A stretch of DNA of 64,000 nt from Fimbriimonadaceae bacterium (GTDB lineage: Bacteria; Armatimonadota; UBA10988): the NCBI GenBank assembly GCA_020850355.1, contig JADZEX010000077.1, positions 1-64,000 of the forward strand. Direction: 5' to 3'. Position 1 is the first letter of the stretch. Each line of letters opens with the position of its first letter. Positions 1-64,000 of this stretch are shown one piece after another. Made by a program: the position numbers and the translations under genes. A model generated the notes under the pieces. That model was not told where the DNA came from. It saw only the letters and a list, made by a program, of their open reading frames with translations, and searched no databases.

Positions 1-69
1 CAGGCGCGGATCGGCGTCTGGCCGACGGCCGAACTGGTGGCGCGGCTCGACGCCATGCTGCGCCGCTGA
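1..69 (+). CDS. C-terminal fragment of a CDS truncated by the window edge (QARIGVWPTAELVARLDAMLRR*), possibly thioredoxin-like
   Basis: Open in frame to TGA at 67-69, which overlaps the ATG of the next gene; tail resembles thioredoxin-fold C-termini and lies next to a CcdA-like gene. Confidence 0.35.
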   Translation, partial: QARIGVWPTAELVARLDAMLRR

Positions 70-755
70 TGCCCGCACGACTGGCAGCCGAGCTGCAGAC
101 CAGCCTCACGGCAGGTGGCGGGTGGCCTTTGCTGCTGGCCTTCCTGGGCGGCTGCTTGACCGGCTTCAACCCGTGCAGTTACCCCACCGTGCCGGTGTTG
201 CTGGGGCTGATCGGCGCGCAGGGCCAGCGGCCGCGGTGGCAGGCCCCGGCCCTGGCTGCGACCTTCGTGCTGGGGATGGGTCTGACCTACGCCCTGTTGG
301 GTCTGACCGTCGGCGCCGCGGGCAGCCTGTTGGGGCTCGCGGCCGGCACCTGGCGCTACCTCACAGCCGGGGTCTGCCTGTTCTTCGGCCTCGTCTGGAC
401 CGGGCTGATTGAGCTCCGCTGGGGCGCCTGGGTGCCTTTCGCCGACTACCGGCCCGCCGCCGGGAGCTTTGGCGGGGCATTGCTCTTGGGGCTGCTGTTC
501 GGGCTGATCGCCTCGCCCTGCGCCACCCCGATGCTGGCTGTGATCCTCTCCGCCAGCGCTGCCGAGGGCAGCCCGTTACGGGGCGCCGGGCTGCTGTTGG
601 CCTACGCCCTGGGCCATGGCCTGCCCCTCCTGCTGGTCGGCGCCTGCGCCGGTGCGGCGACCCGGCTACGGCAACTCGGTCCCCACCTAGAACGGCTCCA
701 ACGCGCTGGCGGCTGGCTGTTGGTGGCCGTGGCGTTCTGGCTGGTCTGGCGCTGA
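69..755 (+). CDS. CcdA/DsbD-like cytochrome c biogenesis transmembrane protein
   Basis: Polytopic membrane protein with paired Cys motifs GFNPCSYPTVPV and IASPCATPML typical of the CcdA/DsbD-beta family. Confidence 0.75.
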   Translation: MPARLAAELQTSLTAGGGWPLLLAFLGGCLTGFNPCSYPTVPVLLGLIGAQGQRPRWQAPALAATFVLGMGLTYALLGLTVGAAGSLLGLAAGTWRYLTAGVCLFFGLVWTGLIELRWGAWVPFADYRPAAGSFGGALLLGLLFGLIASPCATPMLAVILSASAAEGSPLRGAGLLLAYALGHGLPLLLVGACAGAATRLRQLGPHLERLQRAGGWLLVAVAFWLVWR

Positions 756-877
756 GGGCCGCGGCGCCGCCGGCGACCCGAGGCAAGCAACGGCCGGTCA
801 GCGTTCCGCCGTGCCGCCCACGGCGCCGGGAACCGGCAAGCTCCGGGCAGCGCTTCCTAAGACAGCGGAGACTTCGG

Positions 878-1117
878 ATGGCGCTGCTCACGCCGATCTG
901 CCAGATCTGCCAACACTACCGCGACGGGACGGGCACCTGCGGCGCGTTCCCGGCCGGCATCCCCAGCGAGATCCTGGAGTACCGCGCGGACCACCGGCTG
1001 CCGTTTGCTGGTGACCAGGGCCTGCGCTACGAGCGTGCCGCGGACGTCGACGACTCCGAGTACCGGCGCTACGCAGACATGCTGGATCGGTTCGTCAAGC
1101 CCGCTGCGCCCAGCTAG
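878..1117 (+). CDS. Small Cys/His protein, family A copy 1
   Basis: CQICQHY...C.AFPAGIPSEIL...DHRLPFAGDQGLRYE; shared pattern with five further ORFs. Confidence 0.75.
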   Translation: MALLTPICQICQHYRDGTGTCGAFPAGIPSEILEYRADHRLPFAGDQGLRYERAADVDDSEYRRYADMLDRFVKPAAPS

Positions 1118-1163
1118 CTTGCGGCCGCCAGCGCTGCAGACGACAATAGGATTGGAGCAAGCG

Positions 1164-1418
1164 ATGTCGCGTCCCGGGATCCTCTGCTGCTTCTGCCGCC
1201 ACGCCAACGCCTTGGGCGCGGATGCCTTCCACTGTGCCGCGTTCCCTGACGGGATTCCTCCGGAGATCCTGATTGGCGGGTTTGATCATCGCGCGCCGCA
1301 TCCGGACGACAGCGGGGTGCGCTTTGAGCCAAACGACTTGTTGCTGGACGAGTCCCAGCCGACCGTGCGGAAGCTGTTCGACATCGTGGTCCGCAACCTC
1401 GATCCGGTGACCGCCTAA
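1164..1418 (+). CDS. Small Cys/His protein, family A copy 2
   Basis: CCFCRHA...CAAFPDGIPPEIL...DHRAPHPDDSGVRFEP; ATG at 1164 chosen over the upstream start of the 1005..1418 ORF from paralog alignment. Confidence 0.75.
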   Translation: MSRPGILCCFCRHANALGADAFHCAAFPDGIPPEILIGGFDHRAPHPDDSGVRFEPNDLLLDESQPTVRKLFDIVVRNLDPVTA

Positions 1419-1609
1419 TGCCCGCCCAAGTCCACCTGCGGCTCGATATCAGCGGCGAGCGGCAGTTCAGCCGGCGGCTGCACGGGCTGCTGACTTTTGT
1501 GTCTGACTGGCAGCCGTTCGGCGAGCAGATCGCGGCCAACTGGAAGGACCTGGTCGCCGAGCGCTTCAAGCACCGCCGACTGCGCGGCGCCGTGCCACGG
1601 AGCCCTTAG
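1418..1609 (+). CDS. Short family B protein, resembling the N-terminus of phage virion-morphogenesis proteins
   Basis: VHLRLDISGERQFSRRLHGL...QIAANWKDLVAERF; start overlaps the previous stop (TAATG). Confidence 0.45.
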   Translation: MPAQVHLRLDISGERQFSRRLHGLLTFVSDWQPFGEQIAANWKDLVAERFKHRRLRGAVPRSP

Positions 1610-1837
1610 ATGCGTGGTGAACAGTGCGCGATGGGTCGGCATTACGACCGAACCAGTCGGTTGGTGCGGCGTTGCGCAGCCTTTCCAGAGGGCATTCCGC
1701 CGGAGCTGGTGACGCACGAGCGCGATCACCGGCGGCCGTATCCGGGGGATCTTGGGTACCGCTTTGAGCCTTCCGACGACCTACCAGCGGATCTGCGACG
1801 AGTGCTCGAACGGCGCCCTGCTATGCCCGCGGAGTAA
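1610..1837 (+). CDS. Small Cys/His protein, family A copy 3 (second Cys of the CxxC motif lost: CAMGRH)
   Basis: CAAFPEGIPPELV...DHRRPYPGDLGYRFEPSDDLP...PAMPAE. Confidence 0.7.
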   Translation: MRGEQCAMGRHYDRTSRLVRRCAAFPEGIPPELVTHERDHRRPYPGDLGYRFEPSDDLPADLRRVLERRPAMPAE

Positions 1838-1840
1838 TCG

Positions 1841-1975
1841 ATGCCCGTCGGCCAGATCCGGATGCGGTGGCAGACACTGCCGCCGCTCCTGGGTCGCCCG
1901 CTCCTTGGTGGGTATACTGTCGATGACGAGGTGCTCGCGCTGTACCGCCGGCTGGGCGGCGCGATGCCGAGGTGA
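1841..1975 (+). CDS. 44-aa family B ORF (MPVGQIRMRWQTLPPLLGRPLLGGYTVDDEVLALYRRLGGAMPR)
   Basis: Read by eye, below the ORF-track cutoff; strong nucleotide similarity to the 2216 and 2619 copies. Confidence 0.4.
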   Translation: MPVGQIRMRWQTLPPLLGRPLLGGYTVDDEVLALYRRLGGAMPR

Positions 1976-1981
1976 CACGAG

Positions 1982-2212
1982 ATGCTTCCCAACCAGTGCG
2001 GGATGTGTAAGCACTACCATCGCGGAGGGAAAGGCGAGCTGACCTGTCCGGCCTTTCCGTCAGGCATCCCCTTCGAGATCGTCACCTACGCCTTTGACCA
2101 CCGGCTGCCCTACCCTGGCGACCAGGGGATCCGGTTCGAGCCGGCACCCGACCTGCCGCCGAAGAGCCTGGCGCGGCTGCAGAACCGCGCGCCACTGACG
2201 CCCGCGGAGTAA
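1982..2212 (+). CDS. Small Cys/His protein, family A copy 4
   Basis: CGMCKHYH...TCPAFPSGIPFEIVTYAFDHRLPYPGDQGIRFEPAPDLPP. Confidence 0.78.
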   Translation: MLPNQCGMCKHYHRGGKGELTCPAFPSGIPFEIVTYAFDHRLPYPGDQGIRFEPAPDLPPKSLARLQNRAPLTPAE

Positions 2213-2215
2213 CCG

Positions 2216-2389
2216 ATGCCCGTTGGCCAGATCGGGATGCGGTTGCAGACACTGCCGCCGCTCCTGGGTCGCCCGTGCCACGGCGGGTATGACGTCGCAC
2301 GCGGGGCGGTGGAAATGGGGCAGCAAGCCGGGCGGGGCTGTGCCAATGAGGCGATGGTGGTCTATCGCCGGTACGGTGGGCCAGAATGA
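2216..2389 (+). CDS. 57-aa family B ORF with divergent C-terminus (MPVGQIGMRLQTLPPLLGRPCHGGYDVARGAVEMG...YGGPE)
   Basis: Near-identical 5' half to the 1841 copy; stop overlaps the next ATG (ATGA). Confidence 0.4.
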   Translation: MPVGQIGMRLQTLPPLLGRPCHGGYDVARGAVEMGQQAGRGCANEAMVVYRRYGGPE

Positions 2390-2619
2390 TCCTCGAAGCG
2401 CAGTGTGAGTTGTGCCAGCACTACCGCGGCCTGGTCGCCGGACGGACTGACCGCCACCCGACCTGCGCGGCTTTCCCCGACGGCATACCGATGGCGATCC
2501 TCGCTTTGCAGGCTGACCACCGCCTGCCCTACCCGGACGACCAGGGCATCCGCTGGGCGGCTCAGGACGGCATTACCGAGCGCCAGGTGGTGTTCATTGC
2601 ACCCGAGGATTACCTCTGA
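2386..2619 (+). CDS. Small Cys/His protein, family A copy 5
   Basis: CELCQHYR...TCAAFPDGIPMAILALQADHRLPYPDDQGIRW. Confidence 0.75.
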   Translation: MILEAQCELCQHYRGLVAGRTDRHPTCAAFPDGIPMAILALQADHRLPYPDDQGIRWAAQDGITERQVVFIAPEDYL

Positions 2620-2761
2620 TGCCGTGGGCCAGATCCGGATGCGGTTGCAGATCGAGGGCGAGGCGGTCTTCGATCGCCCGCTCCACGGTGGGTATACTGT
2701 TGACAGCGAAGCCCTGGCGCTGTGCGAGACGCTTGGCGGAGCAATGGCGCGGAGGCGCTGA
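2619..2761 (+). pseudogene. Frameshifted family B copy
   Basis: ATGCC-GTGGGCCAGATCCGG aligns to ATGCCCGTCGGCCAGATCCGG of the 1841 copy with one base missing; homology (VGQIRMRLQIEGEAVFDRPLHGGYTVDSEALALCETLGGAM) continues in the frame of ORF 2405..2761. Confidence 0.6.
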
Positions 2762-2991
2762 TGCACGGTGAACAGTGCGCGTTTTGCAGGCACTTCGACC
2801 GCAACAGGGCCGACGGCAGGCGCTGTGCCGCGTACCCTGACGGCATCCCGGAGGCGTTGACGATGGGGCAGGCAGACCATCGCCTGCCGTACGCTGGCGA
2901 TCAGGGATTGCGGTTTGACCCCGCTCCGGACCTGCCGGCATCGCTGCGAAAGCTCTTCGCCCGGCGCCCGCCCCTGACGCCCGCGGAGTAA
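2761..2991 (+). CDS. Small Cys/His protein, family A copy 6
   Basis: CAFCRHFDR...RCAAYPDGIPEAL...DHRLPYAGDQGLRFDPAPDLPAS...PLTPAE; M at 2761 matches paralogs. Confidence 0.78.
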   Translation: MHGEQCAFCRHFDRNRADGRRCAAYPDGIPEALTMGQADHRLPYAGDQGLRFDPAPDLPASLRKLFARRPPLTPAE

Positions 2992-2994
2992 GCC

Positions 2995-3198
2995 ATGTCC
3001 GTCGGACGGATCCGGATGCGCTTGGAGATCGAGGGTCAGGCGGTTTTGGATCGCACGATCCACGGGCTGATCGACCGCCTGGACGACCTGTCGGAGTTCT
3101 GGGATCAGGTGGTCGAGCTGTGGAGCGACTACGAGACGCGGATGTTGGCGGCGGAGGGCGCGGTCGATGGGGCGCCGCGCTGGCTGTGGGGCCGCTGA
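2995..3198 (+). CDS. 67-aa family B protein, longest copy; phage virion-morphogenesis-like N-terminus
   Basis: MSVGRIRMRLEIEGQAVLDRTIHGLIDRLDDLSEFWDQVVELWSDYETRMLAAEGAVDGAPRW; resembles the PVM-type start, lacks the usual C-terminal half. Confidence 0.5.
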   Translation: MSVGRIRMRLEIEGQAVLDRTIHGLIDRLDDLSEFWDQVVELWSDYETRMLAAEGAVDGAPRWLWGR

Positions 3199-3255
3199 GG
3201 GCGACGCGCAGGAAGCGGCGGCGGCGCGGCGAAGCCTCGGCCCGGAGGGCGGCCG

Positions 3256-4719
3256 GTGCACCTCAACACACTCTACTTCGGCGACAACCTGCAGGTGCTG
3301 CGCGAGCACTTCCCCGACGAGTGCGTGGACCTGGTCTACCTCGACCCGCCGTTCAATAGCAAGCGCGACTACAACTACATCTACCGCGACCTGGCCGGCG
3401 CCGGCGATACCGCCCAGGAGCAGGCCTTCTCCGACACCTGGACCTTCGCTGGCGCGGCCGCTGAGTTCCGCGAGGTGACCGAGAGCGGGTTCCCCGAGGG
3501 CAAGCTGATCGACGCGCTGCACGAGGTGTTCGGCGATACCTCGCTGGTAGCGTACCTGTCGGTCATGGCGCTGCGGCTGCGGGAACTGAGGCGGATCCTC
3601 AAGCCGACCGGCAGCCTGTACCTGCACTGCGACCCGACCGCCGGCCACTACCTGAAGATGGTCCTGGACTGCGTGCTTGGGTCGAGCGCGTTCAGGAGCG
3701 AGGTTGTCTGGAGCTACCGCCGCTGGCCGACCAGGACCCCCAACTACCAGCACATGCATGACCTGATCTACTACTACGCCAGAGGCCAGACAGTGACGTT
3801 CAATGTGCTCTACGAGCCGCCGTCGGAGAGCTTCCTGAAGCGGTTTCGGGGCATGGGCAACCGGCTGGACAGAGGTGCCACCACCAAGCGGTCGTCGGAC
3901 GAGCCGACACCCGGCTTGCCCATGCGCGATGTCTGGGATCTTTCCATTCTGGCGGGATCGTCATCCGAGCGACTCGGCTACCCCACCCAGAAGCCCCTGG
4001 CGCTGCTCAACCGCATCATCGCGGCCAGCTCGAACGAGGGCGACGTGGTGCTCGACCCGTTCTGCGGCTGCGGCACGGCAGTGGTCGCGGCGCAGAAGCT
4101 GGGCCGGCGGTGGTGCGGCATCGACATCACCAGCCTGTCGGTGACGCTGATGCGCCAGCGCCTGGCCGACAGCTTCCCCGAGATCTACCCGTCGCCGGGC
4201 GATGTGCCGGTGATCGGACTGCCGAAGGACCTGGCCGGCGCGCGGCTGCTGGCCGAGCTGGACAAGTACGACTTCCAGTTCTGGGCTCTGACGCTGGTCG
4301 GCGCGCACCCGCCGGGCGGCACCAAGAAGAAGGGCGCCGACAAGGGCGTCGACGGCGAGATCCTCTGGCGCGACGGCACCGGCAAGCTGCAGAAGGCCGT
4401 GGTCTCGGTCAAGGGCGGCCAGAGCGTGACCGACACGCAGCTCAAGGACCTGATCACTACCGTCGACGCCGCGAAGGCGGCGGTGGGGCTGTTCGTCTCG
4501 CTGGCCCAGCCGACCGGGCCGATGCGCAACCGGGCCGCCCTGGGCGGCAACTACACGATGGCCGGCACCGCGGCCACGTACCCGCGGATCCAGATGCTGA
4601 CCATCGAAGAGCTGCTGGCCGGCAAGCGCCCCGACCTGCCCAAGTCCAGCCGCCTCGACCCGCACAAGTCGGCAAGGGCGGTGGACGACGGTACCCAGGG
4701 CAGCCTCTTCGGCGAGTGA
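3256..4719 (+). CDS. Beta-class-like DNA methyltransferase (DPPFN ... DPFCGCGTA) fused to a C-terminal Mrr/PD-(D/E)XK-like nuclease domain
   Basis: LVYLDPPFNSKRDYN; DVVLDPFCGCGTAVVA; C-terminal KKGADKGVDG...AVVSVKGG. Confidence 0.8.
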   Translation: MHLNTLYFGDNLQVLREHFPDECVDLVYLDPPFNSKRDYNYIYRDLAGAGDTAQEQAFSDTWTFAGAAAEFREVTESGFPEGKLIDALHEVFGDTSLVAYLSVMALRLRELRRILKPTGSLYLHCDPTAGHYLKMVLDCVLGSSAFRSEVVWSYRRWPTRTPNYQHMHDLIYYYARGQTVTFNVLYEPPSESFLKRFRGMGNRLDRGATTKRSSDEPTPGLPMRDVWDLSILAGSSSERLGYPTQKPLALLNRIIAASSNEGDVVLDPFCGCGTAVVAAQKLGRRWCGIDITSLSVTLMRQRLADSFPEIYPSPGDVPVIGLPKDLAGARLLAELDKYDFQFWALTLVGAHPPGGTKKKGADKGVDGEILWRDGTGKLQKAVVSVKGGQSVTDTQLKDLITTVDAAKAAVGLFVSLAQPTGPMRNRAALGGNYTMAGTAATYPRIQMLTIEELLAGKRPDLPKSSRLDPHKSARAVDDGTQGSLFGE

Positions 4720-4738
4720 CCACGCGCCACCCCACCCC

Positions 4739-5788
4739 TCACCCCGCACACGCCGCAATCGCATCCTCCGCCTCGGCGCGGGTGCGGGCGGCGAGGTTCC
4801 AGAACAGGCGGCCGGCGGTCAGCTCGCGGCGCCAGGTGTGCAGTCGGGTGGCGTCGCCGCCGAGGATTTGGCCCTTGCCGAGGTGGTCGATGCGGCGGTA
4901 GAGGTCCGACCAGTCGTCGCGCTCGTGGGCCGCGCCGGGGACCCACTGGATCACGGCCAGCTCGGGCAGGCTGCAGAGCGCTGCCAGGTGGCGTAGCGCG
5001 CCAGGGCCGTCGAGGTGGTACTCGCCGCCGTCCATGCGGGCCAGCTCGCGCTGCAGGTAGGGCAGCGCGAACTCCCGGAAGTGCGCCTCGCTGATCATGA
5101 TTGAGAAGTCGCACTGCGGGAGGTTCAGGCGGCCTGTCGAGTACATGCCGTGGCGGTTGATGCTGCCCAGCCGCGGCCAGTCGAGGAGCTCGGCGAAAGC
5201 GTCCATCACCGCGGCGTGGGCGGTGTCGATCTGGTCCAACGCGCGATGCACCGCCGGCGGGTCGTCCAGCAGATCGGTCAACACCTGCTCGGCCCCGCGC
5301 AGCGCCACCAGGGCGTCGAGGTTGCCGACGAAGGTCGGCGGCGCCAGCAGCAGCTCGCCGGCCCAACGGGCTTGGAGCTGGGCGGCCAGACTGCTGATAT
5401 GCTGCCACCAGCGGCCCGCCGTTTGGAAGCGGATCTCGACCTCGGCGAGCGGCTGGCCAGCCAGCGGATGGGTCGGCCAGCCGCCTTCGCCAGGACTGGG
5501 GAAGCGCAGGTCGCAGCCCAGGAACGTCGCGAACTGGTCGGCGGCGAACTCCAGGTAGACGAAGGGGATGGCGGCGCCGATGAACTCGTGGCTGGCTGCC
5601 CAGCGCAGGCCCTGCTCGGCGAAGGCAACGACGTCGAGGTCTGGCCCCAGCGCGTAACTGGACGGCTTGGCGACGCGCTCCACGCCGGGCCGTGGGACGA
5701 CTGCCGCGACCAGCGGACCGGGCGAGGCGTGGCGCCAGAAGGCGTCCCAGGCGGCGCGCGCCGCGGCGAAGTCGGGCTTGCTGGTCAA
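4739..5788 (-). CDS. Uroporphyrinogen decarboxylase (URO-D)-like protein
   Basis: YHLDGPGALRHLAALCSLPELAVIQWVPGAA, typical of the URO-D-like methyltransferase superfamily. Confidence 0.6.
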   Translation of the reverse strand: MTSKPDFAAARAAWDAFWRHASPGPLVAAVVPRPGVERVAKPSSYALGPDLDVVAFAEQGLRWAASHEFIGAAIPFVYLEFAADQFATFLGCDLRFPSPGEGGWPTHPLAGQPLAEVEIRFQTAGRWWQHISSLAAQLQARWAGELLLAPPTFVGNLDALVALRGAEQVLTDLLDDPPAVHRALDQIDTAHAAVMDAFAELLDWPRLGSINRHGMYSTGRLNLPQCDFSIMISEAHFREFALPYLQRELARMDGGEYHLDGPGALRHLAALCSLPELAVIQWVPGAAHERDDWSDLYRRIDHLGKGQILGGDATRLHTWRRELTAGRLFWNLAARTRAEAEDAIAACAG

Positions 5789-5898
5789 CAGACGGCTCCG
5801 CCGACGGATTGCCGGCCGAGGCGGCCAGACCTCCCTGGCCGGGGCAGTGCGGCGGAGGAGGCCCGGCCGGCAGCACGAAGCGAGGCGCGGGGATCACG

Positions 5899-8574
5899 AT
5901 GGCGATTCGCTGGGCCGGGCTGGCGGTCAGTTTGCTACTGGGCCCGCTGGAGGCGGCGCCCCAGGCGGTGTGGCTCGGCTGCGACAGCTTCGCGGTGCCC
6001 GACCGCACGACGCTCGACCTGCGACTGGAACTGTCGGCCGGCACGGTCACCGCGGTCGAACCGTGGTTGACGTTGCCGGGCGACACTCTGCGCGCCGACG
6101 GCGCCCGCCTGCTGCTGCGGCAGTACGACCCTGTGACCGACCCCGCGCAGCGCAACAAAGTCCTGCCGCGGGAGCGAGTCACGCCGAAGGGGCTGCTCGT
6201 GACGGTCGACGCCCCGCCGGACGCCACGCTGCGGGTGATCACCGACCGTGGCACGGCGACTTGGACGCTGACCGACCTGGCCGCCGGCGGTGAGCTGGCC
6301 GCGTTGGACGGGCTCCTGTTGGCCAGCGCGGCGCCGGCGGTCGAACGGGTCAGCGGTGACGCCTTCGCCAACGACTTCCCCACGGTCGCCAGCAGCGCGA
6401 CCGGCCAGCGCGCGGTGGCCTGGGTCGGCTCCGACGACCGCGCCGACCATCTGCTGCTGTGGCGCGAGGGCCGCGGCGTGCTGGAGGTCTCCCCGGCGCC
6501 GGGCGACTACCACAAGCCGGCGCTGGCCTGGTTCGGCGACGACCTGCTGGTGGTCTGGTCGGCGCAGCAGGAGGTCGGCAACTGGGAGCTCTACGGCCGG
6601 CTGGTCCGCGGCGCGACGCCCGGGCCGCTGCTGCGCCTGACCAACCGCCCCGGCACCGACTTCGTGCCGCGGGTCGCCGGCGGCCCGGCGGGCTGCTGGC
6701 TGGTCTGGCAGGCCTGGGGCGCGGGCGGCTTCGACATCCTGGCCGCCCCATTGACCGCCGCCGGACTGGGCGAGGTGCGCACGGTCACGGCCGATCCCAG
6801 CAACGACTGGGACCCGTCCCCCGCGGTGGCGCCCGACGGCACGCTGTGGGTCGCCTGGGACACCTATCGCCACGGCAGCTACGACATCTACGCGCGCCGC
6901 GTGGGGCCGGGTCCGCCCGGTCCAGAAGTGCCGCTGGCTGCCGGCCCGAACTACGAGGCTCATGCGGCGGCGGCCGTCACCGTCGACGGCACCTTGTGGG
7001 TGGCGTACGACGATGGTGGCCCCGACTGGGCCCTCGGCCGCGGCCGCGCTCTGCACGGCACCCGGCAGCTCGGACTGGTCGGCCTGCGCGGCGCCACGCG
7101 CCTGGCGGCACCGGGGTTGTTGCCCGCCATCCCGCCGCGGCTCCGCCCGCTCTGCGAACTGCCGGCCCTGGCGGTCGGCCAGCGCGGCGAGCTGCAGTTG
7201 CTCTTCCGGCACGTCACGGTGCTCAACCAGCAGCCGCCCAACGGGCCACAGCTCAGCCAGAGCCGCGGGATCTGGAACGTCTACCGGATGGCCAGCACGG
7301 CGACCGGCTGGACCACCGCCACCCCGCTGGCGCGCAGTGGCGGCCGGCAGGACATGCGGCTGGAAGTGGCCGCCGGCGGTCACCCAGCCATCGCCTTCGC
7401 CGCCGACGACCGCGAGCGACAGCGCAGCGAGATGTTCGTGGCGCACCAGGTGCAGGTCGCCCGGCTGACCTCACCCACGGCCGCTGGCCCGCCGCGGGGC
7501 GAACCGTTGCCGCCGCTCGACCCGGCCACCCTCGCCCGCGACGCTGCCCGGCCAGCGGCCGCCGCCTGGCGGGTGGGCGACCAGGAGTACCGCCTGCTGC
7601 TGGGCGATACGCATCGCCACACCGACCTTAGCCGTTGCGGGATGTGTCAGGACGGCTCGCTGCTGGACACCTACCGCTACGCCCTGGACGCCGCCCGGCT
7701 CGACTTCCTGGCGATCAGCGACCACGACCAGGACATCCTGCGGCACCGCTACGACCGCCAGGCACGCCCCTTCGACACTTATGCCTGGTGGCGCAGCCAG
7801 AAGTTCGCCGACCTGCTCAACCAGAGCCCGGCCTTCACGGCGGTCTTCGGCTACGAACACGGCGGCTCGACCCAGGCTCGCGGCGGCCACAAGAACGTGC
7901 TCTACGACGTCCGCGGCCGGCCGTGCCTCGAGGACGACGCCCCAGCAGCGCTGTTCAAGGCGCTCGGCGACTTCAACGCCCTGGCGATTCCGCACCAGCT
8001 CGCCGACGGCGCCTCGGCCACCGACTGGGCGGCCTACGACCCGCAGTGGGAGCCGGTCGCGGAGGTCTTCCAGGCGCGCGGCAACTACGAGCACGCCGCC
8101 GCGCCGCGCCAGCCGCAGGTCCGCCGCGAGGGGTTCTTCTACCAGGACGCCCTGCGCCAGGGCAAACGCGTTGGGGTGATTGCCTCCAGTGACCACGGCC
8201 TGACCTCCAACGCCTACGCCGGGGTCTGGGTCCGGGAGCCGACCCGCACGGGCGTTTTGGAGGGCCTCCGAGCGCGCCGCACCTTCGGCGCCACCGCTCG
8301 CCTGCGGCTGGAGTTCGCGGCCGGCGACCAGCCCGCCGGGGTGATCGCCAGGGGGCTGCCGCCGCGCTTCACTTGCCGCGTGGTCTCGCCGCAGCCGCTC
8401 GCCAGCGTCGACCTGATCGCCGCCGGCGAGGTCGTCTACAGCACCGCCCCCGCCAGCGACCGAGCCGAGTTCACCTGGGCCGACCAGCGCCCACAGCCCG
8501 CCGCCTGGTACTACCTTCGCGCCGCCACCACCGCCGGCGAGCTGGCCTGGTCGTCACCGATCTGGATGCAGTGA
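5899..8574 (+). CDS. Secreted protein with beta-propeller-like N-terminal region and C-terminal PHP-like metallophosphoesterase domain (DUF3604-like)
   Basis: Signal peptide MAIRWAGLAVSLLLGPLEA; LLGDTHRHTDLSRCGMCQDGSLLDTYRYALD...LAISDHDQ. Confidence 0.65.
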   Translation: MAIRWAGLAVSLLLGPLEAAPQAVWLGCDSFAVPDRTTLDLRLELSAGTVTAVEPWLTLPGDTLRADGARLLLRQYDPVTDPAQRNKVLPRERVTPKGLLVTVDAPPDATLRVITDRGTATWTLTDLAAGGELAALDGLLLASAAPAVERVSGDAFANDFPTVASSATGQRAVAWVGSDDRADHLLLWREGRGVLEVSPAPGDYHKPALAWFGDDLLVVWSAQQEVGNWELYGRLVRGATPGPLLRLTNRPGTDFVPRVAGGPAGCWLVWQAWGAGGFDILAAPLTAAGLGEVRTVTADPSNDWDPSPAVAPDGTLWVAWDTYRHGSYDIYARRVGPGPPGPEVPLAAGPNYEAHAAAAVTVDGTLWVAYDDGGPDWALGRGRALHGTRQLGLVGLRGATRLAAPGLLPAIPPRLRPLCELPALAVGQRGELQLLFRHVTVLNQQPPNGPQLSQSRGIWNVYRMASTATGWTTATPLARSGGRQDMRLEVAAGGHPAIAFAADDRERQRSEMFVAHQVQVARLTSPTAAGPPRGEPLPPLDPATLARDAARPAAAAWRVGDQEYRLLLGDTHRHTDLSRCGMCQDGSLLDTYRYALDAARLDFLAISDHDQDILRHRYDRQARPFDTYAWWRSQKFADLLNQSPAFTAVFGYEHGGSTQARGGHKNVLYDVRGRPCLEDDAPAALFKALGDFNALAIPHQLADGASATDWAAYDPQWEPVAEVFQARGNYEHAAAPRQPQVRREGFFYQDALRQGKRVGVIASSDHGLTSNAYAGVWVREPTRTGVLEGLRARRTFGATARLRLEFAAGDQPAGVIARGLPPRFTCRVVSPQPLASVDLIAAGEVVYSTAPASDRAEFTWADQRPQPAAWYYLRAATTAGELAWSSPIWMQ

Positions 8575-8680
8575 CCTGGCGGGCGTCTATCGCAGCGACC
8601 TCGCCGAGCTCGATGCGAAGCATCTGATCGGCTTCTGCGAAGGCTGGCGCCGGCCGCTCACACCCGACCAGCACCTCACC

Positions 8681-8968
8681 GTGCTGCGGGGCAGCCGTCA
8701 CGTCGTGCTGGCCCGCGAAGGGGCCGCGGGGCCGCTGGTCGGCTTCATCACCGCCCTCGGCGACGGCTGTCAGGCGGCCTTCATGCCGCTCTTGGCGGTC
8801 CTCCCAGCCTGGCGCGGCCAGGGCCTCGGCACCGCACTCCTGCAGCGGATGCTCGCCCTGCTGGCCGCCTACCCCTGCATCGACCTGACCTGCGACCCGG
8901 CGCTGCAGCCGTTCTACGTGCGCTGCGGGCTCCGGCGGTCGGTGGGGATGGTGGTCCGACGGTACTGA
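8681..8968 (+). CDS. GNAT family N-acetyltransferase; homologous frame extends upstream to about 8576
   Basis: LAVLPAWRGQGLGTALLQRML...PFYVRCGLRRSVGMV; upstream in-frame LAGVYRSDLAELDAKHLIGFCEGWRRPLTPDQHLT looks native. Confidence 0.7.
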   Translation: MLRGSRHVVLAREGAAGPLVGFITALGDGCQAAFMPLLAVLPAWRGQGLGTALLQRMLALLAAYPCIDLTCDPALQPFYVRCGLRRSVGMVVRRY

Positions 8969-9010
8969 GCGCGTGGACCGGCGCGGCGCACGGTGTAGTA
9001 CAATCCGCCC

Positions 9011-10738
9011 ATGCAAGCGAATGCGCTCTACTTCGGCGACTGCCTGCCGGTGCTGCGCGGGTTCCCCGACGCCTGCATCGACCTGGTCTACCTCGACCCG
9101 CCGTTCAACTCCAAGCGCGACTACAACATGGTCTTCGCCGGCCAGGCCAGCGCCGACGACACCGCCCAGGTCAAGGCCTTCGAGGACACCTGGTCGTTCG
9201 AGGGCGCCGAGGCCGACTTCAACTACGTTGTCACCCACCACGACCGCCTCAGCCGGATCCTCGAAGCCCTCAAGCTGGCTTACAGCGACGACCGGGCGAT
9301 GCTCAACACGGTCGGCTACCTCGCCGTCATGGCGGCCCGCCTGATCGAGCTGCGGCGGGTCCTGAAGACGACCGGCAGCCTCTACCTGCATTGTGATCCA
9401 ACCGCCAGCCACTATCTCAAGATGGTGCTGGACGCCACCTTTGGACCAGCGCGGTTCCTCAATGAGCTGATCTGGCAGCGCACCCATGCTCACGGCGGCG
9501 CGCGGCGGTACGGGCCGGTGCACGATGTGCTGCTGCTATACGGCTGTAGCGACTCACACTGCTGGACGGATCCCCGTTTACCGCATCGGGAGCCGTACCT
9601 GGAACGGCACTTCCGAAGTGTCGACGCGGCATCCGGCCGACGGTTCCAGGCGATCACGCTGACTGGCTCCGGCGTGCGGCACGGCGACTCCGGGCAGCCC
9701 TGGCGAGGGGTCGACCCGACCTCGGTGGGACGCCACTGGGCGGTGCCGCGGGCCGTCCTGAGCCGCCACGGCCTGGCTGGCAGAAGTCCGCAAGAGGCCC
9801 TCGACGCCCTGGACGCCGCGGGACTGGTCCACTGGCCCGAGAAGGCCGGCGGCGTGCCTCGGCTGAAGCACTACGCCGACGAACTCGACGGGGCCAGCGT
9901 GCAGGACGTCTGGAGCGACATCAACCCGATCTCGGCGCACGCTGCCGAACGCCTCGGCTACCCCACCCAGAAGCCCCTGGCGCTGCTCGAACGGATCATC
10001 GCCGCCAGCAGCAACCCTGGGGACGTGGTGCTTGACCCGTTTTGCGGCTGCGGGACGGCCGTGGTGGCATCGCAGAAGCTGGGCCGGCAGTGGGTCGGCA
10101 TCGACATCACCAGCCTGGCGACCAGCACCATCCGCAAGCGGCTGATCGAGAGCTTCCCGGAGGCCTTCCCGACGCCGGCGAGCATCCCGGTGGTGGGCTT
10201 CCCGGTGGACGTCGCCGGGGCGAAGGAGCTGGCCGGCGTTGGGCGTGAGCTGCCGCCGAAGGAAGCGCTGGCGACGCGGCACAACTTCCAGAACTGGATC
10301 CTCTCTCTGCTGCCGGAGGCCCGACCGAAGGGTGCGGCGCCGAAGAAGGGCGCCGACCAGGGCATCGACGGCCTGTGGCTATGGCAGGACCTGGACGGGG
10401 CGACGCAACGCGGGCTGATCTCGGTCAAGAGCGGCCACGTCAACGCCAGCCACGTGCGCGACCTGGTCGGCACGATGCAGCGCGAGAGCGCCGCGATGGG
10501 GCTGCTGGTGACGCTGGAGCCGCCGTCGAAGGCGATGCTCTCCGAAGCCGCGGTGGCGGGCCGTTACGAACTGGCCCAGGCGAGGGCAAGCTACCCGCGG
10601 GTGCAGGTGGTAACGGTCGAGGAGCTGCTGGCCGGCCGGCTGCCCGAGACGCCGTCCACCAGCCGCCTGCGGGCCTTCAAGCAGGCCGTCGCGGTCGACG
10701 CCGATCTCGGCCGGCAAGGCCGGCTGTTCCCTGACTGA
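9011..10738 (+). CDS. Second DNA methyltransferase-nuclease fusion, paralog of 3256..4719 with a longer central region
   Basis: LVYLDPPFNSKRDYN; DVVLDPFCGCGTAVVA; KKGADQGIDG...GLISVKSG. Confidence 0.8.
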   Translation: MQANALYFGDCLPVLRGFPDACIDLVYLDPPFNSKRDYNMVFAGQASADDTAQVKAFEDTWSFEGAEADFNYVVTHHDRLSRILEALKLAYSDDRAMLNTVGYLAVMAARLIELRRVLKTTGSLYLHCDPTASHYLKMVLDATFGPARFLNELIWQRTHAHGGARRYGPVHDVLLLYGCSDSHCWTDPRLPHREPYLERHFRSVDAASGRRFQAITLTGSGVRHGDSGQPWRGVDPTSVGRHWAVPRAVLSRHGLAGRSPQEALDALDAAGLVHWPEKAGGVPRLKHYADELDGASVQDVWSDINPISAHAAERLGYPTQKPLALLERIIAASSNPGDVVLDPFCGCGTAVVASQKLGRQWVGIDITSLATSTIRKRLIESFPEAFPTPASIPVVGFPVDVAGAKELAGVGRELPPKEALATRHNFQNWILSLLPEARPKGAAPKKGADQGIDGLWLWQDLDGATQRGLISVKSGHVNASHVRDLVGTMQRESAAMGLLVTLEPPSKAMLSEAAVAGRYELAQARASYPRVQVVTVEELLAGRLPETPSTSRLRAFKQAVAVDADLGRQGRLFPD

Positions 10739-10759
10739 GCTGCGCGGTGGGCCGCCCGC

Positions 10760-12259
10760 TCAGGGCTCCATCCGCACCGCCACGTCATTCGCCTGGGCCG
10801 GGCCCGGCGTGCTGCGACCAGCGGCGATCTGGGCGGCCAGCAGCTCCCGCAACCGCGCCACCACCGCGGGCTGCGCCGCCGCCAGGTTGGTGCGCTCGCC
10901 CGGGTCGGCGATCATGTCGTAGAGCTGCGTGCCCGGCAGGCCCTGCTCCCGAGCGGCCTTGTCGCGGGGGGCGCTCCAGCCACCCGAGCCGGGACACAGG
11001 ATCAGCTTCCAGCGTTCGTCGCGAATCGCGAAGCGACCGTCGATGCTGTGGTGGACAACGGTCTGGCGCACCGCCTGATCGGCGCCCCGCAGCAACGGCA
11101 GGAAGCTAACGCTGTCCTCGGCAGCCGTTGCCGGCAGCGGCTCGCCGACCAGCTCGGCGCAGGTGGCCAGCAAATCGAACAGACCGACCAGCCGGTGGCA
11201 GAAGCGTCCTGCCGGGGTGACGCCGGGCCAGCGCGTCAGCAACGGGATGCGGTGCCCGCCGTCCCAGATGTCGGCCTTGTAGCCGCGGTAGATGGCGCTC
11301 GGGTAGTGCCCCATCTGCTCCAGCGCGGCGGTGTCGGCCATCGGCGAGCAGCCGTTGTCGCTGGTGAACAGCACCAACGTGTCGTCGGCCAGGCCGTGCT
11401 CGTCAAGGGCGGCGAGCACCGCCCCGACGGCGGCGTCGGTCTGCATCACGAAGTCGGCGTAGGCGTTCAGCCCGCTGCGGCCCTGCCACTCGGCGGTCGG
11501 CAGAATCGGCGTGTGCGGCGAGTTCAGCGGCAGGTACAAGAAGAACGGCTGCGGACCACGGTGCTGCCCGAGGTAGCGCACCGCGCGCTGCGTGATCGTC
11601 GGCAGCACGTCGATCGCTTCGAAGCTCGCCGCTGCTGGTCCCTCGCGGATCCACTTCTTGGTGGTCGTCGGCAAGTCGCGACAGCGGTCGCCCTCGATCC
11701 AGACGTAGGGCGGCATGTCCAGCGAAGCGCTGATGCCGTAGTACTCGTCAAACCCCAGATCGCACGGCCCCCCGGTGATCCGCGCGCCGTAGTCGATGGT
11801 CTGGAGGTCGCCCGAGTCGACCTGCCGGTGACCCGCCCGCGGCTGCCAGCCGAGGCCGAGATGCCACTTGCCGAAACAGGCCGTGTGGTAGCCCTGCCGC
11901 CGCAGCAGCGCGGGCACGGTCAGCCGGTCGGGCGCAATCAGCGGGGCGTCGGCGCCGTACAGCACGCCGTGCTGCAGCCGGGTGCGCCAGCAGTAACGGC
12001 CGGTCAGTAGCCCATAGCGGCTGGGCGTGCAGACAGCCGACCCGCTGTGGGCGTCGGTGAAGCTGAGCCCCTCGCGCACCAGCCGGTCACAGTGCGGCGT
12101 GGCGATTCGGCCGCGGGTCGGGTTGAGCGCGCTGATGTCGCCGAAGCCCAGGTCGTCGCACAGGATCACCACGATGTTCGGACGTCTTCGCGGCGCAGCC
12201 CCAGCGGTCAGGGCGGTCGCGGCCAGGGCAGAGGTGTGCATGAAGTGTCGCCTCGTCAT
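10760..12259 (-). CDS. Sulfatase (arylsulfatase-type)
   Basis: PNIVVILCDDLGFGD; sulfatase signature CTPSRYGLLTGRY; Tat-like MTRRHFMHTSALAATALTAG. Confidence 0.88.
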   Translation of the reverse strand: MTRRHFMHTSALAATALTAGAAPRRRPNIVVILCDDLGFGDISALNPTRGRIATPHCDRLVREGLSFTDAHSGSAVCTPSRYGLLTGRYCWRTRLQHGVLYGADAPLIAPDRLTVPALLRRQGYHTACFGKWHLGLGWQPRAGHRQVDSGDLQTIDYGARITGGPCDLGFDEYYGISASLDMPPYVWIEGDRCRDLPTTTKKWIREGPAAASFEAIDVLPTITQRAVRYLGQHRGPQPFFLYLPLNSPHTPILPTAEWQGRSGLNAYADFVMQTDAAVGAVLAALDEHGLADDTLVLFTSDNGCSPMADTAALEQMGHYPSAIYRGYKADIWDGGHRIPLLTRWPGVTPAGRFCHRLVGLFDLLATCAELVGEPLPATAAEDSVSFLPLLRGADQAVRQTVVHHSIDGRFAIRDERWKLILCPGSGGWSAPRDKAAREQGLPGTQLYDMIADPGERTNLAAAQPAVVARLRELLAAQIAAGRSTPGPAQANDVAVRMEP

Positions 12260-14787
12260 CGCTCGGCTGGCTCGGGTTGCGGGCCAATCAGCTCGACCGG
12301 AATCCGTTCGAAGCCCAGCTTCCAGGCCGGCGAATCGGGCGCCAGGGTGTAGTCGTCGTGGGCCGGATCGACGAACTTCGGATCGGCGATCAGGCTCCCG
12401 GCGTCCTGGCCGGCCGCCAGCCACTCGGCCCAGGTCCCGACGTAGGTCAGTTTGCGCTCGACCAGACGGGGGTCGCCGCCGATCAGCCAGTAGAGGTTCT
12501 GCTCCGCCCGCAGCATGTTCGGCTGGTTGCGATAGCCGTAGACCAGATCGGCCTCGGGCCGGCTGTAGACGATGATGTTGCGGCGGAGCAGGTTGTCCCG
12601 GCAGTAGTCGTCGCGCGGTTGCATGCGGACCTGGTGGTGGTAGCCCTCGACCAGGATGTTGTTCTCGACCCGGACATTCTGGCCGCCGTGGATGCAGACC
12701 CCGCCGAGCTGTGTGCGGGCGATGATGTTGCCGTAGATCAGCGTGCCGCTGCTGTAGTCGTCCATGTAGACGCCCCAGGTGAAGTGCGGCGTGTGGATCT
12801 GGCCGTCGGCGTCGGTCATCAGGCCGACCACGTCGAGAATCCGGTTGAACCGGATGATGTTCCCGCTGTCGCGGTGCTCATAGCCGAGGGTCTCAATGGC
12901 GCCGGTGTCGTTGGTCTCCAGGTTGCTCCGCTGCAGGTCGTTGTACTCAATCACATTGCGGTGGCTCAGCCGGTCCTCGCCCTGGCTCTTGAACGAGATC
13001 GCGTAGCGCGGCACGTCGGTGATCCGGTTGTGGGCCACCAGGCAGTCGCTGGCATGTGTTGCGTAGACCCCCGCCACATGCTTGTAGCGGCGCCCCAGCC
13101 GTTGCATCGTGTTGTGGGTGATCTGGCAAGGGTGCGGCTGCACCGCCGTGCCGCCCTGCAGGTGGACCCCACCCATGCCCAGGTCGTGGAAGGTGCTGCG
13201 GGTGACTGCGACTTCGTGGCTGCGCTCGGTCAGCTTGACGCCGTAGCCGCCGCACCAGCGGAAGGTGCAGCCCCGGATCCGACAGTGCCGCGCGCCCGCC
13301 AGGCGAATCGCGCCGTCGGTCGGGGTGTAGTAGTCGCGGGTCAGGTTGTAGCTGGTGTCGGTGCAGGTCAGCCCGCGCAGCTCGATGTGCTCGGCCCAGC
13401 GCTCCTGGGCGGCGTCGCCCCGCAGCTCAATCAGGTGGTCCAAGAGCGGCGCCACCACCGGCACGTTCGGGAACGGCTCGTCGCCAGGGATGTAGAGCAG
13501 TTCGCCAGCCGCCCGGTCCCAGAACCACTCGCGCGGCGCGTCCAGCAGCTCGCGGGCGTTCTCGACGAAGTAGCGATTACCCGGCCGGACGTCCTGCGCG
13601 GCGCCGCCCTCGGTGAACACAATCCGGCGTTTGTCCGGGTCGATGCTCGCGATCGGCACGATGGCATTGACCCAGCCCCAGGCGATGAAGACATGGACCT
13701 CGGCCCCCCGCGGGTCGGCGATGGCCGGCAGCGCCTCGGGGGCGTAGGTGAGGTGCGTGCGTTGTCCCGGCGGGGTTACCTTCGGGACGTTCAGCTCGGC
13801 GCCTTCCTGTCGGTCGCAGGCCTCGCACTGCACCAACAGCAGGTGCCCGCCGGCCGGCAGCTTGACATCGGCCGCGCCCCACCATTGCACCGCGCCGACG
13901 GCCTGGTTGGGGTCCCAGCCGGCGTCGCTGCACAGCGCGAAGGCATCCAGGTTGAGCCCGCCGCCCTGGACGTTGCGCCAGGTCAGCCGTTGGCGACCGG
14001 CCGGCAGCTCCAGCGTCGCCGCGCGGGCCCACTGGAAGGTGCTCCAGCCCCCGGTGTCCGGCAGATTCTGCAACGGCACGCCCGGCGCATCGTTCACCGC
14101 CAGGGTGCTCGCGCCGCTCATGTCGGGCTTCTGGTAGGCCGCCATGTGGTGCGCGTAACGCAGCCAGACCGTGTAGTTGCCGGCCGCCGGCACGTCGACC
14201 GTCCAGCCCAACAACGTGCCGACGTTCTGGGTGTTCTGCACCCCTTGGTTCAGCGCCCCCCGCTCCCACGGCTCGCCGCCAAACTGCGCGCAGGCCCAGC
14301 CGCCGGTGATCGGCTGCGCCGGATCCGCATTGGGGTGGCGCGCACGGTCGGCCCAGCGGTCGCCCACCCGCAGCAGCTTGAAGTCGAGCTGGCCCGCCGC
14401 GGCCTCCGGCAGCTTGGCAACCCACAGGTTGCCCCGCCGCGTCCAGCCGCTGATCGGCCGGCCGCCGCTTAGGATCACCTCGCCGCCCTCACCGGCCCGC
14501 CAGACCGCCGGGGCGCCGTCGCGTCCGGAATCCTCCGGCCCGAGCACCAGCGGCGCGCTCAGGTGGTAGGTCCCCGGCGCCAGCACCACCTCGACGCCGC
14601 CGCCCGCCGCCAGCGCTGGCCGCGCCAGCGCCTGCGCCCGGGGCAGCGTCGCGACGGGTCCGTCGGGTGCGGTCAACGCGGCGCGCCGGCCGCTCCAGGC
14701 ATCGTTCCCGCCCGGCGCCACATGCACCGTCACGGGCGGCGCGGCCAGCAGCGCGGTGCTCAGCAACCAGGGTAACTCGACCAACAT
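12256..14787 (-). CDS. Secreted right-handed parallel beta-helix repeat protein
   Basis: Signal peptide; VHVAPGGNDAWSGR...; repeated N-x-I-turn pattern (IRGCTFRWCGG, ITHNTMQRLG, VAHNRITDVPRYAI, IYGNIIARTQLGGV, VENNILVEG); start M at 14787. Confidence 0.75.
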   Translation of the reverse strand: MLVELPWLLSTALLAAPPVTVHVAPGGNDAWSGRRAALTAPDGPVATLPRAQALARPALAAGGGVEVVLAPGTYHLSAPLVLGPEDSGRDGAPAVWRAGEGGEVILSGGRPISGWTRRGNLWVAKLPEAAAGQLDFKLLRVGDRWADRARHPNADPAQPITGGWACAQFGGEPWERGALNQGVQNTQNVGTLLGWTVDVPAAGNYTVWLRYAHHMAAYQKPDMSGASTLAVNDAPGVPLQNLPDTGGWSTFQWARAATLELPAGRQRLTWRNVQGGGLNLDAFALCSDAGWDPNQAVGAVQWWGAADVKLPAGGHLLLVQCEACDRQEGAELNVPKVTPPGQRTHLTYAPEALPAIADPRGAEVHVFIAWGWVNAIVPIASIDPDKRRIVFTEGGAAQDVRPGNRYFVENARELLDAPREWFWDRAAGELLYIPGDEPFPNVPVVAPLLDHLIELRGDAAQERWAEHIELRGLTCTDTSYNLTRDYYTPTDGAIRLAGARHCRIRGCTFRWCGGYGVKLTERSHEVAVTRSTFHDLGMGGVHLQGGTAVQPHPCQITHNTMQRLGRRYKHVAGVYATHASDCLVAHNRITDVPRYAISFKSQGEDRLSHRNVIEYNDLQRSNLETNDTGAIETLGYEHRDSGNIIRFNRILDVVGLMTDADGQIHTPHFTWGVYMDDYSSGTLIYGNIIARTQLGGVCIHGGQNVRVENNILVEGYHHQVRMQPRDDYCRDNLLRRNIIVYSRPEADLVYGYRNQPNMLRAEQNLYWLIGGDPRLVERKLTYVGTWAEWLAAGQDAGSLIADPKFVDPAHDDYTLAPDSPAWKLGFERIPVELIGPQPEPAER

Positions 14788-14843
14788 GTGGCGACTCCCG
14801 TCCGCGCGGTTGTCGCCAGCAACGGCGATTCCTGCCGGCTCCC

Positions 14844-15653
14844 TCAGCGCCGCCCCCAACTGCTCGCCGGCACGTGCGCCGCGGTCACCTCCAGGCCCTG
14901 GTTGAGGTGCTCCGCCAGCAGTGCGGCGTCGGCCGACCAGAGGCACTCCAGCTGCTGCGGCTGGAACAACGCCAGGTGCCCGCTCTGCGCCCCGTCCTGC
15001 GCCACCAGCGTACGGACCTCCCAGACGCTGGCCCCCAACGGCGTCGCGACATCGGCCAGGGCGGTGCCCAGGCAGCCTTCGAAGTAGTCCCGCTCGCGCA
15101 GCACGGCAGCCACTCGCCCCAGCAGCCCATCCGCCGCCGAAAGCGGATGCTCGACGTACTCGTCGGTGACCACCCGCACCAGCACCTGCGGCGGCGCGGC
15201 TGGATGGGCCCGCCAGTGCAGCAGGCTGGCCCGCCGGAACTCCAGGCGCAGCGCGCGGCCCGGGACCACCAGCAGCACCCGCAACCCCACCCCGGGGTGT
15301 AGCACGCGGGCCGCCAGGTCGGCGCGCGCGACCTCCAGCAGCACATAGGCCGGATCGCCCGCCGCAACCTGCCAGAGCTGTCCCCGCGGCGAAACCGCCT
15401 GCGGGTCGTTGCTCAACCAGCCGGTCAGCTTCCCGAGGCTCGGCCCCTGCTCCGCCACGCCAAAGACCAGCAGCAGCTCGGCGGTCTGCCGCGCCGTGCG
15501 GATCTGTTGCCCCAGCCGGTCCTGCAGGCCCGACAGCGACGAGCGCACCCGCAACGGCCGCTGCGGGTCCATCACGCCGTCTTTGGCCTCTGGCTGCAAG
15601 GCCCGCAGCCTCGCCAGCAGGCGGCTGCCACCGGTCGGTAGGGCGTCACTCAT
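14844..15653 (-). CDS. Hypothetical protein
   Basis: Long ORF in a consistent operon direction; M at 15653 (MSDALPTGG) likely start; no family recognised. Confidence 0.55.
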   Translation of the reverse strand: MSDALPTGGSRLLARLRALQPEAKDGVMDPQRPLRVRSSLSGLQDRLGQQIRTARQTAELLLVFGVAEQGPSLGKLTGWLSNDPQAVSPRGQLWQVAAGDPAYVLLEVARADLAARVLHPGVGLRVLLVVPGRALRLEFRRASLLHWRAHPAAPPQVLVRVVTDEYVEHPLSAADGLLGRVAAVLRERDYFEGCLGTALADVATPLGASVWEVRTLVAQDGAQSGHLALFQPQQLECLWSADAALLAEHLNQGLEVTAAHVPASSWGRR

Positions 15654-15823
15654 CGAGGCGCTGCTCCAGCCCTGCGTGACATGGCGGCAACAACCCGGCA
15701 AGGGCTTCGTCAACCCGCGCCGCTGCCCTGTTTGGGCTATCGCGGCAACATAACGTGGAGTTGAACCAGCCGGGAGGGAAGCGCGCGCTGGCGGCCAAGC
15801 GCCCGCCTGGCTGGGAGGCTGTG

Positions 15824-16864
15824 ATGACCTCGCGCGAACGCCTGGAGACCGCCCTGCGCGGCGGCACGCCCGACCGGGTGCCCGTCTCGCCCTTCGGTTG
15901 GGGGCATGTCAACCCCGACAGCGCCATGGGGCAGCGGATGCTGGCCGAACTCGACATGATCCTCTGCGTCGGCGGCGGCGGCAACCCGTTCTGGGGCGCG
16001 CAGGTCGACACCACCAGCAGCCGCGACGGTGATGCCACCACCACCATCTTCCACACGCCCCGCGGCGACCTGCGCACGGTCCACCGCCGCACCTCGGTCA
16101 CCTCGGCGACCACCGAGTTCCTTTGCCGCACCCCGGCCGACCTCGACCTCGTGCGCAGCCTGCCGCACACCCCGTCGGGGATCGCCCCCCGCGAGTACCA
16201 CGCCTGGGTCGACCGCGCCGGCGACGAGGCCATCGTGATGGTCGGCCTGGCCGACGCCATCTGCTGGCCGGCGGCGCTGTTCAGCCCCGAGGACATGTGC
16301 CTCTGCTGGGCCGACGCGCCAGACGAGCTGGTCGCCATCACCAACCTGGCCCAACAGCGGTTGCTGCCGTATGTCGAAGCCCTCTGCCAGGCCGGCGTCC
16401 GGGCCTTCCGCATCGTCGGCGGCGAGTACGCCACCACCCAACTCGGCCCCCGCGGCTTCGACGCCCTGGTGGCCCAGCAGGACCGCGAGCTGTGCGACCT
16501 GATCAAGAGCTACGGCGGCCTGGCCTACTGGCACAACCATGGCGTGGTGATGCCGTTCCTGGAGCAGTTCAAGGCGGTCGCCCCCCACGCCATCGACCCC
16601 TTCGAAGCCCCACCCTACGGCGACTGCAACCTGCGCGAGGCGAAGCGCGTGCTGGGCGACATTTGCCTGGTCGGCAACCTCGACGATATGGAGCAGTACG
16701 AGCAGCTCCCCCACGACGAACTCCGCCGCCTGGCCGCCGAACGCCTGCAAGCTGCCGGCCCGACCGGCTTCGTCCTCGGCGGCACGGCCAGCGGCACCTA
16801 CACCGAAGTCGGCGCGGCCGGCTTCCTGGCGGTGGTGGAGGTGGCGGAGGCGTTTCGGGGGTGA
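15824..16864 (+). CDS. Uroporphyrinogen decarboxylase-like protein
   Basis: MTSRERLETALRGGTPDRVPVSPFGW; CLVGNLDDMEQYEQLPHDEL; M at 15824. Confidence 0.75.
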   Translation: MTSRERLETALRGGTPDRVPVSPFGWGHVNPDSAMGQRMLAELDMILCVGGGGNPFWGAQVDTTSSRDGDATTTIFHTPRGDLRTVHRRTSVTSATTEFLCRTPADLDLVRSLPHTPSGIAPREYHAWVDRAGDEAIVMVGLADAICWPAALFSPEDMCLCWADAPDELVAITNLAQQRLLPYVEALCQAGVRAFRIVGGEYATTQLGPRGFDALVAQQDRELCDLIKSYGGLAYWHNHGVVMPFLEQFKAVAPHAIDPFEAPPYGDCNLREAKRVLGDICLVGNLDDMEQYEQLPHDELRRLAAERLQAAGPTGFVLGGTASGTYTEVGAAGFLAVVEVAEAFRG

Positions 16865-16952
16865 GGGGCATAACGCACTCGCCCGTCTGACCGACATGAC
16901 GGATGGGTCTGGTCCGACCGATCCCCAGACCAGTAGGCCCTGCCCCTGCTGG

Positions 16953-16980
16953 TTGCCTCCCGGCCTGGGTCCGGTATACT
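16953..16980 (+). promoter_or_regulatory. Candidate sigma70-type promoter (TTGCCT-N16-TATACT)
   Basis: Just upstream of the truncated amidohydrolase start at 17006. Confidence 0.45.
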
Positions 16981-17005
16981 CTGCTGCCGTCAGCCGGAGC
17001 CCCCC

Positions 17006-17182
17006 ATGCCCATCATCGACAGTCACATCCACCTTTGGTCCCATGATATGGCCCGCTACCCCGACATCGCCTGGCGGGAGGCGGGCAACTCGCGCCTTCC
17101 GGCGGTCGATGGGTCGGCGGGACGGTTGGTGGAGGCCCGACGTGGGAGGAAGGCCGGTCGGCAGAACGGCTCCTCCTGCTAG
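17006..17182 (+). pseudogene. 5' fragment of the amidohydrolase gene at 17917 (MPIIDSHIHLWSHDMARYPDIAWREAGNSRLPAVDGSAGRLV then unrelated tail and stop)
   Basis: 17006-17132 aligns with 17917-18043 with about 10 mismatches in 127 nt, no gaps; homology stops abruptly. Confidence 0.85.
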
Positions 17183-17375
17183 CAGCGCTCGCGATAGATT
17201 GGTAGGATGTGGTAAGCTCCCTACGCATATGGGCCGACCGCGCTCCACGACCCGTGCTGCAGTCGGGCCGTGGCTCCACGGCGCCGCGAGTGCGGCGGCA
17301 CCGCGACGCCGGCCAACCGGGATGGGCTCGCCGTGACTTGTGGCCTCAGGCCAGACTTGCCTGAAGGACGGGACC

Positions 17376-17891
17376 ATGCTAGGCGTCTACTTCATCGACT
17401 TGCCCGTGTACCGGCTACCGCGCGAAGAGTATGACGCTGCCATCGACGAGCACGTCCGTCAGCGCATCCAGGGCCTGGATGATGCAGACACCACACTGAC
17501 ACAGTCGTTCCTAGCTCGCAATCCCCATGTGGAAGCACAGTGGCGCCATGCAGCCCGGGTGGAGTTTGGCGGCGAGTGGAAGTACAACGAGATAATAGGG
17601 TTCATTGAGATGCACTTTCTTGGAAGACAGATAAGAGGCGAATACTGGCAAGTGTCCTCCAAGCGCATCACAAGGACCCGCCGAAAGCTGTTCAAGCACC
17701 AGACATGGAATCTCGCTAATGAGTTGAAGATCCCCGAGAGGGCCACCAATGCTGCAATATACGATCTTGTGAAAGGCTATGTAGCGGCCTGTTCGCGTGC
17801 TCTCAAGGGGCGCTACATAGACACCAGTCGTCTCGAGCAGATCGGATCATATGTCGACTGGGTGAGTTTGGTGGCATCTCAGGCACACTAG
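17376..17891 (+). CDS. Hypothetical protein, visibly AT-richer than its surroundings
   Basis: MLGVYFIDLPVYRLPREEYDAAIDEHV...GGEWKYNEIIGFIEMHFLGRQIRGEYWQVSSKRITRTRRKLF...; lies between the duplicated gene starts. Confidence 0.7.
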   Translation: MLGVYFIDLPVYRLPREEYDAAIDEHVRQRIQGLDDADTTLTQSFLARNPHVEAQWRHAARVEFGGEWKYNEIIGFIEMHFLGRQIRGEYWQVSSKRITRTRRKLFKHQTWNLANELKIPERATNAAIYDLVKGYVAACSRALKGRYIDTSRLEQIGSYVDWVSLVASQAH

Positions 17892-17916
17892 CCCACCCGA
17901 CTGGAGAGCCTACCCC

Positions 17917-18753
17917 ATGCCCATCATCGATGCCCACATCCACCTTTGGTCCCACGACATGGCCCGCTACCCCGACATCGCCTGGCGGGAGGCGGGGAAC
18001 TCGCGCTTGCCGGCGGTCGATGGGTCGGCGGGGCGGTTGGTGGCGGCGATGGATGCCGCGGGGGTGGCGTATGCGCTGAATGTGCAGGTGCCGTGGTATC
18101 GGGAGGACAACCGCTACCACCTCGACAGCGTCGCGACGTATCCGGGGCGGTTTGCGTTTCTGGCGGTGATGGACCTCGATCGGCCGGGGGTGGCCGAGCG
18201 CTTTGAGCAGGCGCACGGCACGCTGGGAGCGCAGGGCTTCCGGGTGCATTACCAGGAGATCGAGCCGTTCGCCGCGGGCAAGTTCGATGATCTGCTGACG
18301 GTGGCGCGGCGGCTGGACGTGCCGTTGCAGTTTCTGGGGCAGACCGCGCAGATCCCCGCGCTGACCCAGGTGCTGGCGCGCTGCGAGGGGTTGAAGGTGG
18401 TGATCGACCACCTGCTGCACCCAAATCCGGTGGCGAGTCCGGAGTATGCCGCGTGGGACGGGTTCTTCGCGCTGGCGCAGCTCCCGACGGTCTATGTGAA
18501 GGTCTCGCTGCAGGTGAACTGCTCGAAGGCGCCCTACCCGCACCGCGATCTGCACGACTTCACGAAGCGGGTGCTGGACGCCTTCACGCCGCAGCGCTGC
18601 ATGTGGGGGAGCAACTACCCGCTGATCCCCGAGGGGGTCAGTTACCAGCAGGTGCTCGACATCGTGCGGACGGAGCTGCCGTTCCTGGCGGGCGAGGAGC
18701 TGGCCGCGGTGCTCGGCGGGACGGCGGCGACGCTGTGGCAGCCGCGAACCTAG
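17917..18753 (+). CDS. Amidohydrolase-family (amidohydrolase 2) TIM-barrel hydrolase
   Basis: PIIDAHIHLWSHD; VVIDHLLHPNP; CMWGSNYPLIPEG. Confidence 0.85.
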   Translation: MPIIDAHIHLWSHDMARYPDIAWREAGNSRLPAVDGSAGRLVAAMDAAGVAYALNVQVPWYREDNRYHLDSVATYPGRFAFLAVMDLDRPGVAERFEQAHGTLGAQGFRVHYQEIEPFAAGKFDDLLTVARRLDVPLQFLGQTAQIPALTQVLARCEGLKVVIDHLLHPNPVASPEYAAWDGFFALAQLPTVYVKVSLQVNCSKAPYPHRDLHDFTKRVLDAFTPQRCMWGSNYPLIPEGVSYQQVLDIVRTELPFLAGEELAAVLGGTAATLWQPRT

Positions 18754-18776
18754 TTGGATCGACGGGAGCGACGACG

Positions 18777-19541
18777 ATGCAGTACGGCGCGATGCAGTAT
18801 CTGTTGGGCACGCAGGAGCAGCTCTTCGAAGCAGCTGCGGCGATGGGGTTGGACGGGGTCGAGCTGGGCTACGGCGAGGCCCGCGACCTGATCACCGACC
18901 CGGCCCGGCGGGCGGCCACCCAGACCATGGCGGCGGCCAACGGGATGTTGATCCCCTCGCTGTGCTGCGGCACGCTCAACCGCGGGGGCTTCGCCAGTGC
19001 CGACCCGGCGGTGCGCCAGGCGGCGTTGGAGCTGGTCAGCGCCAGCCTGCCGGTGGCGGTCGAGCTGGGCGCTCAGGTGGTGCTGGTGCCGTTCTTTGGC
19101 GACGGGCACCCAGCCGACGAGGCGGCGCTCGAGCGGCTGGTCGACGGCTTCCGCGCGGTCGCCTCAGCGGCGGCCGCGGCGGGCGTCACGCTGGGCATCG
19201 AGAGCCAGTTGCCGGCGGCGACGGTGATTGACGTGCTGGCGGCGATCGACAGCCCCGCGGTGGCCTGCTACTACGATGTCGGCAACGCGGTCTGGCTGGG
19301 TTACGACCCGCTGGCCGAGATCGCGGCGCTGGGCGACCGGATCTGCCAGGTGCACTTCAAGGAGTTTGGCGAGCAGCTCAACGACCGCCTGCTCGGTGAG
19401 GGCCGCGTGCCGGTGCCCGAGGCCTGCGACGCGCTGCGGGCGATTGGCTACGAGGGCTGGGTGGTGCTGGAGACCGGGACTTTCCGGGAGCCGTTGCGGC
19501 ACACCCCCGCGCAGTTGGCCTACTTGCGGCAGTTTATCTGA
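18777..19541 (+). CDS. Sugar phosphate isomerase/epimerase (xylose isomerase-like TIM barrel)
   Basis: MGLDGVELGYGEARD; GVTLGIESQL; CYYDVGNAVWLGYDP; ICQVHFKEF. Confidence 0.8.
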   Translation: MQYGAMQYLLGTQEQLFEAAAAMGLDGVELGYGEARDLITDPARRAATQTMAAANGMLIPSLCCGTLNRGGFASADPAVRQAALELVSASLPVAVELGAQVVLVPFFGDGHPADEAALERLVDGFRAVASAAAAAGVTLGIESQLPAATVIDVLAAIDSPAVACYYDVGNAVWLGYDPLAEIAALGDRICQVHFKEFGEQLNDRLLGEGRVPVPEACDALRAIGYEGWVVLETGTFREPLRHTPAQLAYLRQFI

Positions 19542-19569
19542 GCGTGGTAGGCTGACGGCGGAGAATGGT

Positions 19570-20013
19570 GTGCGTCCGGAGCTGCAGATTCTGGAGCAGT
19601 ACGTCGCGGAGAACGGTCTCAAACGGACGCGGCAACGGACGCTGATTGCGGCGCAGTTCCTGGAGTCCGGCGGCCACTTGAGCGCCGAAGACCTCTACGC
19701 CGCGCTGAATGCCGCCGGCCACCGGGTCGGGCTGGCGACGGTCTACCGGACCCTCAAGATGCTGGTCGACGCGGGTCTGGCGCAGGTCCGCCACTTTCCC
19801 GACGGCGCCACCCGCTACGAATGCGTCTACGGCGAGCCGGCGCACGACCACCTGATTTGCGTCGAGTGCCATTGCATCATTGAGATTGAGAACCCCTTCC
19901 TGGACCAGCTCTACCAGCACGCCTTCGCCGCGCACGGCTTCGTGGCGTCGGGGCACCGCCTGGTGATCACCGGCATCTGCAGCAACTGCCAGGCCGGCGC
20001 CGCGAGCAACTGA
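19570..20013 (+). CDS. Fur-family transcriptional regulator
   Basis: GLKRTRQRTLIAAQFLESGGHLSAEDLYAAL...GLATVYRTLKMLVDAGL...HDHLICVECHCIIE...GICSNC; GTG start 19570. Confidence 0.88.
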   Translation: MRPELQILEQYVAENGLKRTRQRTLIAAQFLESGGHLSAEDLYAALNAAGHRVGLATVYRTLKMLVDAGLAQVRHFPDGATRYECVYGEPAHDHLICVECHCIIEIENPFLDQLYQHAFAAHGFVASGHRLVITGICSNCQAGAASN

Positions 20014-20014
20014 G

Positions 20015-20734
20015 CTACCCGCCCCGCACCCGGGCCGCGGCCGGCAGGCTGGGATAGTCGAGGTCCGGTTCGGCCAGGTTGCGGTACGTCTCGATCAGCG
20101 CCCGCCGCGGCCGGCCGTTGCGGTTGGGCAGCGAGGCGTGCAGCGTCAGATCGTGGAACAGCACCGCGCTGCCGGCGGCCAGGGGCGCCGTGAGCGGCTC
20201 GCGGTCGAGGCCCAGTTTGGTGATGTCGAGCCGGTTGCCGAAGGCGCCACGGGTGGCGGCGTCGGTGATCTGGTCGTGCGGGAAGTTGTGCCGGTGGCTG
20301 CCCGGCACCAGCAGCAGGCAGCCGTTGTCGGGGGTGGCCTCGTCCAGGGCGATCCAGATACTGATCTTGTGCGCGCCCTGCCAGTAGGGCCAGTCGGCGT
20401 GCCAGGGGCTGCCGAACTCGACGTCGCCATCCTTGAAGACCAGCTTGTCGGACAGAAAGCCCAGGTCGGGGCCCCAGATGGCCTCCAGGGGGTCCAGCAG
20501 CCGCGGGCTGCGGGCGAGTTGCCGAAACAGCTCGCTGCGCATGGAGAGGCCGACGAAGACGCCCTGCTGCAACGCCGGGGCCGGCTGCCCGGCCGCGGCG
20601 GCGGCGCGCAGGTCGGCCAGCAGCTCGTCGAGGGCGGCAATCGCGGCCGCGCATTCGGCGGCGGTCAGCAGATCGGGCAGGATCAGGTAGCCGTCCTGCT
20701 GGTACTGCGCGACCTCCTGCGGCGAGAGACTCAC
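20015..20734 (-). CDS. Phytanoyl-CoA dioxygenase (PhyH)-family protein
   Basis: QQDGYLILPDLLT; SPWHADWPYWQG; DNGCLLLVPGSHRHN; GTG start at 20734. Confidence 0.82.
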   Translation of the reverse strand: MSLSPQEVAQYQQDGYLILPDLLTAAECAAAIAALDELLADLRAAAAAGQPAPALQQGVFVGLSMRSELFRQLARSPRLLDPLEAIWGPDLGFLSDKLVFKDGDVEFGSPWHADWPYWQGAHKISIWIALDEATPDNGCLLLVPGSHRHNFPHDQITDAATRGAFGNRLDITKLGLDREPLTAPLAAGSAVLFHDLTLHASLPNRNGRPRRALIETYRNLAEPDLDYPSLPAAARVRGG

Positions 20735-20738
20735 GGGG

Positions 20739-21272
20739 CTACTCCTTCCACTTGACGGTACAGCCGACGGGTTTGGTGCTGGCGACCGTTGGCGCGCGGC
20801 CCGCCAGCGCGGCGGCGATGGCGTCGGCGAGCCAGGTCGCGCGGACGGCGGCGGGGTCCTCGAGGTTGTCGTCCAGCCGGCCGTGGTAGACCAGCCGGCG
20901 GGCGGTGTCGAAGACGAAGAACTCGGGGGTGCGCTCGGCGCCGAGGGCCTTGGCGACCGCCTGGTCGGCGTCGTGCAGGTAGGGGTACGGCATCGCCACT
21001 TCGGTGTGGCGGACCTGCATCGCGGCGAAGCTGTCCGAGGGATAGCGCGCGGCGTCGTTGCTGTTGAGGGCCAGCACCTGCACGCCGGCGGCAGCGAACT
21101 GCCGGGCCAGGGCGTTGAGGCGGTCCTGGTAGGCCACCACGTAGGGGCAGTGGTTGCAGATCTGCGCGACCACCAGCACCGGCGCAGCGGCGTAGGCGGC
21201 AGTGTCATGCCGCCCACCGTCAGTGCCGGGCAGCGCAAAGGTCGGCAGCGGGTCCCCGAGTTGCATCAGCAT
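20739..21272 (-). CDS. Thioredoxin-like (redoxin/AhpC-TSA-type) protein
   Basis: MLMQLGDPLPTFALPGTDGGRHD; CNHCPYVVAYQDRLNALA. Confidence 0.82.
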   Translation of the reverse strand: MLMQLGDPLPTFALPGTDGGRHDTAAYAAAPVLVVAQICNHCPYVVAYQDRLNALARQFAAAGVQVLALNSNDAARYPSDSFAAMQVRHTEVAMPYPYLHDADQAVAKALGAERTPEFFVFDTARRLVYHGRLDDNLEDPAAVRATWLADAIAAALAGRAPTVASTKPVGCTVKWKE

Positions 21273-21437
21273 CTCCGACGCTAGCTTGCCGCAGCGCGCC
21301 GCCAGCGGTCAACCGACCAAGTGGTGGGTTGCGCTGCTGGGAGGTCTGCACCACAGTCAATGATGGTGGCGGGTGAACCCGCGGTGCGGGTCCGGCGTTA
21401 TGAGGATCCAACAGCTACGAGCTGTCAGGAGGGCTCG

Positions 21438-23090
21438 ATGCGGATGTGGCGCGCTTTGGCGATGGTGCTGCTGGCCAGCGGACTGGCCGCGGCCGCGGCG
21501 CCGGTCAGCCTGTACAGCCCGAAGGTCACGCTGAGCGTGACCGAGGCGGCGTTGTCGACGGTGCTGGCGGAGCTGTCGAAGCAGACCGGGGTGACCTTCA
21601 CCAACCCCTTTACAAGGTTCCTCAACAACCCGGCGGGCGGCCCGCAGATGCCGCCGGAGATGACGGCGCGGTTCGACCCGAAAGTGACCCTCGCCCTGAC
21701 CGCCGCGCCGCTGAAGGTGGCGATTGCCAAGCTCAGCGCCGCCACGGGGATGCGCTTCCAGCCGGCCGATGGCGGCAGCAGCTACAACCTGCTGCCGGGC
21801 CGGCCGGGCGGTGCTCCCGGCACCGCCACCCCGGCGCCGCAGTCGGCCGGCGAGGGTTACACGGTCCGCCTGGAGGGGCTGCGCTCGGAGCGGATTCGGG
21901 AGCAGGCCTGGGGGGACATGGCCCGCAGCGTGGTGCGTGACATGCTGACCGCGTCGGTCTCGGTCGACGGCGCCGACGAGCTGGCCGATCTGGCCGTGGT
22001 TGGAATCGACGGCGGGGCGCAGATCGTGCTGGACGGCCAGACGATCGACCTGCGCAACGACCGCGGCGAGCCGCAGGCGGTGGTCGGGCCGCAGATGATG
22101 GGCTTCAATCCAATGGGCGGCCGGCCGAGCTACGGCCTGACCTTCCCGCTGCTGGAGAAGGACATCGCCACGATCACCTTGCTGAAGGGCGACGTGGTGG
22201 TCAACGAGCCGGTCAAGGAGCTGCTGTTCGAGTTTGGCGATGTCGCGACGCCGGACCAGCAGCAGTCCGAGGGCGATTTTGACGTGACCCTGGTGAAGTG
22301 GGCCGCGGCCGGCGGACCGGCGATGCCGCCGGGGATGGACCAGCCGTTCGGCCGGCAACAGGCCGCCTGGCGGGCTGACCTCACGATTTCGATGCCGCTC
22401 ACCGAGAACCTCAAGCAGCGGCTCGATGCGCTCAGCGGCGGCATGCTCGGGCGCTTCGGCTTCCCCGGCATGGGCGGCCCTGGCGGTGGACCCGGCGGGC
22501 CGGGCGGCCCCGGCGGACCGGGTGGCCCGCCGCGGCCGGGCGGACCGGGTGGTGGTGACCAGGTCCGCCAGCTCGGCGCGCAGATCGGCGGTCTCGACGC
22601 CGCGCAGGTCGGTCAGGTGATGGACATCGTGGTGGCGGTCGCCGAGCAAGGCGGTCTGCGCCAGGAACGTACCATCGCCGTGCAGGGCGGCGGCCCCGGC
22701 GGTCCGGGTGCCCCCGGTGGCCCTGGTGGGCCCGGTGGTCCGGGCGGGCGCGGTGGGCCGGGCGGGCCGAACATCCAGGTCTTCGGCGGCCCCGGCGGCA
22801 ACATCGACTTCCGGATGATGGGCATCGACCCCAATGGGGGGATGGCCGCCTTGCTGCCGCGGGTGGCCGTGCAGACGGCCGACGGCGAGCTGATGCTCGG
22901 CCGGCCCAGCGGAATGCGCGACCTGAAGCGCGAGGCCGACCGACTGACCTTCACGATCAGCGTGGAGTTTGGCGACGGCGCGGCCGATCCGGCGAAGCTC
23001 TGGTTGGCGCTGCTCGACTTGGGCACGCAGACCCGGCGCGTGCCGTTTCTGTTCGCAGACCTGACGCTGCCCAGCGCGGCGCCGAAGTGA
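21438..23090 (+). CDS. Secreted protein with two STN/secretin-short-domain-like repeats and Gly/Pro-rich segments
   Basis: Signal peptide; KVTLSVTEAALSTVLAELSKQTGVTF and KVTLALTAAPLKVAIAKLSAATGMRF; GGPGGGPGGPGGPGGPGGPPRPGGPGGGD. Confidence 0.6.
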   Translation: MRMWRALAMVLLASGLAAAAAPVSLYSPKVTLSVTEAALSTVLAELSKQTGVTFTNPFTRFLNNPAGGPQMPPEMTARFDPKVTLALTAAPLKVAIAKLSAATGMRFQPADGGSSYNLLPGRPGGAPGTATPAPQSAGEGYTVRLEGLRSERIREQAWGDMARSVVRDMLTASVSVDGADELADLAVVGIDGGAQIVLDGQTIDLRNDRGEPQAVVGPQMMGFNPMGGRPSYGLTFPLLEKDIATITLLKGDVVVNEPVKELLFEFGDVATPDQQQSEGDFDVTLVKWAAAGGPAMPPGMDQPFGRQQAAWRADLTISMPLTENLKQRLDALSGGMLGRFGFPGMGGPGGGPGGPGGPGGPGGPPRPGGPGGGDQVRQLGAQIGGLDAAQVGQVMDIVVAVAEQGGLRQERTIAVQGGGPGGPGAPGGPGGPGGPGGRGGPGGPNIQVFGGPGGNIDFRMMGIDPNGGMAALLPRVAVQTADGELMLGRPSGMRDLKREADRLTFTISVEFGDGAADPAKLWLALLDLGTQTRRVPFLFADLTLPSAAPK

Positions 23091-23100
23091 GGTAGACAGC

Positions 23101-24042
23101 ATGGCGACCAGGACCACCAGCCCGTCTCGTCCGACGACTGCCCGCCGCGCGGTGGGGGTCGGCTGGTTGGTGGTCCTGGCGCCGTTGCTGTTGATCGGCG
23201 TGCTGGTCGGCGCGTCGCAGCGTGAAGACACCTGGCTGCGCGAGGTCGGCAAGCTGCAACTGCCGGGCTTGCTGCATATCCAGGCCGCCTCCGACCGGCG
23301 CGGCGACCATGTCGCGGTGCTCGACCGCGCCGGCGCCATTCACGTGCTCGGGCTCCGTGGGCAGCACCTGCAGGACTCCAGCCTGGCGGTCCCGTGGCGC
23401 CAGGACGAGCAGCAGCTCCGCAGCACCCGGCTGGTCTTCGCGCCGGCCGGGCACGACGAACTGCTTGACCTGACGGCCATCAAGATGCCGCCGCGCCGCT
23501 TCAGCGGAATGCCCGACTGGGACGGCGGTGACTGGAAGGTGGCGCGTTACGACCAGCGCGGCGACGGCTTTGCGTTCGAGGAGATCCACCACCGGCCGCC
23601 CAGCCTGCCCGACGGTGGTGGCTCCCAGAACATCCTGCTGCAAGGTGTCAGCTACCTCATGCGCGACGTCGCCACCGCGGGTGGCAAGCGCAACTACGTG
23701 CAGTTGCTGCGCGCCCGCGACAACCGGCCAGCCTTCAGCGTGCGCGGCGGCTTCTTCGCCAGCGCCGACCTCGACGGCGACGGCAACCAGGACCTGATCA
23801 CCCGCGACCAGAACATCGATGACCAGGGCCTGGCGCAGTTCCGGATCCACGTCTACCGCAACCGCGGCTTCCGCGAAGTCTGGCAGGGCTGCTTTGACGA
23901 GGGCGACCCGACCTACACGATGCGCCGCTGGGTGGTGCTGGCCGACCTCGACGGCGACGGCGTGATGGAGCTGGTTGGCGGCGAGCCCGAGACCGGCCGC
24001 CTCAGCGTGGTGGCGTTTGACCCGGCGAAGCTACGCTCCTGA
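23101..24042 (+). CDS. Membrane-anchored FG-GAP/VCBS-like repeat protein
   Basis: N-terminal TM helix; SADLDGDGNQDLITRD and LADLDGDGVMELVGGE Ca-binding-like motifs. Confidence 0.65.
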   Translation: MATRTTSPSRPTTARRAVGVGWLVVLAPLLLIGVLVGASQREDTWLREVGKLQLPGLLHIQAASDRRGDHVAVLDRAGAIHVLGLRGQHLQDSSLAVPWRQDEQQLRSTRLVFAPAGHDELLDLTAIKMPPRRFSGMPDWDGGDWKVARYDQRGDGFAFEEIHHRPPSLPDGGGSQNILLQGVSYLMRDVATAGGKRNYVQLLRARDNRPAFSVRGGFFASADLDGDGNQDLITRDQNIDDQGLAQFRIHVYRNRGFREVWQGCFDEGDPTYTMRRWVVLADLDGDGVMELVGGEPETGRLSVVAFDPAKLRS

Positions 24043-26623
24043 GCTCGACCACGGCCGCGCCCGCGGGCCAGACCCACGGCGGCGTCAGGGTCGCGCGCTG
24101 ACCGGCCGGGGTGACGACCTCGGCGGTGCTGGCCGGCACCTCCAGGGTGGCGCCGACGGTGTCGGAGAACCACCACCACTGGTCGCCGCGGACCACCAGC
24201 TCGACCACCCCGCCGCGCTGACCGGTGGCCAGCAGCGGCTGGCCGTCGCGCTCGACGCGCCAACCGTCGCCGGGGGCACCGTCGCTGATCACCGGCGTCT
24301 GCCCACTGCGGTCCAGCCGCCAGCGGTCGGGCACCGCCGGGTCGCGGCCGGGCGGCAGCAGCACCTGGCCGCTGTTGCTGGCGCTGCTGACGCACTTCAG
24401 CACGTAGGCGCGACTGGTGGCGAGCGGTTGCTCGTCGAGGCTGGCCAGTAGCATCACACCCTGCGGCGCGGCGGTCGTCAGGCGCAGCGGCCCGAGCTGC
24501 CAGGTCTGCTGCCCGAGCCGCCCGGCGACCGCCACCAGGTGGGGCGCCTCGACTCGCAACAGCCCGGCGCCAGCGTCGCGGTCCAACTGGCCGGTGTCGG
24601 CCACGAAGCGCGGCGGCTGCGCCTGGCCGACGCCATCGCCGTAGAGCAGTTGCAGCGCATCGAGCGCGGCGCGCACCTGCTCCTCGGCGCGCAGGTCACC
24701 GAACCCGAAGACCCCGGCCGCCACGTCCCAGAAGCCGACCGCGGCGCGGCTGCCCAGCCCGACCGGCTGCACTCCGCGTTGGGCCAGGGCGGCCAACGGG
24801 AACATCCCGCCGGCCCCGCGGGCGACGCTGCCGCTGGCCAGCAGGCGGCCGTCGAACCGGAACTGGTCGCCCGGCAGTTGCCTTAGCGGCAGCGGGTAGC
24901 CCAGCAGGTCGGCGGTCTCGGCGGCCTCCCGGCCGCTGCTGTCGCGGACCGGATCGCCGCGCCAAAGCAGCAGTCGCTCCCCGCGGTAGCGCGCGCTGGC
25001 GGAGCGGCCCGAGGCGATGGTCAGGTCGGCGCTGGTCTCCCACTGCTGCTCGAAGCAACGATTCGCCAGGCGGCTGACGTAGGCGAGCTGCCGCAGGGGG
25101 CTGCGGTACTGCTTGAAGAGCACCGTCTCGAGGTCGCTGTAGCCGAGCTCGACCTGCCGCCGGGCGGGGGCGATCTGGCCGTCCAGGAAGGCCCGGCCCA
25201 GCAGGGCGGCGAGGCCCCAGCGGGCCGGGTCGCTGTGGACGTCGAAGTAGCTGATCTGGCGCTCGGTGGGCACCGCGCCGTAGGTGAACAGAATCAGCGC
25301 ATCGAGGTCCTGCAGCGCGGCGTAGGCGGTCACCTCCAACATCCCGGCGGCGCGGTAGGGGTTCGGGAAGCAGTGGTTCCACTCCCGCACCACCAGCGGC
25401 CGGTCGGCCATCCGAGCCAGCGTCAGGGCCGGGCCGAGCGACCAGGAGTCGGTCGACTGCAGCGGGTTCCGGAGCTGGAAGAAGTAAGGCTCACGCCAGG
25501 CCTGACCGGGCTGGAAGACGGGGTGGTCGAAGTAATAGTTGGTGCCCAGGAAGTCCAGCTCGGCGGCGATCCCGCGGAGGTCGGGCAGACAGGTGAAGTC
25601 GCCCACGGCGGTCAGCGGCTGACGCGCGCCGACGACCTCGCGCAGGTACTGGCGCATCGTCCGGAAGTAGGCCCGCTGCAGGCCGTCGGCGAAGCGCACG
25701 GCGTCGGCGCTGCGGGCCCGTGCGAGGCGCTCGGCGGCGTCACCCGCCGGGCTGTCGGGCGCCAGCCGCGGCGGCTGCAGCGGCACCGTGCCGCGTTCGA
25801 CCGACCAGCCAGCCTCCAACGGCCGCCCGCTGCCGCCGGCACCCCAGGCCGCGGCCAGCGCCGCACTGCTGCCGTGACGCAAACGCAGGTAGCGGTTCCA
25901 GAGCGCGGTGAGCTGCGCCCGGTAGGGCTGCACCAGGCTCAGCCACTCCATCCGCCGGATGAACAGGCCGTTCTCGTCGTACAGCTCCAGCAGCGCGACC
26001 GTCGGATCATCGGCGTAGCAGCGGCCGGTCAAGGGGTTGCGGTGGTCGCGCAGGAGCGCCTTGGCGTAGCGCTGCTGGTCGGCGATCAACGCCGCGTCGA
26101 AGACCGCGTAGGGCTTCGCCCCACGGCCGAGTTGCGCCGCCTGGGCGATGCCCTCGGCGGCGCTGAAGTTGCGGTAGTCGAGCAGGTCGAGGTAGACCGC
26201 GAGGCCGCGTTGCCCGCAGCGCCAGATCCAGTGGTCGAGCAGCCGCAGGCGCTCGGGATCGAACGCCAGGCCAGGCGCGCCAACCTGCAGGAACCCGCGG
26301 CCGGCGTCGTCGAGGTGGTGCAGCCGCACCAGGTTGAACCCGGCGCGGGCGATCCGGTCGATCACCTGGTCGATCCGCTCCGGCGGCTGCATCACGCTCT
26401 GGTGCGCCAGATTGAGGCCCCAGAAGCGCGCTCGCCGGCCATCGGGGTAGACGAACTGCCCGGCCGGACTGACCCGCAGGAAGTCCCGCGGCGGCGCTGG
26501 GCGAGTCAGGTCGAGCAGGCTGGAGTCCGGGAACTCGGTGTCGTTGGGACTGAGCAGCGGGGGCGGTGCCGCCAGGGCGGCGGAGACCAGGCCGAGCAGC
26601 AGCAGGCTACTCCACACCCGCAT
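24002..26623 (-). CDS. Secreted glycoside hydrolase-like (clan GH-A-like) protein
   Basis: Signal peptide; FWGLNLAHQSVMQPPERIDQVIDRIARAGFNLVRLHHLDD; RPLVVREWNHCFPNPYR. Confidence 0.65.
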   Translation of the reverse strand: MRVWSSLLLLGLVSAALAAPPPLLSPNDTEFPDSSLLDLTRPAPPRDFLRVSPAGQFVYPDGRRARFWGLNLAHQSVMQPPERIDQVIDRIARAGFNLVRLHHLDDAGRGFLQVGAPGLAFDPERLRLLDHWIWRCGQRGLAVYLDLLDYRNFSAAEGIAQAAQLGRGAKPYAVFDAALIADQQRYAKALLRDHRNPLTGRCYADDPTVALLELYDENGLFIRRMEWLSLVQPYRAQLTALWNRYLRLRHGSSAALAAAWGAGGSGRPLEAGWSVERGTVPLQPPRLAPDSPAGDAAERLARARSADAVRFADGLQRAYFRTMRQYLREVVGARQPLTAVGDFTCLPDLRGIAAELDFLGTNYYFDHPVFQPGQAWREPYFFQLRNPLQSTDSWSLGPALTLARMADRPLVVREWNHCFPNPYRAAGMLEVTAYAALQDLDALILFTYGAVPTERQISYFDVHSDPARWGLAALLGRAFLDGQIAPARRQVELGYSDLETVLFKQYRSPLRQLAYVSRLANRCFEQQWETSADLTIASGRSASARYRGERLLLWRGDPVRDSSGREAAETADLLGYPLPLRQLPGDQFRFDGRLLASGSVARGAGGMFPLAALAQRGVQPVGLGSRAAVGFWDVAAGVFGFGDLRAEEQVRAALDALQLLYGDGVGQAQPPRFVADTGQLDRDAGAGLLRVEAPHLVAVAGRLGQQTWQLGPLRLTTAAPQGVMLLASLDEQPLATSRAYVLKCVSSASNSGQVLLPPGRDPAVPDRWRLDRSGQTPVISDGAPGDGWRVERDGQPLLATGQRGGVVELVVRGDQWWWFSDTVGATLEVPASTAEVVTPAGQRATLTPPWVWPAGAAVVELRSVASPGQTPPR

Positions 26624-28535
26624 AGGGCACCAGCTCCGCAGGCGGCAACGGGCCAAACTCCGGCCGCGCCATCAGGGCCGACTCGGTGGGCGCTCGCAAG
26701 AGGTCGCTGAGCGCCACGAAGCGCAGGCCGCGGCGGCTGAGGGTCTCCAGCAGCGCGGGCAAGATGGACAGCGTGTTGTCGGCGCCGTTGTGCAGCAGCA
26801 GGATCCCACCGTCATGGGTCTTGCCGCTGATCGCCGCGCTGGCTTCGGCCGCTGACAGCCGACTGAACGAAGCGCAGTTGACGGTCCAGAAGACGGGGAA
26901 GTAGCCGAGGTCGGCGAGCACCTCGCGGACCTTCGGATTGTAGTGCCCGCCCGGCGGCCGCATCAGCCGCGAGGAGACCCCGACGATGTCGTCGAGCACC
27001 ACCTTGGTCTTGATCATCTCGTAGGCGATCTCGTCGCGAGTCAGGCCGTCGAGGTGCAGGTGGTTGTAGGTGTGCGACCCGATCTCGTGGCCGTCGGCGG
27101 CGATCGCCCGGACCAACTCGGGGTACTTTTCAGACATCCGGCCGGTCACCAGGAAGGTGCCGCGCGCTTTGTGCTGCCGCAGCAGCTTCAGGATCGGCTC
27201 GGTGTACTCGGGTCGCGGCCCATCGTCGAAAGTCAGCGCCACGCGGCCGGCCCCGGCCACGCCACGCACCGGCTCCGGCAGCCGATCGACGGGATAGCTT
27301 AGCCCCATCGTGCGGTACAGTGCCAGCAGTGGGTCGACCAGCTCGGTACGGGTCGGGTCCTTGGCGTAGAGCCGCTCCATCAGATCCAGCGCCTGCTCGG
27401 GGTCCTGCTGCTGGTAGGCGGTCAGCAGCAGCCGCTCGACCGACAACGGTGGCGAGGCGTGTTGCAGCAAGGCAGCGATCCGCCGCGCGGCGGTGCGGTA
27501 GGCGGCCGGGTCGTAGGGCTGCGTCACGGTGGTCTGCGGGCGGTTCTGCACGTTCACCGTCAGCCGGCCCTCGAGCTCGATCCCGCCGGTCGCCCGGACC
27601 ACGATTTCGTGCGGCCCGTCGGCGCCGCTGGTGGTGTCCCAGACAACGTAGTAGGGCTCCCGGTTGGTGATCCCCTTGGTCTTGTTGTCGACCAGAATGG
27701 TGACGTACTTGTAGCTGCGGGCCTGCATCAGACTGACCCGGATGGTCACCCGACCACTGACGGTGGTGCCAGGCAGCGGGGTTTCGACGGTCAGCGGGCC
27801 GACCCGCACCGGCTGCGGGGCGACCACCTCGACGGCGGTGCGCGGCGCGACGCGGTCGCTCAGCGGGTCGCGTTCGGGCACCAGCAGGACCACCTGCTTG
27901 CCCGGCTCGCCCTCCAGCTTCAGCGGCAGCGGCGCCGGCAGCCCGGGCACACTGGTCGCGACGTGTGGCTTGAGCTGCCGCAGCGCCTCGGTGGCGGCCT
28001 GCCAGCGCCCGCTGGCGAGCAGGCGCAGCGCCGTCAGGTGGTCCAACAAGACCTGGTCGGTGCCCAACTCGGCGGCCCGCCCGAACAGTTCGCCCGCCTC
28101 GTCGACCTGTCCCCGACAGAGCGCCATCACGCCGCGGTAGAAGGCCGGCGGCGCCAGCAGCGCATCGAGCGCCGCGGCGCGCTTGAAGTAGCTCTCGGCA
28201 CTGCTCAGGTTGCCGACCTCGAAGTAGCAGAGCCCCAGCCCACAAAAGGCCAGCGCGTCGTAGCGGTCGGTCTCGTCGGCCCGCCGGAAACAGGCTGCCG
28301 CGGTGTCGACCTGCCGCGCCGCCAGCAAGGTGAGGCCCTGCCCACAGTAGGCCAGGGGGTCGTCGGGATCCAGCAGGCTGGCCTGCCCGAACGCCTGCGA
28401 GGCGGTGTCCCACTGCCCGGCCTCGGCCCGGGTGACGGCTTCGGTGACCGCCGCGAGGTACCCGCTGGCCGCCTGCGCGCCCGCCACGCATCCGAACAGC
28501 GCCCAACAGCGCAGCCAGCAGCTCATGCCAGACAA
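26607..28535 (-). CDS. Polysaccharide deacetylase (NodB homology) with N-terminal TPR-like repeats
   Basis: VALTFDDGPRPEYTEPILKLL; HEIGSHTYNHLHLDGL; LMRPPGGHYN; TPR-like N-terminal half. Confidence 0.87.
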   Translation of the reverse strand: MSGMSCWLRCWALFGCVAGAQAASGYLAAVTEAVTRAEAGQWDTASQAFGQASLLDPDDPLAYCGQGLTLLAARQVDTAAACFRRADETDRYDALAFCGLGLCYFEVGNLSSAESYFKRAAALDALLAPPAFYRGVMALCRGQVDEAGELFGRAAELGTDQVLLDHLTALRLLASGRWQAATEALRQLKPHVATSVPGLPAPLPLKLEGEPGKQVVLLVPERDPLSDRVAPRTAVEVVAPQPVRVGPLTVETPLPGTTVSGRVTIRVSLMQARSYKYVTILVDNKTKGITNREPYYVVWDTTSGADGPHEIVVRATGGIELEGRLTVNVQNRPQTTVTQPYDPAAYRTAARRIAALLQHASPPLSVERLLLTAYQQQDPEQALDLMERLYAKDPTRTELVDPLLALYRTMGLSYPVDRLPEPVRGVAGAGRVALTFDDGPRPEYTEPILKLLRQHKARGTFLVTGRMSEKYPELVRAIAADGHEIGSHTYNHLHLDGLTRDEIAYEMIKTKVVLDDIVGVSSRLMRPPGGHYNPKVREVLADLGYFPVFWTVNCASFSRLSAAEASAAISGKTHDGGILLLHNGADNTLSILPALLETLSRRGLRFVALSDLLRAPTESALMARPEFGPLPPAELVPYAGVE

Positions 28536-28650
28536 CTCGACATGCGGGTCATGCTAACACCGCGACGCCCCGCTGGCAACGCCCGCGACCGTTGTCGGAG
28601 CCGCTGGCGGTGGTCACCTTAGGCGGTTCAGATGGCGGAGCAGCAGGCGC

Positions 28651-30372
28651 ATGGACGAGCAACTGGCAGCCCTGGCGGCGGTGTTTGAGCAGGCCGGCAT
28701 CGCCCTGCCGGACGACCCGACGTCGTTCGCCCTGGACGAGTTGGACGGCCTGGTGGCCGACCGCCGGCTGCGCGCGATGTGCAAGTCGGCCCTCACCAAG
28801 TTCAAGCGCGCCGCGACCGCCGCCGGTTGGGCCCCGGCCGCTGCCGCGGCCCCGGAACCGCTGGCCAGCACCCCGCCGCCCGAGCCGACGCCCGCGCCGG
28901 CCGAGCCGGTCGCACCAGCCGCGCCAGTGGCCGCAGCGCCGCCGGTCGCCGCGGCGGCGCCCGTCGTGATCCCCGCCTCACCGATGTCCGACGAGCTGGC
29001 CGCCCGGCACACCGCGCTGCGGGACTGCTGCGAACAGGCCGGCCTCGCGCTGCCGGACGACCCGACGACGGTCGACCTGGACTCGCTCGACGCCGCGATC
29101 GTCGACAAGTCGCTGCGCGGCAAGGTTAAGTCGGCGCTGGTGAAGTTCCGCAAGCAGGCCGCCGCCGAGGGTTGGCAAGCCAGCCGCGTCGAGGTTGCGG
29201 CAGCCCCGGCGGGCGCTGCACCGGCCCCGAGCCCCGACCCCGTCGCCGCGCCGGCGGCCGAGCCGGTGGTGGTACCGGCCTCGCCGATGTCGCCCGAGCT
29301 GCAGGAGAAGTACGCCGCCGTGACGGCCTGCTACGGCCAGGCCGGCGTCGCCGTGCCGACCGACCCGACCGCCGTCAACCTCGACGAGCTCGACACGCTG
29401 GTCGAGGACAAGTCCCTGCGCGGCAAGCTGAAATCGGCGCTGGTGAAGTTCCGCAAGCAGGCCGCCGCCGAGGCCTGGCAGGCCGGTGGCGTGGTGGTGG
29501 CCGCGCCGACCGTGTCGCCGGCCGCCGCGCCGCCGGCCTCAGCGGCGGCGGTGACCGAGATGGTCGAAGAGGTCGTCCAGGAGATCGAGGAAGAAGTCGC
29601 CGGCGAGGCGGCGCCGCTGTCCGCGGCGCTGAGCGCGCTGTTCGCCGAGGTCACCGCGGCCTTCGCCGCGACGGGCACGGCAGTGCCGGCCGACCCGCTG
29701 AATGTCGGCTTGGACACCCTCGACGAGGCGATCGACGACAAGAAGCTGCGCGGCCGCTGCAAGTCGGCGCTGACCAAGTTCCGGCGTGTCGCGAAGGAAG
29801 AGGGCTGGCAGCCGGGCGGTGTGCGGAAGGTCAAGCGGACCGTCGTGCGGCAAGTCGTGCGCCAGGTTGGCGCGGCGCCGGCGGCGGTCGCCCCGCCGAC
29901 CGCCAGCGGCGAGGTGCCGGCCGCGCCGGTTGGACCGCCCGCCGAGCTCTACCTGCTGACCGCCGGCGGCTGGGAGAAGCTGGGCACGGCCTCCCGGCAG
30001 ACCACCCAACACGATGACCTGGTGGCGCAGCGAACGGCCGCCGGGGCGACGCGCCGGATCACCTCCATCCTGACTCTGGACGGCACGTTCAAGGTGCCCG
30101 AGGACCTCTACAACACCTACTGCTGGCTGGCCCACGAGGGCGTCGTCTACAAGGCCTACTACATCTCGCACGTCGGCGATGTCAAGCGCGGCACCAAGAC
30201 CGCCAGCCTGAAGGTCGACGAGTCTTACGACTACGAGACCTTCGGCCGGGTCTACCTGGCGCTGGCGAAGCCGACCCGCCCGACCGCCGACGATGCGCGT
30301 CGGGTGCGGTTTGGCACGCGCTACGACAGCGACCGACGGATGTTCGCCGGGGTGGCCAGCCGCCTGGTGTAG
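28651..30372 (+). CDS. Uncharacterised protein with four ~50-aa repeated modules, Ala/Pro linkers and a unique C-terminal domain
   Basis: Repeat core 'DPxxxxLDeLDxxxxDKsLRGkxKSALxKFRKxAaxEgWq' visible at about 28651, 28984, 29287 and 29629. Confidence 0.75.
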   Translation: MDEQLAALAAVFEQAGIALPDDPTSFALDELDGLVADRRLRAMCKSALTKFKRAATAAGWAPAAAAAPEPLASTPPPEPTPAPAEPVAPAAPVAAAPPVAAAAPVVIPASPMSDELAARHTALRDCCEQAGLALPDDPTTVDLDSLDAAIVDKSLRGKVKSALVKFRKQAAAEGWQASRVEVAAAPAGAAPAPSPDPVAAPAAEPVVVPASPMSPELQEKYAAVTACYGQAGVAVPTDPTAVNLDELDTLVEDKSLRGKLKSALVKFRKQAAAEAWQAGGVVVAAPTVSPAAAPPASAAAVTEMVEEVVQEIEEEVAGEAAPLSAALSALFAEVTAAFAATGTAVPADPLNVGLDTLDEAIDDKKLRGRCKSALTKFRRVAKEEGWQPGGVRKVKRTVVRQVVRQVGAAPAAVAPPTASGEVPAAPVGPPAELYLLTAGGWEKLGTASRQTTQHDDLVAQRTAAGATRRITSILTLDGTFKVPEDLYNTYCWLAHEGVVYKAYYISHVGDVKRGTKTASLKVDESYDYETFGRVYLALAKPTRPTADDARRVRFGTRYDSDRRMFAGVASRLV

Positions 30373-30396
30373 CCGCCGGCCACCGCGTCGACGACC

Positions 30397-31998
30397 TCAG
30401 AACAGGGCCTCGCCGGTCATCGACGCCGGCTGCGGCAGGCCGAGCAGCTTCAGCAGCGTCGGCGCCACATCGCCGAGGCAGCCACCGGCGCGTAGCACCG
30501 GGTGCTGGCTGTCGTCGACCAACACCGCCGGGGTCAGGTTGTCGGGCGTGTGGGTGGTGTGCGGCTCGCGCAGCGCGTAGTCGAAGCTGCCGTCAACTTG
30601 CCGGATCTTGTCGTAGTTGATCATCTCTTCGGCGTTGCCGTGGTCGGCGGTCACCAGCGCCCGACCGCCGAGCGCCTCCAGCCGCGCCAGCACCAGACCG
30701 AGGCACTGGTCGACCGCTTCGCAGGCCTGCACCGCGGCCTCGAACACGCCCGTGTGGCCAACCATGTCGGGGTTCGCGAAGTTCAAGATGATCGCGTCGT
30801 AGCGGTGCATCTGGTCGACCACCGCGCCGGCCAGCCGGTAGGCGCTCATTTCCGGTTGCAGGTCGTAGGTTGGCACCGGCGGCGACTTCACCATCAGGCG
30901 TTCCTCGCCGGGGAACGGTGCCTCGAGCTGGTTGTTGAAGAAGAAGGTGACGTGCGGGTACTTCTCGGTCTCGGCGGCCCGCAGTTGCGTCAGGCCGGCG
31001 CCCGACAGCACCGCGCCGAGAATGTCGGTCGGTGGCTGGCGCTTGAAGGCGAACGGGATGTCGAGGGTGGCGTCGTACTGCACCAGGCTGGCGAGCTGCA
31101 GGTCGAGCCGCGGCCCGCGGTCGAAGCCGGCGAAGTCGGCGTCGTGCAGCGCGCGCAGAATCTGGCGCGGCCGGTCGCCGCGGAAGTTGAAGCAGATCAG
31201 CGCGTCGCCGTCGGCCAGGCGCGGCGTGCCGGCGATGATCCGCGGCTTCAGGAACTCGTCCTCGTCCTTCGTGTCACCGCTGGCATAGGACGCCCGCACT
31301 GCCTCGCTGGCGCTGGCGTGGGTCGTGAACGGGATGCCAGCGAGGTCGCCGGCGGTCTGGCGGTTCTGCCCGTAGACCAGCGCGTCGTAGGCGATCTGGG
31401 TCCGCGGCCAGCGCTGGTCGCGGTCCATCGCCCAGTAGCGCCCGACGACGGTCGCGATCTGCCCGACGCCGACCCGCGCCATCTGCGCCTCGATGGCCTC
31501 GACATAGCCCAGCCCGGACTTCGGGTCGGTGTCGCGGCCGTCGGTGATCACGTGGAACAGCACCTGGTCCTTGGCCAGACCCGCGCGCTGCGCCAGCTCG
31601 AGCATCGCCAGGTAGTGCGACTCGGCGCTGTGGACACCACCGTCGCTGCACAGGCCGGTGAAGTGCAGCCGCGTGCCGTTGGCCTTGGCGCGCTGCACGC
31701 AGGCCACGAAGGCCGGCTTGTCGAAGAAGCTGCCATCGCCGATGGCGCGGTCGATGAAGAGGATCTCCTGCAGCACGGTCCGCCCCGCGCCGAGGTTCTC
31801 GTGGCCGACCTCGCTGTTGCCCATCAGGCCGTCGCGCAGGCCGACGGCCTCGCCCTGACAGCGCAGCAGGGTCTGCGGGTAACGCGCCACCAGGCGGTCC
31901 CAGGTCGGGGTCCGGGCGCACTTCACGGCGTTGCCGTAGAACTGGTCACTGTGGCCCCAGCCGTCCAAGATACAGAGCAGCAGCGGTTGCTTCGCCAT
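30397..31998 (-). CDS. gpmI: 2,3-bisphosphoglycerate-independent phosphoglycerate mutase
   Basis: LLCILDGWG; GLMGNSEVGHENLGAGR; HVITDGRDTDPKSG; ALVTADHGNAEEM; HTPDNLTPAVLVD. Confidence 0.95.
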   Translation of the reverse strand: MAKQPLLLCILDGWGHSDQFYGNAVKCARTPTWDRLVARYPQTLLRCQGEAVGLRDGLMGNSEVGHENLGAGRTVLQEILFIDRAIGDGSFFDKPAFVACVQRAKANGTRLHFTGLCSDGGVHSAESHYLAMLELAQRAGLAKDQVLFHVITDGRDTDPKSGLGYVEAIEAQMARVGVGQIATVVGRYWAMDRDQRWPRTQIAYDALVYGQNRQTAGDLAGIPFTTHASASEAVRASYASGDTKDEDEFLKPRIIAGTPRLADGDALICFNFRGDRPRQILRALHDADFAGFDRGPRLDLQLASLVQYDATLDIPFAFKRQPPTDILGAVLSGAGLTQLRAAETEKYPHVTFFFNNQLEAPFPGEERLMVKSPPVPTYDLQPEMSAYRLAGAVVDQMHRYDAIILNFANPDMVGHTGVFEAAVQACEAVDQCLGLVLARLEALGGRALVTADHGNAEEMINYDKIRQVDGSFDYALREPHTTHTPDNLTPAVLVDDSQHPVLRAGGCLGDVAPTLLKLLGLPQPASMTGEALF

Positions 31999-32109
31999 CG
32001 TCAAACACCTTTGCGGCAGCGCAGACTTCAGGGTAGCAGAGGGCGCCGGAGTGTCAACGCTACGGGCCGTCGAGGAGCTGCCCGGGAGCGTTTCGGCGCC
32101 CTCGCCGCG

Positions 32110-32138
32110 TTGTCAGATTCAACCGCCTCGGTTATCCT
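32110..32138 (+). promoter_or_regulatory. Candidate sigma70-type promoter (TTGTCA-N17-TATCCT)
   Basis: Correct spacing, about 35 nt before the aminotransferase start. Confidence 0.45.
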
Positions 32139-32173
32139 GAGTGCCCTGCCGAGGGGGCGGATTGGAGCCTCTT

Positions 32174-33331
32174 GTGGATCGCAGTTGGTTGAGCGCAGCC
32201 GAGGAAGCCCTGCTCCTGGTGCCCGGTCCGACCCCGGTCCCCGGGCGCGTCTTGCGGGCCCAGGCGCGGGCCATGATGAACCACCGCGCGCCGGCCTTCC
32301 GGAAGCTGCTGCGAGCCGTGACCGACGGCCTGCAATGGTGTTTCGGCACCGCCAGCGACCCGCTGATCCTGACGGCTTCCGGCACCGGCGGGCTGGAAGC
32401 AGCCCTGGTCAACACGCTCTCGCCCGGTGACCGCGTGCTGGCGGTGATCAGCGGCGCCTTCGGGCAGCGCTTCGCCGACATCGCCGCCGCCTACGGCGCG
32501 GTGGTCGACCGGCTCGAAGTCCCCTGGGGTCAGGCCGCCGACGTGGCGGCTGTCGCGGAGCGGCTGGACGGCAGCCAGCAGGCCGTCCTGTGTACCCTCA
32601 ACGAGACCTCGACCGGCGTCGTCAACCCGGTGCAGCAGATCGCCGCCCTCTGCCGGGAGCGTGGGCCGCTCTGCCTGGTCGACGCTATCAGCGGCCTGAT
32701 GGCGACGCCGTTGGAGGTCGACGCCTGGGGTGTCGATGTCGCCGTGGCCGGTTCGCAGAAGGCCTTCATGATTCCGCCGGGGCTCTGCTTCGTGACGATG
32801 AGCGACCGCGCCTGGCAGGCCCAGCGGACGGCGACGATGCCGCGCTTCTACTTCGATCTGGCGGCGGCGGCGAAGACCCTGGCCAAGGGCGAGAACCCCT
32901 GGACGCCGGCCGTCTCGCTGGTCTACGCCCTGTTCGACGCGCTGGAAGTGATCGAAGACGAGGGCCCGGCGGCGATGCTGGCCCGCCATGCGCGGCTACG
33001 CGACGGCGTGCGGGCCGGGCTGCGGTCGCTGGGGCTGCGCTTGCTGGCCGCCGACGACGTCGCTTCGCCGGCGGTCACGGCGGTCTTCCCGCCCGACGGG
33101 CTGCCGGCCGACGAGCTGCGCAAGCACCTCCGCGAGCGGTACCGCTGCGAACTGGCCGGCGGGCAGGGCCCCCTCAAGGGCGCCCTCATGCGGGTCGGGC
33201 ATCTCGGTTACGTGCAAGAGCCGGCCATCTTGCAGGGCGTCGCCCTGCTGGCCCAGGCGCTGGCCGACCACGGTCGGCCGGTTGACGCCGCGGCGGCGTT
33301 GCAGGCCGCGCGAGAGGCGATGAGCGGATGA
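32174..33331 (+). CDS. Class V aminotransferase (serine-glyoxylate/alanine-glyoxylate type)
   Basis: LLVPGPTPVPGRVL; LTASGTGGLEAALVN; DVAVAGSQKAFMIPPGL (PLP lysine); GTG start with upstream GGAG. Confidence 0.88.
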   Translation: MDRSWLSAAEEALLLVPGPTPVPGRVLRAQARAMMNHRAPAFRKLLRAVTDGLQWCFGTASDPLILTASGTGGLEAALVNTLSPGDRVLAVISGAFGQRFADIAAAYGAVVDRLEVPWGQAADVAAVAERLDGSQQAVLCTLNETSTGVVNPVQQIAALCRERGPLCLVDAISGLMATPLEVDAWGVDVAVAGSQKAFMIPPGLCFVTMSDRAWQAQRTATMPRFYFDLAAAAKTLAKGENPWTPAVSLVYALFDALEVIEDEGPAAMLARHARLRDGVRAGLRSLGLRLLAADDVASPAVTAVFPPDGLPADELRKHLRERYRCELAGGQGPLKGALMRVGHLGYVQEPAILQGVALLAQALADHGRPVDAAAALQAAREAMSG

Positions 33332-34974
33332 AGGTCCTGGTCACCGAAGCTATCAGCGAGCAGGGGCTCGAGATCCTGCGGCAGGCCGCGCCGGTCGACG
33401 TGCAGCTCGGCCTCAACGGCGCGGAGCTGGCGGCGGCTATCGACGACTACTCGGTGCTCGTGGTGCGCAGCGCCACGAAGGTCACCGAGGAGGTGATCGC
33501 TGCGGCGAAGCGCCTCAAGATCATCGGCCGCTGCGGCGTCGGGGTGGACAACATCGACGTCGCCGCCGCCACGCGGCACGGCGTGCTGGTGCTCAACTCG
33601 CCCTTCGGCAACACCGACGCGGCGGCGGAGCACACCGTCTCGCTGCTCTTCGCCCTGGCCCGCAACATCGCCGCGGCGGCGCAGTCGGTGGCCGAAGGGC
33701 GCTGGGAGCGCGGCAAGTTTGTCGGGGTCGAGTTGCACGACAAGGTGCTCGGCGTGGTCGGCTTCGGCAAGATTGGCAGCGGCGTGGCCCGCCGGGCGCA
33801 AGGTCTGGCGATGCGGGTGCTGGTCTTCGACCCCCTCTTGAACGTCGAGCGCGCGCGGCTGATGAACGTCGAATCCGTCGAACTCGACGATCTCCTGCGG
33901 CGCTGCGACTTCCTCACCTTCCATTGCCCGCTCAACCGGCACACCCACCACCTGCTCAACGCCGAGCGCCTGAAGCTGCTCAAGCCGACCGCGCGGATCG
34001 TCAACTGCGCCCGCGGCGGCGTGATCGACGAAGCCGCGCTGGCCGACGCCCTGCGCGAGGGCCGGGTCGCGGGTGCGGCGATCGACGTCTTCGAGCACGA
34101 GCCCCCGTTCGGCGAGCCGCGCTCCCCACTGCTCGGGGCGCCGAACCTGATCGGCACGCCGCACCTCGGCGCCAGCACCGCCGAGGCCCAGGAGAATGTG
34201 GCGATCGACGTGGCCCGGCAGGTGCTCGACGCCTGGCGCGGCGAGCCGGTCCAGGGCGCGGTCAATCTGCCGGCGCTGGAAGCCGAGGAGCATCGCCGGC
34301 TGAAGCCTTACCTGCACCTCGCCGAGCAGCTTGGCGTGTTGCAGGCGCACCTCGCCCGGGGGCGGCTGGAACGGGTTGAGGTCAGCTATCTCGGCGCGCT
34401 GCACGACGCCCCGGCCGCGCCGTTGACGCGGGCTGTGCTGCGCGGCCTGCTGCGCACCTTCCATGGCGACAGCACCATCAACTACGTCAACGTGCCGTCG
34501 GTGGTTGAGGACAGCGGCATCCAGGTCAGCGAGACCCGCTCGATGGAGTCGGCCACCTACCATAGCGTGCTGCGCGTCGGAGTGCGCGCCGGCGGGCACC
34601 AGCACGTCGCCGACGGCTCCTGCTTCGGCTCCGACCCGCGGATTGTGGCGCTCGATGGCTACGGCTACAACATTCTTCCCGAGGGGCATCTGCTGGTTTG
34701 GTACAACACCGACCAGCCCGGCGTGATCGGCAAGGTCGGGACCCTGCTCGGCGACGCCGGCGTCAACATCGCCGGGATGCAGCTCGGCCGCGACGCCTTC
34801 GGTGGCCGGGCGGTCAGCATCGTCGTGATCGACGCGCCGATCGACCAGGCGCTGATCGACCGGATCCGCGCGATTCCGGGGATGCTCGACGTGCGGGTGG
34901 TCGACTTCGGCAACGGCGGCGCCTCGGTCGGCAGCCGGTTGGTGCTGCCGCCGAGCATGGGAGAGACGGCTTGA
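33328..34974 (+). CDS. serA: D-3-phosphoglycerate dehydrogenase
   Basis: GRCGVGVDNIDVAAATRHG; VVGFGKIGSGVARRAQG; NCARGGVIDEAALADAL; C-terminal ACT domain. Confidence 0.95.
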   Translation: MKVLVTEAISEQGLEILRQAAPVDVQLGLNGAELAAAIDDYSVLVVRSATKVTEEVIAAAKRLKIIGRCGVGVDNIDVAAATRHGVLVLNSPFGNTDAAAEHTVSLLFALARNIAAAAQSVAEGRWERGKFVGVELHDKVLGVVGFGKIGSGVARRAQGLAMRVLVFDPLLNVERARLMNVESVELDDLLRRCDFLTFHCPLNRHTHHLLNAERLKLLKPTARIVNCARGGVIDEAALADALREGRVAGAAIDVFEHEPPFGEPRSPLLGAPNLIGTPHLGASTAEAQENVAIDVARQVLDAWRGEPVQGAVNLPALEAEEHRRLKPYLHLAEQLGVLQAHLARGRLERVEVSYLGALHDAPAAPLTRAVLRGLLRTFHGDSTINYVNVPSVVEDSGIQVSETRSMESATYHSVLRVGVRAGGHQHVADGSCFGSDPRIVALDGYGYNILPEGHLLVWYNTDQPGVIGKVGTLLGDAGVNIAGMQLGRDAFGGRAVSIVVIDAPIDQALIDRIRAIPGMLDVRVVDFGNGGASVGSRLVLPPSMGETA

Positions 34975-35729
34975 GGATCCTGGTCTCCAACGACGACGGC
35001 ATCCACGCCCCCGGGCTGGCCGCGTTGGTGGAGGCCCTGCAGGGCCTCGGCGAGCTCTGGGTGGTCGCCCCCGAACGCGAGCGGAGCGCCGCCAGTCACG
35101 CCATCAGCCTGCGCGACCCGCTGCGGGCCTGGGAAGTCCCCTACCCCGGCGCCCGCGCCTGGGCGACCACCGGCACGCCGGCCGACTGTGTGCTGATCGG
35201 CGCCCGCGAGTTGCTGCCGGCGCTGCCCGAGGTGGTGGTCTCGGGGATCAACCGCGGGGCCAACCTGGGCGAGGATGTCTGGTACTCGGGCACCGTCGCC
35301 GCCGCCAAGGAGGGCACCATGTGGGGCCTGCCGGCGGTGGCGCTGAGCGTCTGCTGCGGCTTCGACGCGCCCGACTACCGCGCCGCCGCGGCTTTCGCGC
35401 GGCGCCTGCTGCCGTTGGCCGCAGAGCACCTCGCCCGCGATGTGCTGCTCAACGTCAACGTGCCGAACCTGCCGCCCGACCAGATTCGGGGCGCGCAGGT
35501 CTGTCACCAGGGCCGCCGCCGGTACCAGACCAGCTTCGACAAGCGCACCGACCCGCGGGGCGGCGTCTACTACTGGATCGGCACCGGCGAACCGCTCGAC
35601 GAGCCGGACCCCGGCAGCGACGTCAGCGCCGTGGCAGCCGGGCAGATTGCGGTGACGCCGGTCCGGCTCGACCTGACCGCCGACGATGCCGGCGGCATCG
35701 CCACCTGGCTGCCATCCGCGAACGCCTGA
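34971..35729 (+). CDS. surE: 5'/3'-nucleotidase SurE
   Basis: LRILVSNDDGIHAPGLAAL; PERERSAASHAISL; VVSGINRGANLGEDVWYSGTVAAA; TTG start overlapping serA stop. Confidence 0.93.
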   Translation: MRILVSNDDGIHAPGLAALVEALQGLGELWVVAPERERSAASHAISLRDPLRAWEVPYPGARAWATTGTPADCVLIGARELLPALPEVVVSGINRGANLGEDVWYSGTVAAAKEGTMWGLPAVALSVCCGFDAPDYRAAAAFARRLLPLAAEHLARDVLLNVNVPNLPPDQIRGAQVCHQGRRRYQTSFDKRTDPRGGVYYWIGTGEPLDEPDPGSDVSAVAAGQIAVTPVRLDLTADDAGGIATWLPSANA

Positions 35730-35779
35730 CGGCCGCGCAGGAGGACTGCCGCGGCACCCCGCCAAGCTCCCGGCGGAGC

Positions 35780-37921
35780 ATGCGGATGGTGGATCTCCTG
35801 TCGTCGGTGATGGCCCTGACGCTCTTCGCCCCGACCGAACCCCTGGCGGTCACGCGGTTCGAACTGGTGCTGCCGCTGGCGCGGGCACAACGGCCGGCGG
35901 AGCTGATCGCCAAGGTCCGCAACGCCACCGAGCAGGATGCCACGCTGACCGCCGAGATCGTCGCTCCGCCTGGCCTGACCGTCACCCTGCCACCCCGCCC
36001 GGTGATCGTCGCGGCGCAGGACGAGGCCACCCTGACCGCCACCGTCACCGCCGCCAGTGCCGGCGAACAGCCGCTCAGTCTGGTCCTGCGCGCCGGTGAC
36101 CAGGTCGTCGCGCGCCGCGAGCTGCGGATCAACTTCCTGCCGCCGCGGGCGTCGGAGAAGCTGCCCTACCTTCCCGAGCCGCGGCCGGTGCGCTCCAAAC
36201 TGCTCGTCGGCGCGCACCACTGCCCGCTCTGGGAGAAAGACCGCCCGGAGATGTGGAACCAGTTGCTGGTCCACCCCGAGCGCACCCCGGCGCTGGGCTT
36301 CTACGACCAGGCCAACCCCGAGGTTGCCGACTGGGAAACCAAGTGGGCAGCCGACCATGGGGTCGATTTTTTCATCTACTGCTGGTACCGCACCTCGCAG
36401 GGCAAGCCGGTCGAGACGATGTTCTCGAGCGCCATCCACGATGGCCTGTTTAAGTCGCGGTACGCCTCCCAGATGAAGTTCACGATCATGTGGGAGAACC
36501 AGAACCGCGGCAAAGCCGGCGTGGCGGACGAGGCGGACCTGTTCGGCAATCTGCTGCCGTACTGGATCGACAACTACTTCAAACACCCCAGTTATCTGAA
36601 GGTGGACAACCGCCCAGTGCTGTTCATCTACCGCCCGGAGTTCCTGGTGCAGGACCTCGGTGGTGAGGCGCAGGTGCGGGCGGCTTTCGACAAGATGCGG
36701 GAGGCCTGCCGCCAGGCGGGGTTCGCCGGGCTGACCATCCTGGGCGAGTACCGCGGCCTCGACCGGCGGCACCTCGAGTTGATGCAGCGCCTCGGGCTGG
36801 ACTACACCTTCGCCTACTGCTGGCACGTCAACAACCACCCCACCCCGCAGCAGGCCATCGATGCGCAGCTCGGCTACATCAAGCAGACCCAGGCGCTCGG
36901 GGTACTGCCGCAGGTGGTCACGGTCTCGCAGGCCTGGAGCGGTTGGCGCGACGAGGGCAGCATCTGGAAGATCCCGCCGACGGAGTTTCGCAGCCTGCTG
37001 GCGCAGGCCAAGGAGTTCATCGGCACGCTGCCGGCTGACCAGCTCGGCAGCCAGATGCTGCTGCTCGACAACTGGAACGAGTGGGGCGAGGGGCACTACC
37101 TCGCGCCGTACCGGGAGTACGGCTTCGGCTACCTCGACGCCGTGCGCGAAGTGCTGCACGGCGAGACCAGCCCGCCTGACGATGTCTTGCCGCAGGACAT
37201 CGGCCTGGGGCCATACGACACCGCGTACTGGGCCTGGCGCAACGCCGCGGAGGCGGGCCGCCGGCTGGCCTCGCGGAAGGTCACCAAACCGGGCGCCCCG
37301 GCCGAGGGGCTGGTCGGCTGGTGGGCCTTCGACGAAGACGCCGCCGCGCCGGTCGCCTGCGACTGGTCGGGCCAGCGGCGCGGCGCGGTGATCACCCGAG
37401 CCACCCGCGCGGCCGGGCGCGACGGCCAGGCGCTGGTCTGCGACGGCGGCTGGGCAGTGGTGCCGTTCCAGGAAGCGCTCAACCTGAGCAGTGCCCTGAG
37501 CATCGAGTGTTGGGTCCGCACCACGGTCACCGGGCAGCGCAACACCTGGATGGTCAACCGCGTCTTGTCGGGTGGCACCGACACCGGCTTCCGGCTGGGT
37601 CTGCTCGACGACAAGCCCTGCTTCGAGGTGCCCCTGACCGAGTTCAGCCACCACCTGACCGCCCCGCAGACCCTCCCAACCGGCCGCTGGGTCCACCTCG
37701 CCGGAACCTTTGATGGCCAGCTCATGCGGCTCTATGTGGACGGCGTCGAGGTCGCCACGATGCCGCGGCCGGGGCCGCTCAAGCCGAGCCAACTGCACCT
37801 CGTGCTGGGCAACTACGAGGTCAACCACACGGCCTGCTTCCACGGCCTGCTGGACGAAGTGCGGCTCTGGAGCCGCGCCCTGACCGCGGCCGAGGTGCGG
37901 CGGAGCGCCGGGCAGCCGTGA
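35780..37921 (+). CDS. WbsX/GH99-like protein with C-terminal LamG/concanavalin-like domain
   Basis: GAHHCPLWEKDRPEMW...GVDFFIYCWYRTSQGKPVE; LLDNWNEWGEGHYLAPYREYGFGYLDAVREV; WVHLAGTFDGQLMRLYVDGVEV. Confidence 0.78.
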   Translation: MRMVDLLSSVMALTLFAPTEPLAVTRFELVLPLARAQRPAELIAKVRNATEQDATLTAEIVAPPGLTVTLPPRPVIVAAQDEATLTATVTAASAGEQPLSLVLRAGDQVVARRELRINFLPPRASEKLPYLPEPRPVRSKLLVGAHHCPLWEKDRPEMWNQLLVHPERTPALGFYDQANPEVADWETKWAADHGVDFFIYCWYRTSQGKPVETMFSSAIHDGLFKSRYASQMKFTIMWENQNRGKAGVADEADLFGNLLPYWIDNYFKHPSYLKVDNRPVLFIYRPEFLVQDLGGEAQVRAAFDKMREACRQAGFAGLTILGEYRGLDRRHLELMQRLGLDYTFAYCWHVNNHPTPQQAIDAQLGYIKQTQALGVLPQVVTVSQAWSGWRDEGSIWKIPPTEFRSLLAQAKEFIGTLPADQLGSQMLLLDNWNEWGEGHYLAPYREYGFGYLDAVREVLHGETSPPDDVLPQDIGLGPYDTAYWAWRNAAEAGRRLASRKVTKPGAPAEGLVGWWAFDEDAAAPVACDWSGQRRGAVITRATRAAGRDGQALVCDGGWAVVPFQEALNLSSALSIECWVRTTVTGQRNTWMVNRVLSGGTDTGFRLGLLDDKPCFEVPLTEFSHHLTAPQTLPTGRWVHLAGTFDGQLMRLYVDGVEVATMPRPGPLKPSQLHLVLGNYEVNHTACFHGLLDEVRLWSRALTAAEVRRSAGQP

Positions 37922-37941
37922 CGACGCGCCGCGCCAGGCCG

Positions 37942-37970
37942 TTGACCGGCCTCCGGCCCTCTGGTATCCT
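37942..37970 (+). promoter_or_regulatory. Candidate sigma70-type promoter (TTGACC-N17-TATCCT)
   Basis: 17-bp spacer, about 27 nt before the Nif3-family start. Confidence 0.5.
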
Positions 37971-37996
37971 GAGTCGTTCTGGATAGCAGCGCCCGC

Positions 37997-38818
37997 ATGA
38001 AGCTGGTGCAGGAGATTGGCGACCACCTGGCGGCCTGGCTCCCCCCGTGCTGGGCGGAGAGCTGGGACAATGTCGGGCTGCTGATTGGGGATCCCGCCGC
38101 GGCCGTCACCCGGGTGCTGGTGGCCTACGACCTCACCGCGGCCAGTCTGCGCGAAGCGACGGGGCGGCAAGCTGAGCTGCTGGTGGTCTTCCACCCGCCG
38201 ATCTTCCGTCCCTTGTCGCGCCTGACAGCGGACGATCCGCGCAGCACCGTGGTCTGGGCTGCGGCCCGGGCCGGGCTGGCGGTGTACGCCACCCACACCG
38301 CCCTGGACGCGGCGCGGCCGGGGACCAGCGACTGGCTGGCGACGGCGGTGGGCGCGACGGTCGACGGCGTGCTGTGCCCCGCGGCGGGCGCCCCGGAGCG
38401 CGGCATCGGGCGCCTGGCGAGCCTGGCGGCGCAGCCGCTGGGGGACTTCGCGCGGAGCGTTGGCCAGGCCCTGGGCGCGCGTCATCTGCGGACCGTCGGG
38501 GACCTGACGCGGCCGGTGCGCCGGCTGGCGGTGGTCGGGGGCAGCGGGGCGAGTTTGTTGGAGGCGGCCGCGGCCGCTGGCGCGGAGGTGCTGCTGACGG
38601 GCGACCTGAAGCACCACGACGCGTTGCTGGCGGAGCGGCTGGGTCTGGCAGTGGTCGATCCCGGCCACTGGGCGACCGAACGGTTGGTGGTGCCGCGGAC
38701 CGCGGCCGAGCTGCGGGTGCGGCTGCCCGCGGTGGACGTGATCGAGAGCGCGCTGGACGGTGAACCGTTCGGAGCACCCGCAAGCGCCGCAGAGCGGCGC
38801 GGAGAGACGGCGGCATGA
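37997..38818 (+). CDS. Nif3-like dinuclear metal center protein
   Basis: LPPCWAESWDNVGLLIGDP; VVFHPPIFRPLSRLT; YATHTALDAA; EVLLTGDLKHHDAL. Confidence 0.9.
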   Translation: MKLVQEIGDHLAAWLPPCWAESWDNVGLLIGDPAAAVTRVLVAYDLTAASLREATGRQAELLVVFHPPIFRPLSRLTADDPRSTVVWAAARAGLAVYATHTALDAARPGTSDWLATAVGATVDGVLCPAAGAPERGIGRLASLAAQPLGDFARSVGQALGARHLRTVGDLTRPVRRLAVVGGSGASLLEAAAAAGAEVLLTGDLKHHDALLAERLGLAVVDPGHWATERLVVPRTAAELRVRLPAVDVIESALDGEPFGAPASAAERRGETAA

Positions 38819-39621
38819 AGACCATGGTGGAAGAAAGCGTGCTTCTGGCGGCCCTGCCGCAGCTCTGCGAACTGCAGGAGATCGACCTGCAGATCAAGAC
38901 CCAGCTCGACGAACGCGCCGAACTGGACGACGGCTCGCTGAAGCAGGCCGAGCTGGACCGCGCCAACACCCGCAAGACGAAGCTCAGCCACGATCTCTCC
39001 GAGCTCCGCGGCCGGCAGATCGACCGGCGGCTGGAGCGGGACTCCTTGCAGCAGCGGCGCGAGCGCAACCAGCACCGCCTGTGGCAGGAGAATCCCACCC
39101 AGCAGGAGGCCGAGGCGCTGCAGAAGGACCTGCAATCGACCGCCAACCGGCTGGACCAGATCGAGATCGAGCTGCAGGACCTCGACAACCGGATCGGGCC
39201 GCTGGAGGACCAGGTCGAGGACGAGCAGCGCACCGTCAGCGAACTCGAAGCCGAGCTGGCTGAGGTGCGGCAGGAGTTCGACGAGAACGTCAAGGGGATC
39301 GACGTCGACCTGGAGCGGCTGTTGACCGAGCGGGCGACGAAGCAGCTCGAAGTGCCGGCCGACCTGCTGGAGCGGTACGAGCGGATCCGCCGCCGCCGCG
39401 GCGATCCGGGCGTCGTGAAGGTCACCGAGGACGTCTGCGGTCACTGCAACACCCTGCTGACCAGCTACATGCTGCGCCAACTGCACTACGCCCGGCACGT
39501 CCAGCAGTGCGAGAACTGCAACACCATCCTGCACTGGGCCGGCGAGGTGCGCCCGGTGATGGCCTTCGATGACCTGCGCGAAGTGGTCGAGGTCGGCGAG
39601 TCGTTCGACGACGAGGAGTAG
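38815..39621 (+). CDS. Coiled-coil protein with C-terminal C4 zinc ribbon
   Basis: Long Glu/Arg-rich coiled coil then CGHCNTLLTSYMLRQL...QCENCNTILHW. Confidence 0.85.
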   Translation: MKTMVEESVLLAALPQLCELQEIDLQIKTQLDERAELDDGSLKQAELDRANTRKTKLSHDLSELRGRQIDRRLERDSLQQRRERNQHRLWQENPTQQEAEALQKDLQSTANRLDQIEIELQDLDNRIGPLEDQVEDEQRTVSELEAELAEVRQEFDENVKGIDVDLERLLTERATKQLEVPADLLERYERIRRRRGDPGVVKVTEDVCGHCNTLLTSYMLRQLHYARHVQQCENCNTILHWAGEVRPVMAFDDLREVVEVGESFDDEE

Positions 39622-39625
39622 CCGC

Positions 39626-40396
39626 GTGGCCGGCCGGGTCGCCGGGAAGGTCTGTCTGGTCACCGGATCCACCTCCGGCATCGGCGAGGGCCTGGTGCGC
39701 CGCCTCGCCGCCGAGGGTGGCCGGGTGGTGGTCAGCGGCCGCCGCGTGGCGCTCGGTGAGGCGCTTGCCAGCGACCTGCGCGCCGCCGGGGGCGAGGCCC
39801 TCTTCATGCCGCTCGACGTCACCGACCCGGCCCAACTGGAGGCCGTCGTGGGGCGCACCGTGACGCAGTGCGGTGGCCTCGACGCGGTGATCCACAACGC
39901 CGGGCTGGCGACCCGCGGGACGGTCGTCGATCTGACGCTGCCGCAGTGGCAGGCCATCTTCGAGACCAACGTCACCGCCACGTTTCTGCTGGCGAAGTAC
40001 GCCGTGCCGCACCTGCAGGCCCGGGGCGGCGGCAGCTTCATCGGCATCGGCTCCGCGCACACCGTGCTCCCGAAGCGCAACATGGCGGGCTACTGCGCTA
40101 GCCGCGGGGCGCAGTTGATGCTGTTGCGGCAGATGGCCGTCGAGTACCTTAGCGACCGGATCCGGGTCAATCTCGTGAACCCCGGCTGGGTCGACACGCC
40201 GGGCGAGCGGGAGCTGCTGGCGCGGCTGGGGCATGGCGACGATGTCCTCGACAAGGCCGCCGCGGCCAACCCCTTCGGCCGGCTGCTGGCCCCCGACGAC
40301 ATCGCCCACCTGGTCGTCTACCTGGTCAGCGACGAGAGCGCCCTGGTCACCGGCGGCGTGTTTGACGTCCATCACGAGCACCCCCGCGTCAGTTGA
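39626..40396 (+). CDS. Short-chain dehydrogenase/reductase family protein
   Basis: VTGSTSGIGEGL; IHNAGLA; GYCASRGAQ; NPGWVDTPGE; GTG start at 39626. Confidence 0.88.
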   Translation: MAGRVAGKVCLVTGSTSGIGEGLVRRLAAEGGRVVVSGRRVALGEALASDLRAAGGEALFMPLDVTDPAQLEAVVGRTVTQCGGLDAVIHNAGLATRGTVVDLTLPQWQAIFETNVTATFLLAKYAVPHLQARGGGSFIGIGSAHTVLPKRNMAGYCASRGAQLMLLRQMAVEYLSDRIRVNLVNPGWVDTPGERELLARLGHGDDVLDKAAAANPFGRLLAPDDIAHLVVYLVSDESALVTGGVFDVHHEHPRVS

Positions 40397-40471
40397 GGCG
40401 GGGCCTCGCAACAGCCTCAGCAGCCCCGGCTACGGAGCCGCCGAGCCGCTCGCCGGGCCGCTTTGGCGCGG

Positions 40472-40500
40472 TTGACAGCGGCGGCCCGCTGGTGTAGACT
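40472..40500 (+). promoter_or_regulatory. Candidate sigma70-type promoter (TTGACA-N17-TAGACT) upstream of efp
   Basis: Consensus -35 with 17-bp spacer and near-consensus -10. Confidence 0.6.
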
Positions 40501-40580
40501 GAGCCTTCATGCCGGGCCGCCGAAGGCACCTGCCAACGTCGCCGCGACCGGCTACCAGAGCTTCCGAGGGCGCACTCCAC

Positions 40581-41141
40581 ATGGACACCAGTGACTTCAA
40601 GAACGGCGTCAGCATCGTCCAAGACGGCGATGTCTGGCAGATCATCGAGTTCCAGCACGTCAAGCCGGGGAAGGGCGGGGCGTTCGTCCGGACCAAGCTG
40701 AAGCAACTCCGCACCGGCAAGGTGGTTGACAAGACCTTCCGGGCGGGCGAGAAGATGGACCAGGCGATCGTCGAGCGGCGCAACCTGCAGTACCTCTACC
40801 AGGGCGAGGGCGTCTACGCGTTCATGGACATGGAGACCTTCGAGCAGATGGAGGTCCCGGCGACGCTGGTGGGCGACAAGGGCACGTTCCTGACCGATTC
40901 GCTGGATGTCCAGTTCACCTTCTGGAACGAGCAGGTGCTGGCGCTGGAGTTGCCCACCGCGGTCGTCGCCGAGGTGGTCGAGACCGACCCGGGCGTGCGG
41001 GGCGACACCGCCTCAGGGGGCAACAAGCCGGCCAAGATTGCCAGTGGGGCGACGGTCACGGTGCCCTTGTTCATCAACATCGGCGATGTCATCAAAGTCG
41101 ACACCCGCACTGGGGCGTACGTCGAGCGCGTCAAGACCTGA
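40581..41141 (+). CDS. efp: Elongation factor P
   Basis: MDTSDFKNGVSIVQDGDVWQIIEFQHVKPGKGGAFVRTKLKQLRTGKVVDKTFRAGEK; Lys at loop tip. Confidence 0.95.
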   Translation: MDTSDFKNGVSIVQDGDVWQIIEFQHVKPGKGGAFVRTKLKQLRTGKVVDKTFRAGEKMDQAIVERRNLQYLYQGEGVYAFMDMETFEQMEVPATLVGDKGTFLTDSLDVQFTFWNEQVLALELPTAVVAEVVETDPGVRGDTASGGNKPAKIASGATVTVPLFINIGDVIKVDTRTGAYVERVKT

Positions 41142-41157
41142 CCGCGCGGAGCGGCCT

Positions 41158-41706
41158 GTGGACCTGGCTTACATCGAGAGCCTCGCCGAGTTGCTGGCGG
41201 CCTCCACCGCCAGCGAGGTGACGGTACGCCGCGGCGGTCGCGCGGTGACCGTGCGGCGGCATCCCGGCGGCCGGGTCGCTGTGGTCGCCGCCCTCGCCGA
41301 GGAAGCCAGCGCCACGCCGCTGCTGGCGCAGCCCGCGCTGGCGCGCCCCGACGGCGAGGCGCTGCCGCTGGTGGCCAGCGCCGAGACCGCCCTGGTGCCG
41401 TTGGCCGTGGCGCCCGAGGCCGAGGTGCACTGCGAGCTGGTCCGGGCCCGCCGGGTGGGCGTCTTCCACCGCGGCCTGACCGAGGGCGGCGCTCCCCTGG
41501 TGCAGGTCGGTGACCAGGTGGTGCCGCGGCAGCAGGTGGGCTGCATCGAGAGCATGACGGTCTACGACGAAGTCGACTGCCCGGTCGCTGGCCGCGTGGT
41601 CGGCATCTTCGTCGCCGACGGCGAGGCCGTCGAGTATGGCCAGGAGCTGTTGCACATCGAAGTTGGCAGCGAGCCGGCCGCGGCCGGCGGGGAGCAGCGA
41701 CCATGA
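41158..41706 (+). CDS. AccB-like biotin carboxyl carrier protein lacking the biotinyl lysine
   Basis: C-terminal biotinyl-domain pattern VGCIESMTVYDEVDCPVAGRVVGIFVADGEAVEYGQELLHIE; located before accC. Confidence 0.82.
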   Translation: MDLAYIESLAELLAASTASEVTVRRGGRAVTVRRHPGGRVAVVAALAEEASATPLLAQPALARPDGEALPLVASAETALVPLAVAPEAEVHCELVRARRVGVFHRGLTEGGAPLVQVGDQVVPRQQVGCIESMTVYDEVDCPVAGRVVGIFVADGEAVEYGQELLHIEVGSEPAAAGGEQRP

Positions 41707-42023
41707 AGCGTCGTGTCTGGTGGCTCGGTCTGCTGGCCGGGGTCGCCCTGCTGGCGGGCTGTGAACCGAAGAAGCTGGAGCCGACCAAGTCCGGGGAGCG
41801 CACCACGGTGCTCGGCAAGACCCTCGACCGGGCCGACAAGTCGGAGTGCGAGCAGTACGTCGGGCAACTCAACCAGGCCGTGGCGGCCTACCGGGTCAGC
41901 AACGAGAGCAACCCGCCCGACCTCAAGACGGTCGTCAAGGAGTCCGGGCTGCCGGAGTCGGTGCTGCAGAACTGCAAGATCAACTACGACCCGGCCACCG
42001 GCCTGGTCAGCCTGGCGAACTGA
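41703..42023 (+). CDS. Small putative lipoprotein
   Basis: MKRRVWWLGLLAGVALLAGC lipobox; overlaps accB-like stop. Confidence 0.75.
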   Translation: MKRRVWWLGLLAGVALLAGCEPKKLEPTKSGERTTVLGKTLDRADKSECEQYVGQLNQAVAAYRVSNESNPPDLKTVVKESGLPESVLQNCKINYDPATGLVSLAN

Positions 42024-42026
42024 ACC

Positions 42027-43411
<1,385 letters not shown>

Positions 43412-43412
<1 letters not shown>

Positions 43413-43867
43413 TGTCGATCCGGACCCGTCGGCGAGGCCGCGAAGAGGCCTTCCGGCTGCTCTTTCAGGCCGATCAGGGCGTCCTCCCGTGGGACGAGAT
43501 GCTGCCGATTGAACACTCCCTGAGCGAGGTCGCGACGGCCGTCTGGGAGTTTGCGGTGAGCCTGGCCGAGGGCGCCTGGCGCGATCGCGAGCGGATCGAC
43601 GCCTTGCTGGAGCAACTGGCGCACGGCTGGACCGTCCCGCGGATGGCCGCCGCCGACCGCGCGATTCTGCGGCTGGCGGCCTACGAACTGCAAGCCGTCG
43701 CCGAGACGCCGACCAGCGTCGTGATCAACGAGGCGGTCGAGCTGGCCAAGACCTACGGCACCGACGATTCGCCGAAGTTCATCAACGGCGTGCTGGGGAC
43801 CCTCGCCCGGGAGCACCTGCCAGCCGACCGGGTGGGCGGCGACGCCGCGCAGGATGGCGACGGATGA
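43412..43867 (+). CDS. nusB: Transcription antitermination factor NusB
   Basis: [60 protein letters not shown]. Confidence 0.9.
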
Positions 43868-45075
43868 GTGCTGCCGGCGCGGCCGAGGTGCTGTCGGTCG
43901 GCGCGCTGACGGCGCACCTGGCGGCGCTGCTGCGAGGTGATCGGCTGCTGAGCGACTGCCAGGTGCGCGGCGAGGTCAGCAACTACCATCACCACCGCGC
44001 CTCGGGGCACCGCTACTTCAAGCTGAAGGACGGCAGCGCCGAGCTGAAGTGCGCCCTCTTTCGCAACGACTCGGCGGGGCTGACCTTCGAACCGACCGAA
44101 GGCCTGGCGGTGCTGGCGCGGGGCCGGGTGGCGGTCTACGAGGCGCGCGGCGAGTACCAGCTCTACGTCCGCGAGCTCCAGCCCGACGGCCTCGGCGCGC
44201 TCTACGCGGCGTTCGAGCGACTGAAGCAGCGCCTCGGCGCCGAAGGGCTGTTCGACGAGGCCCGCAAGCGGCCGCTGCCGGCCTATCCGCGCCGCGTGGC
44301 GCTGCTCACCTCGCTCGGCAGCGCGGCCGTGCGCGACCTGTTGCGGGTCTTGCGACAACGCTGGCCGGCCTTGCGGATTGTGCTGATCGATGCGCTCTGC
44401 CAGGGCAGCGACGCGCCAGCCAGTCTGATCCGCGGCTTGCACCTGGCGAACCGCTGCGATGAGCTGGACCTGATCGTGATCGGCCGCGGTGGCGGCAGCA
44501 TCGAGGATCTCTGGGCGTTCAACGACGAGGGCCTGGCGCGGGCCGTGGCGGCCAGCCGGGTGCCGCTGGTGTCGGCCGTCGGGCACGAAACCGATTTCAC
44601 GATCTGCGACTTCGTGGCCGATCTGCGCGCCGCCACGCCGAGCCATGCAGCGCAGTTGGCGGTGCCCGACCAGGCCGAGCTGCAGCAGCGCCTGACGCAA
44701 CTGGCGGGACGCGCCGGCAGCGGGCTGGAGCGCACCGTGGCGGGCGCCCGCTGGCGGCTCGAGGCGGTCTCGCAGCGGGCTATCTGGCAACGGCCGGCGG
44801 CGCTCTGGGAGCCCTGGGCGCAGCGGCTCGACGATCTCGATGGGCGGTTGCAGCAGGCGGTCGGCCAGGCGGTCGAGGTGGCCGGTCGCCGGCTGGAACG
44901 GGCCGGCACGCTGCTCGGGGCGCTTGACCCGACGGCGGTCTTGCAGCGCGGCTATGCGATTGTGCGGCGCGCCGCCGATGGCCGGGTGGCGCTGCAGCCA
45001 GCGGACCTGCCGCCGGGCACCGCGGCCGAGGTGCGGCTGGCGGGCGGCAGCGTCGCGGTGACCGTGGGGAGCTGA
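43864..45075 (+). CDS. xseA: Exodeoxyribonuclease VII large subunit
   Basis: [96 protein letters not shown]. Confidence 0.95.
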
Positions 45076-45076
45076 G

Positions 45077-45331
45077 ATGGACTTCGCGATGCTATCCGCC
45101 GACGAGTTGGCGGCCCTCAGTTTCGAGACGGCCTTGGAGCGCCTCGAGACGGTCGTCGCGGCGCTCGAAGCCGGGCGGTTGCCGTTGGAGCAGGCCCTCG
45201 CGGCCTACCAACTGGGCACCGCCCTGCGCGAACACTGCCGCGCGCGGTTGAGCGCCGCCGAGGGCGCCCTGGAGAGTCTCCGCGAGAGCGCGGGCGTGGT
45301 GACGCCGGTCGAACGCGAGGAGCTGCCATGA
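45077..45331 (+). CDS. xseB: Exodeoxyribonuclease VII small subunit
   Basis: LSFETALERLETVVAALEAGRLPLEQALAAYQLG. Confidence 0.9.
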   Translation: MDFAMLSADELAALSFETALERLETVVAALEAGRLPLEQALAAYQLGTALREHCRARLSAAEGALESLRESAGVVTPVEREELP

Positions 45332-46224
45332 GCGTCGACCTCCAAGCGCACCTCAGCGCGCGGGCTGCGCTGGTGGAAGCCGCCCTGGAGCGCCTGCTGC
45401 CGGCCGCGACCGCCAGTCCGGCGCGGCTGCATCAGGCGATGCGTTACAGCACCCAGGCAGGCGGCAAGCGGCTGCGCCCGGCGCTGGTGATGGACGCCTG
45501 CGAAGTCGTCGGGGGCGACCCGTTGAGCGTCCTGCCGACGGCCTGCGCGGTGGAGTGCGTCCACACCTACTCGCTGATTCACGACGATCTGCCGTGCATG
45601 GACGACGACGACCTGCGCCGCGGGCGGCCGTCGTGCCACCGGCAGTTCGATGAAGAGACCGCGCTGCTGGCCGGTGACGCCCTGCAGGCGCTGGCGTTCG
45701 AGTTGATCGCCGGCAATGCCGCGGCGCCGGGCATCGCGCCGGCCGCGGTGGTGGCGGTGGTCGCTGAACTGGCCACGGCGGCCGGCGCACCGGGCATGGT
45801 GGGGGGGCAGATGCTCGACCTGCTGGGCGAGCAGCAGACCCCGGACGGGGCGCTGGTTGAGGAGATTCACCTGCGCAAAACGACCGCCCTGCTGCGCTGC
45901 AGTGTGCGCTGCGGGGCGCTGCTCGGCGGTGGCGACGCGGCCGCGCTGGACGCCTTCGGGCGGTACGGCACGGCACTGGGGCTGGCGTTTCAGATCACCG
46001 ATGATATCCTGGACATCGAGGGCGACGAGGCCACCCTCGGCAAGCCGGTCGGCAGCGATGTCGGGCTGCAGAAGGCGACCTGGCCGGCGGTCTTCGGGCT
46101 GGCGGCCTCGAAGCAGCGGGCCCGCGAGCTGGCCGCCGAAGCGGTTGCCGCGCTGGACGGGTACGGGCCGCTGGCCGATCCGTTGCGGGTGCTGGCGCGA
46201 TTCGTCGTCGAGCGCCATTCTTAA
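45328..46224 (+). CDS. ispA: Polyprenyl (farnesyl/geranylgeranyl) diphosphate synthase
   Basis: GGKRLRPALVMDACEVVGGD; SLIHDDLPCMDDDDLRRGRPSCH; FQITDDILDIEGD. Confidence 0.92.
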   Translation: MSVDLQAHLSARAALVEAALERLLPAATASPARLHQAMRYSTQAGGKRLRPALVMDACEVVGGDPLSVLPTACAVECVHTYSLIHDDLPCMDDDDLRRGRPSCHRQFDEETALLAGDALQALAFELIAGNAAAPGIAPAAVVAVVAELATAAGAPGMVGGQMLDLLGEQQTPDGALVEEIHLRKTTALLRCSVRCGALLGGGDAAALDAFGRYGTALGLAFQITDDILDIEGDEATLGKPVGSDVGLQKATWPAVFGLAASKQRARELAAEAVAALDGYGPLADPLRVLARFVVERHS

Positions 46225-46260
46225 GAGGAAGTGCTGCGCCGCAAGGCGCGAGGAGTCGAA

Positions 46261-48168
46261 ATGAGCCGGACCCCGAAGCCGCTGCTCGATGGTCTGCGCG
46301 GGCCGCACGACCTGAAGGGCCTGCAGCCAGCGCAGTTGGAAGAACTCTGCCGCGAGGTGCGCCAGGACATCGTCGAGGTGATCCGCGCGCTGCCCTGCGG
46401 CGGCCACTTTGGGGCGAACCTCGGCACCGTCGAGCTGACCGTCGCGCTGCACTACCTCTTCGACTCCCCGCGCGACAAGCTGATCTGGGATGTCGGGCAC
46501 CAGTCGTACCCCCACAAGATGCTCACCGGCCGGGTTGGGCGGCTCTCGACGATTCGCCAGAAGGACGGCCTGGCGCCGTTCTGCAAGCCGGCCGAGAGCG
46601 AGCACGACATCTTTGGGGCGGGCCACGGTGGCACCAGCATCTCCGCGGCGCTCGGCTTCGCCCTGGCCCGTGATCTGGCCGGCGAGGACAGCCACGTCGT
46701 GGCGGTGATCGGCGACGGCTCGCTGACCGCGGGGATGTCGTTCGAGGGGCTGAACCACGCCGGCGACCTCAACACCCGGCTGATCGTGGTGGTCAACGAC
46801 AACGGCATGGGCATCTCGCCGAACGTCGGCGCGCTCAGCAACTACCTCACCCAGGTGCGGGTCGGCAAGCCCTTCAACGAAGTCAAGTCGGCGTTCGAAA
46901 GTCTGCTGCACCGCCTGCCGTTGGGCGACGAGCTGCTGGAGGGCATCGAGCGGGTCGACCAGACGATGCGCCATGCGATGCTGCCGTCGATCTACTTCGA
47001 GGACCTCGGCTTCGAGTACCTCGGGCCGATCGACGGGCACCACCTCGACAACCTGCTGCGGACCTTCCGCTACGCCAAGACGCGGCAGCGGCCGGTGGTG
47101 ATCCATGTGATGACCGAAAAGGGCAAGGGCTTCCCGGCGGCCGAGGCCGACGAGGGCAAGATGCACGCCGTGAAACCCTCGTCCAGCGGCCCGAAGGTGG
47201 CGGCCTACACCGACGTGTTTGTGGAGATGTTCGACGCCCTGGCGGCCCGCGACGAGCGGGTGGTCGGGGTCACCGCGGCGATGCTCGATGGCACCGGGCT
47301 GGTCAAGCTGCAAGCGAAGTACCCGACGCGGATCCTCGATGTCGGGATGGCCGAGCAGCACGCCGTGACGCTCTCGGCAGCGCTGGCGATAGGCGGCCGG
47401 CGGCCCATCGCGGCGATCTACTCGACCTTCTTGCAGCGCGCCTACGACCAGATTCTGCACGATGTGGCGCTGCACAATGCGCCGGTGATCTTCGCCCTCG
47501 ACCGCGCCGGGCTGGTCGGCAACGACGGGCCGACGCACATGGGGCTGTACGATTTCGCCTACCTCCGCCACATTCCGAACCTGGTGCTGGCGGCGGCCCG
47601 TGACGAGAACGAGCTGCGGCATCTGCTGCACACGGCGCTGCTGCATACCGACAGCCCGGTGGCCTCGCCGATCGCAGTGCGCTACCCCCGCGACAACGTC
47701 TGGCAGCTCGACCCGCCGGCCGAGTTGCGGTGCCTGCCGTTGGGCGTCGGCGAGATTCTGCGCGAGGGGAGTGGCACGGCGGTGCTGGCGATTGGCACCC
47801 CGGCGGTCAGTGCGTGGCGGGCCGCCGAACAACTGGCGGCCAGCGGTCTCGACCTGACGGTCGCCGACGGGCGCTGGCTGAAGCCGCTCGACACGAAGCT
47901 GGTGCTGGACCTGGCCAGCCGCCACGAGCGGCTGATCACCGTCGAGGACCACAGCGTGGTCGGCGGGTTCGGCAGCGCGGTGGCCGAGGTGCTGGCGAGC
48001 GCCGGCTGCGGCTGTCCGTTGCACGTGCTGGGCGTGCCCGACGAGTGGGTGGAGCACGCCGACCGGTCCGAGCAGTTGGCGCAGTTCCGGCTCGACACGG
48101 CGGGGTTGGCGCAGCAGTTCCAGGCGATTTGCGAAGGGCGGCCGAGCGGGCTGCAGTTGGTCGGATGA
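46261..48168 (+). CDS. dxs: 1-deoxy-D-xylulose-5-phosphate synthase
   Basis: LIWDVGHQSYPHKMLTGR; GHGGTSISAALGFALARD; VVVNDNGMGISPNVGALS; GVAEQHAVTL-like DVGMAEQHAVTLSAALAIGGRRP. Confidence 0.95.
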   Translation: MSRTPKPLLDGLRGPHDLKGLQPAQLEELCREVRQDIVEVIRALPCGGHFGANLGTVELTVALHYLFDSPRDKLIWDVGHQSYPHKMLTGRVGRLSTIRQKDGLAPFCKPAESEHDIFGAGHGGTSISAALGFALARDLAGEDSHVVAVIGDGSLTAGMSFEGLNHAGDLNTRLIVVVNDNGMGISPNVGALSNYLTQVRVGKPFNEVKSAFESLLHRLPLGDELLEGIERVDQTMRHAMLPSIYFEDLGFEYLGPIDGHHLDNLLRTFRYAKTRQRPVVIHVMTEKGKGFPAAEADEGKMHAVKPSSSGPKVAAYTDVFVEMFDALAARDERVVGVTAAMLDGTGLVKLQAKYPTRILDVGMAEQHAVTLSAALAIGGRRPIAAIYSTFLQRAYDQILHDVALHNAPVIFALDRAGLVGNDGPTHMGLYDFAYLRHIPNLVLAAARDENELRHLLHTALLHTDSPVASPIAVRYPRDNVWQLDPPAELRCLPLGVGEILREGSGTAVLAIGTPAVSAWRAAEQLAASGLDLTVADGRWLKPLDTKLVLDLASRHERLITVEDHSVVGGFGSAVAEVLASAGCGCPLHVLGVPDEWVEHADRSEQLAQFRLDTAGLAQQFQAICEGRPSGLQLVG

Positions 48169-48247
48169 GCGGTCCGGGGAGTCTGGGCCAGCGACCGAGG
48201 CAGGAGTCGGCCCGGCTGGGGCCGAAACTGCGGGAACGAGGTGCATC

Positions 48248-49702
48248 ATGGTGAAGCGAGTCTGGTGGGCGACGCTGCTGACGAGCCTCTGGCTGGTCGC
48301 CGCGGCGGCGCAAGATACCAGCCCGGCGGCGCGCTACAACAAGGGGCTGCAGCTCTATCAGGCCGGCCAGCTCGAGGCCGCAGCCGTCGAGTTCGACGCC
48401 GTCCTGAAGGCCGACCCGAAGGACGCCACGACGATGGTCTGGCTGGCCGTGATTGCGCTGCGCAAGAGCGACGCCAACCGGGCGATCGAGCTGTTGCAGG
48501 GCGCCCTGGCGCTGAAGGCGGACGACCCGCTGGCGCACTACAACCTGGGGTTCGCCTACTCCACCAAAGAGCAGCTCGACGAGGCCATCGCCGCCTATCG
48601 GAAGGCGATTGAGCTGAACAAGAGCTATGCCGAAGCGCACAACGCGCTGGGACTGGCACTGCTCAAGAAGGGCGACACCGACGGCGCCATCGCCAGCTTC
48701 CGGGAGGCCGTGCGCCAGAAGGGCGAAGCCGCGGAGTACCACAACAACCTCGGCAACGCCCTGAAGACCAAGGGGCTGACCGAGGAGGCCATCGCCGAGT
48801 TCAAGGTGGCGGTTGACCGCCAACCGGGCGAAGTGCTCTACCGCGTCAACTACGGTCTGGCGCTCTGGGACGGCGGCAAGACCGCCGAGGCGGTGACGCA
48901 GTTCGAAGCCGCGGCCAAGGCGCAGCCCGACCACTTCGTGGCGCAGCTCTACCGCGGCAAGGGCTACTTGCAGGCCAACCAGGCCAAGGAAGCCGCGGCA
49001 GCGTTGGAGGCCGCGGTGAAGCTGCAGCCCGAGAGCTTCTCGGCGCAGTTCAACCTGGGACTGGCCTACGGTCAGGCCGGCGGGCCCGAGAACCTGCGGC
49101 GCGCCGCCGCCGCTTACGAGAAGGCCCTGGCGGCCAAGCCGAACCACGCCTCGACGCTCAACAACCTGGGCTGGGTGCAGTTCAGCCTGGGCGAGCTGGA
49201 CAAGGCGCTCGACAGCTTCGGCAAGGCGGCGGCAGCGGCGCCCGACTTCGCGCTGGCCCACGCCAATCTGGGCCTGGCCTATCAACAGAAGGGCGACCAG
49301 GCCAAAGCCGAGGAGGCCTGGGCGAAGGTCACCGCGCTGGAGGAAGGTCGGGTCGACGCCTGGGTGCAGCTTGGTGAGGCGCGCTACGCGCAGCAGAAGA
49401 TGGAGCCCGCCAGGCAGGCCTTCGAGCAGGCGCTGAAGCTCGGCAGCAAAGAGGCCGAGGTGGCCAACAAGCTGGGGCTGATCGCCCTCGCCGCGGCCGA
49501 ACTCGACGCCGCTGAGGCGCACTTCAAGAAGGCCGTCGAGCTCGACCCGAAGAACGCCAACGCCTACAACAACCTGGGCGTGGTGACCGAGAAGCGCAAC
49601 CTGCTGGACGACGCGCGCAAGCTCTATGCCAAGGCGCTGGAGCTGGACCCGAAGAACGAGCAGGCGAAGTTCAATCTCGAGCGGTTCGCCACGCCGCAAT
49701 GA
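48248..49702 (+). CDS. TPR-repeat protein
   Basis: Many tandem TPR units (YNKGLQLYQAGQLEAAAVEFDAVLKADP etc.) after a signal peptide. Confidence 0.9.
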   Translation: MVKRVWWATLLTSLWLVAAAAQDTSPAARYNKGLQLYQAGQLEAAAVEFDAVLKADPKDATTMVWLAVIALRKSDANRAIELLQGALALKADDPLAHYNLGFAYSTKEQLDEAIAAYRKAIELNKSYAEAHNALGLALLKKGDTDGAIASFREAVRQKGEAAEYHNNLGNALKTKGLTEEAIAEFKVAVDRQPGEVLYRVNYGLALWDGGKTAEAVTQFEAAAKAQPDHFVAQLYRGKGYLQANQAKEAAAALEAAVKLQPESFSAQFNLGLAYGQAGGPENLRRAAAAYEKALAAKPNHASTLNNLGWVQFSLGELDKALDSFGKAAAAAPDFALAHANLGLAYQQKGDQAKAEEAWAKVTALEEGRVDAWVQLGEARYAQQKMEPARQAFEQALKLGSKEAEVANKLGLIALAAAELDAAEAHFKKAVELDPKNANAYNNLGVVTEKRNLLDDARKLYAKALELDPKNEQAKFNLERFATPQ

Positions 49703-50565
49703 GTCAGCCGTTGCGGACGGTCGGGCTGGTCGTGGCGCCGCACCGCGCCGACGCCCTGGCCGCCGCGCGGCGGGCCGTGGAGTCTCTGACGGCGCACCAC
49801 GTCGCGGTCTCGGCACCCGCTGAGACCGCGACGTTGCTGTCACTGCCCAGCGACCCCTCGCCCTGGCAGGCCGACCTGGTGCTGGTGCTGGGGGGCGACG
49901 GCAGCGTAATCAGCGCGCTCCGCGCCGCTGCGCCGCACGGCACGCCGGTGGTCGCGGTGAACTACGGCACGGTCGGCTTCTTGACGCAGATCGCGCCCGC
50001 CGACCTCGAGCCAGCCCTGGAGGCGCTCTGCGCGGGGCGCTGGCAGCGTGAGGCGCGGCTGATGCTGGAGGCCCAGATCTGGGACCAGCCGACCGCCGCG
50101 CCGCGCTCCGAGTTGGCCGCCAACGATGTGGTGATCAAGGCCAGCGACCCGTCGCACGTGTTGCTGTTCCGGTTGGATGTCTGTGGCGAGCGGATCGCCG
50201 AGTTCCCGGCCGACGGACTGATCATCAGCACGCCGACCGGGTCGACCGCCTACAGCCTCAGCGCGGGCGGGCCGGTCCTGGTGCCCGACCTGCCGGCGCT
50301 GGTGGTGACGCCGATCTGTCCGCACACCCTGGCCACGCGGCCGGTGGTGCTGTCGGCAGCGATGGACGTTGGGATCAGCTTGGAGGCGGTCGGCCCGGTG
50401 CGGCAGGCGCAGTTGGCGATCGACGGCCGGGTCAGCCTGGCGCTCGACCCGGCGGCGCGGCTGATGGTCCGGCGGGCCCCGCGCGACATGTACCTGGCGC
50501 GCCTGGAGCGCTCCAACTTCTTCGCCAGCCTGCGCGAGAAACTCCGCTGGGGGAGCCCGAAGTAA
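49699..50565 (+). CDS. nadK: NAD kinase
   Basis: VLVLGGDGSVISALR; VNYGTVGFL; ANDVVI; GLIISTPTGSTAYSLSAGGPVLVPDL. Confidence 0.93.
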   Translation: MSQPLRTVGLVVAPHRADALAAARRAVESLTAHHVAVSAPAETATLLSLPSDPSPWQADLVLVLGGDGSVISALRAAAPHGTPVVAVNYGTVGFLTQIAPADLEPALEALCAGRWQREARLMLEAQIWDQPTAAPRSELAANDVVIKASDPSHVLLFRLDVCGERIAEFPADGLIISTPTGSTAYSLSAGGPVLVPDLPALVVTPICPHTLATRPVVLSAAMDVGISLEAVGPVRQAQLAIDGRVSLALDPAARLMVRRAPRDMYLARLERSNFFASLREKLRWGSPK

Positions 50566-50566
50566 G

Positions 50567-52297
50567 ATGCTCCTGGAACTCGAACTGCGCGATTTCGCCA
50601 TCGTGCGGCAGGCCCGGGTCGAGTTTGGCCCGGGGCTGGGGGTTCTGACCGGCGAGACCGGCGCCGGCAAGAGCCTGATCGTCGACGCGCTGACCGCCTT
50701 GTTGGGCGGCCGGGCCGCCCCCGAGCTGGTCCGCCACGGCGCCGAGCTGGCGCGGCTGCGGGGCGTCTTCGACATCAGCGCCGAGCCGACCATCGCCCCG
50801 TTGCTGGCCGAGTGGGACCTCACCGACGACGACGGCCTGTTGGTGATCACTCGCGAACTTCCCCGCACTGGCCGCGGGCGGTGTGCCGTCAACGGCTCGA
50901 CCGTGGCGCTGGCGGCGTTGCGGCAACTGGGCGAGGAGCTGGTCGACCTGCACGGGCAGCACGAGCATCAGTCGTTGCTGCGGGTCAGCCGGCACCTGGC
51001 GCTGCTCGACCAGCAGGCGGGCCCGCCGGTGGCCGCCGCCCTGGCCGCCTGGCGCGCCAACTGGGAGCGCTGGCGCACCGTCCTGACCGCGCTCGAGAGC
51101 GCCGGCCGCGACACCGGCGAGCGCGAGCGACGGGCCGACCTGCTGCGCTTCCAGGTCGCCGAGATCACCGCCGCCGCGGTGCGCGCCGACGAACTCTCCG
51201 AGCTGCATGCCGAACGGCACCGGCTGGCCCATGCCGAGCGGCTGCTGGAACTGGCCGCGCGGGCCGCCGCGGCGCTGCAGGGCGACGAGGCGGGTGGCGC
51301 CCTGGACGCGCTGGCCACCGCCGCCGCCGCGGTGCAGGACATGACGCACTTCGACCCGGCTCTGAGCGGCCCGGCGGCCGAGCTGGAAGCCGCCCTGGCG
51401 ACGGTCGGCGAGGTCGCCCGCGAGCTGCGGCACTATGCCGACAGCACCGACGCCGACCCGGGCCGCTTGGACGCGGTCGAACAGCGGCTCGACGAGCTTG
51501 ACCGCCTGCGGCGCAAGTACGGCGACAGCCTGACCGCCGTGTTGGAGTTCGCCGCCGCGGCGCAGGCCGAACTGGACTCGCTGGAGTCGGCGGACGAACG
51601 CCTCGCGGCGCTGCAGGCCGAGCAGGCGGTGCTGCGGCAGCAGGCCGGCAAGCTGGGCGCCACGCTGAGCGCGGCGCGGGCGGCGGCCGCCGCCGAGCTG
51701 GCCGCGGCGGTCAGCGGCCACCTGGCCGGATTAGGGATGCCGCAGGCGCAGTTCGCGGTGCAGCAACAGCCCCGGCCGGCCGAGGGACTGACCGTGGATG
51801 CGGCGCAGCAACAGGTCGGGGCAGCGGCCGATGGCTGCGATGCGGTCGAGCTGCTGTTCTCGGCGAATCCCGGCGAGCCGCTGCGGCCGCTGGCCCGGAT
51901 TGCCTCGGGTGGCGAGCTGTCGCGGGTGATGCTGGCGCTGAAGTCGCAACTGGCCGCCACCGCGGCGCCCCCGACGATGGTCTTCGACGAGATCGATGTC
52001 GGCATCGGCGGCGTCACCATCCATGCCGTGGCACGCCAGTTGGCGGCCCTGGCGCAGCGCCGGCAGGTGCTCTGCATCACCCACCACGCTCCCATCGCCG
52101 CCCGCGCCGCGACGCACCTGGCGGTTAGCAAGGCCCCGGAGGTCGACTCGACCGCCGTCACGGTCGCGGCCCTCGACGACGCGGCGCGGATCGCCGAGCT
52201 GGCCCGGATGCTCGGCCGGATGCCCCCCACCGCGGCCACCCTCGCGATGGCGCGCGAACTGCTGGCCGAGGTCGCCGCCGAACAGGAGATCGCCTGA
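50567..52297 (+). CDS. recN: DNA repair protein RecN
   Basis: MLLELELRDFAIV...GLGVLTGETGAGKSLIVDAL; VDLHGQHEHQSLL; IASGGELSRVMLALKS; VFDEIDVGIGG. Confidence 0.95.
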   Translation: MLLELELRDFAIVRQARVEFGPGLGVLTGETGAGKSLIVDALTALLGGRAAPELVRHGAELARLRGVFDISAEPTIAPLLAEWDLTDDDGLLVITRELPRTGRGRCAVNGSTVALAALRQLGEELVDLHGQHEHQSLLRVSRHLALLDQQAGPPVAAALAAWRANWERWRTVLTALESAGRDTGERERRADLLRFQVAEITAAAVRADELSELHAERHRLAHAERLLELAARAAAALQGDEAGGALDALATAAAAVQDMTHFDPALSGPAAELEAALATVGEVARELRHYADSTDADPGRLDAVEQRLDELDRLRRKYGDSLTAVLEFAAAAQAELDSLESADERLAALQAEQAVLRQQAGKLGATLSAARAAAAAELAAAVSGHLAGLGMPQAQFAVQQQPRPAEGLTVDAAQQQVGAAADGCDAVELLFSANPGEPLRPLARIASGGELSRVMLALKSQLAATAAPPTMVFDEIDVGIGGVTIHAVARQLAALAQRRQVLCITHHAPIAARAATHLAVSKAPEVDSTAVTVAALDDAARIAELARMLGRMPPTAATLAMARELLAEVAAEQEIA

Positions 52298-55200
52298 TGT
52301 GGGCCGCGCTGCTCACTCACCTCAGCTTGGCGAGTGCTGCGCTGCCGGCGACGGTCTACCCCACCGCGGCCGACTGGACGCAGCTCTGGTGGGCCCACGG
52401 CTGGCCGGTCAGCGACCCGGCCACGCCACGGCTGCGCTGTCTGCGGACCGGCCGTTACGGCTGTGTGCTCGACACCGCTCGCCTGACCGTGCCGCACTGC
52501 GGCGCGCTGCCGACCAGCGCGGCCTACCAGGCGGCTGACCGACTGCCGCCCGCCGACCTCTTCGCCCTGCCGCCGGCGCCGCTGGAGCTGACGCTGACCG
52601 TCGACGGCAGCACCTGGCGCTGCACCGGCGCGGCGCCGGCCAGCCAGCACGGCGGGCCGCGGATCATCGAGAGCGGGCGCTATCTGCAACGCAGTGATAT
52701 CACCGACTTGCGCTTCAGCGCGGCCGACGGCCGGACGCTGGCGGTCGAGGCGCGGCTGGAGCAGATCGCCTGGCCGGACCGCCTGACCTGGCTGCTCGAA
52801 GCGCGCCCGACCACGGCTCCGACGGTCGGCGGGCCCGGCTTCGGCCGGGTCGGCGGCGGATACGGCTGCGACCGGCAGACCGTCCTCGACCTGCCGGCCA
52901 ACCCGGGACTCGAGGCACCGCAGGTCAGTGCCGAGTTGTGGGTCTACCCCACCGCTGAGCCGCCGCTGACGCAGCTCTATCCCTGGCTGCTCTGCAAGAA
53001 CGCCAACGAGTGGGCAGCGGGATCGTACGGCCTGGCGCTGGTCGGCGGACGGGCGACGGCCTTTCTGAACACCAGCAGCGGGCGGGAGGGTTGCCGACAG
53101 GTCAGCGGGCCGGGGCTGACACCGGAGCAGTGGCACCACCTCGCCCTAACCTGGGACGGCGCCGTGCTGCGGCTGTACGTCGACGGGCGCCCAGGCGGGG
53201 AGGTGGCCGCGCCCGGGCCACGCCAGGCAGTGCCCGGACCGCTCGCGGTTGGCCGGCGACTCGATGGCAGCGGCGACGGCTACCGCTTCCGGGGCCAGGT
53301 CGACGAACTGCGCGTCTGGAGCCGCGCCCTGACGGCGGACGAAGTCGCGGCCCACCACCGCCAGCCCGAGCAGGTCGGTGGCGCCGGGCTGGTGCTGGCC
53401 GAGACCTTCGACGCCGCTGGCCCCACGCTGCTGCAGCGGCCCAGCACGGTCTGGGCGCAGGCCAGCGCCCGCGTGGCCTTTGCCGGGGAGCAGGCGACGG
53501 TTGACGGGACCGCCAGCCGGACTAGCCCGTTGCGCTGTGCGGTGACCTGGCGGGCGCCCGGCGCGGCGGCGGAGCAGGTGCACGTCAGCGCTGCCGAGCT
53601 GAGCGGCGCGGCGCGGCCGGTGAGCTGGGACCCGCTGCTGGGCGCCCAGCGGATCGACCTCGCCGGCGTGGTGCCGCAAGGTCAGGGCAACGACCTGTTG
53701 GAGCGGGTCCAGTTGCGGCTGCGTAACCCCGGCCCCACCCCGGCGGTGGCCCGGCTGTGGTTCGACAAGGCAGGCGGCGCGGCCTTCCGCACGCCCGGCC
53801 TGCAGGCGATCACCGGCCTGACGCCGCTGCTGCGTCAGGCCGACGGCAGGTTGACCGGACTGCCGCTGCAGATCAGCAAGAACTGGCACAGCCAACCCGA
53901 TCAGGAGATTCCCCACCAGGGGCTCTGGCTGCACGCGATCAGCCTGCTGCGCTTGCCGCCCGGGGCCGACTTGGAGCTGGAGCTGGCCATCGCCTACGCG
54001 CATTGGGGTGGCCTGCCCGCTGCCTCGCACGCACAGCTTTGCCTGATTGGTTGGGGCAGCAACCAGCTTTGGGACCAGTCGGCGTTGGGGTCGTGGGGCG
54101 AGTCCATCTGCTACGAGCCAGACCAGGCGCAAGCCGACGCCACGGTGCTCGACGTGCGCCCGGTGCTGGTCCACGCGATGGGCCGGCCGACGCCGGTCCG
54201 CAACAACTGGACGAACAACGTCGGCGGCGCCGACTTCTTCCGGGGCTTCGATCCGGCCGGCCGCCGCTGGCGACCGGCGGCGATGCGGACGACCTACCAC
54301 CGCGTCGGCCCGTGTTTGACCGAAGTCACCTACGCTGGCGAGTCGGCCGACGGCGCGCTGCGGCACCGCGCCACCGTGATGCTGGCGCGGAGCGACGACC
54401 TGGTCCGCGGGACCTATCACCTGCGGCTGGAGGTCACGGCGCGGCTGCCTTTCGCGCGCTTCGTGATCGCCCAGGTTGGGGCCGACAGCTACAGCTACAC
54501 TGGCGAGCGGCAGATGGCCGTCGGCAACGCCACGGGACTGCTCCGCGAGTGGGCGACGCAGTGGGGCGGTGGCGCCTATCGCACCGCCCCGCTGGAGCTG
54601 AGCGGCCGGGCGCCTTGGATCTCGATGCACCAGGCAGTCCGCCGCGATGCGTCGGCGGCGGGGGCCTGGGCCAACCGCGGCCTGGTCGTCCGCGACTGGC
54701 AGGCCCGCCTGGGCGGCCAGCCAGCGGCGCCCTGGATGGCCGAGTACGGCGTCCGCGCGCGCGGCAGCGACACCTCGACGGCCGACCTGCTGCCGCCACC
54801 GACGGTGCATGAGCTGCTGCCGGGCGACTTCGTCGAGTGCACGCTGGTGCACCTGGTGGTGCCGCAGTTCGCCCGCGACTACTACGGTCCCAACGCCGGG
54901 CTGCGAGCCGCTTTGGAGGCGGGTCAGGACACCTGGCGCCCGGTCTGGCGGGAGGCCGCTGGCAACGATCTGGAGCTGCGCGCGGTGAGCGGCACGGTTC
55001 TCCGCCACTGGCCGCCGCGGATCGCCGCGGCCGCCGGCGGCGCCGAGGTCACGGTGACTGGCGGCCTGGGCTATGTGCCGCTGACCGTCACCGGGCTGGC
55101 TTCGCCGCAAGCGGTCTGGGAGGTCCGGCCCGGTGAGGCCTGGCAGCGCGTCGACCAGGCCGTCCACGGCGACGACTTCCAGCAGGCCGACTACCAGCCG

Positions 55201-55305
55201 GCCGACGGCACTTGGGAGGTCACCGCCAACCTGCCGCTCGACGCGCCCGGCGACCGGCGCCGGACGGTCGCCGTGCGGCTGCGGGCCGGGGCCGAAACGG
55301 AGTAG
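52297..55305 (+). CDS. Large secreted LamG-domain protein
   Basis: Signal peptide; SAELWVYPT...WHHLALTWDGAVLRLYVDGRPGGEV...RGQVDELRVWSRALTADEV. Confidence 0.65.
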   Translation: MWAALLTHLSLASAALPATVYPTAADWTQLWWAHGWPVSDPATPRLRCLRTGRYGCVLDTARLTVPHCGALPTSAAYQAADRLPPADLFALPPAPLELTLTVDGSTWRCTGAAPASQHGGPRIIESGRYLQRSDITDLRFSAADGRTLAVEARLEQIAWPDRLTWLLEARPTTAPTVGGPGFGRVGGGYGCDRQTVLDLPANPGLEAPQVSAELWVYPTAEPPLTQLYPWLLCKNANEWAAGSYGLALVGGRATAFLNTSSGREGCRQVSGPGLTPEQWHHLALTWDGAVLRLYVDGRPGGEVAAPGPRQAVPGPLAVGRRLDGSGDGYRFRGQVDELRVWSRALTADEVAAHHRQPEQVGGAGLVLAETFDAAGPTLLQRPSTVWAQASARVAFAGEQATVDGTASRTSPLRCAVTWRAPGAAAEQVHVSAAELSGAARPVSWDPLLGAQRIDLAGVVPQGQGNDLLERVQLRLRNPGPTPAVARLWFDKAGGAAFRTPGLQAITGLTPLLRQADGRLTGLPLQISKNWHSQPDQEIPHQGLWLHAISLLRLPPGADLELELAIAYAHWGGLPAASHAQLCLIGWGSNQLWDQSALGSWGESICYEPDQAQADATVLDVRPVLVHAMGRPTPVRNNWTNNVGGADFFRGFDPAGRRWRPAAMRTTYHRVGPCLTEVTYAGESADGALRHRATVMLARSDDLVRGTYHLRLEVTARLPFARFVIAQVGADSYSYTGERQMAVGNATGLLREWATQWGGGAYRTAPLELSGRAPWISMHQAVRRDASAAGAWANRGLVVRDWQARLGGQPAAPWMAEYGVRARGSDTSTADLLPPPTVHELLPGDFVECTLVHLVVPQFARDYYGPNAGLRAALEAGQDTWRPVWREAAGNDLELRAVSGTVLRHWPPRIAAAAGGAEVTVTGGLGYVPLTVTGLASPQAVWEVRPGEAWQRVDQAVHGDDFQQADYQPADGTWEVTANLPLDAPGDRRRTVAVRLRAGAETE

Positions 55306-55308
55306 CGT

Positions 55309-56403
55309 GTGCCGCAGATCCTGTTGATCCGCCTCAGTGCCCTGGGCGATGTGCTGACCGCCTCGCCGGTGCCAACGGTGATCCGCCGCCACGCTCCCGA
55401 CGCTCGGATCACCTGGGTCGTCGAGCAGCGCTGTGCCGACGCCCTGGCGGGACACCCGGGAGTCGACGAGCTGATCGTCGTGCCCTCGTCGCGGGAGTGG
55501 GGCCGGTGGCTGACCCAGGGCCAGTGGTCGCCGTTGCGCGCCGCGCTGGCGGCGGTCAGCGCGCGGCTGCGGCGCGAGCAGTACGATTTGGCGATCGATC
55601 TGCAGGGCCTGCTGAAGTCGGCTGCGCTGCTGGCGCTGACCCGGGCGACGCAGAAGTGCCGCCCGGCCGATTCCTACGAGCAGTTCCCGGGCTGGCGCCC
55701 CAGGCTGCTGCCGCGGCGGCTCGACCCGACGCACATCGCGACGATGTACACCTCGCTGCTGGAACCGCTCGGCTTCCCGCTGACCGACCGCGCCGACCTG
55801 CGGCTGGTGTTCAACGTGCCGCCCGCCGCGCAGCAGCGGGTGGCCGACTGGCTGCGTCCCCGCGGCTTACGGCCCGGCGAGTTCGTGGCGCTGATTCCGG
55901 GCACCACCCGGCCGCAGAAGATGTGGCCCGAGGCTTCCTGGTCAGCGCTCGCCGACCGCCTGCAGCAGCGCTCTGGGTTGCCGGCCGTGCTGGTGGGCGG
56001 GCCGGGCGAGCGGGAGCTGGCGGCCCGGGTCTGCGGCGCGGCGCAGCATCCACCGCACGATGCCGCCGGCGCGCTGCGCCTGCCGGAGACCGCCGCGTTG
56101 CTGCAGGCGGCGCGCTGCTGCGTGGCGGTCGATACCGGGCCGATGCACCTGGCCGTGGCGGTCGGCTGCCCGACAGTCGCCATCGCCGGCTCCACCGAGC
56201 ACCGCCTGTTCCAGGACGGCTCGCCGCATGTGCTGCTGCACCGCGACTTCCCGTGCTCGCCCTGCTTCCGGCGTCCAATCTGCGACGGCCGGCACGAGTG
56301 CCTGGCGGCGATCACCCCGGCCGACGTTGAGCGCACGCTGGCGACCCTCTTTCGGGGCGCCTGGGCCGACCGCGCGGTGCGACCGGCCGCCAGCGATGTC
56401 TAA
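55309..56403 (+). CDS. Glycosyltransferase family 9 (heptosyltransferase-like)
   Basis: ILLIRLSALGDVLTASPV; DLQGLLKSAALLALT; CCVAVDTGPMHLAVAVGCPTVAI. Confidence 0.9.
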   Translation: MPQILLIRLSALGDVLTASPVPTVIRRHAPDARITWVVEQRCADALAGHPGVDELIVVPSSREWGRWLTQGQWSPLRAALAAVSARLRREQYDLAIDLQGLLKSAALLALTRATQKCRPADSYEQFPGWRPRLLPRRLDPTHIATMYTSLLEPLGFPLTDRADLRLVFNVPPAAQQRVADWLRPRGLRPGEFVALIPGTTRPQKMWPEASWSALADRLQQRSGLPAVLVGGPGERELAARVCGAAQHPPHDAAGALRLPETAALLQAARCCVAVDTGPMHLAVAVGCPTVAIAGSTEHRLFQDGSPHVLLHRDFPCSPCFRRPICDGRHECLAAITPADVERTLATLFRGAWADRAVRPAASDV

Positions 56404-56421
56404 CCGGCGGAGGCGCACGTG

Positions 56422-57984
56422 ATGCGACTGCGTTGGGCGCTGGCCACACTCCTGGTAACCCACGGCCTGGGTGCCGCGGTTGCCGACCGCCTGCCGGCCT
56501 TGACGGGCCTCGCCCGGCTGCGGCTGGTCGTGGTGCCGGGCGATTCGCCGCTCGGGGCGCCGCTGGCCGCAACGCTCAGCGCTGGCCTGGACCGGCCGGT
56601 CGCGCTTACCGCGGCGCCGCTGCGGCCCGGTGATGCCTGGGCGCCGGGCGTGCTCGACGAGTGGCTGGCGAAGGTGCCCGGCGAGCTGCTGCTGCTCGAC
56701 GCCAGCCAGACCGACCCGAGCTGGCCGGCCAGCGTGCTGGCCGCCCGCCTCGCCGCGGCCATCGCCGCGGCTCCGCGGACGGCCGTGCTGGCGGTGGTGC
56801 CCCCGGCGCTGGCGCCAGCGCTGCGGGCCTGGCTGCCCGACCAGGTGCTGGTCGCGGCAGGCGACACCCCGGCCGCCACGGTGCAGGCCTGGCTGCAGCC
56901 CGTCGCGCCGCCGTTGGAGCTGGCCCTCGACTGGTCGCCGCAACCGACGCCGGGCGAGTTGCGGCTGCGAGCAGGCGGTGAGGTGCCGCCGGGCAGCCGC
57001 TTGCGCTGGCCTGGCAGCGGCCTGCCGGAGGTCCCCCTAAGTGGCGCCGCGGTGCTGCTGCCGACGCCCTACCCGACGCCCTGGCTGGACGCCACGCTGC
57101 ACTGCGGCGAGCGGAGCTGGCCCTGGCGGCTGGCCGTGCCGGTCGACGGCCTGCACGTCTGGCCCGCGCTGGGACGCAGCGTCGACGGCCTGCGAGTCGG
57201 GCTGCGCGAACTCGCCGGGCGAGCCCGCCGGGTGGTGCTGCAGGGCCGCGAGACGCTCACTGTCGACCTGCCGGCCGGGGCCTCCCGCGAGGTGCTGCTG
57301 CCGCTGGCGGTGCCGTCGGTGGGCTGCGGCCCCCGGCTCTGGCCGGTCGGAGTCAGCAGCGGCGAGGCGACCTGGCAACTGCTGGTGCCGGCCAGTTACG
57401 CGGCCGGGGCCGCCTGGGCGGTCGGCGGCGCGCAGCTCGATGGCCGCCTGGACGACTGGCGCGGCGCGGCCTGGCACACCGTTGGCCTGCCGACGCAACT
57501 GGTTGACGGCGCTGCCGGCTGGCAGCACGATGCCGACCTGCGGCTGCGCTGGGCGGTCCGCCGCGAGGGCGCCGATCTGCTGCTGGCGGTGGCGGTCAGC
57601 GACGACCAGGTCACCGTGGGCGACCGCCTGCTGCTGGCCTGGGACGCCCGCCCCGTGGTCAGCGTGGGTCAGCCGGGTCCGCTGCGCCGGCTCAGCGTGC
57701 CCCTGACCGCCGCGCTGGCCGACCCGGCGGTGAGTCTGGTGCGGAGCGGGGAGGGGGCGGTACGGTACCTGGAGCTGCGCCTGCTCGGCGCAGTGCCCGT
57801 CGACTGCGCCCGGCTGGGCTTCGATCTGGGCTACCGCGACGACGATCCGCCGGCCGTGCCGAGCGAACACCGCTGGAGCGGCGACCGGTGGACCGACTGC
57901 GACCCGGCCCGCCTGCCGCTGCTCGCCAGCGGGGAGGCAGTGCCGTCGCGGCTGTTCGTGGAGCTGGCCGATCCTGCTGCCTGA
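56422..57984 (+). CDS. Secreted hypothetical protein with C-terminal CBM9/DOMON-like region
   Basis: Signal peptide; LDGRLDDWRGAAWHTVGL...DLLLAVAVSDDQVTVGDRLLLAWDARP. Confidence 0.5.
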   Translation: MRLRWALATLLVTHGLGAAVADRLPALTGLARLRLVVVPGDSPLGAPLAATLSAGLDRPVALTAAPLRPGDAWAPGVLDEWLAKVPGELLLLDASQTDPSWPASVLAARLAAAIAAAPRTAVLAVVPPALAPALRAWLPDQVLVAAGDTPAATVQAWLQPVAPPLELALDWSPQPTPGELRLRAGGEVPPGSRLRWPGSGLPEVPLSGAAVLLPTPYPTPWLDATLHCGERSWPWRLAVPVDGLHVWPALGRSVDGLRVGLRELAGRARRVVLQGRETLTVDLPAGASREVLLPLAVPSVGCGPRLWPVGVSSGEATWQLLVPASYAAGAAWAVGGAQLDGRLDDWRGAAWHTVGLPTQLVDGAAGWQHDADLRLRWAVRREGADLLLAVAVSDDQVTVGDRLLLAWDARPVVSVGQPGPLRRLSVPLTAALADPAVSLVRSGEGAVRYLELRLLGAVPVDCARLGFDLGYRDDDPPAVPSEHRWSGDRWTDCDPARLPLLASGEAVPSRLFVELADPAA

Positions 57985-58038
57985 CAGCGCCCCTCGGCGG
58001 AGTCAAGATGCTTCTTGACGACGCTCGCGGAGGCTGTC

Positions 58039-58575
58039 ATGCGCGGATACCTGACTCGTCCTGGTCTTGGCATGTTGATCGCGATTGGCCTGCTGGCGCT
58101 GCTCGGCGCCTGGTGTCAGCCTGGCCACCCGGGCCGGCTGCTCCGCGCAACCACTCCCGAGGTGGCCACCGTCGGGCCGTTCGAGGTGCAGATCGAGCGC
58201 TACCAGGTCGATCCCGCGACGCAGCGGGCCTACCTGCAACTGCATCTCTACCGCCCGCATGGCCCGGTGCCCCTGGCCGAGCGGATCGACGTCAGCGGCA
58301 GGCCACGGCTGCGCGGTGGCCTGCTGGTCGACCGCACCGTGCTGATTCGCAACGAACTCGAGCGGTTCCCGCAGGGCGCTGCGTGGCAGCACCCGGTGCT
58401 CGGCCGGGTCCCGGCGACTCGCCACGCGGGCGAGATTCGCGCCGTCTTCGAGTTCGTGCTGGTCTCGCGGCAGTTCCAACTGCGTGATGACCCGCAGTCG
58501 GCTCGCGCCGCGTTCGAGTTCGAACTGCCCGATGGCCGCACCGCGTCCTTCCACGCCCTGCCGGAGACCCGATGA
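58039..58575 (+). CDS. Hypothetical membrane-anchored protein
   Basis: N-terminal hydrophobic segment MLIAIGLLALLGAWC; frame overlaps the next gene by 4 nt. Confidence 0.6.
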   Translation: MRGYLTRPGLGMLIAIGLLALLGAWCQPGHPGRLLRATTPEVATVGPFEVQIERYQVDPATQRAYLQLHLYRPHGPVPLAERIDVSGRPRLRGGLLVDRTVLIRNELERFPQGAAWQHPVLGRVPATRHAGEIRAVFEFVLVSRQFQLRDDPQSARAAFEFELPDGRTASFHALPETR

Positions 58576-59495
58576 ACAAGCTAACTGCCCTGAGCCTCGG
58601 CCTGCTGACCCTGACCGCCGCCGCGGCGCAGCTCCAAGTGGGCGACCGTGCCCCGGTCGTGCAGTTGCCCGACCAGACCAACGCGCCGGTCGATCTGGCG
58701 GCGCACTACGGCCACCGCTACGTCGCCCTGGCCTTCTACCCGAAGGACGACACCGGCGGCTGCACCCGACAGGCCAAGAGCATCACCGCCGGTCTGGACA
58801 AGCTGAAGGCCGCCGGCGTCGTGGTCTACGGCGTGTCGGTGCAGGGCGTCGATGAGAAGAAGGCCTTCTGTGACAAGCACGGCCTGATCCAGGGGATGCT
58901 CTCCGACACCACCAAGTCGGTCTGCCAGGCCTTCGGCACCCTCGGCCCAAGCGGGCTGAGCAACCGTTGGACTGTGCTGATCGATCCGGGCCGCGTCGTC
59001 CGGCTGATCGACAAGGCGGTCAAGGTCGACACCCAGGGCGATGACATCGCGGCGCAGGTCGCCAAGCTGCAGACCGAGGCGACGGCGACGCAGTTGGCGA
59101 CGCTTAGCGAGCCGCAGGAGGTCGCCGGGGCCAGGCTGCGGCTGCCGGTCGGCTGGGAGCGCGACGTCGGCGTCAAGGCACCGGGCGGCTGGGGCTATGT
59201 CGGCACCTGGGCTCCGCCGGTTCCGGGCGTCAGCCTGGGCGTTTTCACCAAACCTGGCGCGGTGACGGTCGCCGATCTGCAGGCCGGCTTGCCCGAGGGC
59301 GCCAAGCTGCTGGTGACCGAGACGCTGCCGGTGCGCGATGGTCTGGGGCATCTCGCCTACACCGTCGCGGAACAGGCGGTTGAGGTGTTGCTGCTCCGCG
59401 CGGGCGAGCAGACCTTGCAGGTCAAGGCAACCGTGCCACTGGACCGCGCCGCCGATGCCGCGCGGCTGCTGGCGGCGATGGTCACCATCGACTGA
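58572..59495 (+). CDS. Peroxiredoxin (Bcp-like) with an extra ~140-aa C-terminal domain
   Basis: VGDRAPVVQLPDQTNAPVDLAAHYGHRYVALAFYPKDDTGGCTRQAKSI; signal peptide. Confidence 0.85.
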   Translation: MNKLTALSLGLLTLTAAAAQLQVGDRAPVVQLPDQTNAPVDLAAHYGHRYVALAFYPKDDTGGCTRQAKSITAGLDKLKAAGVVVYGVSVQGVDEKKAFCDKHGLIQGMLSDTTKSVCQAFGTLGPSGLSNRWTVLIDPGRVVRLIDKAVKVDTQGDDIAAQVAKLQTEATATQLATLSEPQEVAGARLRLPVGWERDVGVKAPGGWGYVGTWAPPVPGVSLGVFTKPGAVTVADLQAGLPEGAKLLVTETLPVRDGLGHLAYTVAEQAVEVLLLRAGEQTLQVKATVPLDRAADAARLLAAMVTID

Positions 59496-59531
59496 GCCAG
59501 CGCGTCAGGCCAGGTCGCCCGACGATTCCAG

Positions 59532-59567
59532 CCGGCGCCCACACCCGCTCTGCGCGGCGGGCGCCGG
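59532..59567. terminator. Candidate bidirectional hairpin between convergent peroxiredoxin and lexA
   Basis: CCGGCGCCC ... GGGCGCCGG, 9-bp perfect stem; no clear T tract. Confidence 0.4.
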
Positions 59568-59587
59568 TCGGCTCGTCAGGCGACGGC

Positions 59588-60217
59588 TCAGTGCAACGCG
59601 CGTGTTAGCAGCACGGCCTTGCCCAGGATGCGCAGGTCGTCACGGGCGTCGACGTAGATTGCTGCCATCGTCTGGTTGGCGGGCTGCAGGCGCACCCGTT
59701 GCCCATCGCGGTAGAAGCGCTTCAGCGTGGCCGTGCCTTCGGCGTCGTGAGGGGTCAGCGCGGCGACGATGTCACCCTCCTCGGCGTGGTCCTGCTTCCG
59801 GAGCACCACCACGTCGCCCTCCATGATGCCGGCCTCGATCATCGAGTCGCCCTTCACGGTGACCGCGAAGTGGTCGCCCGCCTCGAGGGCGCCCGACGCG
59901 ACGGGGACCATCCCGGTGCGGTTTTCCTCGGCCAGCAACGGCACGCCCGCGGCGATCGTCCCAACCAGCGGCACGTTGGTGATCTCGGGCGCGCGGTCGG
60001 CATCGTGGACGATCTGGATCGCCCGCGCCTTGCCCCGGTCACGCCGAATGTAGCCGCGCTGCTCCAGCGTCTCGAGGTGCCGGTAGACCGTACACGGCGA
60101 CGACAGGCCGACCCCGTCGCCAATCTCCCGGACCGCCGGCGGACGCTTCACATTGCGAGTGAAATCACCGATGAACGCCAGGATGTCACGCTGCCGCTCG
60201 CTCAGATCCTCGGCCAT
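59588..60217 (-). CDS. lexA: LexA repressor
   Basis: LSERQRDILAFIGDF...RPPAVREIGDGVGLSSPCTVYRHLETLEQRGYIRRD; VGTIAAGVPLLAEEN (A-G cleavage); GDSMIEAGI Ser; ATLKRF Lys. Confidence 0.94.
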   Translation of the reverse strand: MAEDLSERQRDILAFIGDFTRNVKRPPAVREIGDGVGLSSPCTVYRHLETLEQRGYIRRDRGKARAIQIVHDADRAPEITNVPLVGTIAAGVPLLAEENRTGMVPVASGALEAGDHFAVTVKGDSMIEAGIMEGDVVVLRKQDHAEEGDIVAALTPHDAEGTATLKRFYRDGQRVRLQPANQTMAAIYVDARDDLRILGKAVLLTRALH

Positions 60218-60264
60218 GGGTGCTCTCTCCCCAGACCCACGATACCACACCCCGCGCCCGAGTG

Positions 60265-60278
60265 CAAACTCATGTTCT
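60265..60278 (-). promoter_or_regulatory. Candidate LexA-binding SOS box
   Basis: Minus strand AGAACATGAGTTTG; GAAC-N4-GTTT, one mismatch from the palindromic GAAC-N4-GTTC core; about 48-61 nt upstream of lexA ATG. Confidence 0.5.
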
Positions 60279-60326
60279 TAGAATCTCCGTTCGCCGCCGA
60301 GTCGCGGCTGTAACCGGGCAGGATGA

Positions 60327-61484
60327 TTGCAGATCCCTGCGGTGGTGTTGGAGCAGGTGATGCAGGTCCCCGCCGCGCAGTTCCTCGACCACATGACCTA
60401 CCAGGGCTTCGTCCGGCCGCTCTTCAGCGAGCTGTTCGGCCCGCTGGTCGGGCTGGAGGACGAGTGGCGGGCGCAAGGTGCGACGGCCGCGGAGCTGGAC
60501 CTTGCGGCGTTCGATTTCGACTATGTCGCCCGCGCTGGCGTCGCCGTACAGACCGGCCTGACGGGGGGCCAGCCGGCGGTGGTGCTGGAGGAAACCGCCG
60601 ACTACGTCGTCAGCCGCGACGGCTTGGGGCGGACCACCAAGCTCTTCAAGCGGGTTGCCTCAATCCCGTTGCCGCTCGACTATCCGGTCCACGACTTCGA
60701 CTCCTGGCGGGCCTTCAAGCCGCGACTGGAGTTCAGCGAGAGCCGCTTCGGCGACCGTTGGGAGGAGCGCGCGCGCGCCGCGCGGGAGGCCGGGCTGCTG
60801 ATCTGCTGCGGCATCCCCGGCGGGTTCGACCTGCCGCGGCAGTTGATGGGCGAGGAGGTCACCTGCCTGTCCTTCTACGACGACCCGGAGCTGATCCTGG
60901 ACATCCTGCAGACCGCTGCCGAGACGGCGTTCCGGGTGCTCGAACGGGTCTCCGCGCGGGTCACCATCGACGTCCTCAGCGTCCACGAGGATCTCGCCGG
61001 GAAGAGTGGCTCGCTGGTTGGCCCGGCGCAGATTCGGCAGTACCTGGCCCCCTACTACCGCCGCACCTGGGATCTGCTGCGGGAGCGCGGCACGCGACTC
61101 TTTCAGCAGGACTCCGACGGCGACATGAACAGCGTGCTGGAGCACTTCGTGGTGGCCGGCGGGATCAACTCCGTCCTGCCGGTCGAGCCGGCGGCCGGGA
61201 TGAACGTGGTGCAGTTGCGGCAGCAGTACGGCACGCGGCTGGCGATGCTCGGCGGACTCGACAAGCACGTCCTGCGGCGCAGCCAGGCCGAGATTGCCAG
61301 CGAGCTGGAAGCCAAGCTGCTGCCGCTGCGCGACGAGCCGGGCATCGTGTTCGGCCTCGACCACCGCATTCCGCCCGGCACGCCGCTCGCCAACTACCGC
61401 TACTACGTCGCCACCGCCCGCGAGCTGCTCGGCCTGCCGCCGGCCCGCCGGGACGGCGGCGCCTGGCACCGCATGGCCTTCTGA
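60327..61484 (+). CDS. Uroporphyrinogen decarboxylase-like protein (third in window)
   Basis: MTYQGFVRPLFSELFGPL; FQQDSDGDMNSVLEHFVVAGGINSVLPVEPAAGMNV; LAMLGGLDKHVL. Confidence 0.75.
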   Translation: MQIPAVVLEQVMQVPAAQFLDHMTYQGFVRPLFSELFGPLVGLEDEWRAQGATAAELDLAAFDFDYVARAGVAVQTGLTGGQPAVVLEETADYVVSRDGLGRTTKLFKRVASIPLPLDYPVHDFDSWRAFKPRLEFSESRFGDRWEERARAAREAGLLICCGIPGGFDLPRQLMGEEVTCLSFYDDPELILDILQTAAETAFRVLERVSARVTIDVLSVHEDLAGKSGSLVGPAQIRQYLAPYYRRTWDLLRERGTRLFQQDSDGDMNSVLEHFVVAGGINSVLPVEPAAGMNVVQLRQQYGTRLAMLGGLDKHVLRRSQAEIASELEAKLLPLRDEPGIVFGLDHRIPPGTPLANYRYYVATARELLGLPPARRDGGAWHRMAF

Positions 61485-61487
61485 GGG

Positions 61488-62156
61488 TTACAGCACGCCG
61501 TACTTCGCGAACGCCTCCCCCGCCTTGAGGCCGGCTCGGATGGCGTCGCGGACCTCGTTCTCGGCGTGCACTTTGGCCCAGGCCGCCGCCACCGCCTGCC
61601 GCTCGATCGCCTGCGGCACCACCACCACGCCATCGAGGTCGGCCATCACCAGGTCGCCGGGACTGAACACCACGCCATCGAGCTCGACCGGCACATCGAC
61701 ATCGATCACGCGCTGCCGATGCAGGCTGTCGTAGGGGTTGGTCCCGGCAGCCCAGACCGGGAAGCCCATCGCCGTCATCTTGTCGACATCGCGCACCGCG
61801 CCGTGGACAATCGCGCCGACACACCCGCTGTTGCGGGCCGCCGTCGAGAGCAGTTCGCCCCACACGCCAGAGCGCTGCGAGCCGCCGGCCGCGGCGATCA
61901 GCACGTCGTCGGGCTGGCAACCGTCCACCGCGCGCAGCTCCAACTCGTAGGGCCGCGGGTCGGGGTGGTACATGTCGGCCCAGAGCGTCGTCTTGCAGCG
62001 CCCGGCGAGGCGCTGGAAACCAGTCAGCGGTCGCAGTTCCACGCGAGGGCACTGCTGGCGGTAGCCCAACGCGTCGAGTGCGTCGGACAGCACGGCCACG
62101 TAGAGGTGTTCACGAATCAGCGGCAGGGTGATCGGATCGGGTGTCGGCGACGGCAT
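61488..62156 (-). CDS. RraA-family protein (HMG/CHA aldolase-like)
   Basis: YVAVLSDALDALGYRQQ; GGSQRSGVWGELLSTAARNSGCVGAIVHGAVRDVDKM; VFSPGDLVMADLDGVVVVPQ. Confidence 0.9.
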   Translation of the reverse strand: MPSPTPDPITLPLIREHLYVAVLSDALDALGYRQQCPRVELRPLTGFQRLAGRCKTTLWADMYHPDPRPYELELRAVDGCQPDDVLIAAAGGSQRSGVWGELLSTAARNSGCVGAIVHGAVRDVDKMTAMGFPVWAAGTNPYDSLHRQRVIDVDVPVELDGVVFSPGDLVMADLDGVVVVPQAIERQAVAAAWAKVHAENEVRDAIRAGLKAGEAFAKYGVL

Positions 62157-62180
62157 GGTAGGGGCGACCTCTGGCCGCTA

Positions 62181-63014
62181 CTACGGTCCGGCGCCAGGAA
62201 TCCCTTCCGCCCGCGCCGCCAGCACCCACTCGACGATCTCGGCCACCCCGGCGCCCAGCTCAGCGGTCGCCTGATAGCCGCCCTGGGCCGCCACCAGGGC
62301 GCGGATCTCGGGGATCGCGTTGCCCACCGCCGCGGCCCGCAGGCCGCAGGTGCCGTCCAACATGGTGGTGTCGTTCTGGCGGTCGCCCACGGCCAGCAAC
62401 TGCGCCGGCGCCAGGCCCAGGGCCGCGGCCATCGCGGCGACGGCGCGTCCCTTGCCGACGCTGGCCGGCAGCAGGACCACCAGGTGCCAGTTCTGGGTGA
62501 CCTGCAGCCGTGGCTCGCGCGCGGCGATCCAGGGTCGCAGCCAGGCCGCCGTGGCCACCGCCGCCGCCTCGCTGTCCGCCGCGAAGTCGACCATCCCGCG
62601 CTCGCGCTGCAACTCGTCGGGCACGTGCTGCCGCAACGCGTAGCCCGCGGCCGTCAGCGCCTGCCTCGCCTCGCGCAGCAGCTCGCGGGCGACCGGCAGG
62701 AGCGCGTCCCACTCGGCGTCGACCGCGTCGTTCCAGGGACGGTGCGGGACGAACCCGGCGCCATCGCGCAGCCAGACCGAGCGTTCGTCGCAGCAGAGCG
62801 CCGCGAAGACGCCGCTCGCGGGGCCGAGACCGTTGGCGGTGAGGATCTCGAGTTGCCCGCCGGGCGGTCGCCCCGAGGCGGTGCAGACGGCAATCCCGGC
62901 CGCGGCCGCGCGGCGCAGCGTGGCCACCGCCCGGGCGTCGATCTGGTGCCCCGGCCCGATCAGCGTGCCGTCGAAGTCCAGGGCGACCGCGGCGATCTGG
63001 CGCGGGTCGATCAC
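62181..63014 (-). CDS. HAD-superfamily hydrolase (Cof-like)
   Basis: [60 protein letters not shown] start at 63014. Confidence 0.88.
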
Positions 63015-64000
63015 TGCGCACCTCGCGCCAACTGCGCCAGAATCGCGTCGACATCGTAGACGCAGCCACCCCAGGTGCCGCCGCTGGCCGCCTGCAGCGC
63101 CGCCCAGAGACGCGTCTCGGGCGGCAACTCGGGGTCGGGCGCCAGGTCCGGCCGGGGTGCCCGCCGGGCCAACTCGGCGCTGCCCCAGGCCGCGTCGTGC
63201 CGCGCCGCGGCGTCGCCGACCAGGTCGACCGTGCCGCGCAGCCCGGCCGTGTCGATCACGATGGCGATGCGGTCGCCGTCGCGCAGCTTGCCGAGCGGCC
63301 CGCCGGCCAGCGCTTCGGGGCCGAGGTGGCCGAGGCAGGCGCCGGTCGAGACGCCGCTGAAACGCGCATCGGTGAGCAGGGCCACGTGCTTGCCAAACGG
63401 CAGGTAGCGCAGGGCCGAGGTGAGCTGGTACGTTTCCTCCATGCCCGACCCCAACGGCCCCCGGCCGCACAGCACCAGCACATCGCCGGCGCGGATCTGT
63501 CCCGCTTTGAGCGCCGCGATGGCCGCGCGCTCGGTGACGAACACCTTGGCCGGCCCCTCGTGCCGGTAGACACCGTCGGGGTCGACCACGCTGGGGTCGA
63601 GGCCGGTCGACTTCACGACGGCCCCCTCCGGCGCCAGGTTGCCGGTCGGGAAGGTCACCGTGCTGGTCAGCCCGGCGGCCCGGGCGGCGGCCGGCGGGTA
63701 GATCACGGTGTCGGGATCGACCCCGTCGGTGGTCCACAGCAGCTCCCGTAGCCGCGCTCGCCGCTCACTATTCTCCCACCAGCGCAGCACCCGCTCGACG
63801 GTCTCGCCGCCACAGGTCAGAGCCTCCAGCCGCAGCAGGCCGAGGTCGCGGAGGTGGAGCATCACCTCGGGCACGCCCCCGGCCAGGAAGACCCGCACCG
63901 TGGGGTGTCCGACGGGGCCGTTCGGCAGCACATCGACCAGCCGCGGCACGGCGCGATTGACGGCCTGCCAGTCGGCCACCGTCGGCCGGGGCAGCCCGGC
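63011..64000 (-). CDS. Dihydroxy-acid dehydratase/6-phosphogluconate dehydratase (IlvD/Edd)-family protein, 5' end outside the window
   Basis: [57 protein letters not shown]; frame open to window edge. Confidence 0.88.

What the first reader, a model, noticed from the sequence alone, without database searches (positions are those of the whole stretch)
878..3198. Tandem array of six small Cys/His proteins (family A) interleaved with short family B ORFs
Seen: six ORFs share Cx2CxH...C.AFP.GIP.ei...DHR.P.pgDqG.rfE, and from 1610 on they alternate with B ORFs sharing nucleotide-level blocks. Copies 4-6 are more alike than 1-3, suggesting ongoing tandem duplication. Inference: such arrays often mark diversifying functions (immunity genes, specificity factors, antitoxins), and the array sits immediately upstream of a methyltransferase-nuclease fusion. 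I recall similar small hypothetical proteins in other bacteria but cannot name a family, so the function is open.
Basis: partly seen in the sequence, partly recalled or inferred. Interest (0 to 1): 0.72.

Follow-up and report, generated by a model that had tools for sequence, protein, structure and literature searches.

The report
Orphan array of phage-effector partner genes
A bacterial chromosome carries six different versions of a small cysteine-rich gene that in phages almost always follows the gene of an enzyme-bearing phage-head protein; it looks like a leftover or captured bank of the protective partners of those enzymes, but that protective role is inferred, not shown.

Summary
The array is real: six intact ORFs (A1-A6, 878-2991) of one family that has no Pfam or NCBIfam match but hits PHROG 33375 (unknown function). 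Outside the window the family is mainly a phage gene. Of 209 non-redundant genes directly 5' of A, 153 encode proteins with a zincin-like, JAB-like or ADP-ribosyltransferase domain, mostly C-terminal on phage MuF head proteins and sometimes on actinobacterial secreted-toxin-like proteins. In a MuF survey not selected for A, A followed 3 of 7 enzyme-bearing MuF genes and 0 of 35 others (p = 0.003). The 'B family' is not a gene family: its ORFs are remnants of the two genes that flank A in Mu-like phages, the start of gpG and, in B2 and B3, the C-terminal tip of the MuF effector. Spacer blocks reach 83-97% identity while A bodies are 47-67%, so the array grew by cassette exchange or accretion, not by recent tandem duplication of A. 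The genome holds no detectable MuF or zincin effector. Best reading: an orphan polyimmunity-like array of predicted partners (probably inhibitors) of phage-delivered effectors. Two related phages that differ in effector domain fit this: their A genes differ too and the old A persists downstream. The immunity function itself is untested.

The parts
878..1117 (+). A1, small Cys/His protein (79 aa)
1164..1418 (+). A2 (84 aa); groups with a phage A (L112) at 98/87 support rather than with the other window copies
1418..1609 (+). Spacer ORF B1: truncated gpG-like N-terminus (63 aa)
   Evidence: phmmer 1.1e-10 to phage gpG L244 and 1.5e-6 to G002 prophage gpG; gpG identified by PF05069 and phrog_26
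1610..1837 (+). A3 (75 aa), second Cys of the Cx2C lost
1841..1975 (+). Spacer ORF B2: gpG-like start fused to a MuF/zincin C-terminal tip (..GYTVDDEVLALYRRLGGAMPR)
   Evidence: tail matches zincin C-terminal tails 20/115 against 22/2533 internal segments, p = 2.5e-17
1982..2212 (+). A4 (76 aa); AlphaFold2 mean pLDDT 85.8
2216..2389 (+). Spacer ORF B3: gpG-like start fused to an effector tail (..AMVVYRRYGGPE)
   Evidence: 9/115 against 3/2533, p = 8e-11
2386..2619 (+). A5 (77 aa)
2621..2761 (+). Frameshifted spacer remnant of the same chimaeric type (VGQIRMRLQIEGEAVFDRPLHGGYTVDSEALALCETLGGAMARRR); not reached from the ATG at 2619, which reads another frame
   Evidence: its tail match alone is not significant
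2761..2991 (+). A6 (76 aa)
2995..3198 (+). Spacer ORF B5: truncated gpG-like N-terminus (67 aa)
   Evidence: phmmer 2.1e-7 to G002 prophage gpG; tblastn 4e-8
3256..4719 (+). DNA N6/N4 methyltransferase fused to an Mrr/NA-iREase-like domain; neighbour, possibly from the same phage, not shown to work with A

Best explanation
The locus is an orphan, homogeneous 'polyimmunity-like' array taken from the head-gene region of Mu-like phages. There the order is portal, MuF minor head protein carrying an enzymatic C-terminus, A, gpG. SHOWN here: that gene order in relatives; the association of A with enzyme-bearing proteins; that the spacers contain gpG starts and, in two of them, effector-tail sequence; that the A copies are far more diverged than the best spacer blocks; and that no MuF or zincin effector is detectable in this genome. 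INFERRED: A is made from the gene next to its effector and binds it, keeping the zincin, JAB-like or ADP-ribosyltransferase domain inactive in the cell that builds the phage, as known MuF immunity proteins do. The chromosome has kept six divergent A cassettes without effectors, assembled by recombination through shared flanks, either as a reservoir or as protection against effectors injected by related phages.
For: 153 of 209 non-redundant upstream genes carry a zincin, JAB-like or ART domain (93 of the 102 with a recognised MuF core); the A domain starts a median 21 nt after the effector stop. A survey of MuF genes found without reference to A: A adjacent to 3/7 enzyme-bearing MuF against 0/35 others, p = 0.003. 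Actinobacterial proteins that share only the C-terminal zincin domain with MuF effectors also have A behind them (L048, L067, L070), so A follows the enzyme domain rather than the phage head. Natural swap: L377 and L083 share a MuF core (73.6% nt over 919 nt), but L377 ends in a JAB-like domain followed by one A, while L083 ends in a zincin domain followed by a different A and further copies, one of which is 77.5% nt identical to L377's A. A's from JAB-type loci resemble each other (64% of nearest neighbours against 14% expected). Zincin signature HExGH..E, JAB signature E..HNHP..S..D. [quoted passage not shown] No MuF or zincin match in this genome, positive controls positive.
Against: No toxicity or neutralisation has been tested. 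One A family serving three enzyme classes is unusual, though versatile immunity families exist, and ART-linked A's do not separate from zincin-linked ones. The domain models were built from A-linked proteins, so they may under-detect enzymes in A-less MuF; by extension length alone the survey gives 3/17 against 0/25 (my calculation, p about 0.06). About 27% of upstream genes show no such domain, and many chromosomal A's stand alone. Zincins in phage polyvalent proteins may serve self-processing rather than toxicity (PMC5512222). A3 has lost a conserved Cys. The tree has few columns and the AU test does not reject one origin of the six copies (p = 0.107). No sigma-70-type promoter was found.
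Confidence: 0.52

Rival explanations
1. A is an accessory of effector delivery or maturation, not immunity: a zinc-binding chaperone, packaging adaptor or protease cofactor that loads or processes the enzymatic domain. The chromosomal array is a by-product of phage recombination.
For: One conserved family serves several enzyme classes; A persists between MuF and gpG inside the head module (L039, L244, L304); Brevibacillus phage Jenst carries A just downstream of a low-copy virion protein; zincins are proposed to process phage polyvalent proteins.
Against: A also follows zincin proteins that lack the MuF core; it is not linked to MuF genes without the enzyme; A differs with the effector domain in the L083/L377 pair and is then kept as extra copies, which is expected of immunity genes rather than of a loading factor.
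Confidence: 0.22
2. The array is a non-functional relic of one or more degraded prophages; the A ORFs are still open only because they are short and GC-rich.
For: gpG pieces are truncated and one spacer is frameshifted; no portal, MuF or capsid gene remains in the window; A3 has lost a conserved Cys; no promoter match.
Against: All six A ORFs are intact with the core motif kept, while the spacers between them have decayed; an unselected relic should decay evenly. Similar effector-free multi-copy A loci exist elsewhere (L028 with four copies).
Confidence: 0.17
3. A belongs to the neighbouring methyltransferase-nuclease gene as an antitoxin, specificity or control factor.
For: About 58 bp separate the last spacer ORF from the methyltransferase gene; elsewhere A sits beside type IIG restriction genes in three lineages (L305, L051, L069) and beside other methyltransferase-like genes (L307, L314) (L069 assigned by its similarity to the other two).
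Against: Most A's lie nowhere near a restriction gene and follow phage effectors instead. The second, paralogous methyltransferase-nuclease gene (9011-10735) has none of the genome's A copies next to it. Methyltransferases are common phage and defence-island cargo.
Confidence: 0.07

Closest known systems
Homogeneous polyimmunity loci (Zhang et al. 2012, PMC3482391)
   Same: Tandem, same-strand, closely spaced, distantly related paralogues of one family without complete toxin genes
   Different: Family A is not matched by any Pfam or NCBIfam model; spacers keep remnants of the phage genes that flank A; its immunity function is unproven; the paper lists four-plus-gene loci only in proteobacteria, bacteroidetes, firmicutes and actinobacteria
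MuF polymorphic toxins and their downstream small ORFs (Jamet et al. 2017, PMC5576092; Apk2/IapK/Aph1, PMC12226406)
   Same: A is the small ORF directly 3' of MuF proteins with a metallopeptidase, JAB-like or ART C-terminus
   Different: The window has A's but no MuF toxin; A was not found named in the papers searched; A also follows actinobacterial zincin proteins without MuF
PHROG 33375
   Same: All six window proteins match it
   Different: That family has no assigned function
Displaced (orphan) immunity genes of CDI/Rhs-type polymorphic toxin loci (own knowledge)
   Same: Effector-end remnants followed by partner genes, and an old partner kept after a domain swap (L083 against L377)
   Different: The carrier is a phage head protein, and only about 20 residues of effector tail remain in a spacer

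Membership tests
Homogeneous polyimmunity locus | Tandem paralogues of one immunity family, same strand, short intergenic gaps | tested here: met
   Six A's, one strand, gaps of about 46-191 nt between successive A ORFs
[quoted passage not shown]
   33-57% aa, 48-63% nt identity
Homogeneous polyimmunity locus | Not interrupted by toxin genes | tested here: met
   Only short effector-tail remnants
Homogeneous polyimmunity locus | The proteins neutralise toxins | not testable with these tools
   Needs co-expression assays
Immunity gene of MuF polymorphic toxins | Small ORF (<150 aa) directly 3' of a MuF gene that carries a toxin domain | tested here: met
   In relatives and phages: 93 of 102 MuF-core proteins upstream of A carry an enzyme domain; the window itself has no MuF
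Immunity gene of MuF polymorphic toxins | Linked to toxin-bearing rather than short MuF genes | tested here: met
   3/7 against 0/35, p = 0.003; 3/17 against 0/25 by extension length alone
Immunity gene of MuF polymorphic toxins | Matched to the toxin type | tested here: inconclusive
   JAB-linked A's cluster, ART-linked do not; the L083/L377 swap fits
PHROG 33375 | Profile match | tested here: met
   E 3.5e-9 to 4.6e-5 for all six
Mu-like prophage | Portal, MuF and capsid genes present | tested here: not met
   Only gpG N-terminal pieces in the window; no MuF in the genome
Phage virion morphogenesis gpG (PF05069), for the B ORFs | Full-length gpG of about 165 aa | tested here: not met
   Homologous only to the N-terminal 50-65 residues
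Restriction-modification component | Constant association with RM genes | tested here: not met
   RM neighbours only in a minority of chromosomal loci

The most novel reading that the evidence does not exclude
The host has captured a set of partner genes from several Mu-like phages, without the effectors, as a standing defence. The array would neutralise enzymes that incoming phages inject from their heads and so block a protein-delivery step of infection. That would make it an anti-phage system built from phage immunity cassettes.
Probability: 0.25. Interest if true: 0.82.

Novelty: new variant of a known kind. Interest (0 to 1): 0.6.

Why it matters
A widespread phage gene family without a function (PHROG 33375; a viral scan confirmed relatives in 505 of the 600 candidate stretches kept) now has a specific, testable role: partner of phage-head-delivered zincin, JAB-like and ART effectors. 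If it is an immunity family, A becomes a handle for finding injected phage effectors, and the chromosomal array shows hosts storing protection against proteins that arrive with phage DNA. The spacers also record how such arrays form, by recombination at the phage MuF-A-gpG boundary.

Tried and rejected
Pfam, NCBIfam and PADLOC for A: no credible hit (PADLOC was run on A1, A4 and A6). Foldseek of the A4 model: no PDB relative; the best BFVD matches are unnamed small phage proteins at 40-42% identity; PDB sequence search gave only chance hits. The idea that B is one gene family was rejected. Recent tandem duplication of A was rejected on divergence. A as an RM component was rejected as the general role, although RM neighbours recur. 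A PDB profile search for the JAB-like domain returned mostly artificial repeat proteins, so that label rests on its motif. A Foldseek search of the L083 zincin model gave weak matches only (E about 0.2 or more), led by zinc metallopeptidases of the PPEP/lethal-factor group, in line with the sequence search. The MuF alignment was too diverse for a viral scan, so the survey used PF04233 in genomes. A phylogenetic test of one origin for A1-A6 was inconclusive (AU p = 0.107), although A2 groups with a phage A at 98/87. Surveys in other phyla could not be run ('of' needs a genome handle). G001 and G002 have a close relative of the upstream gene (69-755) but no array beside it, and their downstream genes do not match the window's, so the empty site could not be read.

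Full report
What is there. The window lies on contig C81 of a 6.67 Mb, 95% complete genome. Six ORFs of 75-84 codons (A1-A6) stand head to tail between a DsbD/CcdA-like gene (69-755) and a DNA methyltransferase-REase fusion gene (3256-4719). They share 17 invariant columns, are the only copies in the genome and have no family in Pfam, NCBIfam or PADLOC, but all hit PHROG 33375 of unknown function. AlphaFold2 gives A4 a confident small fold (pLDDT 85.8) with no relative in the PDB.

Where the family lives. In the window's phylum A is in 17 of 291 genomes. Most loci hold one copy; 22 of 292 hold two or more hits, including five in phage contig L083 and four in a Chloroflexi contig, L028. Some of those 22 are overlapping fetches of the same contig.

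What stands next to it. I collected the gene directly 5' of A. Of 209 non-redundant upstream proteins, 156 form one homology group, and the shared part is usually the last 150-190 residues. Three domain types account for 153 of the 209: a zincin-like domain (invariant HExxH plus downstream Glu; its best PDB matches are zinc metallopeptidases), a JAB-like domain (invariant E, HNH, D with P and S nearly so), and an ADP-ribosyltransferase domain (one member hits ADPrib_exo_Tox at 5.6e-31). In 102 cases the same protein has a recognisable MuF core, and 93 of those carry one of the enzymes. The A domain begins a median 21 nt after the effector stop. In Mu-like phages the order is portal, MuF effector, A, gpG, as in L244 and in the prophage of G002, a member of the window genome's own family. 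Actinomadura and Streptomyces proteins that share only the zincin domain with MuF effectors also have A behind them (L048, L067, L070).

Independent check. Starting from PF04233 rather than from A, 46 MuF genes were found in 39 of 291 genomes of the phylum. Of 42 usable ones, A directly follows 3 of the 7 with an enzyme domain and none of the 35 others, Fisher p = 0.003. The enzyme models were trained on A-linked proteins, which could bias this; by C-terminal extension length alone it is 3/17 against 0/25, p about 0.06 (my calculation).

What the spacers are. B1 and B5 match the N-terminus of gpG, the gene directly 3' of A in Mu-like phages (phmmer 1.1e-10 and 2.1e-7; gpG identified by PF05069 and phrog_26). 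B2 and B3 begin with the same gpG start but end in ..YRRLGGAMPR and ..YRRYGGPE. These ends match the C-terminal tips of zincin effectors (20/115 tails against 22/2533 internal segments, p = 2.5e-17; 9/115 against 3/2533, p = 8e-11; motif count). The spacer after A5 is the same chimaera with a frameshift; its tail match alone is not significant. So the repeated unit is effector tip - A - gpG start, and B is a recombination scar rather than a gene family.

How the array grew. Spacer blocks reach 83-97% identity between units, while the A bodies between them are near 47-67% and A synonymous sites are close to saturation. Synonymous divergence cannot be explained by positive selection on A, so the A bodies are older than the spacers that separate them. 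Five of the six copies are closer to some phage A than to any neighbour, and A6 ties. A2 groups with a phage A at 98/87 support, no bootstrap tree unites the six, but the AU test does not reject a single origin (p = 0.107). Cassette exchange or accretion through shared flanks fits best; recent tandem duplication of A does not.

What A probably does. Phage contigs L083 and L377 share a MuF core (73.6% nt identity over 919 nt). L377 ends in a JAB-like domain followed by one A. L083 ends in a zincin domain followed by a different A and then more copies, one of which (5275-5491) is 77.5% identical at nucleotide level to L377's A. Here the effector end and the adjacent A differ together while an old A is kept, as displaced immunity genes are in other polymorphic toxin loci. 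JAB-linked A's also resemble each other (64% of nearest neighbours against 14% expected), whereas ART-linked ones do not separate. [quoted passage not shown] PMC11699363), and that tandem, distantly related immunity paralogues form polyimmunity loci (PMC3482391). I infer that A is a partner, probably an inhibitor, of these effectors. A delivery or maturation partner is the main rival, because zincins in phage polyvalent proteins may act in self-processing (PMC5512222).

In this host. The genome has no match to PF04233 or to the zincin profile, with positive controls in three relatives. The JAB-like and ART domains were not searched in this genome. The rest of the window is ordinary metabolism plus a second, roughly 50% identical methyltransferase-REase gene at 9011-10735. 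A homologue of the methyltransferase gene lies next to a MuF-zincin-A cassette in the prophage of relative G117 (L034/L407), so array and methyltransferase may have a common phage source. The A's are therefore orphans as far as tested: a reservoir, a defence against effectors of related phages, or a relic. Intact A ORFs between decayed spacers favour retained function, but expression is unknown.

Verdict. The gene family, its link to phage-borne effectors and the origin of the spacers are well supported; the immunity role and the array's present use are inferences.

Noticed in passing
window 9011-10735 (+): Second DNA methyltransferase-REase fusion gene (575 aa), about 50% identical to the one at 3256-4719.
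   Followed up: partly
L305:1505-5087, L051:4313-8440, L069:3871-8117: A genes without a MuF effector lie beside type IIG restriction-modification genes in three distant lineages; could be shared defence-island placement or a second context for A.
   Followed up: partly
L028:2862-3768: Four-copy A array in a Chloroflexi MAG between sugar ABC-transporter-type and sugar-isomerase-like genes, with no phage gene noticed on the contig.
   Followed up: partly
L307 (G047 contig C47), near 5957-6118: A next to a gene that looks like a DUF262-type protein with a C-terminal HNH-like end (own reading of the sequence).
   Followed up: no
L080 (Methanothrix plasmid pGP6, 5423-5668) and L081 (Solidesulfovibrio plasmid pDMC2, 1508-1714): Single A genes on small plasmids, one directly after a MarR-family gene.
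   Followed up: no
L050:7929-9185 and 8978-10249: A domain at the start of longer open frames that continue into a WVTIHGRHVFI-like motif; possible A fusion proteins in a Methanospirillum phage region.
   Followed up: no
L048, L059, L066, L067, L070: Actinomadura and Streptomyces loci where long secreted-toxin-like proteins are followed by A; in L048, L067 and L070 the C-terminus is a zincin domain. Looks like an effector-partner set outside phages.
   Followed up: partly
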